From contig NC_092572.1 in NCBI RefSeq assembly GCF_037975245.1, forward strand, positions 2,765,501-2,829,500: a DNA stretch of 64,000 nt. The letters run 5' to 3'. Shown piece after piece: positions 1-64,000 of the stretch (positions are counted from its first letter, which is position 1; each line of letters opens with the position of its first letter). A model generated the notes under the pieces. That model was not told where the DNA came from and did not search any database. It saw only the letters and a program-made list of their open reading frames with translations. The position numbers and the translations under genes were made by a program. This DNA comes from Apostichopus japonicus. Taxonomy: Eukaryota; Echinodermata; Holothuroidea; Aspidochirotida; Stichopodidae.

Positions 1-480
1 AACATGATTTATGCACCATATGATAAAGACACGTTAAGACATGCAAGAACAAATAAAGACAGTGTACCATGGAGAAAGATTGATTCCATTTCTGCAATGT
101 AGAAATGACAGTAATGACTGTAACCGAGTAATTGCAAGAAGAGCTATGCTATTACTTGACTTCAAAATAAAGAGTCCATTATCAGCATTACTGTTTACCC
201 TGTGCTTAGCCTGTTTCTGGAAATGATTTGAAAAGATTACAGAAATCCTTTTGCACAACCAATAAATCCCGCTATTCAACAGGATTAATCATGAACAGTG
301 TCATAAACAACTTAAAATATCTATAACTCTCACTCAATATCGTTACCAGGATTTTAAGTTTAAAATGTCTTAACAATTTTGTGTCCGCTCAATCAAACGT
401 TTGTCACTACAGTCCTGCATGAATACATGCACTTGAAATTACCTCTACAGGAATGCGCAATACTTAGATACAATGACCCC
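1..480. other. non-coding, nothing recognised
   Basis: No convincing exon, TIR pair or tandem repeat was seen. The short open frames on both strands overlap each other and lack codon structure or splice context. Confidence 0.4.
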
Positions 481-1030
481 TGACAAATATTGACATGTGT
501 GCAACAGAAGCCTATGGCAGACCCGTCAACTCTCCCGGTTTCACCGGGAGACTCCTGGTTTTTACCAGAATCTCCGGTTTCATATTCTATTCTCCTGGTT
601 TTTTAATGTTTCATCACTTGCGACATTCTGAAAATAGCCAACAATTAGTCCTATGCTTATGTAGTTCTCAAGAACAAGACAGACAATCAGTCAAGTCTCA
701 AGCTTGATGGGACTCTACTGTATCTAGCATACTAGCCATGAAGTCACAGTACCCAGAGTCCACTGTTCCCTGTTTCAAATGGAAGCCTACTCAAGAAACC
801 CTGTAGAAAGCGAAGCGAGCTGCTGTAAACTACAACAAGAAACACTGATTGGATTATTCTCTCACTGTATTGCATAGACTATACTTTTTTAGGAGTACAG
901 TATTTATGTCATTTCAGTTGAAAATTACCAATCTCCCGATTTCCCCCTTGTTCTCCCTATTTTTCGGCCCTGAAAAATGTTATTCTCCCTATTTTGGGGT
1001 CAAACTGGTTGACAGGTCTGCTATGGTGAT
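481..1030. repeat. dispersed-repeat-like segment with CTCCCGG/CTCCTGG dyads
   Basis: Short phrases recur: CTCCCGGTTTCACCGGGAG (a dyad near 532-550), CTCCTGG, TCTCCGG, then CTCCCGATTT and CTCCCTATTTT around 935-1000. It ends near a GGTCTGCTATGG phrase. It looks like an old repeat and no open gene is supported. Confidence 0.3.
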
Positions 1031-1599
1031 ATGTCTATTATGTGCACACAAAAATGATATGATGAATGAATGCTGTAACTGGTAATTGTATACAACTACA
1101 TACTATAAGTCTATAGTATAGTCAACAGTTTGAGTTAGCCTAGGCCTAGCCTAGGTTAGTTCGTTCATATTCCTTGCAGAAGACTTAGCGAACTTAGCGA
1201 ACGGAATCATTTCGAATATAGTACATAAACACCCCAAATTGCCGGAGGGTAATAAGTGATACATCCTGATACTTACCTTCGATTTTGTTCTGTTCAAATC
1301 ACAGCTTAAATGTTGAGTTCATAACACTAACATGAAAGTAATAATAGTGTACTAGTAGTAGTACTAGCCTAGTAGTAGCTGATCACCACGCTGAATTGCA
1401 ATCGGGGGATTCCCAAGATTCGTTCGATCACTGGTGACGTCACATCACTAGATTACACGCCGCGCCCACCAACATTATTTTAATCCCGCCTACATGTCTA
1501 GTCTCTTCACACTCCTTATGTCACTCAAAGGTTTCCCCCGCCTTTATATGTAAATTTCTCTCGCTCACTCGTACTTCAAAAAGTGGCAGAATGCAAGTG
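1031..1599. other. intergenic, locally promoter-like stretch
   Basis: Contains palindromic GCCTAGGCCTAGCCTAGG at about 1138-1155. A locally CG-containing stretch at 1390-1480 includes a perfect CRE-type octamer. No gene was found downstream in either direction that this could clearly serve. Confidence 0.3.
1435..1442. promoter_or_regulatory. CRE-like octamer TGACGTCA
   Basis: A perfect palindromic TGACGTCA lies in a local stretch richer in CG dinucleotides than its surroundings. Whether it functions as a CREB/ATF site is not shown, because no transcript start is recognisable nearby. Confidence 0.25.
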
Positions 1600-1607
1600 C
1601 TCAACAC

Positions 1608-2051
1608 CAGTGTTACCAGAGTTAGCGTTTTTACACTAGATCTAGCGTTTTTAGTCATTTGTGGGGTTCTAGCGCACGTTTTTTCTAATTTTGGTAATTC
1701 TACCGTTTTTTGCCTAAAACTAGTTAAATTTACCAAAAATTGACCACTTTTCAGATTTTTTAGAAAAAATTCTTACTTGGAGACCTATCTAAATTGATTT
1801 TGAGTATTTTTGCCCAATCTTCGGAATTTCCTACCGAAAATTTCCATATTTTTTTCAAATTTTCTGGTTCAGACTTTCAATCAAATCAACTATTCAAAAT
1901 CTATTTTGTGATCGGTGACCATTCATCCTACGAATCTGTGCTAAATTGACTCCAAACAACACGAAAGTTAGGGAAACTACCATTTAGCGTTTTCTAGGGT
2001 TTTATTTTCGCAAATCTAGCGTTTTTTCGTCAACTGTCGCTGGTAACACTG
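1608..2051. mobile_element. hAT-type MITE, 444 bp, 8-bp TSD CTCAACAC
   Basis: The left end reads CAGTGTTACCAGAG and the right end CGCTGGTAACACTG, which are inverted repeats of each other. The octamer CTCAACAC flanks both sides (1600-1607 and 2052-2059), the expected signature of hAT insertion. The inside is AT-rich with repeated TAGCGTTTT motifs and no coding potential, so the element is non-autonomous. Confidence 0.85.
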
Positions 2052-2440
2052 CTCAACACACAAACAATTAGCCAAACGGTACATTTCTCGTTGCTGTACA
2101 AATGATGTGATGAATCATGTATAGCCCTCGCCTACGGTCTGTAGAGGCCTACAGTAAGTTAGATAAGAATCTATGCTAAGTTACTATTTTCGCTTTACCT
2201 GGGGATACAACTAAGTTGAACAAAGATCAGCCAACTACAGGCACAGCACGAAAAGTCGAGTTGTTAAGAGGTTGTGCTGCAAGTACAATGCCTCAGTATT
2301 ACAATTCAACTTGGTGGGTTACAATTAATAAAATTACAATAACATAGGCTAGGCCTAGCCAATACTGCAAGTTTAATAAGGCTATAGCCTAGGCCTATAG
2401 AAGTAATAGTAATAGAATACTAATACTAGGCTTAAACTTT
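2052..2440. other. non-coding, nothing specific
   Basis: AT-rich sequence with taggcctag palindromes around 2345-2400. No exon or element boundary was recognised. Confidence 0.3.
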
Positions 2441-2690
2441 AAAGGCATTGAAGACTCGCCCCAAACATCATTCGGCCATCTGTAAAAGTTAACTTTCTGT
2501 TGCTTGCAAGTGACATTATGTTCGTGTGGATACAAAATGCAGACAGTAATGAAACGTGATATCTTGTTATCTTTAGCTGGACCTGTGATCGTTTGTTCCC
2601 TGTGCTGTGGGTTTAGAACGTGGCAGTATGTACTGACTGTACACTAGTGTCTAATTACCGACGGTAGCAAGCTGTGTTGCGCGACTCTAC
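2441..2690 (+). repeat. dispersed repeat copy 1 (TTTAAAGGCATTG family)
   Basis: Begins TTTAAAGGCATTGAAGACTC and runs for about 250 bp. A second copy lies at 3684-3945 in the same orientation, sharing the phrases AAAGTTAACTTTCTGTTGC, ACAAAATGCAGACAGTAATG and AGCTGGACCTG. The head resembles the end of the TIR element at 3302, so these may be members of one MITE superfamily. No coding capacity is seen. Confidence 0.6.
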
Positions 2691-2728
2691 ACTCCCTTTA
2701 ACTGAAATTTATGCTAGCCTAGTATAGT

Positions 2729-3209
2729 CAGTATTGCGAAGTTCGCCATACTGCGAAGATCGGCCACCCTTAAGAAATACACGATTTCACCATGAAAATC
2801 TACAGAAAGAGCCAAATTTCACCAAAAAGTACGAAGCTACAGTTATTTTCTCTCCAAAATGACCCGTGTGCAAGAAATTACTTACATATTTGTCAACAAA
2901 ATGACGAAGATCTATGAAGTCTGTTATAATTACTGAAAAAGCAACTGCGCCCCCAATTTTATCACCATCGCCACACTGTGGGTTGCGCGTCCGAACTTCG
3001 CAATACTCTAGCAAGAAATACCAGTTCCACAATCACGAAGAATCTTCTTGGAAAACAACGTGAAAACAGTTTGCAGGAAAGAAAGTTTGGCCGTGTATCG
3101 TACTATAACAAAATTCTCCCACCGTATGAAGTATATTTTCAAATGATTTATACCAGAAGATTTAGTTTTGGGGTGTTTTAAGTCTTAAGTGGCCGAACTT
3201 CGAAGTCAC
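2729..3209. mobile_element. possible TIR element with GCGAAGTTCG ends
   Basis: TATTGCGAAGTTCG (about 2732-2745) and CGGCCACC (about 2762-2769) are mirrored by CGAACTTCGCAATA (about 2992-3005) and GTGGCCGAACTTCG (about 3190-3203). No target duplication was established, and a diverged pair of adjacent elements would look the same. Small open frames inside show no known domain. Confidence 0.35.
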
Positions 3210-3683
3210 CATCCTACTAGTAGTACGTACTAGAAGGTGCGGGCCCCCTTTCAACAATACTAGTCTCACTTGGAGTTGTTTTAGGCATTGCCTAACTTAA
3301 AACTTTTAAGGGTGTGAAGACTCTCGCGCAAAAAGAAACGTCTAATGCCGGTAATTTGACCAAGTTTCGAATGAGGTGTAACAGAAGTGTTAAACATCAC
3401 CATCGATCCCAGAAAACACACACCGTACTGTATATACCGTACTGTACCTTGGGATACATGCAGCAATTGATGTGGCAACAGTTAACATGTGAAGAGAATT
3501 TGTCTACGTGTACAGTATTTGTGCAGTTCAAAGACATTTTGTATGGAAAGCAGTTTTCGAATAAACACATGCACCAATGCACGTAACGTTTTGACTTTGC
3601 ATGTAACTTCAATTGTTTACATGCACGTGTGCATGCAAGTAAAATATATTTCAGTTTAAAATTCAGTGTAGTAAATAATATAT

Positions 3684-3945
3684 TTAAAGGCATTGGAGAC
3701 TCGCCCCAAACCGTGTGCGGCCATCTGAAAAAGTTAACTTTCTGTTGCTTGCAAGTGGCGTTTTGTTCGTGTCGCTACAAAATGCAGACAGTAATGAAAC
3801 TTGATACCTTAATTGTTATCTTTAGCTGGACCTGAGATGTCCATTGCTGTATCGTTTGTATACTGTACTGTGGGTATTGACCGCAGTTGTATGTATACAG
3901 TATACTAACTGTAAACTAGTGTCTTATTACCAAAGGTAGCAAGTT
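3684..3945 (+). repeat. dispersed repeat copy 2 (TTTAAAGGCATTG family)
   Basis: Direct repeat of 2441-2690, diverged by eye but co-linear over about 250 bp, including the AGACTCGCCCCAAAC head and the ACAAAATGCAGACAGTAATG core. It lies inside the TIR element at 3302-5664. Confidence 0.6.
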
Positions 3946-4048
3946 GTGTGTGTATTTTCTGGGATCGATGGTTATGTTTAACACTTCTGTTTCACCTCAT
4001 TCGAGACTAGGTCAAATTACCAACATTAGACGTTTCTTTTTGCACGAG

Positions 4049-5651
4049 TCAATTTCAATTTCAATTTCTTTATTCCAGTATAAATGATAACATTTATAAA
4101 TAGGACACATAAAAGAAGTGATACATAAAAGACGTAAACATGTACAAAAATGAAAGCATGAACAAAAACAAGAAATAAGATAGAGGAATAGAAGTTTTAA
4201 AAGATTAAAGATTAAAAGGATTATAACAGAGATTCTAAGAACCCATTTTGAATATAAATGGCTGCTCTGCAGATAAATGAGTTCTTAAATAGCATAATTC
4301 TAAAAGATGGCAAGATAGTAGGATTACGTAGATTGTACTTGCTGGTTCTATTGCACAGAGAGATCAACTCGGAGTCAAGTGGGTGATCTTTAGAACTATG
4401 TATATTCTTAGCTAGTCTTATGAATTCATTTTTAGCAGCAGTGTTTACTTTACCAACAAGGCTTTCATAGTCGAGATTAAATATTTTGGAGCAGTATTTC
4501 AAGAAACTTCTAATTCTTTTCTTGTCCTTTTCAAGTAGAAAGTGATACCAGACAGGAACTGCATACACAATCACTGGCAGAATTGATGAGCTGAAAACCT
4601 TATCTCTTACATTAGAATGAAAATAAGGAGTAATATATGCCAACGTTGATACAATATAATACACCTTAGACATCGATTTAGATATATGTTTAGTAAAGGT
4701 TAACTTGGCGTCAATATCAACTCCTAAGTACATTGTATGAGACACCCGCTCAACAATGGAGCCTTGAACATAAGTTTTCTGATCCCTGGTCTGATGAATG
4801 AGACCTTGATGTTTACTGTTAATGTTTTCAAAAATTATTCCTTTAGATTTCTTTGGATTAAGTAAGAGGTTCTTCTGCTCACACAAATTGACCATATTAT
4901 CAATACAGTATTTATAGTCATTTTGATTTTCAAGGTGTGTCCGCTTTGAAATGTTACAGGATATGGCTGTATCATCAGCGTACTTAATTACATCACACCC
5001 CATTGAAGAACGTATATCATCTGTGTATATTGTAAAAAGTAACGCAGATAGAGGACCTCCCTGGGGGACTCCCACTGTAATATTTGATTCCTCTGAATAA
5101 CCTTTCTGTAGCTTGACTTGTCGAGACCATCCTTGTAAAAAATTAGCCAACCAATGTATAAGCCAAGGCTCATTGATAAAACTACACAAACTTTGGATTA
5201 ACCGATTTGGTAAAACCGTATTAAAAGCATTTGAAAAATCTAAGAATAAAACTTTAGTGACTGTTGTGTCACTCTGATTTAAACCAGAAACAACACAATG
5301 TACGAGCTTGAGTATAGCATCTGTGCAGGACACGCCTTTTTTGTAGGCAAACTGATTTTTATCACCGTGTGATACGATGGCCTGTGTCAAGTATGGAAAT
5401 AATAATTTTTGCATACAGTTAAAACCAATGTTGGACATGTCAATTGGTCTAAAATCGTTTACAGATGTTGGAATAGAGATTTTAGGCACAGGTGATGTTT
5501 TAGCATGCTTCCATAGGGACGGAATTGAATTCTCATTTAAACTTACATTATATAAATTAGTGAATATGCCAGCTAATTCTTCAGAGCAATACTTGTACAC
5601 CCACCAGGGAATTTGATCAAAACCAGACGCAATTCCTATCTTAACAAGTCG
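4049..5651 (-). mobile_element. 5'-truncated CR1-like non-LTR retrotransposon (LINE)
   Basis: On the minus strand the element starts inside its reverse transcriptase reading frame near 5651. It ends after a polyadenylation-like AATAAAG with a short AAATTG-type microsatellite tail (4049-4070), typical of CR1-group LINEs. It is inserted in the right terminal inverted repeat of the element at 3302-5664, whose sequence resumes directly at both sides. A GAGTC/AAGTC similarity at the borders may be a short target duplication. Confidence 0.85.
4221..5648 (-). pseudogene. LINE reverse transcriptase, 5'-truncated ORF
   Basis: An open frame of about 475 codons encodes the RT fingers-palm-thumb region of a non-LTR retrotransposon. 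The frame continues upstream of the first in-frame GTG (5600) to about 5648, where IGIASGFDQIPWW is readable. NDFRPI, FLDFSNAFNTVLP (motif A), GVPQGGPLSALLF (motif B) and IKYADDTAIS (catalytic YADD) follow in order, then a C-terminal tail ending FLESLL. The endonuclease and ORF1 are missing, so it cannot mobilise by itself, although the RT frame has no stop. The CR1/Rex/Daphne group is likely but the clade was not tested. Confidence 0.92.
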
Positions 5652-5664
5652 TCACACCCTTTAA

Positions 5665-6000
5665 GATAAAAAATTGAGAAAGATTTTTCTGCATGGGAGA
5701 GTGACCCTGACAGTGACTTTTAATCATCATATCCACATCATATCCTACATATTAACAAGACCACGCAGGAATAAGTTTGAAAACACTCTTTTGTATTTTT
5801 CATGTAGGTGTGATTTGTTTGTGCATGTAAATTGTTATAGCTACATGCATTGGTGCAAAAGGGCTGGACATGTGTATGTGTCTTTTATTGAATTTTGATC
5901 AACATCACCAATGGCCCCATGTGCTAGCTCTCCCCCTTCCTTGGCACAATGTGTTGAACTTAACTTAACCAATTTCTGCTCTCCTTAACTGTGTAGAATT
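5665..6000. other. non-coding
   Basis: Sequence between the LINE-bearing MITE and a possible exon. Nothing recognisable was seen. Confidence 0.3.
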
Positions 6001-6652
6001 ATGGATGATGACCAGCAGCTGTTTGCATGTTCTTTGTGTGATGTCACCACTCAGTAAAGAGCGTCTCTACTTTGGCATAATTGGTGAGCGCTGTCATTTG
6101 CAACCAGCAGCTGCATATCAAGGTACTGGCTGTCAGTTATTTTCACTTTTAAACATTGAGTTATTGAAATTGAATGTGTCTGAGTATATTACAGTAAGTA
6201 GAATTACACACACAACTTTAATAGGTGAACCATAGGATAACTAATGATCCATTCTTTGGGGCGGGTGTCCCAGTCAGAGCCACAGTACGTACCTTGCACA
6301 AAGGATTTTAAACCGAGAAGCAGAGGAAGGGGATTTCAGGAGAGGTTTGGCTGTTAATACAAATGAGCAATTGCAAATACAATTAGGGCAGATTTATGAT
6401 TGTACAGGTCAATTGCATGTCCAGTAGATTGTCTACAATTGTGAAATTATTTTATCTGTCATAGAATGATTTTCATATGCTTTGTCACCTCCCACAGAGA
6501 AAATGTGAAGAGAGTCAAAGTTCATTTAGTAATAAAGAAGGAAAAACTTGTTTTGTTGAGCATGTTGGTAAGGACATGTTAGCTTGTGGAAAGCTGGCAA
6601 AAGCATCAATGATGTTCAAATCTTTTTACAATTGTTCATTACAAGAAATGTA
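6001..6652 (+). pseudogene. possible decayed zinc-finger gene exons
   Basis: An ATG at 6001 opens a short frame reading MDDDQQLFACSLCDVTT, with a Cys-x2-Cys pair, ending at a GTAAAG donor-like site near 6054. A pyrimidine-rich acceptor (CTCCCACAG) precedes 6499, where an open frame of about 50 codons reads KCEESQSSFSNKEGKTC and later MLACGKLAK. This resembles C2H2 fingers with missing cysteines. The two pieces may be remnants of one gene. There is no clear third exon and the zinc ligands are incomplete. Confidence is low. Confidence 0.25.
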
Positions 6653-6659
6653 GGTGTCA

Positions 6660-8047
6660 TTTGTCAGAAAGAAAAAAACACATACACATTCTGACTTTAA
6701 TGCATTGGATATACTTTATTTGTTTCATGTAAGGAACCAAGAAAAGTGTAGCTGGTTTGATGAAAGTAAAAGCTGTAAGTTATCTGGTTACTACTCAAGT
6801 TGTATCAGTTAAGCCATAACAATCTGCTCTGGTGATGTAGCTTATCCTACAGGTGGTTCAATTCCACTGGCAGATCATTGACTGAGGCTTTCTGTATACT
6901 TCAAAGGGCAGTTTAACCTGTGTTAACAATTTTGTTGCTTGATGTAGAACATTATTCTCTAGCTATTCTTTCAAATTCAAAGTTTATTGAAGCTTTCTTA
7001 TCTAAATATGTAAAAATTACTAAGCAAAACACTGCAAAAAATCAAAGAAAATTATGTTAAAAGGTCAATAATGTATGATCTAACATATACGATGACGATG
7101 ATCTTGATGCAGGAACTACATTAACCCTCCTCTGTAACAGATCCATTACAATGGAAACCACCTCTTGGTTCAAATATAAGATAATGTATTTTTATTGAAT
7201 TTCTTAAAATCAGTACAGTACTCACTGTTTTCATGTCTTTTAGTAGTCACATAAATTTTCTCTAATTACAGTATGCTATAGTTGAGGTCACTACAGCTAC
7301 TGTAATATTTAAACTCTGCAGTGTTACATGGACAGAGGTCCTGGTTTGGGGTTGGTTGAGAGGGATGAGTTTGAATGCCCAGAGCCTGCTTTTCTCTTTA
7401 AAGATATTGCTTAATTATATTAGTAACGTTCAGTAACAAAGTGCTGAGAACCTAAACAACTTTGGTAATGTTGCCATCAATAGTTATTTTGGAAGTATGA
7501 AGTTGATTGTTCATTTGATTCCAGAGTTATCAATAAATGGAGGAGAAAAAATAGTTATTTTGGTTTCCATTACAATATTATTTTGCATGAAAAATGATAC
7601 TGGGCCACATGTTATACTGGACACCCCTGCTGCCATGGTCCCCCTTACATGTTTACTTTTGTACGTAGCGTAACTGCGTGAACTGAACCATGACTTTCAT
7701 GCAAGTTGAACTGAAGATTATTTTTTCACATGACATTTTTTTCACATGCCAATATGCTAATCTTTCCTTGTTCACTTAAAGATAGTTTATTCCCGTTAGA
7801 AGTGCCAACTGTATGAAAAATTGATGTTTGTGGAGCAAAAAAATATGTGGATGTACATGTAAATGTATCTTGCCCATTTGACTGGTTTCAATGACAATCC
7901 TAACCTTTGCATTCATGATGGCGTATGTGTGCGTATTTGCATCAGCGCTGTGTCTGCAAATAGATCCATCAGAACTAAGTTTTGATCATGCATGCATGTA
8001 CAGTACTGCGATTTGAAGAAATTTCTTGAAATCAAAGAATTGGTTTT
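6660..8047. other. AT-rich non-coding
   Basis: No ORF with domain content and no TIR pair. CACATGACATTTTTTTCACATG near 7728-7750 is a short local duplication. Confidence 0.35.
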
Positions 8048-8843
8048 GATTGGCAGGGGCGGATCCAGGGGGGCCGACCCGGCCCCGGCCCCCCCCCCCC
8101 TCCTTTTTGGAAATCAGTTGCGTTTTTTTATGTGGGAGTAGGCTACTTCAAATTCCTAATAGGCATAACTTGGTGAAAGAAAAGCCTAATATATATCCAG
8201 CTGCTCTTCCCTGAAACGCGATCGTTTTTATTCCAAATTTGAAACTAAGGCAATTATCAGGCCTACGCGACATCACGTATTAATTAGATACGGCTCAGTA
8301 CTATAGTGCTGACTATTACTGTCAGGGAAAATCAATGCACAGTTAGCAAGTATATCATAATTATCTGAATGAAAGGGGTGTAGCAAACGTAACGTAGTGG
8401 CCAAGAACCTGAAGTATTTTTAACGGAGGGCCCGAGGAACATGAACTTATAGCATGCTCCTCGTGGTGAAACGTAATTGCACCTATTAGGTGAATTGAGT
8501 GTACTGTTAATAGTAGGAGAGACTAGTGTAGGTTCTTATGAACAACTAGACCGGTTTCTGCTTTCAAACTTTATAGGAGGAGCTTCATCAGTAGTAGCCT
8601 TTGAGTATTTTATATTCGGCCTGGGCGTCTCGTTCTCAACATGCATCTATTTTCTGTGCACGAGTTTTTATGGACTCATAGTGCAGCTATAAGAGCATCT
8701 AAAAGAGCTTCGTGTGAACCTTGAGAGTCAGCTGATTCTTCGTTTGTATTAAACCTTGAGTTAACAAGTAAATCTTTGAGATTTTGGGCGCTTAAGTATG
8801 CTAGAATCGGTTCTTTTGGAAACGGTTTGGATAATTCCGCGTG

Positions 8844-9738
8844 CAGGGCCGTAGAGAGCGAGGGGGGGGGGGGGGGTGGGGTGTCACACCCCCAATAATT
8901 TGGTCGCTGTCGGCAAATTTTGGGTCAAATGGAGAAAAGGTGAAGAGAGCGGTAGGGGAAGAAAGAAGGAAAGCTGAATAGAGAAAAGGAGAAAGGGAGC
9001 TTCTTTATCGGTTATTTCGATTTTCCAGTTCTTCATCTGATAAATTCATTCACCAATCCAATCACCCGACGCCTGCAAGTTAAAAACCTCTCGGCAAATA
9101 ACTGATAATGTCACGGCCGTCAGTATAGCTACTGTAGCCAGGCTCAGCTAGACGAGTGCCAGAATCGCCAGCAACTCAGTGAAAGAAATGGAATTAAAGG
9201 CTTCCGTATAGGCCGCAGCCCATGAGTCGTGCTATCGTGTGACAACGTGTTGTTATTATCCTCTGTTCAGAATGACGTCATCGCAGATGTCATTCGTTCT
9301 CCGTGGAAACTTAAGGACACGGCTCACGAATTGTACACAATATTTAACGGTTTTCGCTTGTATATCAATGAATGTTGTTATTTCTCATTACCGGGAAGTT
9401 TTCTGAACATTTTCATCACGAAGTTTCACTATTTCAACGATCGGTAAAAGAGAAAACACAGTTCGATAATTGGTCCCAATTAATTCTTCTTCTGCCGACT
9501 GCCATAAAAATAATATCGAAATGGAAATTCTACGGTGCCAAAATTGACTTAAAATATGCACCAGATTGCATCTAAGGACGTTTCAAAACTAAAAATTTTC
9601 CAAAGGGGAGGGGGACACCCCCTCCCCTTAGACCCCTCCTCCATTTCAGTCACCGCTTCCAGATCCGTCGGCAAATCAAATCCTCCACACCCCCCCCCCC
9701 CCCCAACAACAACAACAAAAACCTTCGCTACGCCCCTG
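8844..9738. mobile_element. hAT-like element, 895 bp, perfect 8-bp TSD TCCGCGTG
   Basis: Ends CAGGGCCGTAG and CTACGCCCCTG are inverted. TCCGCGTG occurs at both borders (8836-8843 and 9739-9746). The insertion splits the Penelope coding frame between the HWHLIS-type and PFPKEPIL segments. Poly-G near the left end and poly-C near the right are shared with the other hAT MITEs here. Non-coding. Confidence 0.85.
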
Positions 9739-10777
9739 TCCGCGTGATGCGAGATTAAGTGCCAATGTTTCAAAAGTGCTTTTTTTCAAATGCGTGGTTT
9801 TGATATGGGGTGTATAGGTAAGCTTGAACACCATTGGTGGTTTCTTTTGTTTATGTTTGGTAGTGAGGTATTGCCCACGGTTTTCAAATTTTATGCCTTT
9901 CGTGGCTGAGGCAATTTCCTCTTTCTTATAGTTACGGAGTAACAGTTTCTCTGTGAACGCATTCTATTTCTGTAAGAAATCAGTCTCATTGTTACATAGA
10001 CGTGCGTATCGTAAGACTTCCCCTTTAATGAAGCCTTTAAAAGTGGCAAGTGGGTGTGCAGAGTTTCTGTCGAGGTATTGGAAGATTTCCGTGGGTTTCA
10101 GGCGCGTATCCAGGATTTTATAATCCGGGGGGCGCGAATTACTATCTAAGCGGAGCGCCACCATCGGTTGGCGCGCAGCGTACAAGAAAATTTCTGGTTT
10201 TGATACCCCCCAGATCACCGGAAATAGCACTTCTCGGGCTTGATAATGAGCAACCAGATGTACACTTTTGCCTGAGAACCAAGTGTTTCCCAAAAGTTTT
10301 TTCCATCCATAACCTTTTTGCAGATTGTCACCAGTCACACATCATGTTCGACCTCATTGCATGTCCTATGGATCATTGCTTTTGCAGGTGATTCTACGTC
10401 ACGGCCCACAATATCCGAAAGCCCCACTTTTGAAGGTTTTAAGCCCATTATTTGTTGAGAATTTGAAAGTTCACATTTCTCGTGAATAAAATCATTTGAA
10501 AACATACCCATAATGTTGCACAAAATTCAGTCTATGGACAAGCAATATAGAAAAACCTCCTTGAACCCCTAACAGACAGGTCAAAGTTGCACGAGTAGAG
10601 GAAAGTATGATGAAGAATGTTGGTGAGGAAATTTTGGAAAATTCCGACACAGTTAATTTATTGGTGTAGAAATATTGCAACCTCTTATAATGTCTATTAT
10701 AAAACTTTGTTGAAGGAAATGAAAAATAGCAGATATTTCCGATATCAGGTATATCGAAACCGAACACTACACACATA

Positions 10778-11581
10778 GGCGTAGGTCCCGTAGGAGGCGG
10801 TGGCTGCAGCCCCCCTCCCCCCCCCCCCCGCAACCAAATTTTTCCCCATCTTTTTCGGGCACCTACTGAAAGAAAATAAATAGCAATGAATAGCTTAAAA
10901 ATGATCTCCTTGGTAATTACAATAAAGTTGTAAGCTTGGCCGACATTACTACTTTAAAAGAGAGTTTTGACATAAATGGATCTGTATGATTTTTCTCCAT
11001 CTACATAAGACATTTGGTTGTTTACATAGCATCCAGCGGTATACTGTGCAACTTTCACGGACCGTGCGGTACACGATGCCATGCACTGTAATGACCGATG
11101 CTTGCTTATATGATATTGGCATTGATATGTTGGACGCGCGAATTTTGGCTTTTTTTTCGGGCAAGTCATTAAAGCCCCCAAATCCAATTGGGCTCCTACG
11201 CCTTTAACCAAGGGCGGTAGGAACCGGGGGCTGGGGGGCGCCAGCCCCCCCCCAGTGAAAAATGTGGAGGGGCGGAAGTATCATTCCGCCCCCCGCTTCG
11301 CAAGTCAGAAAACCCCTTTTTTAATTCCAAATGAGAAAAAAAATCTCATTTGGAGCACCAAATTGCATCTAAGGCCAGGTGAAAATACAAAATTAAGTTT
11401 ACAGAATGGAGTGGGTGTGGAAGTGTGCTATATTGCACCAAATTGCATCTGAGGCCACCTGGAAATGCAAAAAAATTCCAAAGGGGAGGGGGACACCCCC
11501 TCCCCTTAGACCCCTCCCCCAGGCCGGCCATCAGTTTTCAGCCCCCCCACTCAAAAGTACCTTCCTACGCCACTGCCTTTA
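10778..11581. mobile_element. nested element with GGCGTAGG ends
   Basis: The left end GGCGTAGG (10778) is mirrored by CCTACGCC (about 11195-11202). The 12-mer ACTACACACATA borders the insertion at 10766-10777 and 11582-11593, longer than the 8 bp usual for hAT. It contains a later hAT MITE at 11209-11575. Confidence 0.5.
11209..11575 (+). mobile_element. hAT MITE (367 bp family), perfect TSD CCTTTAAC
   Basis: The ends CAAGGGCGGTAGGAACC and TTCCTACGCCACTG are imperfect inverted repeats. CCTTTAAC flanks both sides (11201-11208 and 11576-11583). The interior has CACCAAATTGCATCT twice and a hairpin-like GGGGAGGGGG/CCCCCTCCCC pair. Same family as 45069-45430 and the truncated copy at 56466-56775. 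Confidence 0.88.
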
Positions 11582-13612
11582 ACTACACACATAGACAGTT
11601 TTTGAGGCTGTTCATCGTGGAACATGCATTTCAATGCTCACTGATATGATGTTATATCTGCTCTTTGCTTTACAAATTCGAACAGGCGTGTAGCGAGTAA
11701 TTGCCAAGGGAGGGCGAAGCCTGTAGGCAAACTATCTAAGCGAAGCGCCACCATGAGTTGGCGCGAAGCGTACAAGAAAAATTTTGGCCGAAAATGCCTC
11801 CCAGATCGCTGGAAATGACACTTCTCAGGCCTTGTAAGTTGCATCTAAGCATTGTCTATTTTGAAATTACTAGCGATGTCATAAAGAAAATTTGCTCGGG
11901 GGGGGGGGGGGGGCGGTCGTCCCCTTCCCGAAATGCGTCATGTACCCCGACGACTCGGTCGAGTTCAAGACCAGCCACAGTTGGTTCCGTATAGCACAAT
12001 TGTACAATTGTTTAAGGCGTCCATACACACACACGCGTTATGATATACCATATATAGTATTTATATAGATACATTAGTGAGAGAGGAAAAATGGAAACGT
12101 CAAAAAAAATAGTTGTCGGTGTAAGGGGTAGGGTATGGCGCACACCCCCTCCGTAATCCTTGATCTGTCACTGGCTACCCTGTGTATATTATAGGGATCA
12201 GCGCTTTAACTATGACTGTTCCTCTTTCTCTTCCCGAGGTCTTGGCTATCTTCTACTCCCTCCTTTTTTCCTCTTTCTCTCTTTTTTCTTTTTCTTTTCC
12301 CTCCTTCCTCTCCTCCTTTTCTTTTTTCCCCCTCCTTTTCCCTTTTTACTTTTGTTTTTCTCTCCTCTTTTCCTTACCCGGGGGGCGCGCCCCCAACGCC
12401 CCCCTGGATACGCACCTGGTCCGTTTGGTGTAGACTTTGGTGTCTAATAACCCATTGGTTTCAAACCTTGGACCTTTGAAGATTTTCAAATCTAGGTATG
12501 TTACCTCGGTGTGTAATATTTCTACCGTAAACTTTAAGAAGCGGTGAATTTCATTCAACCTGTTTACTAGTTGTTCAAGTTCCTGAGGTGAACCGTCGTA
12601 AAGGAATAGAATTTCATCTCTATAGCGGAGCCATTTTAAGATTTTATTATCTGTCGGTAAAATCTGGTTTTCCAGTCTATGCATGACGATATCAAAGATT
12701 TCCGGAGAGGCTTGGCTACCCATGGCGCAACCGATCTTTTGTAGATAGAATTGGTTATTGAACTCGAAACAGTTTCTTGTTAAAAGTAAGTTCAATTACT
12801 TTGCGCATGGATATGGAAGATATTTTATTTATTCCATATTCGCTTTTTTTCCGCCTTTTCATTAGACTTCTTGACATATATCTAATGCCTCCTCTTGGGG
12901 AGTATTGGTATACATGGCGACGACATCGAGTGTAGCAAGTACTTCTGCTTTTGGTAACGGGGTGGCTTCCACAATTTTCAGAATGTGATTTGTGTCTTTC
13001 ACATAGGTGCTTTGTTTTTATACAATAGGAAGCAAGAAATAATCCACAAATTCCGACATTTTTTCGGTCGGTGATCCGTTTCCGCTTATTAAGGGCCCTC
13101 CCTTAAAAATACTTCAGGTTCTTGGCGAAAACGTTGCGTTAGATAGTGTAAAACCGCCTACACCCCCCTTTCATTAATAAGTATATCATAATTATCTCAT
13201 TGAATATATCTTGTTTAATGCTTTTTTCTTGGGGTGAATCTGGTGTGTCATAATTTTCGCGCAGAAGAAAAAACGAATCGACGCAATAATAGTGTATCCA
13301 TTGTACATGCACTGTTGAGCGTTGTTAAATATGTGTCTATCAAGAAAAAATATGTGCACAAAAAAGCGTGTCTGCAACGTTTCTGGTTTTTCTAGTTTTT
13401 GGAGAAATGTTTCACCATTTTGCATCTAAGCACTCACAATTAACCAAAAATTTCCAAGGGGAGGGGTTGTCCCCCTCCCCCTTGGAAATTGTTGGCCCCC
13501 TCCCCTCCCCTCCCCTCCCTTTTTGACCCCTCCCCTAGGACGCAGATCACTAAAGTGCTACCATCGGGATGTCGGCCCCCCTCCCTTTCTCAAAATCCTG
13601 GATCCGGCCCTG

Positions 13613-13974
13613 ATTGGAGTGGAGAGAAATCAAACAAAAATAGTAAAAGTAATCAGATCTTATTCTACAAAGATTTTCTGTACTTGTAGATGTCCAGACG
13701 ACGGAAATCTGTTGATGGAGATGCATCTGGAAATGCAAAAAAATTCCATTTGAATGCAGCTTGCAAGAAACTTCCACTTGATTGGATAGACAAATACAAT
13801 ATTGGACCCCACAATAGTTCTAGGTTCGACCCGAAATGAGGATTGATATTCTCAGCAGTTCGGGATCACAACCTTCGCTAACATTGGCCACACTCAGTGG
13901 TGGAGCTGCATGAGGCTTGTTACCCTAGACCATGCAGTAGTTGTTTATTGGTTGGATTGATACCAGTAGGGCCA
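13613..13974. other. non-coding spacer
   Basis: Between the outer hAT-like element and a repeat. No gene is supported. Confidence 0.3.
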
Positions 13975-14334
13975 TACATTATCTCAATTAATTGTTAAAA
14001 ACAGCTTAAATTTGTTCAAAAGTCACATTTCTTATAATTCCACACTAAAAGGCTGTACTGCAGCTGCCCAGAGGTGGAGCTGAATTTTAGCCCCGAAATA
14101 CACCCTACTGGAATCAATACTTAGTTTACTGAGAAAGACTCTAATATATATAAAGTACAGTAAGGGTCATATATTAAATTTGTATTTGCAACCCTTCATA
14201 TTTTACAAAACTCAGGTCACAGTGAGACACCGTAGCCCAGTTTCAACCATTGTGGCGCGGCCACAATGGTTTCACATAATTTAATATCTATAAATGCACT
14301 GAGCTGGAGCTTTGCAAAGCTGTAACCCCTGATG
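13975..14334. repeat. dispersed repeat related to 41521-42235
   Basis: Shares phrases with the later repeat block: CATACATTATCTCAAT, ATAATTCCACACTAAAA, GAGGTGGAGCTG, TTGAATTTGTATTTGCAACCC-like sequence and GCACTGAGCTGGAGC. A 27-bp near-palindrome (AACCATTGTGGC, 3-base loop, complement) lies at about 14247-14273. The repeat stops where the hAT element at 14335 begins. Confidence 0.5.
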
Positions 14335-15387
14335 CAGCGGCGTAACGCCTATATATGGGCTTGGACGGGGCAAACCCAGGGGCCCCCGACCAAAGGGGGC
14401 CCCCGCTGCACTGATTTACAGAACTTAGAAGAGGGTTACCTTTTCTTTTTTTTTTAAACGGCACGTTTTCGTTGGAAAAGAAACTATGAATGAGACAATG
14501 GACATACTATTCTGTGCGTGAATACGTTCGTCATAAATCATATGCCCCTGCAACTGCAAATCTCGTATCCTTCTGTCCGCACGACTGACTCAGGAGCCTG
14601 AGGTACACACTGGAACTTGATAGGCTACGCTGGTACATATTATATCGAAATAGCGCCTCTAATTTCAATGAATTCGCTCTCAGTCAGGGCCGCCACATGA
14701 CATTGGCCGATAATTGGCCCAGATGACACAAATTTGGCATATTTTGAACCCCTTTTGCTGACGCTTTCCTCAGCTATCGGCCGAATCGCCGATGCCTAAG
14801 ATTTGTGTATGGATTTGTATGTTTTCGTATCAGACAGTAAATCGAATTTGGCATATTTTCCAGGGGTATGATGGCGCGAGTGAAATGAGTGGACGAGAGG
14901 GAGGTGTAAGCGCGCTCCTTCAGACTACCTCAAAAGTGTAGTGGTAACATCACCAGCCCCGTTCGTGCATTGTGCTAGCCATATCGAGTGATTGACACCA
15001 CTACCATCCAATCGGAAGAACGTTTCAGAGGCCAGCAGTTAGTCGCTGATACCTTCAACTTCGTTCACCTCAAGAATCTTCTGTCCCTTGACATTATTGA
15101 GGTCCGTAAGACTGTCAGAGTGTATGCAGATAAATACAAAGGAGACATATGCACAGACGGCGTGATTGTAACAGACTACACAACTGACCTTGTTAATGAG
15201 ATTGAGTCGTTCCGTTGGTGGTTATAACTTGAGAGACATGTCACAAGTTTCTGAAGTCCTGCAGCTTCTGAATGACTGTGACCTTAGTACCAGGTCAAAG
15301 CTGTTATCGGCTGTGGTCCTGTTTATAACACTTCCAGTCACAGTGGCGACCGCAGAAAGATCATTCTCCAAGTTGAAGCTAATCAAG

Positions 15388-15430
15388 ACTTACCATGGAG
15401 GTAAAAACTGTTTTTACCTCCATGGACTTA
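15388..15430. repeat. 33-bp perfect palindrome insertion with 5-bp duplication
   Basis: 15393-15425 consists of two perfect 16-nt arms, CCATGGAGGTAAAAAC and its complement, around a single base. ACTTA flanks it on both sides (15388-15392 and 15426-15430). Deleting the palindrome plus one ACTTA restores the hAT transposase frame, so it is an insertion rather than an original part of the gene. Confidence 0.85.
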
Positions 15431-16409
15431 CCTACCACCATTTCTCAAGATCGGCTGGATTCGCTGGCTATCCTTTCCATCGAGAGCGAGGAGGCATGGT
15501 CACTTGATATGGATGGACTAATCGATATGTTTGCTGCAGTGGCGTAACCAGACTTTTCCATCTGGGGGGTGCAAAGGGGGGGGGGGCGAAGGGTCTGATT
15601 GGTGGGGCAGAATAAGCTAGTACAAAAGACATGCCAAACAGTTTGCATGACAAACTGTGGCAAATCGGGTATTGTGTCAGCAATGTAGGGTATAAATGGT
15701 CACTCTAGTTAGCTGACGTTTAATGTTATTTCCACATAGGTATTATTAACGATAAAACAGATCACTGAAAAAGTCATCGATAATTCTCTTTAAAAATCCG
15801 AATAGACTATGCTCTTTCTGTAAGTATTCAAAGATGATCAGCATGATATCTGACTTGCCTGGGAGTGTAACCACCACCCCGCCCCCCCCCCCCGCCCCGC
15901 CCCCCATCAACAAAAGATACGTTATCATTCCCCCTTCTTTTGCACTTTCTAAGGCACACTCAAACAGTCTAACGAAGGTTAATTCCCCTATTCTGATGAC
16001 TGTCTGCGAACTTATCGACGAATTTCGCGCCGGGTGACCATATATTTCGTGACTGAAATCGGGGACATTTATTGCGTGACTGATATGGGGAGGGGTTTAA
16101 GGGGAGGGGCTGTCCCCCTGGAAAATTTTCAAGTGCCTAAGGTGCTTAGATGTAAAATGGTGATACTTTGAAGCACTTTTTAAATCAATTTTATTTTCAA
16201 AAACGTAGCTTTTTCTTAAATGAAATCCACTTACTTTACGTGGTTCTTTGAGAACTTGTGATTTGCTCATGCTCACAGTATAAGTGTCGTTGTGTCGCCG
16301 TAGCTGCCATTTACACGGTCGAAAGAGTGCTAGGCTAGATCGATCTAGCATATTTTTACCAGTGTTTCCACTTTACACTGGCCCACCTGAAATACCGGCG
16401 TTCTGCGAC

Positions 16410-18117
16410 CAGTGGCGTCGCCAAGGGGGGGGGGGGGGGCAGGGGGGCACGTGCCCCCTGAAAAACCTAGTGCCCCCGAGTGCCCCCCCCCCCATCTGAG
16501 ATTTGGGTTGGTAAAAAAATATATATATATTTTGTTATATTCAACTACCATCATCTGAGTTGGTTTTTCATAAGGAAAAAGAAGCACAGTAATTCGTATT
16601 TTCTTCAAATGAGCTGCGAAAATATGACAAAGTTTTTCCTTGAACGTCGGGTATCGAAGTCGTAACCCGCGCCATCACAACAGGTGTCGATATTTACATT
16701 GAATGTGTCAGTGCTCACGCCATACCAGCGGATATACACGTCTGCTTCGCGAGCTACATGACTGTGGGAAGGGAGGGTACTGCAATATGTTGCCTTGGTC
16801 TGAGGTTGACAGGTTAGGAGCTGACGAAATGTGAGGGTCCGCAGGCACCATACTTGCCTATATTTGTGGACCCATATATTAACCCTGTTGTGTAGGGGCT
16901 GCAGAGGTCATTTGAGGTCAGATGCTTGTAGGAACAAATGGCGAATGTTCACACCTGCATACTGAGCCATACTCGATGTGTGATCAAACTTTGGATTGCA
17001 TGGTGAGATCCCTGATAGGAGCCAATAACGATGCTGGAACCTGTTACATCTTAATAGATAATGGGCGAAAACGAGAAGGACAAGAAAGGAGTCGGGGGTC
17101 ATGCACACATTAATTCAACAAATGTAGGTTCTATTGATAGGGTTAGGCATAATATCGACAGCATGTGGTTCATATCCTCTGCAAAATTCTGCGCCTTGTT
17201 AAAATCATTACCTCAAAAATAGCAATTTCTGGAGATATCTTCAGATCGAATTTAGCATCAAATGTGGCAGCATTTTGCATCCAGCCCATCCTCCGTATGC
17301 GTAAATTTTCCAAAGGGGAGGGGGCAGTGGCGGCGGAACCGGGGGGCTTGGGGGCTCAGCCCTCCCCTCTCAATGAAAAGTTGAGGGGGCAAATGCATGA
17401 TAAGCCCCCTCAATATTTACCAAGGCTCCGAAACGTGCATCTGCCCATTTTTCAATGCATACTTGTCGATCTGTCCGATGCACACGTATACTATATAGGT
17501 GTAATAATTTTAGTAAATGCTGGGGACACGTCCCCTGGCTATAGACCACATTGTCACCCCAACCGCGTCTTCACGCCCCGTGAAAAGTGGAAGCAGTGAG
17601 TGTGAGTACCGGTAAGCGCAACACAACTTCGTCTTAGGCCAATGGCTTGCTTCATTTCAGCCAGTTCTCCAACATCCCCTTACTACACTCAAAAACGTCT
17701 TTGCGAGTACACTACGAGTAATAGCTACTCTCTTAAAACACCATCGAATATACAAATTACAATGTTTTTACAGACTTTTACGTGCAATCTGAGAAATTGC
17801 AGGCTTGAGACCCATATTTTAGGGCTAGGTATTCACAGCATAAAACACTCGGGAAGTGCCGTTTCCGGCCATCTGGGGGTTTGAAAAACCCAAAATTTTC
17901 TTCTACGTTCCGCGCCAACCGATGGTGGCGCTCCGCTTAGATAGTCTCTACACATTAGCCCCCCCCCCAATAATTTTCCCGTTCCGCCGCGCCTGGAAGG
18001 GACCCCCCTCCCCTTAGACCCCCCAGGACGGCGATCCGTATATACCTAAGTGCCCCCCCCATCAAATGCTGGTGCCCCCCTGTACCCCCCAGACTGAAAA
18101 GTCTGGTGACGCCACTG
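16410..18117. mobile_element. hAT-like element, 1.7 kb, perfect TSD TCTGCGAC
   Basis: CAGTGGCGTCGCC at the left and GGTGACGCCACTG at the right are inverted. TCTGCGAC occurs at 16402-16409 and 18118-18125. Nested inside 15537-18668, and itself host to the element at 17335-17995. Confidence 0.87.
17335..17995. mobile_element. hAT-like MITE, about 660 bp, innermost of the nest
   Basis: The left end CAGTGGCGGCGGAACCGGGG and right end CCCGTTCCGCCGCGCCTG are inverted. It is inserted in a GGGGAGGGGG tract, so the target duplication is hard to read (GGAGGGGG versus GAAGGGAC). In length, ends and an internal GCGCCAACCGATGG module it matches the element at 40443-41109. Confidence 0.65.
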
Positions 18118-18766
18118 TCTGCGACTGCACACTTGACTTAATTTTGTTTTTACAATTATTTTACTAATAATGTGGGATATTTTCGAAATTTCTGAACATT
18201 TTGACGAATCGGGGACATTTTTGGGGACACTTGTTCATTTCGGAACACACTCCCGGGATCAGGGATAACCATGTGAACATATATAAACTGAACGTAGCCT
18301 CCACTTGTGAGTGCCACGGAGACCGTTTAATTAAATTGCCAACCCGTTTCCACATTTGACAATACAGAGACAGTGGCGTTTTTTGGCTTGGGTCAAATTC
18401 AATTTCAAGGCAATGTTCCCATAGAAGTGATTTTTATTTTGGCCACCCAATTTCGCAGATAGAGAATAAGGTAAAAGGTAAAGAATAAAAATTGCATAAA
18501 AACCATGGTAATATACACATAGGCCAAGCAACATATTTAGTGTGCATTCAAGTTTTTTTCTCAGTCAATAATTCCATTTGGGGGGGGCAAGTGGGGGGCG
18601 AGCATTTCAACTGGGGAGGCGGGCTCCCGCCCCCTGCCCCCCCCCCCCTCCCGCTGGCTACGCCACTGATTTGCTGACAAGAAGGCCAGGCTCAGTAAAT
18701 TCAAGCTCTAACCATTCCAAGTTCTCGGGAACTTGGATACCATTTGTCCATAGGAGTTACGCCACA

Positions 18767-19585
18767 GGTGGAAATATACATGTTGATGTTAATTGGACAT
18801 TGGTCATTTGATCTTATTGTCCTTTCAATCTCTTAATGTATTCTAGCTTTGCAACACATTTTGTCATGTTCCCAGTATGACAGACAAGGCGGACCAAAAA
18901 TGTGTCTATGAACGCAGATTTTCTCCAAAATCTCAGTCGATGAAATCACCACGAAGTGTTCCATATACGGATTAGATTGCACCAGAGAGCTTGTAGAACC
19001 CCAGAGCTTCCAGGGCCCTATAGGCGGGCCCTGGACCCACGCCTGTAGGGCTTCGCGCTCCGCGCTCCGCGCTCGTGATGTGCGATGCGCGCACATCGGT
19101 TGATTCTCCACAGCAGCCAGGGGGGCCTTCCTTCCCTAGACCCTGGGGCCCAAACTCAAAGTTACGCCGCTTCCCTTATCTCAAAACGAGGCGCGTCTTA
19201 ACACAATGTTTTCACATAATTGCACTGAGCTGGAGAGTGGAGCTGTGCCAAAGCTGTAACTAAATTCCCGCGATAACGTCAACAATGAGGGGTCGTACTA
19301 ATTAGCGTCAACAGGCCCATTTCACGACAGCTCAAGACAACTCAAGACAACAAGTTTAAAATACCATCAAATAAATAAAATACAATGGTAGTAATCAGAG
19401 TGTATCTCGAAACACGTTTAAAGCTGACTGGAACCATCGTGCATACATATTTTCACGGGAAAAACTGTTTTTGTCGTAAAAATCGTCAACTTTCTCCGTC
19501 CGTAGATAGACACAATCGACGACTCCGAGCAACGGTGGTCACGTGACGTATAGTGGGTACAGAACAACAGAATCATAACAAACCA
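18767..19585. repeat. repeat fragments flanking the 17.6-kb element
   Basis: About 18840-19150 holds a GC-rich fragment (CCAGGGCCCTATAGGCGGGCC-type phrases, a GCGCTCC triplication near 19060). 19185-19290 is another copy of the TTCACATAATTGCACTGAGC repeat also seen near 14275, 40265 and 42045. The stretch just before 19585 contains GTCACGTGAC. No gene. Confidence 0.4.
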
Positions 19586-19586
19586 T

Positions 19587-20115
19587 CGCGCGTATGGCAA
19601 GCCATTTTACTTTTTATTCAGTATTTAATGATATCAACAATTATTTAATGATATCAAAAATTATTTAATGATATCATGAATTATTTCATGATATCTGAAA
19701 TTGTTTTAATGATATGTACGTCATATTTGATGATATCATTAATTGGTGCAAGGTAATTATTGATATCATTATTTTATTTGATGATATCATAATTAAAATT
19801 TCTGATATCAAGAATTGAATTTGTGATATCTTAAAATAGATGAACTATTATAGATATCAACAATTCAATTCAAGATATCATAAATTCAATTTCAGATATC
19901 TGTATTTAAATTAATGATATCATCAAATATGACGTACATATCACGAATTCGGCCATATTTAATGATATCATAAATTCCAATTAATGATATCATCAAATAT
20001 GACGTACATATCACGAATTCGGCCATATTTAATGATATCATAAATTCCAATTAATGATATCATCAAATATGACGTACATATCACGAATTCGGCCATATTT
20101 AATGATATCATCAAT
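19587..20115. repeat. left terminal inverted array of GATATC dyads
   Basis: After the 17-bp terminus come more than a dozen GATATC hexamers, usually set in TTAATGATATCATTAA-like dyads. The first four are exactly 20 bp apart (6 + 14), others 20-22 bp. From 19915 three 70-bp units repeat in tandem, each with ATGACGTACATATCACGAAT and GGCCATATTT. The array matches that at 36449-37166 in inverse orientation in style and terminus. Confidence 0.85.
19915..20112. repeat. three tandem 70-bp units in the left array
   Basis: TCAAATATGACGTACATATC begins at about 19923, 19993 and 20063, a period of 70. Units are nearly identical; the third runs out into the ATCATCAATTAC border. Confidence 0.9.
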
Positions 20116-20239
20116 TACGCCCTCAGTATGAGCGCCTGGGACTATGTGGCGGCAAGTACAATTCAGTGCGGGTAGTGCATTATATTGATGCAGTGCGTGT
20201 GTAAGTGATTTATTAAGTTCGACAAGATTTTTTCCAATA

Positions 20240-23200
20240 ATGACGACAGGAAATACGGCCAGAATCAGAAATCTAGTTGAAACAGCCAGAAGTGCTATTA
20301 ACGAAAATAATCACGACACAGAAGATGTCGATCAAGAAGACTTCGCATCCGTCGTGTCAGCAACTTTTCGAGACTTTAGACGAAGACGTCAACCTGACTT
20401 GCGTAAGTTAGTAGTGCCGCCTAACGATAGGCTATATCGTAGAAGATAGGGTAGGTCACATGCGCTCGTAACGTTAGGCTTATTTATATTTCTAGTATTA
20501 GTATTAGGCCTACGCCTAGGCTAATACTATACTTCATATGGATTATGCCAAAACGTCCCCGTGCTATATATATCTAGGCCTACATAACCAAAACTTCCCG
20601 GGGGTATATATATTTTTTTATAAGCAGAAAGTATGTGGAATGATACTTGAAAGTCACATACAAATGTGGAAAAAGAAAGAGTTTAAATTTTAGTAACGAA
20701 TTTCGGGGTTAGGCTGGCTGGTTAAAAAATAGAATTTCAATAATGGATGTAGGCTATTGTATAAATTTGTAGTAACATTGTCAATCGGGGGAAAATAGAA
20801 AATATCACGTATCAACATTCAGAGTTATGCTGGCTGGTTAAAGAGATATATTTTCAATAATGGATGTATTGTAAAATTTTATCAATATATGTGTCAATCG
20901 GGGAAAATGAAAAGAGTTTTAGTAACGAATGTCGGCGTCATTCAGGTTAAGGCTGGCTGGTTAAAGAAATAGAAGTCAAGTAACGGATGTACTGTAGTAT
21001 AAATGTCTTTAAAATTTATAGCAATATACAATGGCCAAGAAGTTTATGGTGTGGAGAAACCTCTCTCGATTTTAACACCATCGGTTTCAACACTCCGCTT
21101 CGAGAAAGTGTTGAAACCAGTGGTGTTGAAACCACAGCGGCAAGTGTTGAAACCACCGTGGCAGGTGTTGAGACATGAAGTGTTGAAACGTGAATTGTTG
21201 AAACCACACGTGTTGAAACATGTAGTGTTGAACTATACCAACTTGTACTTAAATGTCACTAAAATGCATGGTACTTGCCAATAACTTAGCCCAGCCTACA
21301 TGTTTCACAGCCACATTACCTTTTTTGAATTAAAGGAAACTACGAACATTCTAATCATTATTTTACTTGTGAAATATTGCATGCAAACAGTCAAAATTAT
21401 TAGTTTGGTACGGTAACGTTCTGACAAAGGGAACAAGGGGAGATGTTGACCACTGGGGCTTTCGCCTAGAGTAGAGGCACAGTTGTAGTGGAGTGTAAAA
21501 AATGTCACGTGAGGGTGACGTCATCATTCAATATTCCTGGTAATGTGCCCAGTCTAGTATGTGACTGTGCCTTCAAAGTCTTAGTGCATTTTGCAGGAAT
21601 CACTCAACATTTGTGTTTTTTCTGTTTTGTTTTTTACCTACTACCTAAATTTTTACATGGTTCTGCAAAAGATTTTTTTCAGACTGACTAGACTCACTTC
21701 TTGGGCATGGAAAATTTGTAATCATGATAAATGAATATTCAACTTTGCCATTTGCACAGAATTTATTGATATGAGTAGGTTAATAATATGACCCTGGCCT
21801 ACGTAACTTTCTGTCTGTTCAAGTGATCAAATGAACAATGATTCCCTGTGTTTAGGTACCATTTAACCAGATGATTCTGTTTTGTGTTTGTAGGTCAAAC
21901 AAAGAGAGGAAGGAAGGCAAGTAGTATCTGGAAGGCAAGGGTTTTTCTATTGAAAAGGTCCAATGTGGATTTTTTGCCTTCAATTGCAGAGTGCAAATAC
22001 CTTGACGACAATGGATATGGTGAGTAATGATATATACCAACTATAATAAACAAACTGACCAACAAATGTAATAATTTATGTAATTTGCTCTTAGTAGCAT
22101 TTGATTGTATTTTTTGGTTCCTTGCTTTAGCAAAAGGAACCTATGTAGTCAACTTGGCATGTTTGTGTCTGTGACACTTGCTTACGTACACGGCAACTCA
22201 ACAAGGGAAAGTTGAACTTAACTCAAACTTGGTATATAGATCCGCCATAGTAAGAGATGTGCCCTATTGTTTTTGGTACCTGTGAAGGTCACCAAAGGTC
22301 AGTTAGGGGCCGAAAACCAAATTAATAAACACAGCAATAACTCCCATTGACAGGGTCCGACATGGTTGATATTTTGGAACTAGTTGTAAATATGTTAAGG
22401 GATCATGTCCAAACATAACCATCAAGTGATCCAAGGTCAATTAGGGGACAAAATGTCTGTTGATGTTGGGAGTTGCGCTATTGTAATCCAATAGTCGACC
22501 CACATCTGGGTGACTCTTGACCTCTGGTGACCATTACTAGTTTCTTGGGTTATTTGAATTTTTGTGGCCATATTCAGATCTCAATTGGTCTTCCAATCAA
22601 AATTGGCCATAGACCTCTGTGTGACCTTTTTTGTGCGAAGTTATCAGAGGTCAAAGTTTTGTTTTGTATTCTAGTATTAAAGTACTGTTAGGATGGTCAT
22701 ACATACTTTTTTTATTCAGACAGTCTAACTAAATCTGACTAGGAGGTCAAAGATTAAATCTTAAAAATATGCTTATTTTGAGAGATATGGGGCAAAGGAA
22801 AGGGTCAATCTTTTGATATGCTTTGTAAACGGTTAGTAAAATGACCGTAAAAGCACAGCCTTGGAATCTATGCAGTCATGATGACGTATGGGTGACACTG
22901 CTTGTTTAACACCATGGTAAACAGACTTACTGTACAGACATTAGTTTTTTCTGCTTCTTTCAATTTCATACTTGGTATACAAGTTTGCCATAATGAGTTT
23001 CAGATACCTTTTCATTGTGGTAGAGGTCAAACATCATATGAGGTCCACAGAGGTCAAATTACATAGATTTTAAAACCTGGAAAAACTCAACGAATGATTA
23101 CTTCATTTAGTTGTCCGACCTAGTTTTTACTCATCTCGGTACAAAGACTAGTACAACTGTGTACATTCTCATAAAACTAATGAATACTAAAATAAACAAT

Positions 23201-26200
23201 CTTTTTTGTATCGCAACTTTTCAGGGTCACCAAAGAAACAAGATGGTACTGCTACCATCCTGATGGTGAATAGAAGTTGGCCCTTGGAACAATTCAAGCT
23301 CTTTTTGTGTGAACAGTATCCTCAGATGTCCCTTGGTGTTGTTGGTTTTAAATTAGCTAAGTGTGATAAGGGAAAAAAGATCAAAATCCTGGAAACATCA
23401 TCATCTGTAAGAGTCATAGAAAAGGCAGTTGGCAGGGGGAAGCTACTTTTGATTCCAGATCAATACCTTGTAAGTATTAAAAGCATACTACTGGATATTA
23501 TTTATAACACTATATAGAGTACTAGTAATAGGATGTTATTTTCTTGCAGAGATAAGGAACCAAAATAGTTTATTCTGCCAATTGTATTGATAACTGGTAC
23601 AAAGTCAATGTTTTCAGTGAATTTAATTTATACATTGGGTACTGTTTATGGGACAAAATGCAAGATACAGTACCTGCAAGTATAGCAGTTTACCCAAATT
23701 ATTTGAATACAAAGCCTTGAATGCTCATAACTTTGCAAACATATGGCCAATCTTGATGATATTGGCATGTTTGTCACTATCGGTAATTATGACTTTGCGA
23801 GCTTCTGTTTCATTTTAGCGTGTCATCTTCAACACAAAATCTTAACAATATTTGGATAATGTTGCTTAAATGTTAGTTCATATCAAAAGATGCATTCATT
23901 TGATAATGCCGTATTGACGCCAGTCACGCCAGTGCGGCAAGTATAGTCTGACCCCTTTTTAGGTGAAATATTTGAAAATTGGGGTGGGACTTGACATGTC
24001 GGCCGGGTCGGACAAAATTTACCAAGTTTGAAATAGACCCTCAGATGCAGTGATTAAATAGATCATTCAGAAAAAAAAGAATCATTGTGCTTTGTCCTGT
24101 CTACAATTTTACCTTTTCAACTGATGACACAGTTTTTATTTTTATTATTATATTTTATTTTGGAGAATTGCGGCAGTTGAGGAACATAAAAAAATGCAGT
24201 GGGACTTGACTAGGGTGCACGGCTGTTTTCCCAAATTTCCCCAAAACCTATTGGGGGGAGGGGGGGGGGTTATACTCAAAGGTGACACTATATACTCAAG
24301 TCAGTACGGTAATAAAATGCAAGAGTTATGAGAACCAATGATATGCTTAGGGGGATAGTTATAGACAAATATGCCAATAGAAATGTACTTTACATTAAAT
24401 TTGTAACAATAATATATACTGTAAGAGTGGTTTCAAGCCCAGCAACAGTAGCTGTTTGGCTTCTTCAAATGGCTCCTGGTTCCATCAGTGTGCCTATGAA
24501 CCAGGGGTCACTTTCTGAATAAAAATAGTCTCTTGTGTTCTCAATTTTATTTCCATTCACCTGTGCTGGCTAACTCAACACAAGAAATTTGTGATGAATT
24601 CAAATTGGTTGGTAGGTTGGCTACAAAAGGATATAGGATAGGTAAGGGTGCTGTCTCTTTCAAATTGCCCCAGCTTCTAACAACTTACAAGGGATGTGGA
24701 ATTTGGTTCATGAACCAGTCAATACCTGAAAACAAGTGGTCTCATTGACCAAGGTCCTTTTAATTATAATTTCACCATTGATTGTCTTGTTCTTTTTTTC
24801 ATATAGGTATTTCAGCCATCAGATTCTGGAACACCCACCATTGCTTTTCGCAGTCAGAGAGGTATTTTTTATTTCATATTCATTGTTACAGGCAAAAGAA
24901 TTTATATGTTATGCTTAATTAGGAAAAGTGTACAATTAAAAAACAATTGAGAAGCTGAAAGTCATTTGATGTCTGGATGAACTTCATAGAGGTCAATGGC
25001 TAAATTTGTGGTCATATGACGAATTGTGAGAAATTAATGTATTTAAGTTTGAATTTTTGGTAAAGGATCTTTATTTTGACGCTGTTGATTTTGAGGGAGA
25101 TCAAATATCACATGAGGTCAACAGCTGGGTACAAAAGAAAACCAAAAGACTTTGTGATTCCTTGTCATGTAAGGTTAGACATGTCATATCATGGTGTAAA
25201 TATGCTATTATTCTAGTTTACACAACTAACAGCCGAACATACACACCAATTAAGTATGTGATGCATGCAAGGTAGCACATATGTGGCTTAGTAATTGACC
25301 TTTGACCTCTTATCAACTCAAACTATCCACCAAGGTTAACTTGAGTATCATCCCAGTTTGCCCTGAATCTGATGGGTTGGTCTACAAGATTCTCAGTTTC
25401 TTACCGCTGTTGACCTCAAATAGCATTTGAACTGTTGCATAAACAGTGTATGTCTCCTATTTTCTGAGGCCAACCCATAAACAAAGAATGAACCAAATTC
25501 GAGCTATGTGTTTTTCACGTGTTGAACCTTCTCTTTTTAATTTCAGCTGCTTCAGTCCTATCAGTATCATCTCCAGCAAATGATCACCAGTCTGCCGTTG
25601 TTGAAACTCCACTTAATGAGCAGCCCTCTACTAGTGACTATGGTTAGTAGTTAATACAGATACACCTATTTGGAATTTAAACCTGGCTGGATTTCATATA
25701 AAAAATACCCTGCCAGAATTTTTTGCAAAGTTGCAATCATAAAATGTTGTAGTCGCGATCCTAACGTGTTGGAGTGATTACTCCAGTTACTGGGCAGGAA
25801 TCGGGACTCGAGTAGAGTCAATCAACTCGCCCATGCCTGTAGACAATTCAGCTTCAAATACCCTAGTACCGACAGGTAGGGAAGTCTGGGGACCCGGTGC
25901 AAACACTTCTAAGATTCATGTAAACACCATCACTTAGCAAGGTTGAGAATCACATATTTGGTTTGTAGATTCCTCATAATTACATTGTCATCATTTTTGG
26001 TTGAGTTCAAAGGTCATCTGATGTCTCGAGTGGTTAGACACTAAAATATGGTCAAAGAAGCAGTTAAAGTACAAGTATGTAGGCCTATATAAACAATGGA
26101 ATGTATATATATACCAGGAAAAAAAATTCTTCTAAATTTTAAAGTTCTTAAAAGACAGTTACTGACCAATATTATAATTTTTTTCGATACAAATATGTAA

Positions 26201-26570
26201 CATATTTTCAGGATTTACTTAAAAACTTGGCTGAAAACACCACACATAACTATTGATAATAAACAGTTTGAATTTCATTTGCCAAACCAAATTCAACTTT
26301 TTGGAGAATTTGACAGACAAGTGGATGAGAAAACTATATTTAACTCAAATAGCATTTGAACTGTTGCATAAACAATGTATGTCTCCTATTTTCTGAGGCC
26401 AACCCATAAACAAAGAATGAACCAAATTCAAGCTATGTGTTGTTCAAGTGTGAACCTTCTCTTTTTAATTTCAGCTGCTTCAGTCCTATCAGTATCATCT
26501 CCCGCAAATGATCACCAGTCTGCCGTTGTTGAAACTCCACCTAATGAGCAGCCCCTTACCATTGCCGGTG
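20240..26570 (+). CDS. element-borne gene of unknown function, six predicted exons
   Basis: Exons predicted from frame, phase and splice sites: 20240-20402 (MTTGNTARIRNLVE, charged, donor GTAAGT), 21894-22019 (RQTKRGRKASSIWKARVFLL), 23225-23469 (ATILMVNRSWPLEQFKLFLC then VVGFKLAKCDKGKK and GKLLLIPDQYL), 24807-24861, 25547-25642 and 26475-26570. All junctions join in phase. The last two are 96-nt phase-1 cassettes encoding nearly the same peptide (AASVLSVSSPANDHQ). No stop codon or terminal exon was found; sequence after 26580 is repetitive, so the 3' end is lost or missed. The exon 2-3 region recalls the N-terminal half of G2E3/HECT-like proteins common in marine animals, but no HECT domain is present. 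That similarity is an impression. Transcription would start just inside the left array. Confidence 0.6.
21100..21238 (+). repeat. GTGTTGAAACCA minisatellite
   Basis: About ten diverged copies of GTGTTGAAAC(CA) spaced 12-18 bp, preceded by inverted GGTTTCAACAC near 21083. Lies in the first intron of the plus-strand gene. Confidence 0.75.
22116..23110 (+). repeat. hairpin-headed AGGTCA-rich repeat, partial copy
   Basis: Starts with a hairpin (arms GGTTCCTTGCT and AGCAAAAGGAACC at 22116-22141) and continues with phrases shared with 30472-33130: ATAGATCCGCCATA, GTGCCCTATTGTTTTTGG, AGGTCACCAAAGGTCA (22286-22301), GACCTCTGGTGACC. The end is vague. It sits in intron 2 of the plus-strand gene. Confidence 0.7.
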
Positions 26571-26578
26571 GTTAGTAG
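25415..26578 (+). repeat. duplicated exon cassette (two ~235-bp direct repeats)
   Basis: 25415-25650 and 26344-26578 are nearly identical, including about 130 bp of upstream intron, the CTTTTTAATTTCAG acceptor, the 96-nt exon and the G/GTTAGT donor. They differ by scattered substitutions and small indels, mostly upstream and at the exon 3' end (ACTAGTGACTATG versus ACCATTGCCGGTG). Confidence 0.9.
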
Positions 26579-26584
26579 CTAACT

Positions 26585-29523
26585 CTTTTTGCTCATGCTG
26601 GTTTGAGCTATTGTGATGGTGTGGTGTCTATCCGTCTGTCCTTCTTTCCACAATCCCTCAAATTGATTCACAATTGCTCAAATTGATCCTATGCATTCAT
26701 ACTTCGATGGATTTTTATGAAACTTGGACACAGCCATGAAATCACTCAAAATGCTTCCATTCCTACAGATTATATGGTACAGTGTTGAGCATTCAGTGGT
26801 ACTTTGGTAGTGCCTCCTCTGGGTTTTCAGGATTTTGGGGACCAAAGTCACCTTTAGACCATATTAGCCATTTTATGAAATCACTCAAAATGAGACCTTC
26901 CATACTAATGGGCCCTTAAATTTGTTGAGCCATCACTTTCTAGGGGGACATTTTTCTTATGGCCTTTTTTTTTTTGCATCCTAATTTGTGGGGGGCATTG
27001 AAATATTTTGTGGGCCCTCAACACCTTTTGTTAACCTGAAATTTGTGGGCCATACTAAGACTTTGTGGGCCTGACTAAAAATGTTAGCCCTAACTCAGCA
27101 GTGCCAACTTGGATTGATCTCATAATTGGTATGTGGGTAAGCCTTAGTGAGTAAATGTACCCTATTGATTGTGTTATAGGTAAAAGGTCATTTTGGGTCA
27201 TCAGGGGTCAATCATTGATAACCTTTTAACCACATTAACTCAGCAATGCCAGCTTGGATTGATGTTATACTTGGTCTAATGGTTTGGTAACCATTAAAAC
27301 TCAGCAGTACCAACCCGGTCATGTAAAATTTGATTCATTGGTATTCATGAGTGGGCACAGCTTAAATAATATTTTTAACAATTTAGTTTGTAAAGACTAT
27401 ATCTCAAGAAGTTCAACTGTGATGAAGCTCATACTTGATATGTAGGTTCATCTCAGAAAGTACACTCATATTGTTTTTGGTATTGGTGGCATGAATATTA
27501 ATGAGTAGGTAGGCAGGGCTTAGAGTGAATTTGCTCCAACTTCAATAAGATCAATATCTCCATAACTGTCCAATTTTGTTCCAACTTAAGTGTTGTTGTG
27601 GGACACCTAACCCATTACATACGTAAACTTTGATCTCATTGATTGATAATCATGAGATGGTGGAGCTTAAACAATATTTTGACAATTTAGCTTTCAAACA
27701 AGGTCATCTAACCTTTGGATAAATCTCACACTTAAGTTTGCCCATTGGGAGAGTACAACCCTCAATACTTATTTTGTATGAGGTGACATATCATTAAATA
27801 CAATGGCAAGGAGTCATAAAGCCATTGTATTTAATGATTTATTATATATATATTAAAACCATGATGTGTGCATGCCATCAATGCATTTAGGGAGATGGTT
27901 ACTTCGTCCCACTCACCCCAGTACATGCCTGACCTCCCTCATTTTACCTTCAGCATATTAAACATTATTGTGTGATTATGTCTTTCTTTTCATGTTACAT
28001 TATTCACTAGTGCATAGCTTTGGTTATTGAGATCGGACAATTACTTGTCAGGTCATGTCGATGTTTTTTATTGCATATCACCTTGTTAATAATTTGTAAT
28101 GTGGGTGTGCATGCTGTAGATTATTGCTATTATTATTGTAAGGTTTTGCAATCTCTTTCACGTTACATCATTTACTTGTACATAGCTTTGGTCCTTAAGA
28201 TCAGACCATGTCATGTCACTGTTTCTTGTTACATATTATATATTTTTATTAAATATAAACCTCATTTTTACCTTGAGCCTTCCATACATAAACATTTAAT
28301 AATTACAACTTTGCCATGTGTGCACATTAGGTGGAACTTTTTGGGGATGTGACTTTGGGGTTGAAAAAAAGGTCATGTTGCCATTTTCCGTACATATCAC
28401 ATTGTTAATATATGTCCATCATTTCACCTTGAGACTTAATGTTCATTATTGCCAGGGCTTGCCCCCCATTTGCCAGGGCTTGCCCCCCATTTGTGTCACC
28501 ACTTGTTCCATGAGCTTTTTCTCTGAATATCAGAGATTTCTTTTTTAACTGAGAAGTTTCACTTCCCTAAATTTTATATTTTATATATTCTTGTTTGTAT
28601 TTGCTTAGATTAGTACATAACCAAGTGTTTTTTGGGGTACCCTATATATTGAATGGGTATGATTCATTTTACTAACAATTTATCAAAATTCAGCTTTCTT
28701 AGCTTTTTAGGTCACTAGGCTAATTAATGACTGTGTTAATGGAACTAAAAAATCTGGGATGAGATGTTCATTCCACCTTTTGGCTTCAGTATGTGGTACT
28801 CATTACCCTGTCCTGCCTTGGGATGTGGTAGTCATGTGGTAGTCAGTCATTCGGCAATGTCATGTGGTAATGACAACTTGTTTTAGGTCACTTCTTCAGC
28901 TTTCATATGTATTATCTGTTTTCAGAAATGCAAATATATTTTAAATACAAAGATATGTTTCGGAAAAAATAAAGATGAAAAACACAAATATAGTATGATC
29001 ACTTTTGGTTTATTCATGATTCAGTGTGTGATAACCATATTTCAGTATACCATTGTATAAGAATAACACTGAATGAACATCACTGATAATTAATTATGTT
29101 AGTGAATTCTAGGTTGAGCTACATCTTCTATTTCACTTGCAACCATGACACACACAAACAGATGAAATATATAAATACAAACTAATCAGATATCTTTCCT
29201 TTCATGACTGGAAGCTGGATGCTGTGGACATTTTGTTTTGATAACCACGGGCTGCAAGAGGCACACATACCAGCAAAATATGAAACGGGTGATACATATC
29301 TGTTGAAACCTTGCCGGTGTCTTGAGGAATGTACGCAATCAAGCTGGCATGTGGGTTGCTGGTAGTGAGGTAATGAACCGTAATTTTAGGGGTTAAATTC
29401 AGAAAACCCCTTGTAACCAGGCTAACTCAATCTGATTTTGTTAGAGGTCATGAGGTCAAAAACTGGTAGCATTTTAACCACAACAAATAATATACAACAA
29501 TAATGTAATTGCAAAGGGTCTTT
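26585..29523. other. repeat-rich space between the convergent genes
   Basis: 26590-27500 resembles a dispersed repeat also seen at 50610-51250 (GCTCATGCTGG..GAGCTATTGT, TGAAACTTGGACACA). 28446-28491 has two tandem 22-bp copies of GCCAGGGCTTGCCCCCCATTT. No further exon of either gene was recognised, so the 3' end of the plus-strand gene is unresolved. Confidence 0.45.
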
Positions 29524-30274
29524 CTAGTTATTTTCAAGCATCTCTTTCAAGATTGTAGCACACTTAATATACTTTTCTTTACGCCCTTGAGTATTTGAAA
29601 TTTCCTCTCTTAGATGCAAAATTTGTTCTTCGCTAATCTCAAAGGGTGGAGAATTGTTCATTCCTCTATTACCACTGTTAGGTCCCACAATAAGTGGTAC
29701 GCTTTCCTCAATCCTGCTCTCCAGAGAGTGCTGATTCTCAAATAGCTCATTTATGGCAGTGTGAGAGGAGTCAGCCTTTTTCAAAACACCTTCAAACCAT
29801 AACTGTTCAGGGGTTCTGTGATTTTCTGTACGAATTGCATGACAATTCCATCCCTTTCTGAAGGAATCCAGGTGTTCATTGATAATGGGTAAATAAACCA
29901 ACTGTACAGAAAACTTCTCTACTGGGTTAGCTACATCAAGCATCAAGTCATCCTCAAGACTGTACAACTCTTCATAAAAGAGGGAAGTTACATCCTTGTG
30001 TACATCCCTCCAAAGACGTTCAATACGCTCATTATGAACAGATTCTCCAGTTAGGTGGCTCCCACGGCTTAGTCCACGCAGAGAGTTCATAAGCAAGGCA
30101 ACATCTATGTTTTCTCCACCGTAGTCACTGCGCACTCTTGATGGCACCCCATAATCCTTGATAGCATTTACGAAATGCCCAAGAACAGTGTTGGCATCAC
30201 AAACCGTCTCACAAGCTAGATACGGAACTAATCTTGAAAATCCATCAATACATCCATGTGTGTGGAATCCCCAT
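29524..30274 (-). CDS. catalytic exon of the integrase
   Basis: The last exon (250 codons with stop) follows acceptor CATATAG. It holds the second catalytic Asp (VRSDYGGEN, about residue 47 of the exon) and the catalytic Glu (HNERIERLWRDV), then a conserved-looking INEHLDSFRKGWNCHAIRTE region and a charged tail ending in TAA. Reading upstream of the first internal ATG is required, because the conserved GFHTHGCIDGFSR and ANTVLGHFVNAIKDYG segments lie there. Confidence 0.88.
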
Positions 30275-33200
30275 CTATATGTAATATTAATAGGAAATAT
30301 AAGGGCATAAAACTTATTGGCTGTATAACATTACAGAATTTGCCCAATTGAAATATGACTACCACTAAAACAATTGTACACTTGTGATCAGTCAAATTCA
30401 ACTGGTATGAACTAGTATAGTAATTTGATCAAATTTAAAGTTCCCAAGGAACCATTCTCAAACCTATTTTTGGTTCCTTGCTTTAGCAAAAGGAACCTAT
30501 GCAGTCAGGTTGGCGTATGTGTGTGTGTATGTGTGTGTGTGTGTGTGTGTGTGCGTCTGTGACACTTGCTTGGGTACGCTCTATCTCACTAAGGGAAAGT
30601 TGGATTGAGGCCAAACTTGGACTATAGATCCGCCATATGGAGAAGGTGTGCCCTATTGTTTTTGGTGCCCACAAAGGTCACCAAAGGTCAGTTATGGTCC
30701 AAAAACCGAAAATATTAAAACTGCAATAACTCCCAGTGCCAATGTGCGACAAGATTGATATTTTGGGACATTTTGTGAACTGGTTAGGGGAGCATTTTCA
30801 AACTTAACGGTCATGTGATCCGAGGTCACCAAAGGTCAATTAATGATAAAAAACTAGTATTTTTGCAATAACTTGAGAACGAAATGTCTGTTAGGGTTGG
30901 GAGTTGCCTCAATGTAATCCAATTGTCGACCCGCATCTGGGTGACCCTTGACCTAAATTTGACCTCTGGTGACCTTTTCGTGTTTTGGGGATTTTTACAG
31001 TTTCGATGCTATTTTCAGATGTCAAAGGTACCTTCTGATCATAAATGTCAATAGGTTGACCCCGTGTGACCTTTATGTGCGAAGTTATATGGGGTCAAAG
31101 TTTTTCGGTCGGAGTTAGGATGGTTGTACAGACTTTTCGTTTTGTTTTTTGGAATCAGGAGATTAAACTACATCTGAAACCAAGGTCAAAAGGTCAAAGG
31201 TCACATTAGAAAAAATGTGCTTATTTTGGGAGGAAACGAGCAAAAAAGAAAATGTTTGGTTTTGATGCTAGATTTGGATATCAAAGGTACCTTCCGATCA
31301 AAAATGTCAATTGGTTGACACCCGTGTGACCTTCGTGTGTGAAGTTATACGAGGTCAAAGTTAATTTTCAGACATTTAATGCAACAACTCAGTTCCAAGG
31401 TGTGACATGGTTGATATTTTTGGACAAGTTGCAAATGGTATAGGGGAATATTTTCAAACTTAACGGTCATGTGATCCGAGGTCACCAAAGGTCAATTAAT
31501 GTCAAAAAAGTAGTATTTTGGGGGTAGAAAATGGGCAAAGAAAAAAATGTTTGAATTTTTATAGTTTGATGCTCTAATTTAGGTCTCATCAATCAAAAAT
31601 GTCAATAAGTTGACCCAAGGTGACCTTTGTATGTTAAGTTATATGAGGTCAAAGTTAATTTTCAGACATTTAGTGTAATAACTCCCAGTGCCAAGGTATT
31701 ACACAGTTGATATTTTGAGACAAGTAGCAAATGGTATAGGGAAATATTTTCAAACTTAACGGTCATGTGATCCGAGGTCACCAAAGGTCAATTAATGATA
31801 AAAAACTAGTATTTTTGCGATAACTTGAGAACAAATTGTCCGTTAGGGTTGGGAGTTGCTTCAATGTAATCCAATTGTCGACCCTCATCTGGGTGACCCT
31901 TGACCTCAATTTGACCTCTGGTGACCTTTTCAATGTTTTGTGGATTTTTACAGTTTCGATGCAATTTTCAGATGTTAAAGGTAACTTCTGATCATAAATG
32001 TCAATGGGTTGACCCTGTGTGACCTTTGGTGCGAAGTTATATGAGGTCAAAGTTAATTTTCAGACATTTAAATGCAATAACTCCCAGTTCCAAGGTGTGA
32101 CAAGGTTGATATTTTTGGAGTAGTTGCAAATGGTATAGGGGAATATTTTCAAACTTAACGGTCATGTGATCCGAGGTCACCAAAGGTCAATTAATGATAA
32201 AAAACTAGTATTTTTGCTATAACTTGAGAACAAATTGTCCGTTAGAGTTGGGAGTTGCTTCAATGTAATCCAATTGTCGACCCGCATCTGGGTGACCCTT
32301 GACCTCAATTTGACCTCTGGTGACCTTTTCGTGTTTTGTGGATTTTTTTACAGTTTCGATGCTATTTTCAGATGTCAAAGGTACCTTCTGATCATAAATG
32401 TCAATAAGTTGACCCCTGTGTGACCTTCGTGTGCGAAGTTATTTGAGGTCAAAGTTAATTTTCAGACATTTAATGCAATAACTCCCAGTGACAAGGTTGA
32501 TTTTATTGGACAAGTTGCAAATGGTATAGGGGAATATTTTCAAACTTAACGGTCATGTGATCCAAGGTCACCAAAGGTCAGCTAATGTTAAAAAAGTAGT
32601 ATTATGGGGAGAAAATGGGCAAAGAAAAAATGTTTGAATTTTTACAGTCATGCTCTATTTAGGTCTCACCGATCAAAAATGTCAATTGGTTGACCTCCGG
32701 GTGACCTTTGTGTGTGAAGTTACAAACAAGTTCAAAGTTAATTTTTTGACATTTAATGCAATTAAATCTCAATGCCAAGGTGTGACATGGTTGATATTTT
32801 GGGACAAGTTGTGCATGGGGTGGTGGAACATTTTGAAACTTAAAGGTCATGTCATCTGAGGTCACCATTGTTATCATATCTGTTGACACGCTTGTAGGTC
32901 TCTTATATTTCTTACATTTTCGACGCCATATTTAGATCTCAAAAGTGCCTTTGATAAAAAAATCTGATCACATTTTGTGATCACAAAAGTGTTGGCTATA
33001 GTGTTGGTTACTTTATGGGAACATGTAGGACCACAGTTACTTGGACTATTTGAGCCCAATCTTGCTTGATAATATTATGTGTATTGTCATATACCCCAAG
33101 CAAGGAACCACAGTGCCCTTGGGCTCTTGTTATTGTTTCATTTCTGCAAGGCTAGCTGATTAGTTGCTTCCACATACAAATGTGGTCAAGTACTTTCCAT

Positions 33201-36200
33201 AGGTAGATTGGAGGTGATGATAGGTTTATGGGACAGGGCAGCTCCAATATAGGGTTCATTGTCTCACTAAGGCCAACAACACATGAGTATGAAATCAATT
33301 AAAGTTTGCATTGTCTCATTATGGCAGTTACATGGTTTTGAGTACTTGACACCTGTTGACCTCACATAAACTTTGACCTCTAATATAAGTCATATACAGT
33401 AGGATCTTTTCTCTATAAACCTACCAATTATGAGATCAATTTAAGTTGGCATTGCTGAGTTATGGTAGTTTCAAGGTTTTCAATGTTCTCTCTCGTGTTG
33501 ACAGTTAGGTTTATTGACCCCCTGGCAGCGCCACTGAGCATTTGTGTTCTAGTTACAATTTATTAATTACTTAAATTAACTCTACCTCACTAACTTCTGG
33601 TGGGCATCGATGTGCCATAAACTGTTGGTACAAGGAACACTGTAAGTGCGGCGAGCTACAGCTGCACCCCACCTTCTTCCAGTCCCAACTGGATCAACTG
33701 TGCGTAGCAAATCTCTAACCTTCTTTCTGGGAACCACAATACCATTTGCCTTCAAATAGCCCATCATCATCTGAAAAGATAACTGATATATATTAGAATT
33801 GGCAGCTTCACAAACTGGTGAATCCAGTGTCACCTGAAAACATACAAAGTTCTTCAAGTGAAACTGTAAATAGTTCTACAACAATCCCACCTTTACACAA
33901 AGCATGAAAAATAAGAAAGGAAAAAATATACATACTAGGTTATCTTACCCACAAGCTGTCAAATACACCCATAAACATGTAATGCACATATCATTTCAAT
34001 GTCCCACACCCTATATATTGACAAGTTGCATCATTAAACGACCTAAGTCACCCAAGTGATGTATTTTGACACACCCCTGAGTCACACAATTGACTTGCAT
34101 CTTGTTTCAAAATGAGTGTACCTGTGTCACAAAGGTGAGTGACATATTAGTAACTGTTTTTGTTGGTAAAAGTTTGGTGAAATGACTCACCCCTCAGTCA
34201 CAACTTTGACAACTAGATGACTGACATCTCAAGTAAAATGAGCACATGTGAGTCACAATTTAGTTTGCAATGACGCACCGTTGACTCACCTTGTACGGGG
34301 TATAGGGGGTAGGACATTCAATTGATAGGTGCATAAGCCACATTGCCCATTAATTACCTCATACAGTTATTTTACTGAACATTGGAATTAAATGTACTGT
34401 ACCTGTGCACCACTATTTGGATGCTGATTATGAAGTCTGCTCACCCAGGTTCTTAATTCTTCCTCACTAATATTAGAGTACCTGTCTCTCATCTTGAGAT
34501 TATTTTCAAGGCATAGTTTATTAATAGTCGATGTAGAACATCTGAAGAGCTTTGCCATTTGTTTAGAAGTGAACCCTTTATAAAAGAGTTTCTTAAGTTG
34601 CTCAACAGGAATGAGTACTTTTGGTCTTCCTCGATTGCCTGCATTAAAAAAGAAATATATAACAAACATTTTTGAAACAAAATTAATTATAATTTATATA
34701 ACACTGGAGATCATGAAAATTGTAATGGTTCCTTCAGAAGGAAAAAAACGACTAAGAATTTTGAGACACATGTCACATACTGTTCCAATTAAAAAAAGAG
34801 AAGCCAATGGCTTTGTGATTCCTTGCCTTTGAATTTAAACCTTTTCTGAATAACTGAAGATTATTTTGAAATGATATTTGACCAAAATTAGTACTGAGGG
34901 CAGTCATGGATTCCTTGATATTTGGAGCGGCTAGAGCAGTGGCTCCCAACCTTTTGGACTCCCTGTACCCCTAATTGTTTTACGCTATATATATCCTAGT
35001 ACCCCTTTGCCCACCATAAGCATCTGATTATATACACCACTACTTTTTTTTTTTAAATTGTCCAAGAGGCTTCCAATGTACCCCCTGTAGTGTTCGCTGG
35101 TACCCCCATGGTGTACTAGTACCCCCGGTTGGGAACCAAGGGGATAGAGGGATAGAGGGCTGCTGACAGCAGCATCTGCACTACCACGACTCTGCAGAGA
35201 GGTGGAGTTGGTTTGATGTGTGCTCTTTGTCCACTGGTGTAACCAAACGCTTTTATCTAGTGGGACAGAAGGGGGGGGGGGGCTATGGAGGGGGTGTCTT
35301 CCTTCCCTTATAATTTGTTATGGAAGACCATGGAATTTCTATTTTTAAGAAATAAAACAATATAAAGTATTTCATCTCATCATTGATGTCACATAACACT
35401 CATGCATATATATTGGCACCCAACACAGATTGGCTGATTGTTAAAGTCAGGAGGAGGAGGCCTAACACTATAAATATTTTAGTATATTTGCCCGCAATGG
35501 GTATAGCCTACATATAAAGGGGAAAAAAGAGGTCAGATATCCTACAATCCTAGCTAGGCCTACTTTGGTTCTATAACTCTAATTTAGGAGCCCAACTAAA
35601 TGAACCATCACGTATGCCTTGACTAGCCACCGGCTGTGGCATAGGCTAGGGGGTATTCTGGAGTTGTGATTAAGAGGTCATGTAATTTTAATTCATGTTT
35701 ATTAATTTTAATTCATAGGCTAAACTATGAGTATCAGCATAATACCCGGCCCCGTCATTTTGATAGTGATCGTGTGTAAGTGTTTTGATTATTGATACAC
35801 TTCTGTAAGTAGATCAGTGAAGCGTGACGTTTTGAGAACGACGAAACCTGATGGGGCAGTGTATCCTGCAGTTGTCCCAAACTAAATAAACCATCATGTA
35901 TGCCTAGGTTAGTCTACAGTATTAACAAGTAACATCACATAAGTTAGTCCTAACAAGTTAGGCTAGCCTAGGCAGTGTTAATGCTACAGTCACAGTTATG
36001 CTTAACACCATACCAACCTGATAGCATGCGTTCTGCTCCAGTACTTAATCCATTGCCGTGTTGTGTTGAAATAATGTTAGGCCCATTAGTTCCCATTAGT
36101 TCAGCATCGCAGATGGAGAGGAGTTCGTCAATTGGCATCATTATAGCTTCGAATTTATTTGGGTCAAGTGTACCTGAAACCCTTCGTAAATTAACACTGG

Positions 36201-36318
36201 CGTGTTGCAGGCGTCTTTTAGCTTCTTCTGCATTGTTGTTTTCAGTTAATAGCCTTAAAACTTCCGTTAATATTCGAGAAATTCTGTCAAGAACTGGTTG
36301 AGCTTCAATCCCCGCCAT
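29524..36318 (-). CDS. DDE integrase/transposase, four exons, about 490 aa
   Basis: Exons on the minus strand: 36318-36018 (from MAGIEAQPVLDRISRILTEV, helical; 100 codons + 1 nt), 34638-34403 (GRPKVLIPVEQLKKLF and TSKQMAKLFRCSTSTINKLC, helix-turn-helix), 33770-33586 (MMGYLKANGIVVPRKKVRD then NSLWHIDAHQKLV) and 30274-29524 (GFHTHGCIDGFSR, VRSDYGGENIDV, SVHNERIERLWRDV, INEHLDSFRKGWN). All junctions are GT-AG and keep phase 1/0/2. The rve-type catalytic triad is readable: D in WHIDAH, D in RSDYGG and E in HNERIERLW. No stop or frameshift was seen, so it could be functional. The long third intron (30275-33585) is filled by a repeat. The ATG lies about 130 bp inside the right array, so transcription probably starts there. 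Family: integrase-core proteins widespread in animal genomes (IS3EU-like, tentative). Confidence 0.85.
30472..33130 (+). repeat. hairpin-headed AGGTCA-rich repeat, full-length-like copy (2.7 kb)
   Basis: 5' hairpin GGTTCCTTGCT/AGCAAAAGGAACC (30472-30497), a GT microsatellite (about 30518-30552), several diverged copies of a roughly 300-650-bp internal unit (AACTCCCAGTGCCAA, GTCATGTGATCCGAGG, GTCGACCCGCATCTGGGTGA), and a 3' end CAAGGAACCACAGTGCCCTT with GGGCTCTTGTTAT. No coding. It occupies intron 3 of the integrase gene. Homologous to 42692-44816. Confidence 0.85.
34937..35141. mobile_element. short hAT MITE, TSD 7 of 8
   Basis: The left end CAGTGGCTCCCAACC and right end GGTTGGGAACCAAG are inverted. 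GGCTAGAG (34929-34936) and GGATAGAG (35142-35149) flank it. The interior has repeated GTACCCC phrases. It is in intron 1 of the integrase gene. Confidence 0.75.
35142..36017. other. rest of integrase intron 1
   Basis: A hAT-end-like phrase (CACTGGTGTAACCAAACGC, 35230-35248) followed by a G run, then AT-rich sequence with GCCTAGG palindromes. No coding seen. Confidence 0.35.
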
Positions 36319-36448
36319 ATTAAGAGCAAGTTTACGTATTGAGCCTACCGTATAACTAGTGTAATGTATACTGCACTGCACTAGACCCATACCAACTACC
36401 ACCAGCTTAGTTCCATGAGTTACGCCGTATAACCAGACACATCGCAGC

Positions 36449-37166
36449 CATATTTAATGATATCATTAAAGATGGCCGAATTCTTGATATGTACGTCATC
36501 TTTGTTGATATCATTAATTCGAATTAGTGATATGTACATATCATTAATTCGAATTAGTGATATCAGTAAATATGACGTCATATTTGATGATATCATTAAT
36601 TCGAATTAATGATATGTACATATCACTAATTCGTATTAATGATATCAGTAAATATGACGTCATATTTGTTGATATCATTAAATCGAATTAGTGATATGTA
36701 CATATCATTAATTCCAATTAATGATATCAGTAAATATGACGTCATATTTGATGATATCATTAATTCGAATTGATGATATGTACATATCAAGAATTCGAAT
36801 TAGTGATATGTACATTCATTAATTCGAATTAGTGATATCAGTAAATATGACGTCATATTTGTTGATATCATTAAATCGAATAAGTGATATGTACATATCA
36901 CTAATTCGAATTAGTGATATGTACATATCACAAATTGATTGATTGATATCTTTAAATCATTTCTTGATATCACTAATTCATTTCATGATATCATTAAATG
37001 AATTATTGATATCAAGAAATGAACCGAATTAATGATATCATTAATTGATTTAATGATATCAACAATTCGAATTCTTGATATCAACAATTGATTTAATGAT
37101 ATCATCAAATAATTAAAGATATCATTAAATATTGAATAAAAAGTAAAACGGCTTGCCATACGCGCG
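36449..37166. repeat. right terminal inverted array of GATATC dyads
   Basis: Some 700 bp of GATATC and GATATGTACATATC palindromes about 20-22 bp apart, with at least four TATGACGTCATA palindromes. The 16-bp palindrome TGATATGTACATATCA recurs. It ends in TGAATAAAAAGT and GGCTTGCCATACGCGCG, the complement of the left terminus. Confidence 0.87.
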
Positions 37167-37260
37167 ACATGTGCGCAGTGTTAAGCATGGGGGATTTTCG
37201 AAGTTTTACTCTTTAAGTGTAAGAATGAAAGGATCGAGCATGAACTATTTATGCAGTTAA

Positions 37261-38041
37261 CTGGGATGGCATCATGAGAGGTTCAAGCAGTTCTTAAGGT
37301 TTGTTTGTCCAACTTTGGACAATGAAGATGTGATCTACTGGGGAAGCAAAACGAGTAAACATCGACTGATTGATACTGAACAGCTACTTAATGAATCGTC
37401 ATATGAATTTCATGATGCAGGAGATGAAGAGAAAGATTTAATTCAAAACAGTTCATATAAAATGACAGTGCAAAATGAACTTTTGTTAATTTTTATGAAG
37501 TTACGAACCGTGGCAAAAAATCTGGACCTTGCAGAACGCTTCAACATTTCTAACAGTACAGTGTCAAACAAAATAATAACATGGATAAATCTACTGTACG
37601 TAGCACTGGGAACACTGAACATTTGGCCACACAGAGACAAAATCATCCAAAAGTGACCTAAGGAATTTCAAGAAAAATATAAAGACACGGTCATAACCAT
37701 AGATGCCACTGAACTAACTGTCCAAGTGCCAAGTTCACTTCAGAAACAGAGTGAGTGCTACAGCAACTATAAGCACCACACTACGCTACCACGTTGTTGC
37801 CTCCGATCCAGTTCGAAATCTTTACTGGTCACTCCTCCTGTATGCACTAAGTCATACGGCTCTCGCTCGTTTCAGTTCTCTTCCGCTGTCCTCTGGAATG
37901 ACTTATCGATCGAAGTTAAAGAAGCTCAGTCAGTAACCAGTTTCAAATCTCTCTTAAAGACTCACCTGTTTTCCTGTTTGTAGTTTTCTGTCCTTCAGCG
38001 CATAGAGACTTAAGTGTGTATTTGCGCTTTATAAGAACTGT

Positions 38042-38099
<58 letters not shown>

Positions 38100-38529
38100 G
38101 CTAAAGTCATTGATTGGTGTAGACCCAATGGGTGGCGTGATGTTTGTTTTGCAACTTTTCGAAGGGTCAATAAGCCATAAAGAAATAGTAAAGCGAAGTG
38201 GGTTTCTCACTGTTTTAAAATTGAAACTCGAATGTGGAGAAATCCTGCCAGGGGACGGTATCATGGCAGATCGGGGTTTTAATATTGGAGAAGACCTTCA
38301 AGAACTTGCCTTAAAACTAAATGTTCCCCCCTTCCTGAGGGAAAATAGTTGCTTCAGTGAAAATGACATCATACGAGCTCAGTCTGTGGCACAACATCGA
38401 ATCCATGTAGAAAGAGCCATTGGACAAGTCAAAAGGTTCAGAATCCATGTATTCATGTTTGGAACTATAAACAAAATTTGGACAGTAGCTTGTTTGATTT
38501 TCAAACTTCCAGAATCCTGTTATTTCTGA
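37261..38529 (+). pseudogene. IS5-like DDE_Tnp_4 transposase (ISL2EU/IS4EU type), broken
   Basis: The frame from about 37267 reads HHERFKQFLRFVCPTLDNED, then ERFNISNSTVSNKIITWINL (HTH_Tnp_4-like) and IWPHRDKIIQK, where an in-frame TGA (37654-37656) breaks it. It continues DTVITIDATEL (first catalytic Asp), SECYSNYKHHT, is interrupted by a LINE tail (37789-38097), then resumes LIGVDPMGGVMF, GDGIMADRGFNIGEDL (second Asp) and HRIHVERAIGQVKRFRIH (Glu), ending at 38529. Pseudogene because of the stop and the insertion. Its terminal repeats were not identified, and it begins only about 100 bp outside the 17.6-kb element. Confidence 0.87.
37789..38097 (+). mobile_element. LINE 3'-end fragment with ATT tail
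   Basis: Encodes the C-terminal tail of an L2/CR1-type LINE ORF2 (SRSFQFSSAVLWNDLSIEV, SLLKTHLFSCL stop) followed by a short 3' UTR and an ATT microsatellite (38044-38097). ACGCTA occurs at both borders (37783-37788 and 38098-38103). Removing the insert plus one copy restores the transposase frame, reading HHTTLKSLIGVDP. Confidence 0.88.
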
Positions 38530-39760
38530 TGGAGGAGACGAGTGATTTTACATTTTGTTTATGTTGATGATCTGTCCGGCTCAAATCTTGCTTTCTCAAG
38601 TGTAGTTAGTATTGGCTGTCACGTACCTTAATATGCAGTTTTTTTTAAATTTTTTTAAAATTTAATATCAGTATTAAAATGCAGGTGCTATGAACCAAAG
38701 TATAAGATTGTAGGACTAGGAGTAGGATTGTAAAGTAGGATTTTGAACTTTGCATGGTGGAAATACTATCCAGTAATTTTTGCGGTGAAACCATAATGAT
38801 CTCTCAATGAGTGGGGGTGGTTCTGAACAAACAATGGTATTGAAGACGATCAGAGCTTACTAATCGAAACGTTGAGTTGCTAAAACCATGCACCCCAACT
38901 CATTGAGAGATCATGGTGTTACCTCAAACTAATATATTATAAAGATTGTTGTTAATGTTAATTTACTGCCATGCATTGCCTTAAAAGTTAAATGATTATG
39001 TTTCCATGTTGTATTTATTACCAGGGGCAGATCAAGGATTTTTTTTGGGGGAGGGTGGTCATGCGTACACTCATAAAGTTTACCATCACAGATAATAACC
39101 CCTGCATATTGTCATCTTTTTTATTTGTCTTTGTCAGAACAGCCCACCCCCCCCCCCCCAGATTACACATTAAAAAATTCAGCCGGCTAGGCTAACATTT
39201 CTACATGTATTATTTAGTCAAATTATAGGACGTTTTGTTTTCATGTAACTGCAATAATTTTCCTCTTGCCAGGCATCATACATTATTCTATCAACTCAAG
39301 GTAGTGTTGAAAAGAATTTGTTTTGTAAATGACATACTGTAGATGGTATACTCTATTCAGTACATGATAGTTAATTATTGTGTTGAATACATGAATTAAA
39401 CTTACAATAATACTGTTTGTTCGGTGTCAACCTGGTTTTCATTTATTTAGTCAAATAAATACAACTGTAGTAGACATATATACAGCTTTCTTTTTTAAAA
39501 AGCACATTTTCACATAGATCTGATAAATGGAATGGATTAAACACAGAAATCAGATTGTTTACCACTTTCTTTCCTATGTTGACAGAGATCTGATAAATGG
39601 AAGAGACTTAACATAAAATTTGTTCAATTTACTTAACAAACTATTCCAATATTCTTCATCAAACAGTATCCTTATTACTGCCATCTCATGTGAATCACTT
39701 CAATATACAACAAAGTCACACCATGATAACCATGAGAGGCTAATTGTCATTGGACCTGAT
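38530..39760. other. non-coding with two repeat remnants
   Basis: 38790-38925 has an inverted pair (ATGATCTCTCAATGAG and complement) around a GATCAGAGCTTACTAATCGAAACG phrase. 39023 begins CAGGGGCAGATCAAGG with a C run at 39150, like a truncated hAT MITE. The rest is AT-rich and featureless. Confidence 0.35.
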
Positions 39761-39764
39761 CGTA

Positions 39765-39890
39765 ATACCCATGAGGATGATTTTTCATGAGGGAATACAT
39801 GTTGTTGCCATACACCGCACTTGGTTTGTTTACATTGTATACTCACGTGACGCCGGTCGCCGATTGTGTCTATTGGACGACGTGATATTG
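39765..39890 (-). repeat. inverted relative of the left border of the 17.6-kb element
   Basis: The complement reads ATAGACACAATCGGCGAC, GTCACGTGAGTATA, AACAAACCA and GTGTATGGCAACAAC. The left border at 19507-19603 reads ATAGACACAATCGACGAC, GTCACGTGACGTATA, AACAAACCA and CGCGTATGGCAAGCC in the same order. So the similarity crosses the presumed terminus at 19587. Confidence 0.6.
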
Positions 39891-40442
39891 CGCTATTGGA
39901 CCGCACCATTACACTACAGGTCAGTGCTATTTATAAGTCGAGAATGGTGCCCACACTCGTGTCAATGTAAGAAACTCTGCATATTATAGTTTTATTTTAT
40001 TAACATATATTTCTTTGTTTCTTTCTTCATATTTTTTGTTCTTTAACCGTTTACTCTGTCTCAATTTCTTGTTTTCCTTGCTTACCTCTTTCTTAATCCA
40101 CTATCTCTATTAGGGTAGTTCCTTTTTTTTTTGGGTAGTTCCCAAACACTAACACAAACCAATCCATATCATAATGGTGCGGTCCAAAGTCATTGCACAC
40201 GTTAGTATGAGACACAGTATGACACAGTGAGACATCGTAGCCTGGCACAGTTTCAAAACGGGCTTTTTCACCAAAAAGCACTGAGCCAGAAATTGGAGCT
40301 GTGCCAAGCTGTAACTAAACCCCGCGATAACGTCGACAATGATATTACCCAAATGGTTCACAGTATATGACGCATCCAATGTTAGGCAGTAATTTGCTAG
40401 GCTAATCATGTTATGTATGTTCAGTATGTATGTACTTTAGAT

Positions 40443-41109
40443 CAAGGGCGGCGGAACCGGGGGGGGGGCACAGGGGGCACGTGCCCCCCCACTTTTCCTC
40501 AGGTTAAAATGTGCCCTTTTTCTACATAAAAACTGAGGTGTTTCAAGTTAGCAATTAGAGGCCAGGGAACCAGAATGAACACTCGGGAAGGGCCGCTTCC
40601 GGCCATCTGAGGGGTATGTAAAACCAAAAATTTTCTTGTACGCTTCGCGCCAACCGATGGTGGCGCTCCGCTCAGATAGTCGTGCATACAACTTTGCAAA
40701 TCCTGGCTACGCCCCTGACTTTTAATGAATATATCTGTGGGTCAAACTCAAAGCTATTTCGAATGGAAAAAAATTGTTAAGATATTATCAAGAAATAAAC
40801 TCTAATTCAGATGAGTCCTACATTAGCAACTAGCATGTTTTCACCTCATTTTGTCTCAAAAGAAAACTTGTTCCTTGTTTCCCAATTTGCACATTGGATA
40901 TTGCAGTGCTATAAGCATATTTTCCTTGAGGGGGGGGGGGGGGCGTTGATCGATGGAGTGATGTGTATATGCAAATAAGATAATACAATAAGAGTTATAA
41001 AGGGTACTAAATATAAGGCTGCATCAGTCCAATCGAATTTCTGCAAAGTGCCCTTCGATGTCGGTGCCCCCCCCCCCCCCCCAGATTGAAAGTGCTTCCG
41101 CCGCCCTTG
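40443..41109. mobile_element. hAT-like MITE, 667 bp, perfect TSD CTTTAGAT
   Basis: CAAGGGCGGCGGAA and TTCCGCCGCCCTTG are perfect inverted ends. CTTTAGAT flanks both sides (40435-40442 and 41110-41117). The interior includes ACACTCGGGAAGGGCCGCTT and the GCGCCAACCGATGG module shared with 17840-17945, 10130-10260 and 11725-11850. A second end-like phrase, GGCTACGCCCCTG, lies at about 40707-40719. Confidence 0.88.
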
Positions 41110-41343
41110 CTTTAGATCCTCCTGCAAGCAACGTTACGGACTCGACAATTGAGCCATACTTGTTGTAATAGATATGAATGTCAGCTAAACAGAAGCCTAC
41201 TGCAGAAGAAATGTATACAACGATCAATAGAATTGCATTTGCTTATGTTTTCCCTGACCCGACACAAAAACTTGCTGTTCTGGCCAAGTGTAGATGGGCG
41301 GTTCATCTATGCAATGAGGCCCTATGGCTAACATTACTGAGTT

Positions 41344-41583
41344 GATTCCACTTATCCAGATGGTTTTGATTACATTTTTCTGAATGAGGCATCTCTGACT
41401 GATAACAAACGCATGTACGAAATAATTGTTCACGAGATGGTCCATGCATTTGTGGCAATGAATGGATATTTCAATACTACTGCACATGGCAAGCAGTTTC
41501 AAAGATTTGAAAAAAAACTTAAGTTGGTCAAATGTCGCATTATTTATGATTCCACGCTTAAATGCCGTATTGAGCTGCCCTGA
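41344..41583 (+). pseudogene. SprT-like zinc metalloprotease fragment
   Basis: A short plus-strand frame reads TYPDGFDYIFLNEAS, then RMYEIIVHEMVHAFVAMNGY with an HExxH zinc-binding motif (HEMVH), then TTAHGKQFQRFEKKL, the AHGxxF-type element that follows in SprT/Spartan domains. The frame runs on without recognised features to a stop at 41581-41583. The domain normally also has an N-terminal part and a zinc ribbon; neither is seen, so this is a fragment or one exon. It starts without an ATG and its 3' part overlaps the first unit of the 214-bp tandem repeat, suggesting the repeat carries it. Confidence 0.5.
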
Positions 41584-41970
41584 GGTGGAGCTGGGTTTTA
41601 ACCCCGGAAAACACCCTAAATGTGCATCAATGCAGCTGAAATAAATACATGATGTATTTAATAGACTCGACAATAAATATGTAGTTCATTTAGGGTCATA
41701 CATTATCCCCATTATTGTTAAAAAAAGAAGCTTAAAGTTGGTCAAATGTCGCATTATTTATAATTCCACACTAAAATGCCGTATTGAGCTGCCAGTGAGG
41801 TGGAGCTGGGTTTTAACCCCGAAAAACACCCTAAATGTGCATAAATGCAGCTGAAATAAATACATGATGTATTTAATAGACTCGACAATAAATAAGTGGT
41901 CCATTTAGGGTCATACATTATCTCAATAATTGTTTAAAAAAAAAGCTTAAAGTTGGTCAAATGTCATATA
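41521..41970 (+). repeat. 214-bp tandem repeat, two units plus a third start
   Basis: AAGTTGGTCAAATGTC begins at 41521, 41735 and 41950, giving a period of 214-215 bp. Units contain GAGGTGGAGCTGGGTTTTAA and AATAGACTCGACAATAAATA. A diverged single copy lies at 13975-14170. Confidence 0.9.
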
Positions 41971-42089
41971 TTGAATTTGTATTTGCAACCCTTTTTATAT
42001 CGTAGCACAGTTCAAAACGGGGCGTGGCTTAACACGATGGTTTCACACATTGCACTTAGCTTTGCTGTAACTCCACATCTGACTTTACG

Positions 42090-42125
42090 TCCAACCATGG
42101 AGCTATTTATAGCTCCATGTCCAAC
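42090..42125. repeat. 24-bp palindrome insertion with 6-bp duplication
   Basis: CATGGAGCTAT, two bases, then its complement (42096-42119). TCCAAC flanks it on both sides. Two sister copies of the host repeat (about 19275 and 40335) read ACGTC(A/G)ACAATGA without the insert, so those are empty sites. Confidence 0.8.
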
Positions 42126-42235
42126 AATGAAGTTCCCAAAACGCTCGCTGTATCATAATACATGTATGACGCTTCCAATCCTGCAAGCAAAGTAACGGAC
42201 TCGACAATTAAGCCATACTTGTTTTAACAGAACAA

Positions 42236-42690
42236 AATGAAAGGTAAGTATCGTTAAGTCCAATTTATCACCCGTGGGCATTTGATGGTTTCTATGTGTT
42301 GGATTCGGGATGATTCTTCGCATAAATCTTCATTAACGAACATACTGTAGGCTAGGTTACCTATGTTGATTGTATACATTTCCGGCTCAATTCATGAAAT
42401 GTGCATTATGCCTATAGATACGGGTACGCCATGTTGCTCGAGTGAATTCACAACAGTATATAGAGAGTTGCTTGCAACTGAGGGTAGCCTATACGAAATG
42501 TGTTATCAAGCTTTCGTGTCCTTCATTCTGTATGTAAAGTTGTTTTGGTCTATAGTTATGCTCATAACTTAGTTAAACTTATGAGTTTAGTTTTTGTATA
42601 TTTTTTTAAGTAGTTCTGTATGAGGCTTGCACGGTTAACCGGTTTTAGTACTGAAACCGGTGTTTTCCGACCCAATTTCGGTACTATTTT
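42236..42690. other. non-coding
   Basis: No gene, TIR or tandem structure recognised. Confidence 0.3.
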
Positions 42691-42691
42691 T

Positions 42692-44816
42692 GGTTCCTTG
42701 CTTTAGCAAAAGGAACCTATGTACTTTGTCAGGTTGGCGTGTGTGAGGGGGTGGTTGGTGTGTCTGTGACACTTGCTTGGATACACTGTAACTAGGGAAA
42801 GTTGGACTTAAAAGAATAGGCCAGACAATTTTCATTATATTCTCAAAAAATACATAATAATAAAAAATAACACATCAACAAATCTCAATCTTTATTGCGT
42901 CTTCTTGTAGAGATGACAGACGTTGGAAACCGCCAACATTTTTGAATAGGCCGACCAAGCCTGTGACGTGTGAAAGTTGCATAATGCAAATATGCCGTTT
43001 GTAACATTTCCGGCATTTATTGCATTTGGTCACTCTGTTACGTTTATGCGAAGTCTAGATTTTCTTCGCGATTACGAGAAAAATAAGCTGGTAAATTATT
43101 CATCTTAATTTATTTTTATGATTTCCAACAAAGTTTGGTAAGAAGCAGTCACTTTGTAACACACGAAGAAGATAAATATTGCTTAAAACAATATCGGAAT
43201 ATGGAATCTGGACCAGAGCCGTACGCTTTCCAACCTGTTTGACAGAGAGCAAGACCAAGTGACAGCACTAGTACCAGTTCCGCCAATCCACATGACGGTG
43301 CGGTTACTGTTAGTGTAAGCGTTACTAACTTGCTATATAGATCTGCCATAGTGAGAAGGTGTGACCTATTGTTTGTGGTGCCTGTGCAGGTCACCAAAGG
43401 TCAGTTAGAGGCCAAAACCCAAAATATTGAAACTGCAATAACTCCCAGTGCCAATGTGCGACAAGGTTGATATTTTGGGGCAAGTTGTGAACTGGTTAGG
43501 GAACATTTTGAAATGAACATTCATGTGATCAGAGGTCACCAAAGGTCAATTAATGTTAAAAACCAAGTATTTTTGCGATAACTTCAGAACAAATTGTCGG
43601 TTAGGGTTGGAAGTTGCTTCAATGTAAACCAATTGTCCATCCGCATCTGGGTGACCCTTGACCTCAATTTGACCTCTGGTGACCTTTAAGTGTTTTGGGG
43701 ATTTTTACAGTTTCGATGCTATTTTCAGATGTCAAAGGTACCTTCTGATCATAAATGTCAATAGTTTGACTCTGTGTGATCTTGATGTGTGAAGTTATAA
43801 TGTGGTCAAAGTTTTCGGTCAGAGTTAGGATGGTTGTACAGATTGATTTTTTGAATCAGGAGATAAAACTACATCTGAAACCAAGGTCAAAGGTCACATT
43901 AGAAAAAATGTGCTTATTTTGGGAGATAGGATATCAAAGGTACCTTCCAAGCAACAATGTCAATGGGTTGACACCCAGGTGAGCTTTGTGTGTGAAGTTA
44001 TACAAGGTCAAAGTTAATTTTCAGACATTAAACTGTGCAATAACTCCCAGTGCCAAGGTGTGACACGGTTGATATTTTGGGACAAGTTGCAAATGGTATA
44101 GGGGAATATTTTTAAACTTAACGATCATGTGATCCTAGGTCACTAAAGGTCAGTTAATGGTAAAAAACTAGTATTTTTGCGATAACTTGAGAACGAATTG
44201 TCCGTTAGGGTTGGGAGTTGCTTCAATGTAATCCACTTGTCGACCCGCATCTGGGTGACCCTTGACCTCAACTTGACCTCTGATGACCTTTAAGTGTTGT
44301 GGGGATTTTTACAGTTTCGATGCTATTTTCAGATGTCAAAGGTACCTTCTGATCATAAATGTCAATAGGTTAACCCCCGGGTGACCTTTGTGTGTGAAGT
44401 TATGCAAGTTCAAAGTTAATGTTTAGACATTTAATGCAATTAATTCCCAGTGCCAAGGTCTGACACGATTGATATTTTAGGACAAGTTGTGAATGGGGTG
44501 GTGGAACATTTTCAAACTTAACGGTCATGTGATCTGAGGTCACCTATGTTATCATATCTGTTGACCCACTTGTAGGTGACCTTATATTTCTTACATTTTC
44601 AACGCCATATCCAGATCTCAAAAGTGCCTTCCGATCATAACTCTGATCAGAATTTGTGATCACAAAGTTTTGGCTATATAGTGTTGGTTACTTTATGGGT
44701 ACATGCAGGACCACAATGACTTGGACTATTTGAGCCCAATCTTACTATGATAATATTATGTGTATTGTCACATACCCCTACGCAAGGAACCACAGTGCCC
44801 TTGGGCTCTTGTTATT
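42692..44816 (+). repeat. hairpin-headed AGGTCA-rich repeat, second long copy
   Basis: Same head (42692-42717), internal phrases and 3' end (CAAGGAACCACAGTGCCC) as 30472-33130. Around 42808-43325 it is interrupted by about 500 bp that begins TTAAAAGAATAGGCCAG, resembling the MITE end at 46219. TGACCT/AGGTCA hexamers remain dense. Confidence 0.85.
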
Positions 44817-45068
44817 ATTGTTTTTAAAAAGGGTTGATGATGCATACAATTCCACTACAATAAATAATCACTGGAGTAGCTGCAGAGTACCCTGCTTGAT
44901 CCGAGATTGTGGTTTTGACGGAGACAAACAACGTCCAACGCAGTCTTATATTGTGCTTGAGTAGATGGCGCTATTAAAGTATTGTTAAGATTATTGGACT
45001 TCGATATTTTTTCCCTTTTTTCGAATGTACAATGCATATATACTTGTAAAACGGGCGATATCCAACGG

Positions 45069-45430
45069 CAAGTGCGTAGGAACCGGGGGGGCGCCAGTCC
45101 CCCCAGTGAAAAATATGGGGGGTGGAAGTATCATTCCGACCCCTGCTCCGCAAGTCAGAAAACCCCTTTTTCATTTCCAAATGAGAAAAAAATCTCATTT
45201 GGGGCACCAAATTGCATCTAAGGCCAGGTGAAAATGCAAAATTATTTACAAAATGGAGTGGGTGTTGAAGTGTGCTATATTGCACCAAATTGCATCAGAG
45301 GCCATCTGGAATTGCAAAAAAAAATTCCAAAGGGGAGGGGGACACCCCATCCCCTTAGATCCCTCCCCCAGGCCGGCCATCAGTCTTCAGCCCCCCCTAC
45401 TCAAAAGTACCTTCCTACTGTATGCCACTG
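45069..45430 (+). mobile_element. hAT MITE (367-bp family), TSD 7 of 8
   Basis: Begins CAAGTGCGTAGGAACC and ends TACTGTATGCCACTG. TCCAACGG (45061-45068) and TTCAACGG (45431-45438) flank it. Closely similar throughout to 11209-11575. It is inserted in the CAACGGGCTAC minisatellite. Confidence 0.85.
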
Positions 45431-45975
45431 TTCAACGGGGTACATGGTCCGTTTTTGTTTCTGTTGCCGACGAACCAACAGGCTACGCAGTCATTCTGTT
45501 AAGGAAAGTAAAGCCTGAAGAAGTGTGGGGTGACATCCAACGGGATAGTGGGGATCTGGGGTGACATCCAACGGGCTACTGGGTCTAGCTTTGTTTTTAA
45601 GTAATTACCCAACGGGCTACGAAGTCAGAAGTGGGTTGAAGTATTTAGTGGCGACGAACCAACGGGCTACGAAGTCAGACTTTATAGTAAAGAATACACA
45701 AAAATGTTTTTAAAGTAAAGTAAAACATACAGTAAGGTCTAACCCTAACCACTAACCCCTAAACCTAAATTTTGAAGAATTCAGTGGCTACGAGCCAACG
45801 GGCTACGAAGTCATTCTTCATAGTAAAGTATACACAACAATGTTTTTAAAGTACAGTAAAACGTTAGGTCTGGGGCGACATCCAATGGGCTACGGATACC
45901 CTAACCTAAACCCTAACTCTAATGGGAAGTCATTCTTTATAGTAAAGTATACACGTTTCTGTAAATAAGATAGCG
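45431..45975 (+). repeat. diverged CCAACGGGCTACGAAGTC minisatellite
   Basis: At least eight copies of CCAACGGGCTAC(GAAGTCA), separated by variable spacers with TATAGTAAAGTATACAC and AACCCTAACC-type runs (45745-45775, 45897-45920). Irregular, with an estimated unit of 40-140 bp. Confidence 0.75.
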
Positions 45976-46218
45976 CCATCTATCACTTATCCACTTTTAC
46001 CTCGTAGCCGGTAGCACCTAGTTTGATTTAGTTTCAATAACGCAGGGTATTCGACAGCTATGCCTAATCACTTCAGTTAACCCTCCAATAGGCTGATACC
46101 TCAAAATCTCCCATAACACACGACATACAGTAATATGGAACTATACCCCAGTATACTGTTGTAGAGTTTCAGTTGAAAGATGGATTAAACCACACAATAC
46201 AAATTAAATCTGCCAGTG

Positions 46219-46795
46219 CTTAAAAGAATAGTCCAGGTCAAAATTTCTTTTTAATGTTTTAAAGAGGAACATAATCCAAGCATTCTGTTGAAATTTGCAT
46301 TCAATTCCTATGTACTGTTTTTGAGATATTGACAGTTGAATTTGCCACCTTTGGTATCAAAAATGAACTTGGAGCAAACAAGTGTGACGTCATTGTTGCA
46401 TGATAACTACAGAAATATTCTTTTCTTTAAAATTTATGTCTGATTTTATACTCCACAATTGGATGCATCCATAATGTGAATGTACCATACTGTACTGTAT
46501 TGGTATTTTATAATCTTCACATCCAAGTTAGACAAACTAGTAACCCTATCCAATACAAGGTCAAATCAATAGACTGAAAAATAGAGAAAAAACAAAACAT
46601 TATTTGTCAGTGTGCAACTATGACGTCACAACTGTTTGCTTCAAATTCACTTTGGTAGAATATCAGATAACTTCAACTGTCAATATTTCAAAAACAGTAT
46701 AGGAATTGAATGCAAATTGCACCAGAATGCTTAGATTATGTTCACTTTTAACATATCAAAAAGAAATTTGGACCTGGACTTTCTTTCAAGACTCC
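46219..46795. mobile_element. MITE with long (about 190-bp) inverted ends
   Basis: The left arm (about 46219-46410) reads AAGTCCAGGTC-like, GAACATAATCCAAGCATTC, GCATTCAATTCCTATG and GAGCAAACAAGTGTGACG. The right arm (about 46618-46795) holds the complements in mirror order. TTAA lies at the left end; a matching right duplication was not found. Confidence 0.75.
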
Positions 46796-46815
46796 TGTCT
46801 ATCTTACTGCTCTCT

Positions 46816-47215
46816 GGTTTTAACCTAACCCCAGTCCCCTTTCATGTTGGAAAGATTGAGAAGCGGCAACTCTCCAATGACTACCACTGCAAAATTGTGC
46901 CCATTAGAGACCATGCAGAGGAGAGAGAATCCATTTCTGCTAATATTCCACCTCAGGCTGACCCGAAAGAGTACCAACCGGGCGTTACATCGCTGGAATG
47001 TACGACAATGAGTGGTGCATTGGTATATAGTGGAAATTTCAGAGGAAGAAAATGATGTCTTTGTGAAGTTAATGAAACAAACCAAGAACTCCAATGCACT
47101 AACTTGGCCACAGAACACCCACAATAATTGTTGGATACCATTCCTAGCAATAATTTTGTTTCATCGGTGCTCCAGAGTTAAAGGGACATGGAGGCCACCA
47201 GTACACTCTTCCTCA
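46816..47215 (+). pseudogene. fragment of an unknown animal gene with a WP/CW motif domain
   Basis: The plus frame reads IPPQADPKEYQPG. After one shift it reads RYIAGMYDNEWCIG, and after another EISEEENDVFVKLMK, ALTWPQ and NNCWIPFLAI. The order (xAxMYDxxWYxG, VExISEE, KLM, FxWP, CWxP) is a small beta-barrel-like module seen at the C-terminus of many repeat-borne proteins in marine animals. Its function is unknown to me. Two frameshifts make it a pseudogene. Confidence 0.45.
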
Positions 47216-49464
47216 TGAAGACTTAAAAGACCATTCCAGCCAAACTGCAAGCATTCATCAAGTAAAACAAATGAAAGTGTGCTAACTTGTATATCAAGCC
47301 ATACTGCAAGCATTCATCAAGTTAAAGAAATTAATGTGTGCTTGTTTTACTTGTATATGAACATCCATGTGTGGTAAGAATTGTAAGGACATTGAAGCAT
47401 TTCAACGACATTCCTTATAAACCTAGGACAGGCCTTGTGAGGGTTGTGACAGAACCAGTAATTTAAATGTGTGTGAAGCGTTCATGATGTGTTAAATGTC
47501 ATTAATTTAACCTAAAGCAATTTGTTATGTTACATTTTGATTTGCTGACTGAAACAAGGATACAATGATCATATCACTCATTATTATACTATGATTACAT
47601 GGTAAATATTTTAAGCTTGAGATACAAAAATGTGCGAAAAACGTCTAATATACAAATTGCCACCAAATCATGAAGGAGTGCAAAACTGAAATTTGGTGTA
47701 TATTGTATAAGTACTGTAGATATCATATGTGTAACTGGTGTAAATTTCAAGAAAAGTTTCAATTGATTGCATGGTCAATGGGGGTCAAGACGGGCGGAGT
47801 CTTTTTGACAATTGATTTTTTTTTTGGACAATTTCAAAGTCGGAAAATATCACAAAAGTCACTTTTGACAAGTCGGGCAGGCACAAAATGGCCGTTTTGG
47901 CCAAATTTCAACGGGCTACAGTATATCTCAAAAACGATATGGATTATGATGTATGTGTTCATTTGGGTCACATTCAATCATTCTGATGAAGTTTCATCAA
48001 AATCTGTGAGAAACTTCATTTCGGGTGTTTGACGTGACCTAATCTTTTTCTAAAATAGATCATATTTAAAATTAAGATAAAAAATGCTTGATTTTCTAAT
48101 AAATTGTTAATCAACACGGAAATATCTACAACAGCATTAAAAACCTTTGCAAATCATTTTCATTTTTAAGTTACATTGAATCATACAAGGTAGTAAAGTT
48201 GAAGTTTACTTGAATCAGAGTACAGTACTGTTTTAAATTGTAAATATGTTTGCTTAAAAAAAAAAAAAACTTTTTGTTTAAATTTTCCTAGAATGCTACA
48301 GTCACCGAAAAATTACACCCATACACGTATATATGTTTAAGCTCCCAAAAAAATGTTGAAATTCCCAAATTTGAAACTTTTACATGTAATGTTAGGAAAA
48401 AATTCAATATATACAGTATGGTGTTTGAAATTTCAGTGTACAAAAGTTACACCACTGATTGTGAAAATGACCATATATCATAAGATTTAACACGTGTAGA
48501 GCTACTTAAGAAAGCACCGAGGACACAATTCAACCAAGGGTCTCCAAATAGTGTCTGACACTAAAGCCAACAAAACACATATTTTCTGTAAGTCCTTTGT
48601 AATGTAATGGTACGTAAATCATTGATAAATTTAATGAGTGGGTCATTCCATATCAAGTCACCAAATTTTGGAGCATGTTGTAATTCGACATCTTTTAATA
48701 ATTCCCAAATGTATGGTATGCTTGGAACACCATGAAGTCATCATACTCTGAAAATTTCAGTTGCATTGTTTCAAAATTTTCCAATATATCACACTTTGAA
48801 ATTATGCAATTTGTCAATGTGGCATTTTGGCATTTTCTTAATTGCTGAGGTCTCATTTCTCAGCAATTAAACATCCTACTACCTTTCTATTACAGAATCC
48901 TATAGAGACTGTCTCATAAAAATGGAAAAAACAAACTTAGGCAATAAAAACATTGTCTTCTTGTGGAGTAAGGTCGACTTAAAAAGTCTCAAAATATTAG
49001 ATTTTGGCATGTTACAATGTGCTATTTTGAGTGATAAATTGCTCCTTAATCATTGCTTCAGTGTACATCTTAAAAGGTTATTATGTCTAGTACAAACAAT
49101 ACAAACTAATGATTACAATGCTTTCCTGTAATATTTTGCAAGTTGTGCAACTCTAAAGTTGCTATTTCATGCTGCGATTCAGCATGAGGAAGGTGTTTTG
49201 ATTCCAATTTGTTATCAATGTTAGAGCCGTGAGGGTTTGATACTTTCTTATAAAGTTCTTACACCTTACATAATTCCGGTATATAGACAAGATCTAATTG
49301 TTGTGGTCTGCATCAATATATCATAACATGTTTGCGTTTTGTATGTAATTTGGTACTCCCAAGTGCCTGTCCTGCAGCCAAGGTTTGTAGCCAAGTTTTA
49401 CACGATAATCTTGAGAATATTTTTTACTGTAATGATATTACGTTACATTTCAGATTAACACAAA
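47216..49464. other. AT-rich non-coding upstream of the Ig gene
   Basis: A local direct duplication, GCAAGCATTCATCAAGT, occurs at about 47248 and 47310. The longest open frame (47670-48032) has no domain-like pattern. The first-exon acceptor TTACATTTCAG at 49452 suggests a 5' UTR exon somewhere here, not identified. Confidence 0.35.
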
Positions 49465-52400
49465 ATGTGGGATCATCGCAGAATGGCATGGGCAATATAC
49501 TGGATTATTATAGGTGAGTGAAGTACTCTTTAATGTATTGTGAACAGTATAGGTTACCTACAACTGCTAGACATTTGAAAATAGGATGGTTCTAGTTTTG
49601 GCAGCAGTGTTTGATTTTGTGTGACTTTTGGATCATTCTGTACTCACTGTGGCAGTCATATTTTGTTTGGTTTTGATATTTATGTAGCTTTCATTATTGC
49701 CTTGTTATAGTGAACAATATTGTTGTGCAATCTCTGTCTGTGTGATCAATATAATCAGATGTTTGTTGATAACAGTAGTTCACTTTGTACCTATATCTGT
49801 TCATGGACTCAGGATGTTTCATGTTGACCTGTTGCTGTTCTGAAATAAAGAGAGAAATGGTCAAACTGTGGTGACTTAAGACTTTGTATGTGAACAATTG
49901 ACAAAACTATATACTTTTTCTGTAATGTGCGAACATTACTATTACAGTCTGTCAATATCATACAAACCTAGCTGTCTATTGTTTCAGGCTGTAGGCTTAA
50001 AACAGATATGTAGCCATTGTAGAAGTTTTTTAGAAACAAAATTAAAATACAAATTATTTTGCATGTTAAATTATCTTATTAACATGCTAATTATGGTTAT
50101 TAGTGTTGCTTTATGTTTTGTTTTTTTTCTCCATCACGCAGGGTCACTTGTTCAGGCACAGGGGTTCAGTACTATAGTTGTTAAGGAAGGGGAAGATGCA
50201 ATAATAGAATGTGGGTTACAGACTACAGTGGAAGAAGGTAACCTGAGATGGGAAGCAATAACAAATGATACTACTGTAGTCTTAGCATATGATCTCAGAG
50301 GCGGATTTTCTAGCTGCGATGACAGAATTGTCAATTGTACTATACATGCCAATGGTAGTATCCAACTGGAGTCTGTTGGCAAGGAAGATGGTGCCACATA
50401 TTACCGTTGCCTTAGAGGAGATGAACATGGGTTCAACTATTACTCTGATCACAGGCTCTTAGTTTTGTCAAAAGGTTTGTAGTCACTGGTTGTATGCATT
50501 CCACCATAAATGATAACAGATGTCCAAATCTAGGACAGTTTGAGGTTTGACAGCAGTGTTTGATTTCAAGTGACTGTTGGATCGTTCTTGCACACTGTGG
50601 CTGTCATTTTTTAGCTCATACCAGCATGCTGGTGTGAGCTATTGTTACAGTGCGGCGTCTATCTCTCTATCACTCTATCACTCTATCCGTCAACAATTGG
50701 TAAAACCGCTCCCACTCGCACAGTGTTTGATGGAATTTCATGAAACTTGGACACAAGGACCATTGGGTATAGGGCCATCAGAGATGGTCCAAAATTTGGG
50801 GTCAAAGGTCACCTGTGGGCCGTAATGGGTCATTTTGTGGAAATACTCAAAATGCTTCTTCTCCTACAGATTCCATGGTACAATATTGAGGGTTTGTCAC
50901 GACAGTACTATGGTAGTTTTACCTTCTGGGTGTTCATGAATTTGAGATCAAAGATCAACTAGGGGTTTTTTGTGGCCCGGGCCGCGGCCCTATATTTTCA
51001 AATTGCTCCTGTTCGTACAGTGTATGGCCAATTATAATGAAAGTTTGTCACAATGTTCCTCGGGATGAGAGTTACGAGGGGTGTTCGGAAAATTGAGGTC
51101 AAATGTCATTTAGGGCGTCATCGGGGGTCATTCTTTGTAATATTTTCAAATATCTCAATCTCCTCAAGATTTTGATGGATCATATTCAAAGTTGAAATGA
51201 TGATTGTTGGATTGTGTATGAATAAGGTGATGCCTAAAAATTTTTGGTCAAAAGTTAATTAATTACAGTTAATCCCCATTGTTTAAAAAAATCTGAGCCT
51301 TCACTTTTTGCCAAAGCTCCTTTAATTTGTCTCCCAGTCTCTGCAGTGTTTGTTTACAGTTGTGGTTAAGCTCTGCAGAGGCTGTTAGTGGAATTATAAA
51401 GCAGGACTGGGAGTTGTTATTAACTGTTGAACTGTAAGCATGAGAGCCCTATAGCCAATCAGCACTTGCCGATTCTTAGAAGTCTTTGAGCCTGAGGTAT
51501 GTAGGCAGCTTGTGAAGTTATGTCTTGTAGGGAGTGCTTGTTATGTCTGCTAAGGTAGAGGGGAGAAAGTTTAATAGGGTAAGTCAGTGGTATTGTTTAA
51601 GAGAGTGGGTAAAGTATGATTTAAAGGGGAAAATAGGAATTATAGCCAGTGGTGTGGCCAGGATTCTGCTAATGGAGGGGGGTGGGGGGTATCCCTCACA
51701 GGCCCAAAATTGGTTTTGTGGGCCCTACATTTTTCAGCTGGAAAAGGTATGAGCTTCTGCACCATTGGTGCTCTAGTTATTAGGTTGTGATTGTTATACA
51801 GTAATGTAGCTCTCATTAAGGCCTTGTTAGTGAACATCATTGGTGTGCAATCTCTGTGTGTGTGATCAATATGATCAGATATTTGCTCAGTAGTTCATTT
51901 ACCGTTGCGAAGAGTAGATGAACATGGGTACTACTAATATTCTGATCATAGGCTCTTAGTTTTGTCAAAAGGTTTGTAGTCACTTGTTGTTAAAATTATA
52001 CATGCATTTTCACGATAAATGCTTACACACAGATGTCTAACTCTTGTCTTTTAGTTTTGACAGGCTCTGACCAATCTCATTATTATAGTGAAGTACATGC
52101 TAAATCATTTTATAAAGAATTTGAGCTGAATCTCATTCTCCATATGAGGATTTCATAATGAGATCACCACAGCTATTTTTTGTTAGTGAAACAGATAACT
52201 ATTTGTGGATAGTTCCTATTCTTCTTTCTTGTTGCTTTAGGGAAAACGTCTTCTCCCCCATCAATTGAAACACCTCACAGAGAGTCAGTAAGTGCCTATA
52301 ACATGGGTAAGAAGGGTGTGCTACATGGCTTCAATGCTCCAGTCTGTGAAGATGATGTGGATGGGAACCTCCCAGTAGTCTGCTATCCACCGTCTGGTAT

Positions 52401-55400
52401 AATTGTGGACAGAGAATATGAGACTATTCAGTGTAATTGTACTGACTCAGATGGGCTGATGGACAATGTGACATTTCCTGTAACAAGTTAGTATTTTTTT
52501 ATAGTGTTTTCATTGCAGAAGCTGGTATGCTATCGATAATATCCTTTGTAAAGATTTAATGTTTATAGACTTGTAGTAAAATAGATTAAGTATGAGTATC
52601 AGTAGAACATCCCTTGAAGTATAACAACAGTAATGTTTGTCTTACTGGATATCAGACTATTTTGATCTTGTTGGAATATTGTCAAAGTGAGCAAATGAGG
52701 CCAAGGTCATGTCAGTTCCAAACAGAAGTAAGCTAAAATCTTTGAAAAGTTACTTTACCACAGGGCATAGGGATAAAGTTTCTGACAACCATTCCTAGTT
52801 AGCAAGATGGAAAGTTATGACAAACAACAGTTAATAACATTGCATTTAATAGCATGAGTACGAGTGCAAGGCTGGAAGTCTAATTAGGAGTTAAAAGCTA
52901 ATATTTATTTGTATTCTATACTTAATTTCCAAAAGTGATAAATATGACTATCAATGCATACTGTATATTAACATATTTTCGTAGTGAAGTATATATGAAG
53001 TATATCCATACTTCTCCCTCATCAATTGAAACACCTCACAGAGAGTCAGTAAGTTCCTATAAATGGGTAAGAAGGGTGTGCTACATGGCTACAATACTCT
53101 AGTCTGTGAAGATGATTTGGATGGGAACCTCCCAGTAGTCTGCTATCCACCTTCTGGTGTAATTGTAGACATAATATGAGACTATTCAGTGTAATTGTTC
53201 AGACACAGATGGGCTGATGGACAATGTGACATTTCTTGTAACAAGTTAGTAATTTATAAACAGTGTTCATAGTTTACAGAACCTGGTATGTTAACTATTA
53301 TTGACTGTTTGATTAGGAATCCTTTTTGCCTTCAATTCCTGTTCCTGCTTCCTCCCAATGTGTTTCCCTTTCAGACAGCATGGTTATGCATCTCTTAAAA
53401 TTCTGCTTGTTTTTGTAACACCTGCAGATGTTGTGATCTTAGAAAATTATCCCTTACAAAATGTATTACTATCAGCCTGTCTCTGTGAGTGATCTTTATA
53501 TCTTAAGTTCACTAGATACTTTCACCGTAGACCTGACTGAATCATCACATGAGTGCACGATTCCATTAATGTATCTAGCAGACCCCACATACCTACTATG
53601 TGAGGTAACCTGCTATAGTAGTACTTACTGTGGAATAGGTTTCTTAACTAATGAAATATTACAGTGTATGTTGTTGCTCACTCATATTGTGCACAGTTTG
53701 TGTGGGAGAAACCAGCCACATTGAAGAAGTAACCAGTTTTTTGTCACCTAAAATGTATACTTAGGGCTTTTCTGGAAAGCAGTGCTTCTGCACTGAGCAG
53801 GAGTACCCTCATTAAAGATGACAATCATAAACAATAAATAAAAAAATATAAAAATGAAGCATTGAAAGGCAAGCATAACTATCTTCTTACTGGCTTGATA
53901 TCTGAAACTGATAGCAAGACAATTTATCTCCTTTGCCACAAAATGAGTTATTTTCTTTATATTTCACAGGCGTAACGCACGGGTTGCATCCTGGTTGGAC
54001 GGCTTGCTGTATTCTTTTTGTTATTTCAATTCCAACCAATTCTGCATTATTATTGATTTGCTGTATCCTGCACATGAAACTCAAAAAGTTCAAAGAGAAA
54101 TGTGAACATGCAGGTAAATATGCTCACCCTCTGGAAGGAATTGGTTGGATGGGGTAAGAAGAACTAATGTAGACTAGGGATATTTGATGGAGAATTATGC
54201 TGTAGATATGCTCCCCCTCTGGAAGGAATTGGTTAGGTGGGGGCTAGAAGAACTAATGTAAACAATGGATATTTGATGGAGAATTATGTTGTAAATATGC
54301 TCCCCCTCTGGAAGGAATTGGTTGGGTGGGGGCAAGAAGAACCAACGTAAACAATGGATATTTGATGGAGAATTATGTTGTAAATATGCATATCTTCTGG
54401 AAGGAATTGGTTGGGGGGGGGGGGCAAGAAGAACTAATGTAAACAATGGATATTTGATGGAGAATTATGTTGTAAATATGCTCACCCTCTGGAAGGAATT
54501 GGTCGGGTGGGGGCAAAGAACTAATGTAAACAAGGGATACTTGATGTAGAATTATGTTGTAAATATGCTCACCCTCTGGAAGGAATTGGTTGGGTGGGGG
54601 CAAGAAGAACTAATGTAAACAAGGGATATTAGATGGAGAATTATGTTGTAAATATCCTCACCCTCTGGAAGGAATTGGTTCAATCAACATTTCACCCACT
54701 CTCCTGATCTTTAGGAATAGAGGATTTACTATGTATAGTAGGAGTAAGGCACAAACTTTGCAGCCAGTGGGGCATGAATATATCTCTGATTTGATGTACA
54801 TAGAAAGTCACGAAATTACCTCGGGACTTTCCAAAGTGACAATTTTATTGTAGTATTAATCCATGTGTAGTTAAATATATATAAATATCTGTGTACATAG
54901 TTAAATATATATAAATATTTTATCGTTTACATTTAGAGAACCTGCTAGTAATATCCTTGCAGGATATTTTTTACTGAAACAGACTAACAACACATTTTAA
55001 ATAGACAATTGGTCATACAGCTAAATTGAACTGTGAATTGAAAAGATGAATAAGGCTAAATTAGAAAGGAAGAGGTGATGTTGATCAGATTAAAGTCTGA
55101 ATGAAGTCTGCGGGATGAGTATTTGTGTGCACTCCTTTCTTCAATATTCAGTATTTGAATATCTGTCTATGGAATGGCTGTGCCACATTTCATTACATCG
55201 TTTATTGCACAAAAGAGCACTTCTGTTATTACCAAAGCACAACATGAAGCACACAAGAACCCATCACCATTGTATAGATACCTTTAGCCTTTGGCAAGGC
55301 ATCAGAACCCAAAATCAACTTGGCTGTCCAACTGATGACCAGTTTTTTACATCAAATTCAGAATGTATTGTAACCAAATACCCTTAATAAGGTTTAATCA

Positions 55401-58400
55401 TTAATAGCCTACAGTAGGTTTCACCCTCCATCACTTTGGAGATACTGTATACATATTGGTTTTTAATCTGTATTTTTGTAGTATTCACTTTGGGTAATAA
55501 CGTTCAAATACTTACCAACTTTAATTAGCTGAATAATCCAGTGACTTGGGTTTTTGAAGAAGAGAGAAACTACTACTCTCATTAGTTTCCATGATCTTGA
55601 CCCAACCATGCACCTAATGTTCTTTCTGACACATTCACATGTCTGATTTGTGTCCAAATACTGTGGAGTAAATGTTTCTTTGACCAAGTCACATGCTAAA
55701 ACATACACCTAACTATGCACATTATTCTAATTTCATTAGATGGAAGCAAAGTAATTATGCTTTAAACTTGATTGGGTATTTGAATAAGTAGTAAGGAGGT
55801 TGGTGTAGCGTTTCTAAATACCATTTGGAATTTTCATTCTGTAATCATGTTTTCTTTAAACACACAGCTTCGGATCAGGAAGAAATGAAACTTATTGGCA
55901 AGCAGAATTATGATCTGGTCAGTATTTTAGAAAAGCTGTAATCAGAGCTTTATAAATGCTCTCACTTCCCTCAAGTGGAAAATATATTAATCTATCTAAT
56001 AAAAACAGCATACACCAACTATTTTCCTTCGAACAACCAAGGTAGACTTCAGATAAACTTTCTGCAGTCTGTCTTATGGGTTTTGGTTCAGTTACAATCT
56101 GAGGTATGCAGAATAGTGCTCAATGTTTAGCACTAGAAGTACTTTGTTTTGGTGGAGGTTGATAGGCATTGAGGTCAGGAAAAGAATGTAAACAGATCTG
56201 CTGAATATGATATATAAAGAAAGGCAACGTGTACAGGACTCATAGTGGTTATGTGGATGCATCACAGTGGAAGTAATGCCATTGCTTGTTGTGGTAGTTA
56301 ATAAAGTTCATTTTAGATGTGTGTAAAACCTGTGTAAAAAAGTGTAAAACCTTGTAAACAGTTTTATTTAACTAATATGTGTACTATAGGTGCCATGATA
56401 AAGACTACTTTCAAAGGGATACGGCATTTAATGCCACTGATTTGGTAGTGGCATTATTTATACCAGTGGCGTTGGAAGGTACTTTTGAGTGGGGGGGGGG
56501 GGCTGAAGACTGATGGCTGGCCTGAGGGAGGGGTCTAAGGGGAGGGGGTGTACCCCTCCCCTTTGGAACTTTTTGAATTTCCAGGTAGCCTCAGATGCAA
56601 TTTGGTGCAATATAGCACACTTCAACACCAACTCCATTTTGTAAACTTAATTTTGTATTTTCACCTGGCCTACAGTAAGATGCAATTTGGTGCTCCAAAT
56701 GAGATTTTTTATCTCATTTGGAAATGAAAAAGGGGTTTTCTGACTTGCGAAGCGGGGGGGGCGAAATGATACTTAATTATTCCGTGTGGTTTGTCATGCT
56801 ACGTTTAACACACCATAGAAGTAGTTTCTTAACTAAAATGATCATATTGTTATGTTGAATTTTAGCACTCTATGAATTTAATATTCAAATTATCTTCTTT
56901 TCCTCCATGTTTAGAAGGATGAAATTGCTACACTGGAGGCAACATGTAAGTCATTTGTTTATAAATTTGAGATGATAGGGTTGTTGACAGTGTCATCAAT
57001 TTAGCCTGAAAGAAACTGTAAAATGACATGTAATTTTAACACCTGGTACACCAAAAGCATTGATATTCAGAAGATCTATACTAAGAACTGCTGTAGATGT
57101 GACTACCAAATAGGCATTACAGACTGTGTCTAGTGTAAAGTAACAATACTTCTAAAGTAGGCAGAAGTAACAAGTCCTACATAGACTTGAATAACCATTA
57201 AAATGTGAAAGTCCCTTACTGGACTGTGAATTTCTGTTTATAACCAAGAAGATGCTAAGAAAAAGGTTAGAAGCATCCACAAATATAATCAAGGTGAATT
57301 GTTTCTAAATAAGTAAACAGTGTGTATAACAAGAAGGCTAAGTGATATTTTGTGATATTGTTATTGATAAGTGTCTGCATTGTTTGGGTCAGTGATAATG
57401 GCTGAATTTGATTCTCTTTTAAAGCAGACACAGAGAATGTACTTCTAACTACAGCAATTGGTAGATAATGCTTACTATACTCATTTAAAATAAAGAAGTA
57501 ATTTGCTTCACTGATTTGGTTGTACATTTCTATTTCTTTCAACAGTAAATAACTGTCAAGCAGCATTGACAGAAAGAAAGGAAGAAATGAGTCATCTGAA
57601 AGTTCAACTGGAACAGAAGGAGAAACAGGTATGTATTAAAGCTTTATACATTAAATTACACAAACTTGAAGTTGCCAGTGAATTGTGATCATGGGTTGTG
57701 GGTGTTTCCAATAGAAATTTTCTTTGAGGATTTGCCTTTTTTCAGTAGAAGAAAATTGTCTTCATGCTGTAAGATAAAAGTGGTTTCTATCAATATTTAA
57801 AACATGAGTGCCCTACCAGTGCCCTGCTTGCTTGTTGTCGGTTTTAGGAGGAGGCTTGAGGAGGCTGATCATTTAGAGAGCATAAAGATACAAAATAACA
57901 GTACAATGTGAGCTGTGTTGAGCTTCACCTCTACAGACACAGTCTTGTGATGTTTTTGCATCGATTGATATGAAAAGAATTGTTTAACACACACTAGAAG
58001 CAGTGTTAATGAACTATGTTGTTAATTATAAATGTCATAATACAATTGATGGCTTCAATGAATCTTTTGTTTGATGATTCTTTTTCTTCACCCTTAGGAG
58101 ACAGAATTGAAGAATAAACTAGAAGAGCAAAACGAGAAAAGTAAGATTGTATGCATAACTTAGGGCATATAGACCCATTATTGTACTAGTGTAATCAGCT
58201 ATGTTACTTGCTATCTCATACATTGGTAATCTTATTATCAGGCTATCATAATCAATGTAGAATAGCTTTTGTACTACCATGAGTTGTTTATAGACTGTAT
58301 GTTCACATCACTGCTTGTTGAAAGTTCAATCTAATACCATATTCCTAATTCTAGGTGTGCTTACTCATGTGCACATTATATGCCAGATGAAATCCTTTCA

Positions 58401-60563
58401 GTCCCATCTCCATATATCAAGTTTCTGTTAAGAAAGAGCTACCTGTACAGTGTGAATAAAGAGAAGGCTAAAATCAACACATTAATGTATTCTAAGCTGT
58501 TTGGTGATATTGTAATTGATAAGTGTCTGCATTGTTTGGGTCAGTGATCATGGCTGAATTTGATTCTCTTTTAAAGCAAACACAGGGAATGTACTTCTAA
58601 CTACAGCAATTGGTAGATAATGCTTGCTATACTCATTTAAAATAAAGAAGTAATTTGCTTCACTGAGTTGGTTGTACATTTCTATTTCTTCCAATAGTAA
58701 ATAACTGTCAAGCAGCATTGACAGAAAGAAAGGAAGAAGTGAGTCATCTTAAAGAACAACTGGAGCAGAATGAGAGGCAGGTGTGTATTAAAGCTTTATC
58801 CATTAAATTCCACAAACTTGAAGTTGTCAGTGAATTGTGATCTATGATTGAGGGTGTTTCCAATAGACATTTTATTTGAGGATTTGCCTTCTTTCAGTAC
58901 AAGTAAATTGTCTTCATGCTGTAAGATTAAAGTGGTTTCTATCAATATTTAAAACATGAGTGCCCTACCAGTGCCCTGCTTGCTTGTTGTCGGTTTTAGG
59001 AGGAGGCTTGAGGAGGCTGATCATTTAGAGAGCATCTTGCAAGATACAAAATAACAGTACAATGTGAGCTGTGTTGAGCTTCACCTCTACAGACACATTC
59101 TTGTGATGTTTTTGCATCGATTGATATGAAAAGTATTGTTTAACACACACTAGAAGCAGTGTTAATGAACTATGTTGTTAATTATAAATGTCATAAAACA
59201 ATTGATGGCTTCAATGAATCTTTTGTTTGATAATTCTTTTTCTTTACCCTTAGGAGACAGAATTGAAGAATAAACTAGAAGAGCAAAACGAGAAAAGTAA
59301 GATTGTATGCATAACTTAGGGCATATAGACCCATTATTGTACTAGTGTAATCAGTTAGGTTACTTGCTATCTCATACATTGGTAATCTTATGATCAGGCT
59401 ATTATAAACAAGATAAAAGAGCTTTTGTACTACCATGAGTTGTTTATAGACTGTGTGTTCACATCACTGCTTGTTGAAAGTTCAATCTAATACCATATTC
59501 CTAATTCTAGGTGTGCTTACTCATGTGCATTATATGCCAGATGAAATCCTTTCAGTCCCATCTCCATATATCAAGGTTATGCACAGAAAGAGCTTCATGT
59601 ACAGTATAAATAAAGAGAAGGCTAAGCTCAACACATGAATGTATTCTAAGCTGTATGGTGATATTGTTATTGATAAGTGTCTGCTTTGTTTTGGTCAGTG
59701 ATAATGGCTGAATTTGATTCTCTTTTAAAGCAGACACAGATAATGTACTTCTAACTACAGCAATTGGTAGATAATGCTTGCTATACTCATTTAAGATAAA
59801 GAAGAATATGCTACACTGATTTGGTTGTACATTTCTATTTCTTTCAACAGTAAATAAAAGAGAGGAAGAAGTGAGTCATCTTAAAGATCAACTGGAGCAG
59901 AAGGAGAGACAGGTATGTATTAAAGCTTTATCCATTAAATTCCACAAATTGAAGTTGCCAGTGAATTATGATCATGGGTTGAGGGTGTTTCCAATAGAAT
60001 TTTTCTTTGAGGATTTGCCTTCTTTCAGTACAAGTAAATTGTCTTTATGCTTTAAGATTAAAGTGGTTTCCATCAATATTTGAAGCATGAGTGCCCTACC
60101 ATATCTGCTTGCTTGTTGTTTTGAGGATGAGGCAAATCAAACGCATTGTGCACTTTTATGTTAACTTTCATTTGGTAAAGAACAGCTAGGTTGGCATGTT
60201 TTGTGATCTATTGCATTCCTATTTTGAGTAACACTTGATGTATGTTTAGTAAAATTGGTAAACAAATTCAAAAGCTGGTATAAGGTACTAAAGTATATCT
60301 AGAAGCAACTCGAAAAAAGTAAATCTTTGATACACTATAAAGAATAGAAATAGAATAGAACTGAAGTTGAATAGAAATGACCAAGATGTTGAACTAGACA
60401 AGGATGACATGAATGTAAGATTCTTTTATGTCTTGCATTGAAAGTCAATATAAAGATTGTAAATGAAGAAATATTAGTGGTTTAATGTTCTGTTGTCATT
60501 TCTAAATGAGCTGATTTATGTTCTTCCTTTTGTTTGTTGTTTGACCAGACTCTTAAAAATTGA
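49465..60563 (+). CDS. Ig-domain transmembrane receptor-like gene with cytoplasmic coiled coil
   Basis: Predicted exons: 49465-49513 (leader MWDHRRMAWAIYWIII), 50142-50474 (V-type Ig), 52241-52486 (Cys-containing extracellular part), 53443-53665 (extracellular), 53970-54113 (membrane segment CCILFVISIPTNSALLLICC then basic KLKKFKEK), 55868-55917, 56915-56945, 57546-57628, 58098-58140, 58698-58780, 59254-59296, 59851-59912, possibly 60343-60414, and 60549-60563 (stop). Most junctions keep phase, with phase-1 introns around the Ig exon as is usual for Ig genes. The 52486/53443 junction does not fit, so a donor or small exon there is mis-set. The coiled-coil exons alternate two types (ERKEEVSHLKEQLEQ and ETELKNKLEEQNEK) in tandem duplicates. 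Topology suggests a type I surface protein. No known signalling motif was recognised. AATAAA lies at 60950. Confidence 0.72.
50142..50474 (+). CDS. Ig V-type domain exon
   Basis: Acceptor after a strong pyrimidine tract (TTTTTTTTCTCCATCACGCAG) and donor AAAG/GTTTGT. The domain shows GEDAIIECG (B-strand Cys), LRWEAI (core Trp) and EDGATYYRC (D-x-A-x-Y-x-C). Possible N-glycosylation sites are NDT, NCT and NGS. I prefer the upstream leader exon at 49465 over the long in-frame extension to 49898, because the leader joins in phase 1. Confidence 0.85.
50610..51250 (+). repeat. dispersed repeat (GAGCTATTGT..TGAAACTTGGACACA family)
   Basis: Similar to 26590-27500, with GCATGCTGGTGTGAGCTATTGT, TCTATC repeats and ATGAAACTTGGACACA. 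Intronic, non-coding. Confidence 0.5.
51655..51990 (+). repeat. hAT-end-like phrase and decayed Ig-exon duplicate
   Basis: CAGTGGTGTGGCCAGG at about 51653 starts a C/G-run fragment. 51817-51990 repeats 49695-49770 (GTGCAATCTCTG, GTGATCAATAT) and the last part of the Ig exon (GATGAACATGGGT, CTCTTAGTTTTGTCAAAAG), in broken form. Confidence 0.6.
53010..53246 (+). pseudogene. duplicate of exon 52241-52486, decayed
   Basis: Nearly identical to the functional exon (CATCAATTGAAACACCTCAC, TGGGAACCTCCCAGTAGTC), but with small deletions that shift the frame (GTAGACATAATATGAG), and lacking the original acceptor context. Confidence 0.85.
54114..54690 (+). repeat. seven-copy ~90-bp intronic minisatellite starting at a splice donor
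   Basis: Units begin GTAAATATGCTC(A/C)CCCTCTGG, followed by AAGGAATTGGTTGGGTGGGGG and TAATGTAAACAA.GGATAT. The first unit starts at the donor of the transmembrane exon. Period about 90 bp. Open frames on both strands here are artefacts of the repeat. Confidence 0.92.
54700..55867. other. intron without recognised features
   Basis: AT-rich. A short duplication, GTTAAATATATATAAATAT, occurs at about 54870-54920. No exon was seen. Confidence 0.35.
56466..56775 (-). mobile_element. truncated hAT MITE (367-bp family)
   Basis: Begins CAGTGGCGTTGGAAGG and reads as the complement of 45069-45430 (poly-G, GGGGAGGGGGTGTACCCC, ATGCAATTTGGTGC, AAATGAGATTTTT). It stops near GAAATGATACTTAATT without the opposite terminus, so it is truncated. 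Intronic. Confidence 0.85.
57330..60110 (+). repeat. 1.15-kb tandem segmental duplication carrying coiled-coil exons
   Basis: 57330-58490 and 58500-59640 are near copies, and 59640-60110 is a partial third. Shared landmarks are AACTACAGCAATTGGTAGATAATGCTT, the TAAATAA(C/A) exon start, GCCCTGCTTGCTTGTTGTCGG, and the GAGACAGAATTGAAGAATAA exon. Each unit adds one pair of exons whose phases (1 to 0, 0 to 1) keep the frame. Confidence 0.9.
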
Positions 60564-60949
60564 AGGATCATCCCCATATTTTAAGAAAAAGCCGAGGATG
60601 CCATTACCTGCACAGAAAAAACCACATACTAAAACTGGGTTGCTGAAGTTACTACCAAAAAACTCTAAACATGGATAAGATTATTGTAAAGAGTGTAAAC
60701 AAGTTTAATTTGTACCACAATGTTAGCTATGTATTTGTAAAAGTGACACATGCTCAGCTCGTACATTTGATCATCGGGGACTAAGTGAATTGTGATAGTT
60801 GAGTATGGTTGCTATCTCCTGCAGATGATCTAAACTTTGTTTCTCATGGTCAATACAAGTGCATTGTACAAAGACATTTCGTGACACATACTTTTAGATA
60901 CAAATTGATATTTTAAATGAATCTTAAAAAATCCTCTATTTTAACCTTG

Positions 60950-60955
60950 AATAAA
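60950..60955 (+). terminator. polyadenylation signal AATAAA for the Ig gene
   Basis: AATAAA lies about 390 bp after the predicted stop. No clear downstream GT-rich element was assessed. Confidence 0.4.
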
Positions 60956-62318
60956 AATCTGTTATGCCTACATTTAAATTCATCTATGCAATCACTTGTC
61001 AGTATGTATCAGACTAGAAGATTTCTTCTGAATAACCCACAAGTACAAGGAAAAGGGCCTGCTTAATTGTATAGTTTGAGTTAAGTAGTAAGGTGTCACT
61101 TCCAATTCTAGTCATAAGGCTGATAGTGATATTAAAACATTGTCATCACTGCCCACCAATTCCAGTCATTTTGTATTCCTTGCCCGAAGGCTCAAGGAAT
61201 CTATGCGATGGTGATTGCTTGGGTGTGTGTATGTGACTCTCTTGGCTTGTAAACATGATAACTCAACAATGGCGAGTTGGATTGAAGTCATACTTGGTAC
61301 ATAGATGCGCCATACTAAGTAGAAGAACCCTATTGAATCTGGTGCTCATCTCAAGAATATTAATGAGGTCACTGGGTCGAATGTAAACATTTTCAGAATT
61401 GAATCATACTTTGTGTGAAGGTGTTGGTAAATAGCGGGTACTGTACATGATATGTATTTACAAGGTGATATTATGCACAATATTAGGGTGCAGGGCTTGA
61501 GTTGATTTTTGCTAAATAAAGCTTGTAAACATGGTAAGTTAACATATTTAGTAGGTAGGTCCACAGTCAGTGAAAGAAACTTGCTGATCAATTTAATCAT
61601 CTCAATTGGCAATGAATCACAATAAGCCCACTGGCTTTCTTGTTAATCAGGCATTCATTCATGCATTCATTCATTTAGTTATTTCCAGCAAGTGGAAATT
61701 TTTATAGAAATATATAAAAACATGAGCAATATATATAGTAAATCATCCATTGAAAGTGCCTTTCAGTTACCAAATAAAGATATTTCCTATGTATTTCTAA
61801 ACCATGACGTTTAAAGGAATAACAAAGGCAGGATCAAAGAATATTTATATTATTCAGAAAAACTCTCTATTGTTTGATTTTAAGATAACCCCTTCCTGTT
61901 TGACTGAATATGGTCGCTTTGAAACTTGGCTCCTACTGTAAGCCCTCACCACAGTTCACAGTAAGCTTCCATTGATTACGCATTACGCTTGAAATTCCAT
62001 ATTGATGACGTCAGAGAGGAACAACTCCCAAAACAGTAATTTTCCTTGTGGTAGCCTCCTATGGAAAATACTCAGCTGTTGTTGCTATGGCTAAAACAAT
62101 ATAGAAGGCCTCGCAATTCCTAAAAGCCCAACACAGTTTAAAATATTAAGGAGGCACCAGAAGGTCAATAGTTATGGAAAATATCAAGAGTTTGATCCCT
62201 GCCATTGACACAGTTATTCCTTTACACATTATGAGAGTTTCTTTTTTTACAACATTTAAGTTTATCAACAATCTGGACTTATTACAGACAGATCATCTGT
62301 ACTGTATTGTCGTATTTC
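60956..62318. other. intergenic, one repeat
   Basis: About 61176-61600 begins with a hairpin (ATTCCTTG and CAAGGAAT arms) and GGATTGAAGTCATACTTGG-type phrases, related in layout to the hairpin-headed repeats upstream. No gene seen; 61600-62318 is featureless. Confidence 0.4.
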
Positions 62319-62608
62319 AGTGAGACAATTTTCTGTAGGTGATTCCGTCTCAGTCCAAGATTTCAGAAAGCATTATGGTAAATGGGTAACTGGAGTTGTT
62401 TACAAAGTGTTAGCTCCTGTGACATATCTCATTCAAGTAGAAGGTCAAACTTGAAAAAGACATGTGAACATTTGCTGCTCAAACACAGTCTGATTTGAAA
62501 GAATCTCAAAGCACCACAGCTTTGGAATCCACTCACTCAGAAATGTTTGACAGACTGTTGTTGCCAGATGAAGATCATGAGTCTGACACATCAGAGATAT
62601 CAGGTTAG
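62319..62608 (+). pseudogene. Ty3/gypsy-type integrase C-terminal fragment
   Basis: The frame reads VRQFSVGDSVSVQDFRKHYG, KWVTGVVYKVLAPVTYLIQV and KRHVN, the DNA-binding barrel after the integrase core in Ty3/gypsy elements. A shift of one base near 62470 leads to AAQTQSDLKESQ and DEDHESDTSEISG with a stop. Only this end of pol is present. No upstream RT or core integrase was found in the window, so it is a remnant. Confidence 0.75.
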
Positions 62609-62998
<390 letters not shown>

Positions 62999-62999
62999 T

Positions 63000-64000
63000 T
63001 GTAACGGAAATGTATCCCTTTAAGTAATTTGTTATTGTAATATTCGTTTTATGATTGAGCGTTCCCTCGGTTCTACCCGTCGATGGCCCCTCTCTCAAAA
63101 CGTGTAGAGCTTTTGCGAGTTGCAGGTTGGGGCAGCCAATGAAAATCGTACCCCTGTTTGTTTATAAATCTTGCTGAATCAGCACCCGAATTTTGAGATG
63201 TTTCCCCATGTTAGTGGTAGCGCAGATTGTTTTATTAGTATGAGCTCACCACGCTCAAAAAGTATTCCGAGATTGGCCTCTGACGGAGAGAGAACCGAGA
63301 GAACACCTATTTTCTGTAAGTTGCTACCACTTCACTGGTATATTTTTGTTCTATCACACGATTATGTGCTTGGCATGACTTCTAGGTTTAATTGTTTGTC
63401 TTAGGAAAGATTAAATCGGGTATCTTTGGGGTGACGGGGGTTATTTTTTTCGTACACCTAGGGAATTGTAAGAAAATTATCGTTGCGCTAAGTGCATTGA
63501 AGTAGCAAGAAACTAGGGTGTATTTTTAGGACGTCATATTTGTTGTCACATTCTATAGGGGGTTCGATAATTGTAATTTCGACTTCACTAGGAGGCTCAC
63601 AAACGCTATACCGTGTGTTTCATGTGGGCGTTTGTTTTATATATATCTTTTGTGTTTTCTTAGCCAAAGCAAGTAGTGAGAACGACTAGTGTCAACAAAC
63701 CAAACGCTAGTATTATCCTTCATCTGTAAATACATTTACCCACGTACTGGTTCGGTTGTGATCTCGAAAAGAGATTTTTTATTTAGTAATATAAACTGGT
63801 TAAGTCTTTAAGCCTGTTGTTGAGTACGTCCCAATAAAATATCTTGTATGCCTCCACGAGTTAGTGTAAGTGCGCAACTGCGTAACTGTGTAACTACCTA
63901 ACTGCGTAACTTCCTAAGTGTGTAACTGTGTTACTGCTTAAGTGTACAGACAGTTCCTGTTATCCTGTACCATTTCTATTAACTGCTTATCTGTAAAGTC
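63000..64000 (+). promoter_or_regulatory. possible gypsy LTR with CCAAT and TATA boxes (runs off the window)
   Basis: TGTAACGG at 63000 is a typical LTR start. CCAAT at 63136-63140 and TATAAAT at 63163-63169 are spaced as in a promoter, and AATAAA is at 63833-63838. About 63868-63945 has short GTAACTG(C/T)GTAACT tandem repeats. The right end is outside the window, so LTR identity is only a suggestion based on position after the gypsy fragment. Confidence 0.35.

Follow-up and report, generated by a model that had tools for sequence, protein, structure and literature searches.

Like the element described here, the IS3EU/GingerRoot transposons have TA..TA ends, usually 6-bp target-site duplications, and an IS3/IS481-like DDE transposase without the integrase zinc-binding domain (HHCC), according to the accessible part of their published description (PMC10045372), which makes no mention of HECT. 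Fungal TET-positive IS3EU elements are also similar in the portion of PMC12730594 available to us: their ends read TAYGG..CCRTA, their duplications are of 6 bp, and a second enzyme gene lies opposite the transposase. That enzyme is an alpha-kinase, with TET/JBP genes in between, whereas the element described here has a HECT ligase. The same portion describes passive movement of TET genes between transposon families and proposes that the TET/JBP genes allow escape from methylation silencing; neither HECT nor ubiquitin appears in it. Styx of Zymoseptoria, as far as the available text of PMC10853768 goes, likewise has an IS3EU-related transposase, 6-bp duplications (as a search criterion), extra genes and mobile degenerate copies, but it measures 7,927 bp and has four reading frames (transposase, GATA, CCHC and DUF3577), with no mention of ubiquitin in that text. 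No published account of a HECT gene in IS3EU/GingerRoot elements was found in the literature searched, partly accessible as it was, and Repbase may hold such entries. Within that literature (Repbase and subscription papers lying outside it), the class is already known and the HECT partner is new.

We analysed a 64-kb stretch of DNA (the window), for which an initial annotation had proposed a single two-gene DNA transposon, bounded by inverted termini with phased GATATC arrays and containing two intron-bearing genes that face inward. The termini were found where it had placed them and the convergent gene pair lies inside them, in the following arrangement:

19587-19592, no strand: left target-site duplication CGCGCG (a single CGCGCG in eight of nine flank paralogues, AGCGCG in the ninth)
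19593-37160, no strand: whole transposon, 17,568 bp, TATGGCAAGCC...GGCTTGCCATA (placed by inverted ends, terminus matching and empty sites)
19593-20117, plus strand: left arm, terminal inverted repeat and GATATC palindrome array, 18 sites
20240-26570, plus strand: front part of the partner gene (six exons, 20240-20402, 21894-22019, 23225-23469, 24807-24861, 25547-25642 and 26475-26570)
26571-27090, no strand: most likely interval of a putative HECT deletion junction, from the order in the nearest C17 relative
29524-36318, minus strand: transposase gene, 511 aa (exons 36318-36018, 34638-34403, 33833-33586 and 30274-29524)
36447-37160, minus strand: right arm, terminal inverted repeat and GATATC / GATATGTACATATC array, 19 GATATC sites
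37161-37166, no strand: right target-site duplication CGCGCG (motif count in the window and empty sites)
37167-38529, plus strand: right flank, part of a repeated sequence, probable insertion target (DDE_Tnp_4, Harbinger-like, ORF at 38035-38529)

Positions 19586-19656 and 37097-37167 are 92% complementary across 71 nt, a span that includes the 6-bp duplication, and in the window TATGGCAAGCC and GGCTTGCCATA jointly match at 19593 and 37150 only. The outer ends had originally been set 6 bp too far out, with CGCGCG, which occurs 3 times in the 64-kb window, counted as part of the termini. This was corrected by empty sites, obtained by querying the genome with the joined element flanks (520 nt). 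The best element-free place covers all 520 nt at 92% identity, and the element is absent from nine out of nine fetched junctions, eight of which have one CGCGCG and one AGCGCG. Since the empty sites carry a single copy, and the 6-mers vary at other copies of the element, the outer CGCGCG is a target duplication and not a terminus. A small deletion is found close to the junction in one of the nine paralogues, and 8 bp of the window's own left flank are absent from all nine. The right flank contains the DDE_Tnp_4 ORF, and therefore the insertion target was probably a repeated Harbinger-like element. Younger repeats are nested inside the transposon itself, at approximately 22114-22925 and 30470-33135 (bounds by eye).

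The arms are dense in GATATC, with 37 sites in 1,259 bp as against 14 in the remainder of the window, and all 30 occurrences of TGATATCA in the window fall inside them. In the left arm most GATATC sites follow one another at 20-22 bp (11 of 17 gaps); the right arm is mixed, with 7 of 18 gaps of 20-22 bp and others of 30, 52 and 81.

Splicing at GT-AG introns gives an uninterrupted transposase frame of 511 aa, free of internal stops, in agreement with its description as an apparently intact DDE integrase, and it matches Pfam PF24764 (rva_4, integrase core) with an E value of 5.7e-82. We take D255, D312 and E347, assigned by eye from known motifs, to be the likely catalytic residues; 56 residues separate the first two and 34 the last two. 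The first catalytic D thus lies, as in IS3EU/GingerRoot, 100-300 residues from the N-terminus, and a Pfam scan of the transposase found no HHCC domain at E up to 0.1. The helix-turn-helix region gives a sub-threshold Pfam match in the window; in a related element, B, exon 2 of the transposase scores as a resolvase-type helix-turn-helix (25.5 bits, cut-off 23.8). Because its transposase frame is still open, the window copy may be a source of transposase. The termini of the window element, of B and of a distant lineage described below all conform to TATGG..CCATA. The initial annotation, which was right in naming IS3EU as the nearest class, had considered the end architecture unlike that of any class it could name, but TA..TA ends, 6-bp duplications and a PF24764 transposase fit published IS3EU/GingerRoot elements. 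We therefore regard the element as very probably a cut-and-paste transposon of this class, in a subfamily with phased GATATC arrays in its ends. It departs from the accessible description of the class (PMC10045372) in the size of its copies, 17.6-26 kb, in the arrays, which are found in one subfamily, and in the convergent HECT gene.

The identity of the partner gene came from B (C17:6325041-6345475, 20,435 bp, duplication CTCCCG), which ends in a terminal repeat that is almost perfect over some 280 bp, has arrays of the same kind as those of the window and carries both genes. Its transposase core is 51% identical to that of the window, and the first three exons of the two partner genes match at 40%, 52% and 58% aa identity. 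Beyond these exons, the B partner continues with another frame, of 364 aa, which contains a HECT domain; the Pfam match scores modestly (32.6 bits, cut-off 23.9) and is found largely in the C-terminal part. This domain aligns weakly with the HECT domains of E6AP and HUWE1, including the active-site cysteine region, where AHTCSNTLEI of B is aligned to SHTCFNVLLL of E6AP, single stretches being weak; the best whole-sequence match of the ligase to solved structures has an E value of 5.4e-5. The N-terminal part of the ligase has no Pfam match above the cut-off, and a single-sequence structure model of the third-exon domain is of low confidence (pLDDT 59.7). Fish and cnidarian proteins annotated as 'G2/M phase-specific E3 ubiquitin-protein ligase-like' presumably resemble the partner.

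In the window, the six partner exons match no Pfam family, the fifth and sixth (25547-25642 and 26475-26570) being a tandem duplicate, and when the B HECT frame was compared with the window by tblastn, the best E value was 0.26, outside the element. Among the copies found, the one whose transposase is closest to that of the window is a broken copy on C17 (93% nt identity); it is collinear with window positions 27090-30248, with a broken HECT upstream, on the expected side. Since B has the HECT exon, the window does not, and the nearest relative has a broken one, the window copy most likely lost it, and by sequence its partner gene is the truncated front of a HECT E3 ubiquitin-ligase gene. The proposal that the partner is an integral component stands, as the gene is a regular part of the element type; the reading of it as a gene of unknown kind was replaced by HECT once B was read.

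The places listed include four or more copies of the B type, measuring 20.4-26.0 kb. Two of them, on C12, have common flanks and look like one insertion duplicated. The copies on C16 and C17 have identical transposase frames and both show 100% HECT identity to the query, but their duplications differ (CGCCCG and CTCCCG, respectively). As the genes are identical and the duplications are not, B has, on these sequences, moved recently. Exact duplications flank ten out of ten sampled copies of 3.1-26.0 kb.

Further copies in the genome were sought with the arms, as the initial annotation had suggested. A search with the left arm returned at least 238 matches (best 40 of 561 candidate places scored), and 29 arm loci (L002-L030, the window's own excluded) were read. 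The two ends lie close together at 21 of them, with 6-bp duplications that are exact in 19 cases and have one mismatch in one case and two in another; L011 and L012, both with exact duplications, have common flanks and are probably one insertion duplicated. At the remaining eight loci one or both ends are unmatched within 3 mismatches in the stretch read. The targets of the short copies follow a CGNCCG-like consensus. A 27-base terminus pattern (up to 1 mismatch) occurs 211 times in the genome and its backwards-read control 0 times. The arms recur as short non-autonomous copies, and arms occurring independently of each other were not seen among the loci read.

The pairing of the two genes was assessed by comparing Pfam HECT loci with PF24764 loci, using a limit of 20 kb and 2000 random placements in which the C17 loci of a transposon-rich block were kept inside that block. 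The Pfam HECT search, which is independent of B, gave 96 rows in 58 loci. Thirty-four of these lie within 20 kb of PF24764 and all are convergent, with 0 in any other orientation, against 0.6 on average and at most 4 under random placement; the distances range from 1.3 to 15 kb (median 3.8). The other 24 loci are far from PF24764; 15 of these extend over more than 1 kb and have the appearance of normal host genes with several exons. With the B HECT frame as query, 46 matches were obtained in 38 loci, of which 22 have PF24764 in convergent orientation within 20 kb, 1 has it nearby but not convergent, and 15 are far from it. The third exon of the partner gave 14 matches, with a convergent PF24764 transposase at all loci but one, by eye (the exception is C17:16121189-16121405, two rows; at one locus the transposase is 37 kb away), so that the genes were not seen in unrelated contexts. 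On the other hand, the plus-strand gene, whose constant presence had been raised as a question, is recurrent and not universal: 49 of 83 PF24764 loci, including the window's, have no convergent Pfam HECT within 20 kb, and 42 of 83 have no HECT within that distance when the B-derived search is added. These PF24764 counts are lower bounds (150 of 224 candidates scored), and many of the rows are short or contain stops. Individual copies, so, do without the ligase gene.

The association extends to diverged lineages. Transposase and ligase identities to B fall together (Spearman 0.92, 16 loci, copies non-independent), and the ligases of paired lineages go down to 25-30% identity to B. In a distant lineage (ligase 28-30% and transposase 36% identical to B) the ends are complete (TATGGTTGGCC..), the elements measure 18,357-18,675 bp, both genes lie between matching ends, and 6-bp duplications are exact in three of three copies. 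These data show that the transposase and a convergent HECT gene are paired in diverged lineages. In two copies of the distant lineage, about 1.4 kb inside the transposase-side end contained no GATATC, so the arrays would not be general to the element type. With both genes present and no GATATC at the end read, the arrays probably arose later than the two-gene module, unless they were lost in the distant lineage.

It was conceivable that the window contained two unrelated mobile elements, one nested in the other, with the arms belonging to one of them only, and the younger repeats inside the transposon are in line with nesting. Yet in B and in the distant lineage alike, matching ends enclose both genes, and the empty sites span the exact junction; these full-length copies and empty sites refute that explanation, now highly improbable, and bear out a single two-gene transposon. 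Just as improbable is a self-synthesising Polinton/Maverick-like element, even though the size (17-20 kb), the 6-bp duplications and the integrase-core protein would suit one: the sole ORFs of at least 150 aa within the element in the window are two transposase exons, and visual inspection of the B ORFs of at least 60 aa revealed no polymerase or capsid gene (the Pfam scan in B covered four selected proteins).

The role of the HECT gene is a different matter. As a passenger, it would be a captured host gene with no part in transposition, much as fungal TET genes were passively moved in the accessible account of PMC12730594; transposase copies without a nearby HECT are indeed common (49 of 83), and short derivatives too small for either gene have spread. 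We consider this unlikely, because every one of the 34 Pfam HECT loci near a transposase is convergent with that transposase, across lineages whose ligases are only 25-30% identical to B, both proteins diverge together, and random cargo would hardly keep a single orientation for such a time. HECT enzymes ubiquitinate their substrates, and the ligase might instead act in counter-defence, tagging host silencing proteins for degradation without regulating the transposase. By analogy with the silencing escape proposed for the fungal TET/JBP genes in the available part of PMC12730594, this is possible, if on the doubtful side, given an N-terminal part without a Pfam match above the cut-off and the low-confidence fold of one exon. 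Our tentative reading, slightly less likely than not, is broader: a two-enzyme module of a DDE transposase and its own HECT ligase, which stayed together while the lineages diverged deeply and which supplies over half of the HECT loci found in this genome, in which the ligase would control the transposase or host restraint proteins, and whose fungal relatives use an alpha-kinase instead. The host of this module is probably an animal, to judge from its genome of 671.6 Mb, its introns and its kinds of repeat. That the fungal alpha-kinase sits opposite the transposase suggests, by analogy and within the accessible text, that elements of this class habitually carry a second enzyme in this position.

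In the mechanism that we propose, the terminal repeats would be bound by the DDE transposase, whose helix-turn-helix region may also contact the arrays; the enzyme would excise the element, which would then insert at CG-rich 6-bp sites (CGNCCG-like) and duplicate them. The ligase could serve the transposon by tuning the level of transposase or by removing host proteins that restrain it. With a ligase retained next to the transposase, transposition would be tied directly to protein degradation. If true, this would offer a testable handle on how such elements escape or tune host control, would explain the many HECT loci of this genome, and would warn that HECT gene-family counts in such genomes may be largely counts of transposon genes.

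No relatives of the transposase were confirmed in viral contigs. Comparison of transposase exons gave dN/dS values of 0.26, 0.36 and 0.49 for three close pairs; among the other pairs, one has 1 synonymous and 0 amino-acid changes, one has 0 synonymous and 3 amino-acid changes, two are identical and three distant ones are saturated.

Among the 150 of 224 candidates scored, the transposase integrase core (PF24764) is present at no fewer than 83 loci in the genome. Contig C17, which makes up 37.2 of the 671.6 Mb, carries 35 of the 83, mainly between 15.4 and 25.5 Mb, in a block that is rich in old transposons and where recombination is perhaps low. On the same contig, C17:16121189-16140705 holds a third exon of the partner gene, 76-79% identical to that of the window. 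A HECT piece follows it in the same orientation, 19 kb further downstream, and no PF24764 locus was found within 20 kb of this piece among the scored matches. This locus is a relict, the transposase of which has been lost or falls outside the scored matches.

Three copies, at C15:25606372 (9.1 kb), C1:19272299 (3.1 kb) and the left-arm locus L027 on C14 (1.5 kb), have nearly identical flanks, which suggests that one site of a repeated target was hit by repeated insertion. The copy at C12:27815550-27841581 (26.0 kb), of the same type as the full-length relative on C17, contains the partner third exon twice, 5.3 kb apart; a 20.8 kb copy lies 0.33 Mb away, and the two share their flanks.

Further features of the window are as follows:

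4221-5651, minus strand, reverse-transcriptase ORF (RVT_1, E 2.8e-25)
about 22114-22925, first nested repeat (bounds by eye)
25410-25654 and 26339-26582, tandem duplicate of a partner-gene exon with its intron edge
about 30470-33135, second nested repeat (bounds by eye)
49880-50482, plus strand, ORF with a sub-threshold V-set-like match

The nested repeats, hosted by introns of both element genes, are related and have their first 30-odd bases in common (TTTTTGGTTCCTTGCTTTAGCAAAAGGAACC); the second contains internal repeat units. The tandem exon copies are 92-95% identical.
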